From an uncultured delta proteobacterium (GTDB taxonomy: Bacteria; RBG-13-61-14; DRUE01): a stretch of DNA of 6,302 bases. The notes under the pieces are model-generated. The model was given only the letters and a program-made list of their open reading frames with translations. It did not search any database and was not told the origin of the DNA. The stretch spans positions 1 through 6,302 of the forward strand of contig CAIYYW010000216.1 in NCBI GenBank assembly GCA_903930515.1, read 5' to 3'. The position numbers were made by a program, and so were the translations under genes. Of the stretch, positions 1-6,302 are shown one piece after another (positions within the stretch are counted from its first letter, which is position 1; every line of letters starts with the position of its first letter).

Positions 1-99
1 GTAAGTTAATGTAACCGGCGTCAGGGAGATACTGTCAACTCAAGTGCTGGTCAGGACAGCTAAGCAGATTGGCATAATAAGATATATTTAAATATGCCT

Positions 100-117
100 A
101 TAAAACTGATAAAACTG
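100..117 (+). repeat. Perfect tandem duplication of a 9-bp unit
   Basis: ATAAAACTG occurs twice head to tail (100-108 and 109-117) in the AT-rich part of the leader upstream of the sugar-transporter ATPase. The first copy overlaps TATAAA (99-104). It could be a direct-repeat operator or simple replication slippage, and nothing else in the window repeats it. Confidence 0.6.
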
Positions 118-156
118 CAGGTGCCGCGGGTCGGCGGGATGCCTGCGTCCCTAATC

Positions 157-242
157 GCTTCTTTGCTTTGCGCTCTTTAGGTCTTTGTGCTTTAATAAAT
201 TCATTCTTTGCGGTCTCTGAGGCTCTGCGGTGAGATGAATCG
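157..242. repeat. Degenerate 8-9 bp repeat field (CTTTGCGGT-like units)
   Basis: Two clusters of related short units lie here. The left cluster (about 161-194) reads CTTTGC, CTTTGCG, CTCTTTAG, GTCTTTGTG, CTTTAA. The right cluster is more regular: TCTTTGCGG (205-213), TCTCTGAGG (214-222), CTCTGCGG (223-230), then TGAGATGAAT. On the minus strand the units read as CCGCAGAG, CCTCAGAG and CCGCAAAG. From memory this matches a family of noncoding low-complexity elements (ACCGCAGAG-ACGCAGAG type) scattered through many environmental bacterial genomes; their function is unknown to me. The field ends 22 bp before the AGGAGA ribosome binding site of the ATPase gene. Confidence 0.6.
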
Positions 243-264
243 AGCCTGAAGGCGCTCGCACATT

Positions 265-270
265 AGGAGA
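265..270 (+). promoter_or_regulatory. Ribosome binding site that selects the TTG start at 277
   Basis: AGGAGA lies six bases before TTG 277-279, a normal spacing. The competing ATG at 328 has GGAG only one base upstream, which is too close, so the TTG start is preferred. Confidence 0.7.
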
Positions 271-276
271 ATATTA

Positions 277-1836
277 TTGAGCAAGATTGGCGCAAGTCCT
301 GAATCAGAGAACATTCCGCGCTTGGAGATGCAAGGCATTTCCAAGCGCTTCGGCGCAACTGTGGCATTGGACAATGTTGATCTGAGGGTGAGCCAAGGCG
401 AGGTGTATGCCCTGATCGGCGAGAACGGCGCGGGCAAGAGCACGCTGATGAAGATCCTTTCCGGGGCGATCAGCGCTGATTCTGGAAAGCTGTTGCTCTG
501 GGGCAATCCCTATCATCCGAGGAACCCGCTGGAAGCCCGGAATTCGGGCGTGGTGATGATTTACCAGGAGTTGTCTCTGGCGCCGCATTTGTCGGTGGAA
601 GAGAATATTATGCTGGGGATGGAGCCGGTGAGGCTCGGGCTGTTGCGTCGGGGGGAGATCCGGAAGCGGGTTAGCGAGGTCTTGGCGGAGTTGGAACATC
701 CGGAGATTCGTCCGGAGGCGAGGGTCGGGGATTTATCGGTTGCGGCTCAGCAACTGGTTGAGATCGGCCGGGGGCTGGCGCTGGGTTGCCGGGTTTTGGT
801 CCTGGACGAGCCGACCAGCTCGCTGGCGCAAAAAGATATTGACCGGCTGTTTGAAATCATCCGGCGGCTCAGGGGCCGGGGTCTGGCGATTGTTTATATC
901 TCGCATTTCCTGGAAGAGGTGAAACAAATCGCGGACCGGTATCTGGTCTTGCGCGACGGCCGGGTGGCCGGCTCCGGGGAGATCCTTGACACCAGCATTG
1001 AAGGGTTGGTCCAACTGATGATCGGCAGACAGATTGACCAGCTATATCCGCGCTCCGCCCGCGCTCCCGGGGAAACGGTCCTGGAGCTTAAGGATTTGGC
1101 CGGGTTCAATAAACTGGAGGACGCCAAGCTGAGTTTGCGGCGGGGAGAGGTCCTGGGAATTGCCGGTCTGGTGGGATCGGGCAGGACGGATTTGATCCGG
1201 GCGATTTTCGGTTTGGACCGGGTGAAATCCGGCGAGATCCGGGTCGGAGTCTATCTGGGCCCGGCGTCTCCGGCGATGCGCTGGTCTCAATCAATGGGTA
1301 TTCTGAGCGAGGACCGCGGCGGAGAGGGACTCGCGGTTTCAATGAGCTTGGCGGACAACCTTACCCTGTCCAAACTCACCGGCTTGGGCCCGATCAACCT
1401 GGTCCTTCCTTCCCGCCAAAACGCCGTGGTCGGCAAATGGATAGACCGACTCGGGATCCGCTGTCAAGGCCCGGACCAGCGGGTGTCCGAGCTTTCGGGC
1501 GGGAACCAGCAAAAGGTTGCGCTGGCTAGACTGCTTCATCACCAGGCGGATATCTTGCTGCTGGACGAGCCCACCCGTGGGATTGATGTCGCGAGCAAGG
1601 CCCAGCTTTATCGTTTGATAGACCAACTCGTCTCCGGAGGGCAGGATGGAAAGCCGGCCAAGGCGGCGCTGATGGTGAGCAGCTATTTACCGGAGCTGCT
1701 GGGAATCTGCGACCGGATCGCGGTGATGTGCCGGGGAAGGCTGGGACCGGCATATCCGGCCGCGGAAATGGACGAGCGAAAATTGATGCTGCTGGCCACC
1801 GGACAATCCCTCTCCTGCCCGGCCGCGTCGGATTAA
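277..1836 (+). CDS. Sugar ABC transporter ATP-binding protein, double-NBD (RbsA/MglA/XylG family)
   Basis: This 519-residue protein is the usual length for the fused ATPase of CUT2 monosaccharide importers, which sits on the cytoplasmic face and drives uptake by ATP hydrolysis. NBD1 has Walker A GENGAGKST (48-56), Q-loop Gln97, a degenerate signature LSVAAQQ (153-159), Walker B RVLVLDEPT (172-180) and H-loop His210. NBD2 has a lysine-less Walker A-like GLVGSGRTD (297-305), the SEDRGGEGL motif (344-352), a canonical signature LSGGNQQKVALAR (406-418) and Walker B ILLLDEPTRGID (426-437). Ser468-Ser469 stand where an H-loop histidine would be. This asymmetry, with one good Walker A in NBD1 and one good signature in NBD2, is typical of the family and not decay. 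The start is TTG with AGGAGA upstream. The RbsC-type permease encoded at 3302 is the likely partner, though an unrelated gene intervenes. No binding protein gene is present. The sugar cannot be told from the ATPase; ribose, xylose, galactose and AI-2 are all possible. Confidence 0.95.
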   Translation: MSKIGASPESENIPRLEMQGISKRFGATVALDNVDLRVSQGEVYALIGENGAGKSTLMKILSGAISADSGKLLLWGNPYHPRNPLEARNSGVVMIYQELSLAPHLSVEENIMLGMEPVRLGLLRRGEIRKRVSEVLAELEHPEIRPEARVGDLSVAAQQLVEIGRGLALGCRVLVLDEPTSSLAQKDIDRLFEIIRRLRGRGLAIVYISHFLEEVKQIADRYLVLRDGRVAGSGEILDTSIEGLVQLMIGRQIDQLYPRSARAPGETVLELKDLAGFNKLEDAKLSLRRGEVLGIAGLVGSGRTDLIRAIFGLDRVKSGEIRVGVYLGPASPAMRWSQSMGILSEDRGGEGLAVSMSLADNLTLSKLTGLGPINLVLPSRQNAVVGKWIDRLGIRCQGPDQRVSELSGGNQQKVALARLLHHQADILLLDEPTRGIDVASKAQLYRLIDQLVSGGQDGKPAKAALMVSSYLPELLGICDRIAVMCRGRLGPAYPAAEMDERKLMLLATGQSLSCPAASD

Positions 1837-1839
1837 AGG

Positions 1840-1868
1840 TTGACAATCCTTTTCCGGACAACCATTAT
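1840..1868 (+). promoter_or_regulatory. Probable sigma-70-type promoter for the secreted protein gene
   Basis: A perfect -35 box TTGACA (1840-1845) begins three bases after the ATPase stop codon. CATTAT (1863-1868, 4 of 6 matches to TATAAT) follows after 17 bp; TTATAT (1865-1870) is an alternative -10 at 19 bp. Transcription would start near 1875, leaving a leader of about 95 nt. This suggests the 1970 gene is expressed separately from the ATPase. Confidence 0.55.
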
Positions 1869-1895
1869 ATCATTATCCCATATCTCAGGCAGGGA

Positions 1896-1924
1896 AACCG
1901 GGTTATTCCGGGGTTGATATTTTA
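1896..1924 (+). terminator. Weak hairpin followed by a T-rich stretch
   Basis: AACCGG (1896-1901) can pair with CC plus GGTT (1908-1909 and 1912-1915), with a two-base bulge and the loop GTTATT. It is followed by GATATTTT. It could be a weak terminator for the ATPase transcript or a structure in the leader of the next gene. The stem is short and imperfect. Confidence 0.25.
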
Positions 1925-1969
1925 AGAAACGGTCTGGAGGATTAAGGCATCTAACCCAATAGGAGGAAG

Positions 1970-3115
1970 ATGAAAAATCTTCTAAAAACAGCCTTAATGG
2001 GATGTATGGTTTGGTCTTTGCTGATATTATTATCGCCGTCTGCCAACGGTCAGATGCCCGGGGCATATTATTGGGGCGATTCCGACAACGGTCTGATTGA
2101 CGGTACGGATCTGACCGCTCTGGAAGCGGCCCTGGCCGGTCAGAATCCGGGTTATTGGACGATTCCTCCCTCAAATCAGGCTCGGAGCGCGCTCTGGCAA
2201 GACCTGGATGGAAACGGGATTCTGGATGCTCCGGACTACACCATTATGCAGGGCTGGCTGGGCAACGATTTTTCCGATCATTCCGGATCTCCGGTTGAGA
2301 TCATCCTGGAAAAAACCGACATCACCATCGCTCCCGGCAGTTCGGTCTATATCCGGGCCAAGGCTCTGTCCGGTTACGGAAAAGGCCGGGCCGGATGGGG
2401 GATGGTGTTTCAGCTCGCCGGGGGCAGTTGCGCCACGGCCCGTCTCTATGGAAGGAATGTCAGCGATGGCAGTAGTTACGGCTGGTTCGCGGACCAGGCC
2501 TATGAATATACCAGGGATGCCTCGGGGAGTTGGTATGCAAGCGTCAAGCTCAAGACCGCGGGCTGTTCCGAGAATGACACTGTTTTTATCGGCGCCTATA
2601 TCCCGGGCTATGATCAGCGGTTCCCGTCCCGGCTGGTGGCCAGGAACTATACCGATGCCGGAGGCGGAACCGTTGAGCAGACCGCGGTCCATAACAACAC
2701 CTGCATTGACAACGACCACGACGGACGCGGTAATTATTGCTCCGCCGGCTCGGATTGCGATGACGCGGACCCGGACAACTGGAATAAATGCGCCACCTGC
2801 ATAGATGCGGATTCCGACGGCTGGTATGCCAACTGCGACCGATACCTGAACCGGCGCGGGCCGGATTGCGACGATGCCGACCGCTGGACCTGGCAGATGT
2901 GCAATTGTGTGCCGGAGTATTGTCCGGAATGTGTGTGTATGTCGCTTTGGGACCCGGTTTGCGTGGTTTCTGAATGTTATTATGAGAACGATTGTTTGGC
3001 GTATTCATATTGTGACGAGATTTATTGCTATCTGGGATTGGACGCTTACGGCGATATTGATCCTAATTCCGACTGCGCCCGGGCGCATCCAGGATGTATG
3101 AACCAATGCTGGTGA
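1970..3115 (+). CDS. Exported cysteine-rich protein with dockerin-like, MopE-like and Kazal-like segments
   Basis: This is a 381-residue protein with AGGAGG (1961-1966) just before its ATG. Residues 1-27 form a signal peptide: Lys2 and Lys6, a hydrophobic core, and an ANG cleavage site before Gln28, so it is exported. Residues 37-57 and 78-98 resemble the two Ca-binding F-hand repeats of a type I dockerin. The second, DLDGNGILDAPD (78-89), is canonical; the first is one residue short. Residues 109-240 are probably beta-rich and match no family I recognise; Cys154 and Cys199 may form a disulfide. Residues 244-274 and 276-311 each carry a D-x-D-x-DG stretch and then DCDD, as in the putative metal-binding (MopE-type) repeat. 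Residues 318-353 hold CVCMSLWDPVC followed by CYYENDCLAYSYC, close to the Kazal/follistatin pattern. The mature protein has 22 cysteines, an even number, 20 of them after residue 244, which fits an oxidised extracellular fold. No catalytic domain is visible; adhesion, protease inhibition or metal binding are guesses. It lies between the two sugar-transporter genes with its own promoter. Confidence 0.85.
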   Translation: MKNLLKTALMGCMVWSLLILLSPSANGQMPGAYYWGDSDNGLIDGTDLTALEAALAGQNPGYWTIPPSNQARSALWQDLDGNGILDAPDYTIMQGWLGNDFSDHSGSPVEIILEKTDITIAPGSSVYIRAKALSGYGKGRAGWGMVFQLAGGSCATARLYGRNVSDGSSYGWFADQAYEYTRDASGSWYASVKLKTAGCSENDTVFIGAYIPGYDQRFPSRLVARNYTDAGGGTVEQTAVHNNTCIDNDHDGRGNYCSAGSDCDDADPDNWNKCATCIDADSDGWYANCDRYLNRRGPDCDDADRWTWQMCNCVPEYCPECVCMSLWDPVCVVSECYYENDCLAYSYCDEIYCYLGLDAYGDIDPNSDCARAHPGCMNQCW

Positions 3116-3234
3116 TCCGACTCCAAGCGGGCCCGACCAAGGGCTGAAATCCCCCGGCCGTTGTCCGCGGCTTTGGCGCAAACGGCATTGTTCAAGTCCG
3201 CGCCCTCCGATCTTTGGAACTGATCCGCGGATCC

Positions 3235-3257
3235 GATCAATCAAGGTTGATCTTTTT
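3235..3257 (+). terminator. Possible Rho-independent terminator after the secreted protein gene
   Basis: GATCAA (3235-3240) and TTGATC (3247-3252) form a six-base-pair stem with the six-base loop TCAAGG, followed directly by five T residues (3253-3257). The stem is AT-rich and weak for a terminator. It sits about 120 bp after the stop of the 1970 gene and 45 bp before the permease start, where a transcription boundary would make sense. Confidence 0.4.
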
Positions 3258-3264
3258 ATCTGCT

Positions 3265-3292
3265 TTGCTTCGGGCTGGTTCTGCATTAAAAT
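3265..3292 (+). promoter_or_regulatory. Possible promoter of the permease gene, close to a leaderless start
   Basis: TAAAAT (3287-3292) matches the -10 consensus at 5 of 6 positions. TTGCTT (3265-3270), 16 bp upstream, is only a partial -35 box. Transcription from it would begin near 3299, only a few bases before the TTG start at 3302. This agrees with the absence of a Shine-Dalgarno sequence there, but the -35 match is weak. Confidence 0.3.
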
Positions 3293-3301
3293 AGAATCAA
3301 T

Positions 3302-4291
3302 TTGGAAAAAACTGAGAATCCCAAAATCCCCTTTTCTTTTAGCTGGCGCAAATGGCTCAATCTGATCGGCCCGGTCCTGGGCTTGGTGTTCGTATTCGCG
3401 CTTTTTTCCATCATCGCCCCGGAGAGCTTCCGGTCCGGCCGGAACCTGGAGACCATCGCCCGCCAGACCGCGATCACGGGCACAGCCTCGCTGGGAATGA
3501 CCCTGGTGATCATCTCGGCCGGAATAGACCTCTCGGTCGGGTCGGTGATCGCCCTTTCCACCGTGGTGATCGCCCTTCTGCTCAACCTCGGCCTGAATCC
3601 GCTCCTGGCCGGACTGGGCGGGATTCTGGCCGGGGCGATTTGCGGCCTGGTCAACGGCGCTCTGATCACGCGGTTGCGGGTGGTCCCCTTCATCGTCACC
3701 CTGGGCACGCTGCTGGTGATCCGGGGCCTGGCCAAGGGGCTGGCCCGCGAGCAAAAGGTGGACGCGCCGATCAGCTGGCTGAATAATTTACTCTCCGCGC
3801 TCAAGCCCGATCAGCGCTGGCTGGTCCTGGCTCCCGGGGTCTGGCTGATGATCATTCTCTCCCTGATGGTCTGGCTATTGCTCAGATACACCCGGCTGGG
3901 CAGGCATATCTTTGCCATCGGTTCCAATGAAAACACCGCCCGGCTCTGCGGGGTCCCCACCGACCGGGTCAAGGTGATGGTTTATACCCTTGCCGCGGGG
4001 TTCGCCGGACTTTCCGGCCTGATGCAGTTCAGCCGGCTCACCGTGGGAGACCCCACGGTGGCGGCCGGTCTGGAACTGGATGTGATCGCCGCGGTGGTGA
4101 TCGGGGGAGGAAGTTTGAGCGGGGGCGAAGGCTCCATCCTGGGCAGCCTGGTCGGGGCCTTGATTATGACGGTGATCCGGTCCGGCTGCTCCCAGATGGG
4201 TCTGCCCAACTGGGTCCAGGAAATCGTCACCGGAGCCATCATTATTATCGCCGTGGCTTTGGACCGGTTCCGGAGACGGCGGGCCTTTTGA
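3302..4291 (+). CDS. Sugar ABC transporter permease (RbsC family)
   Basis: This 329-residue polytopic membrane protein forms the translocation channel of a CUT2 sugar importer (branched-chain/ribose-type permease family, usual length 310-350). The signature GMTLVIISAGIDLSVGSV (65-82) is the hallmark RbsC segment. The cytoplasmic ATPase-contact region is IFAIGSNENTARLCGVPTDR (203-222), and the conserved IGGGSLSGGEGSILGSLVGA (267-286) follows. Hydrophobic spans fall near 20-39, 62-92, 98-121, 127-143, 174-194, 224-242, 258-292 and 306-320. The tail DRFRRRRAF is basic and presumably cytoplasmic. The TTG at 3302 is the only reasonable start: an in-frame TAA lies at 3287-3289 and no in-frame ATG occurs before residue 66. 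No Shine-Dalgarno sequence is visible. The ATPase encoded at 277-1836 is the natural partner, separated by the secreted-protein gene. The substrate is not determinable. Confidence 0.93.
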   Translation: MEKTENPKIPFSFSWRKWLNLIGPVLGLVFVFALFSIIAPESFRSGRNLETIARQTAITGTASLGMTLVIISAGIDLSVGSVIALSTVVIALLLNLGLNPLLAGLGGILAGAICGLVNGALITRLRVVPFIVTLGTLLVIRGLAKGLAREQKVDAPISWLNNLLSALKPDQRWLVLAPGVWLMIILSLMVWLLLRYTRLGRHIFAIGSNENTARLCGVPTDRVKVMVYTLAAGFAGLSGLMQFSRLTVGDPTVAAGLELDVIAAVVIGGGSLSGGEGSILGSLVGALIMTVIRSGCSQMGLPNWVQEIVTGAIIIIAVALDRFRRRRAF

Positions 4292-4323
4292 TCAGGATGA
4301 AACCTTTTGCCCGCGCCCGCTTC

Positions 4324-4352
4324 TTGACAAGGGAAACGAGTTAAGTTATTTT
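4324..4352 (+). promoter_or_regulatory. Promoter of the ferredoxin gene
   Basis: A perfect -35 TTGACA (4324-4329) and TATTTT (4347-4352, 4 of 6 matches to TATAAT) are separated by 17 bp. Transcription would start near 4359 with a leader of about 25 nt containing AGGAGGT. The gene is thus likely transcribed independently of the permease. Confidence 0.6.
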
Positions 4353-4370
4353 CCTTTTACCATTTTTTTC

Positions 4371-4385
4371 AGGAGGTATGTAATG
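4371..4385 (+). promoter_or_regulatory. Strong Shine-Dalgarno with overlapping start-stop ATGTAATG
   Basis: AGGAGGT (4371-4377) is followed by ATG at 4378, which reads directly into TAA (4381-4383), whose last A begins the ferredoxin ATG (4383-4385). The first ATG is only one base from AGGAGG, while the second is six bases away, so 4383 is the real start. The minimal start-stop codon pair may be incidental. Confidence 0.6.
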
Positions 4386-4571
4386 AAGGTAACCGTAGAT
4401 CAGGAGTTGTGCACGGCTTGCGAGCTATGCGTGGATACTTGCCCGGACCTGTTTGAGATGGACGGAGACTATGCCGTCCTCAAGGTAAAGGTGATCCCGG
4501 CCAACCAGGAAGAATGCGCGCGCCAGTCCGTGGAAGATTGTCCGGTGGAAGCGATCAAGATTGAAGAATAG
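4383..4571 (+). CDS. Single-cluster [4Fe-4S] ferredoxin
   Basis: This 62-residue acidic protein is a soluble, low-potential electron carrier. Its length fits the monocluster ferredoxins of Thermotoga, Pyrococcus and Desulfovibrio type. The motif CTACELCVDTCP gives Cys10, Cys13 and Cys16 as three cluster ligands, with Cys53 in DCPVEAI as the fourth. All four ligands are cysteine, unlike the aspartate-liganded P. furiosus protein. Cys20 and Cys45 take the positions that form a disulfide, or bind a second cluster, in related proteins; since a second full motif is missing, a disulfide is the better reading. It has its own promoter and a strong ribosome binding site. Neighbouring genes do not reveal its redox partner. 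It implies anaerobic or low-potential metabolism in the host. Confidence 0.93.
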   Translation: MKVTVDQELCTACELCVDTCPDLFEMDGDYAVLKVKVIPANQEECARQSVEDCPVEAIKIEE

Positions 4572-4572
4572 G

Positions 4573-4592
4573 CGGACCCGCTCTCAGGTCCG
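4573..4592. terminator. Hairpin between convergent ferredoxin and racemase genes
   Basis: CGGACC (4573-4578) and GGTCCG (4587-4592) form a perfect six-base-pair stem around an eight-base loop, filling almost all of the 23-bp gap between the two convergent stop codons. Position suggests a shared two-way terminator, but no T tract follows on either strand, so intrinsic termination is uncertain. Confidence 0.4.
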
Positions 4593-4594
4593 GT

Positions 4595-5728
4595 TCACGG
4601 CTTACTCTGATATTCCCGCTTAACCCTTTTCCCCAGCCGGGTGAAAATCTCGTAGCTGATGGTCTGTCCGGCCTCGGCTAATTCCTCCACCCTAACCGCG
4701 CCCGACTTTTCCCTGCCGAAGATCAGGATTTCATCCCCCGGTTCGGCCTCCGGAATCCCGGTCAGGTCCAGCATTATAAAATCCATCGTGACCGCCCCCA
4801 GAAGTGTCGCCGGTTTTGAGCGCACTAAAAACTTGAACCCGATCGGCGTGGAACGGGGAAGACCGTCCGCGTATCCGAGCGGGACGACCCCCACCCGGCT
4901 CTTGCGTTCCAGGACGCTTTTGCCGCCATAAGAAATCCTGGTCCCGGCCGGAAGGTTCTTGATCAGGCACACCCTGCTGACCAAACTCATCACCGGCTCC
5001 AGATGAAGCGAATGTTCCAAGGCCGGATAAAAGGGGTCCGCGCCGTAAAGCGCCAGCCCGGGCCGGACCGAGTTGAACCTCGCCTCCGGGTATTTGATCA
5101 GACCCGCGCTCCCGGCCAAATGATAGTATTTGAGCTTCAATTTCTTTTTGCGGAGTCCGTTCACGATCAGGGAAAAATCCTCAATCTGGCGCCGGGTGTA
5201 TTTGAGATAGTCTGCCCCCTGGTAGTCCGGGCAGGACAGGTGACTGAGCATCCCTTCTATCTCCAGGCCGGGAAGGCCCCCGGCTTGGCCGATAAATTCC
5301 CACAACCCGTCCGTGGCCACCCCCAATCTGCTCATCCCGGTGTCAACCTTGACCTGAACCCGGACCTTCTTCCTTTGCTTCCGAGACTCCGCGCTCAGCC
5401 GCCCGCAGGTTTCCAGATCGCTCACCACCGGGACCAATCCCGCTTTAACCACCGCAGACTCGTCTCCCGGAAAGCATCCGCTTAAAAGAATGAACCGCGC
5501 CTTGACCCCTGATTCCATCAGCTCCAGCGCCTCTTCCACGCAGGCCACGCAAAAAGTGCCCGCGCCCGCACTCAGCAGAGCCTTCCCGCAACGGACCGAA
5601 TTATGCCCGTACCCGTCCGCCTTCACCACCGGGAATAGCTCCACCCCCGGCCCCACCAAATTCTTAATCGTCCGGTAGTTTGATTGCAAACGGTCCAAAT
5701 AAATCCTGGCTATGCACGGCCTTCCCAT
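4595..5728 (-). CDS. alr: Alanine racemase (PLP-dependent)
   Basis: This 377-residue cytoplasmic enzyme interconverts L- and D-alanine, supplying D-alanine for peptidoglycan. Its length is typical of the family. The N-terminal TIM barrel carries VVKADGYGH (34-42) with the PLP lysine Lys36. KVDTGMSRLG (127-136) holds Lys127 and Arg134, equivalent to the carbamylated lysine and the substrate-carboxylate arginine of the Geobacillus enzyme. RPGLALYGADP (222-232) contains the pyridine-nitrogen arginine Arg222. The C-terminal beta domain has the second catalytic base, Tyr267 in RISYGG, the GYADG motif (285-289), Met315-Asp316, and Tyr359 in SYEIFTRLGKRVKREY. All key catalytic residues are present. 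Two substitutions stand out: HLAGSAG (203-209) replaces the common H-x-A-N-S-A, and GAVTMD (311-316) replaces G-R-V-x-M-D. The ATG is preceded by AGGA (complement of 5734-5737) five bases upstream. The gene is convergent with the ferredoxin gene and divergent from the right-end gene. Confidence 0.96.
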   Translation of the reverse strand: MGRPCIARIYLDRLQSNYRTIKNLVGPGVELFPVVKADGYGHNSVRCGKALLSAGAGTFCVACVEEALELMESGVKARFILLSGCFPGDESAVVKAGLVPVVSDLETCGRLSAESRKQRKKVRVQVKVDTGMSRLGVATDGLWEFIGQAGGLPGLEIEGMLSHLSCPDYQGADYLKYTRRQIEDFSLIVNGLRKKKLKLKYYHLAGSAGLIKYPEARFNSVRPGLALYGADPFYPALEHSLHLEPVMSLVSRVCLIKNLPAGTRISYGGKSVLERKSRVGVVPLGYADGLPRSTPIGFKFLVRSKPATLLGAVTMDFIMLDLTGIPEAEPGDEILIFGREKSGAVRVEELAEAGQTISYEIFTRLGKRVKREYQSKP

Positions 5729-5745
5729 TCCATTCCTGCCCCCGC

Positions 5746-5774
5746 ATTATCTTTGAAATTTATCCTTTCCGCAA
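5746..5774 (-). promoter_or_regulatory. Possible promoter of the alanine racemase gene
   Basis: On the minus strand GATAAT (complement of 5746-5751, 5 of 6 matches to the -10 consensus) lies 17 bp from TTGCGG (complement of 5769-5774), which matches only the TTG of a -35 box. The leader would be about 12 nt and would include the AGGA ribosome binding site only near its start, so the call is tentative. Confidence 0.3.
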
Positions 5775-5857
5775 ATGAAAAGGACTCAATCCCCTATCCG
5801 ATCCTTAACCAAATGTAACCCCGGCTCAACCCAGCCTCAACAACCCCTCCCCTAATC

Positions 5858-5877
5858 CGCGATGGCTATCAATCGCG
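5858..5877. repeat. Inverted repeat CGCGAT/ATCGCG
   Basis: CGCGAT (5858-5863) and ATCGCG (5872-5877) are perfect inverted arms around the eight-base spacer GGCTATCA. They are followed on the plus strand by an A-rich stretch, not a T tract, so this is not a plus-strand terminator. It lies between the divergent racemase and right-end genes and could be an operator or an RNA hairpin. Confidence 0.45.
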
Positions 5878-5926
5878 CTAAATAAAAAAACGCGGCCATA
5901 ACTAACAACAATATGAAAAATTGAAA

Positions 5927-5946
5927 CGCGCAATCCTTCTTGCGCG
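5927..5946. repeat. Strong inverted repeat CGCGCAA/TTGCGCG
   Basis: Perfect seven-base arms (5927-5933 and 5940-5946) enclose the six-base loop TCCTTC. On the minus strand the hairpin would be followed by TTTCAATTTTT, which looks like an intrinsic terminator, yet no minus-strand gene is known to end here. The heptamer CGCGGCC occurs on both sides (5891-5897 and 5945-5951). It may stop antisense transcription into the divergent region or be a protein-binding site. Confidence 0.5.
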
Positions 5947-5991
5947 CGGCCTTGATTCCAATTGATTAAAATTCCTTCCTGTGCAAAAATC

Positions 5992-6302
5992 ATGGACATC
6001 AGCGCGAACGCGATTTATGGAAAGAGTATGAAAAAAGATCGGAAAAAGAAGCCTGGGCGGGAATTAAGGAAAGAGCAAAAAAAAGAATTCCCCAAGGCTC
6101 AAGCGCCGGCCCTGAAAAAGCAACCGGGCAAAATTCAGTTGAACGGTTTGCCGCAGAAACCTCGGGAGAAGCCGGAACAACCGCCTTACCCATATTCCCC
6201 TTGGGCATTTCTGGAAACCAATTGGTTTGTTCCCGCGGCTTTGATTTTGCTGATGATGACCGGTTTGGCCTGCTACTGGCCCAGCTTCAAAGTTCCTTTC
6301 CA
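5992..6302 (+). CDS. N-terminal part of a membrane protein, possibly glycosyltransferase/TPR type (truncated by window edge)
   Basis: An open frame runs from the in-frame stop at 5953-5955 to the right edge (about 103 codons from ATG 5992) without a stop. ATG 5992 has no clear ribosome binding site. ATG 6028, twelve codons later in the same frame, has GGAAAG (6019-6024) just upstream and is an equally good start. From 6028 the protein begins MKKDRKKKPGRELRKEQKKE, a lysine-rich, proline-containing tail of about 60 residues that is presumably cytoplasmic. It is followed by the hydrophobic segment NWFVPAALILLMMTGLACYW and then PSFKVPF at the very edge. From memory, a first membrane helix followed by a short segment ending in VPF-H-FDD or similar is typical of large polytopic TPR/TMTC-like and oligosaccharyl or glycosyltransferase proteins, which are common in candidate phyla. 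The next codon here begins CA (His or Gln), which would fit. The frame is coding-like and the region is a plausible gene start, but the family is inferred from few residues. Confidence 0.6.
   Translation, partial: MDISANAIYGKSMKKDRKKKPGRELRKEQKKEFPKAQAPALKKQPGKIQLNGLPQKPREKPEQPPYPYSPWAFLETNWFVPAALILLMMTGLACYWPSFKVPF

Follow-up and report, generated by a model that had tools for sequence, protein, structure and literature searches.

The gene at positions 1970-3115 of the window, which is the whole stretch of 6,302 nucleotides analyzed here, is best described as encoding a lineage-specific mosaic surface protein (P0001) with a divergent Kazal-type tail, whose parts are of known kinds and whose combination is unusual. 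P0001 is probably an exported, disulfide-rich and calcium-stabilised surface or extracellular protein.

ORF 1970-3115 is a genuine gene. An AGGAGG Shine-Dalgarno sequence lies directly 5' of the ATG and homologues were found for both the N-terminal and the C-terminal parts of the protein. The ORF, the Shine-Dalgarno sequence, the signal peptide and the homologues all agree with the 381-residue exported protein proposed in a preliminary description of this DNA. The order and positions of the parts were confirmed, with each motif located at the residues named. The protein contains 23 Cys, and the earlier count of 20 within the last 138 residues is exact. The features are as follows.

1951-1969, + strand: ribosome-binding site region (AGGAGG), from the sequence.
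1970-3115, + strand: whole ORF of P0001, 381 amino acids plus stop, from the ORF and its translation.
1970-2053, + strand: signal peptide of the Sec type, residues 1-28, with a predicted cleavage site, from the sequence and a hydrophobic start common to the aligned paralogues.
2075-2236, + strand: dockerin-like pair of Ca loops, residues 36-47 and 78-89, from the sequence and from a homologous module in G000:C3 that passes the Dockerin_1 cut-off.
2285-2629, + strand: predicted Ig-like beta-sandwich, residues ~106-220, from the AF2 model, Foldseek and VIA-align.
2696-2899, + strand: two MopE-type Cys/Asp metal-binding repeats, residues 243-310, from repeats D1 and D2 and from like units in proteins passing PF11617.
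2900-3112, + strand: Kazal-like Cys module, residues 311-381, from the relative on G000:C375, profile comparisons and shuffles.
2936-2962, + strand: putative reactive-site loop C323-M-S325(P1)-L-W(P2')-D-P-V-C331, from alignment with 3qtl, 1y1b and bacterial Kazal domains, with loop numbering from PMC3082530.

Searches of P0001 against Pfam and NCBIfam revealed no family at E<=1, and at E<=10 Pfam returned FG-GAP alone, a chance match. Neither database detected a dockerin, MopE or Kazal domain, the three families to which the segments had been likened, and none of the three Pfam profiles matched. The likeness was thus partly supported: formal membership fails for P0001 in each family, but the resemblance to each is supported. 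The claim that no described family has such an architecture stands for the whole protein within the scope of the searches, but not for the head, which is a recurring module. Literature searches found no account of the P0001 architecture.

The head (residues 29-240) carries two Asp-rich F-hand-type Ca loops, as in type I dockerins. The first (residues 36-47) runs from D37 to D47, with one residue fewer than the canonical 12, and the second, DLDGNGILDAPD at residues 78-89, has the canonical form of a dockerin F-hand. P0001 itself scores below the Dockerin_1 (PF00404) gathering threshold, but the homologous segment of G000:C3 passes it (23.7 against a cut-off of 22.9), so that the dockerin-like reading is upheld through a homologue. 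In contrast to type I dockerins, the pair is N-terminal, the first loop is short, Pfam does not match it and no cellulosome context was seen around P0001.

The region that follows had been described as an unrecognised beta-rich region, a label now replaced. In a four-row AF2 model of mature P0001 the Ig-like domain was the only confident part, with pLDDT about 55-85 over most of residues ~106-220. Foldseek and VIA-align matched this region to Ig-like sandwiches, C5 MG4 among them, with a best VIA Z of 8.7 (rmsd 3.9 over 108 aligned positions), and Pfam gave no match to it. The region is accordingly modelled as an Ig-like beta-sandwich, the model being a moderate one of a common fold.

Eight further copies of the N-terminal segment, with ~48-54% identity, were found in the same genome, together with distant ones. 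In a 116-genome sample the head occurred in three related genomes only, namely its own, one of the same genus (a lake-sediment MAG of an uncultured delta proteobacterium) and, more weakly, one of the same order, and was absent from the rest; these three genomes make up the sampled phylum. In these genomes the head, or a distant homologue of it, is joined to partners that include PKD arrays, propellers of the RCC1 and kelch types, an S8 subtilase (G000:C313, L030:4229-9004, - strand) and a peptidase M6 protein (G000:C3, L031:1251-9524, - strand), the last two with the head-homologous dockerin-like/Ig-like segment towards the C-terminus. These results show the front half to be a reusable module, specific to this lineage, which is combined with many different partners within the same genome.

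Copies of the head module lie at contig ends on C186, C220, C157, C321, C54 and C285 of this genome (L023-L028). Promoter-like DNA is common to the upstream regions of the copies on C245, C54, C220 and C157, and the copies on C54 and C285 are frame-broken at about the same place. The head-module family appears to have been recently amplified and probably broke the assembly at its copies. The genome also encodes two cohesin-like exported proteins, G000:C165 (L098:1345-2838, + strand) and G000:C207 (L099:1-2049, - strand), whose cohesin-like segments scored 25.4 and 24.6 bits in one scan and 23.7 and 21.7 in another, with a Pfam cut-off of 24.1. Behind each segment lie a dockerin-like stretch and repeats of the GANGICN type. 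These proteins may be partners of the dockerin-like heads.

Behind the head, P0001 has two D-x-D-x-DG...DCDD units (residues 245-264 and 277-302), which are also repeated at the DNA level (D1 and D2). P0001 falls below the PF11617 gathering score, but closely matching units in C368, C15 and G002 proteins pass it, so that the MopE-like reading holds for the sibling repeats and not formally for P0001. The units share the core of the MopE-type repeat and differ from it as W-containing variants that Pfam does not match; they are read as a W-containing variety of the MopE type.

The tail (residues 311-381) recurs once, in a lipoprotein encoded on G000:C375 (L033:998-1558, - strand), with 50% identity and 11 Cys in register. 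In both proteins a MopE-type repeat precedes the same Cys module. The lipoprotein differs in having a Lipobox anchor where P0001 has the dockerin-like/Ig head, in its MopE repeat, which passes PF11617 (33.5 bits), and in the P1 residue of the loop. Thus the Cys pattern, which had been expected to be conserved among homologues, is kept in the sole homologue of the tail. A profile search for the module in 386 genomes gave strong matches in its own genome only, and among the weak matches inspected were canonical Kazal domains and frames matched by chance. Within the phylum's three genomes these two proteins are the only strong matches, and a pattern scan of 84,980 species genomes, of limited sensitivity and with the own genome possibly excluded, did not find the module. 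At the sequence level these searches show that the module has two members and that half of it matches Kazal domains. Third-position GC is 0.49 in the tail (2900-3112), 0.63-0.77 in the rest of the gene and 0.73-0.82 in the transporter genes; the low value may reflect a separate origin or merely Cys and Tyr codons.

The tail contains C-x-C at residues 321-323, DPVC at 328-331 and Y-x-N-x-C at 338-342. The Kazal Cys order and loop signature (C-x7-C, PVC, Y-x-N-x-C, C) are found at residues 323-348, with extra Cys as well. Kazal Cys spacing alone carries no weight, since 16% of shuffles of the Cys-rich segment show it, whereas the spacing combined with PVC and YxNxC was seen in 1.5e-5 of shuffles. 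The module was also compared with a reference set of 39 bacterial Kazal fragments from loci carrying Pfam Kazal_2. With hhalign, the two-row module gave a probability of 90.8% and a score of 32.2 over 27 columns only, from C2 to just past C4, against 21% and 19.4 for the best of 200 column shuffles. With hmmsearch, residues 300-381 scored 11.1 bits against a maximum of 10.0 in about 5000 shuffles, and P0001 ranked first among the ORFs scanned; the lipoprotein module scored lower, at a level reached by about 6 of 5000 shuffles. Against the PDB, the module profile matched three sequences, all of them Kazal inhibitors (3qtl, 1y1b and 4gi3), weakly (E 0.07-0.44) and in no case significantly by itself, and phmmer with the whole of P0001 reached 3qtl (E 0.032). 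Pfam Kazal profiles (PF00050/PF07648) did not match P0001, P0002 or the lipoprotein at E<=10, and a PF07648 search of the own genome was empty. AF2 gave a pLDDT of 37.5 for residues 295-381 as a single sequence, and mostly below 50 for the tail in the four-row model, values too low to bear on its fold. The second half of the module has additional Cys and a conserved GxIDPNSxCAxxHPGCxxxC ending, whose IDPNS..HPGC part is absent from the Kazal domains collected. The Kazal reading of the preliminary description therefore lacks a Pfam match, but is favoured by the Cys pattern kept in the homologue and by a profile comparison well above shuffles. We consider it likely that the tail is a true Kazal-type domain.

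The tail has the loop frame C-x7-C-x10-C, an aromatic P2', PVC and YxNxC. In P0001, C323 is at P3, S325 at P1 and W327 at P2', and in the lipoprotein Leu and Phe occupy P1 and P2', respectively; the P1 difference implies that specificity is not conserved. The best explanation, put forward tentatively as somewhat short of an even chance, is that P0001 is an exported matrix or surface protein whose Kazal-type tail inhibits a subtilisin-type protease. The front half would anchor P0001 within the extracellular matrix or attach it to a cohesin-like partner, and the MopE-type repeats would form a metal-stiffened spacer. The tail would present C323-MSLWDPV-C331 to a serine protease, most likely of the subtilisin type and either the bacterium's own or a competitor's, which would be blocked by the standard substrate-like mechanism. 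The S8 subtilase and M6 peptidase with head-homologous segments and the two cohesin-like proteins of the same genome were counted in favour of this explanation. The tail is probably either a subtilisin-type inhibitor or a protein-binding tip, and active inhibition of a protease, as suggested by its loop, is a serious if slightly doubtful possibility. An extension of the inhibitor reading is improbable: this would be a non-cellulosomal extracellular assembly of the dockerin/cohesin type in an uncultivated lineage, whose proteases (S8, M6) and Kazal-type inhibitor would have related docking segments that place enzyme and brake on one matrix.

Non-inhibitory Kazal modules exist, for example follistatin-like ones, and the main rival, possible though rather doubtful, is that the tail is Kazal-descended but serves as a disulfide-knotted structural or adhesive tip on a surface protein that belongs to one family with the kelch/RCC1/PKD proteins. 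This would agree with the structural or binding repeats, rather than enzymes, borne by most head-module proteins in these genomes, with the different P1 residues of the two module copies and with the remodelled second half, but both copies have kept the loop frame, the aromatic P2' and PVC. It is unlikely that the tail is a Cys-rich domain of separate descent, Kazal-like in sequence by convergence, which only stabilises the C-terminus or binds metal: the lack of a Pfam match, the weak E-values throughout and the commonness of the Cys spacing among shuffles would fit convergence, but the profile-profile score is well beyond the shuffled range, PVC and YxNxC are in register with the spacing, and all PDB matches of the module profile are Kazal proteins. 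An assembly chimera joining repeated head-module DNA to an unrelated tail is very improbable, in spite of the many copies at contig ends of this 401-contig assembly and the two frame-broken ones, because the P0001 head, ~50% identical to other copies in protein and mostly ~70% in DNA, is too different for cross-joining in the manner of a repeat, the tail has a relative of its own and the flanks are co-linear rbsA and rbsC.

The P0001 gene lies between genes for an RbsA-like ATPase and an RbsC-like permease (window 1836-3302). Its neighbours encode a sugar ABC transporter, a ferredoxin and an alanine racemase, and nothing among them links the gene to a protease. In the genome of the same genus (G001:C375, L142) the rbsA and rbsC orthologues (74% and 81% identical) are adjacent, about 130 bases apart, and the gene is absent, so it was either inserted here or lost there; no terminal repeats marking insertion were found at the edges of the gene interval. 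We rejected the idea that the gene works together with the sugar transporter genes on either side, since rbsA and rbsC adjoin without it in the relative, making a link to sugar uptake unlikely.

In P0001 a remodelled Kazal-like domain is joined to a lineage-specific, putatively docking head, and a segment homologous to that head also occurs in the bacterium's own subtilase; this raises the question whether the tail inhibits that protease. The picture is of a sparsely sampled phylum shuffling surface-protein tails onto a shared N-terminal head.

Kazal domains are known above all as protease inhibitors of animals, and our literature searches found little on the function of the bacterial ones. 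Bacterial Kazal_2 proteins (e.g. L119, L130 and L109) were present in 12 of 290 sampled genomes. The L119 loop, CFCPELWDPVC, is identical to CVCMSLWDPVC of P0001 at 8 of 11 positions; these proteins differ from P0001 in that they pass PF07648, retain CGxDGxTYxN and the AGxxxxYxGxC ending and have other companion domains. L109 (G059:C1) has six Kazal domains in tandem and, behind them, a dockerin-like DVNGDDSIDLFD stretch; here a different family also combines Kazal and dockerin-like parts. The structure 3qtl, the closest of the three PDB matches, is that of the non-classical Kazal inhibitor CrSPI-1 in complex with subtilisin; the inhibitor loop has Cys at P3 and Tyr at P2', the Tyr stacking against the enzyme (PMC3082530). 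The corresponding residues of P0001 are Cys and Trp. CrSPI-1, the Anemonia elastase inhibitor (1y1b) and greglin (4gi3) share with P0001 the C2-x7-C3 frame, the aromatic P2', PVC, Y-x-N-x-C and a short C1-C2 spacing. In contrast to these inhibitors, P0001 has extra Cys before C4 and after C5 and a long IDPNS..HPGC extension, falls below the Pfam cut-offs, and has metal repeats and a dockerin-like head joined in front of its module.
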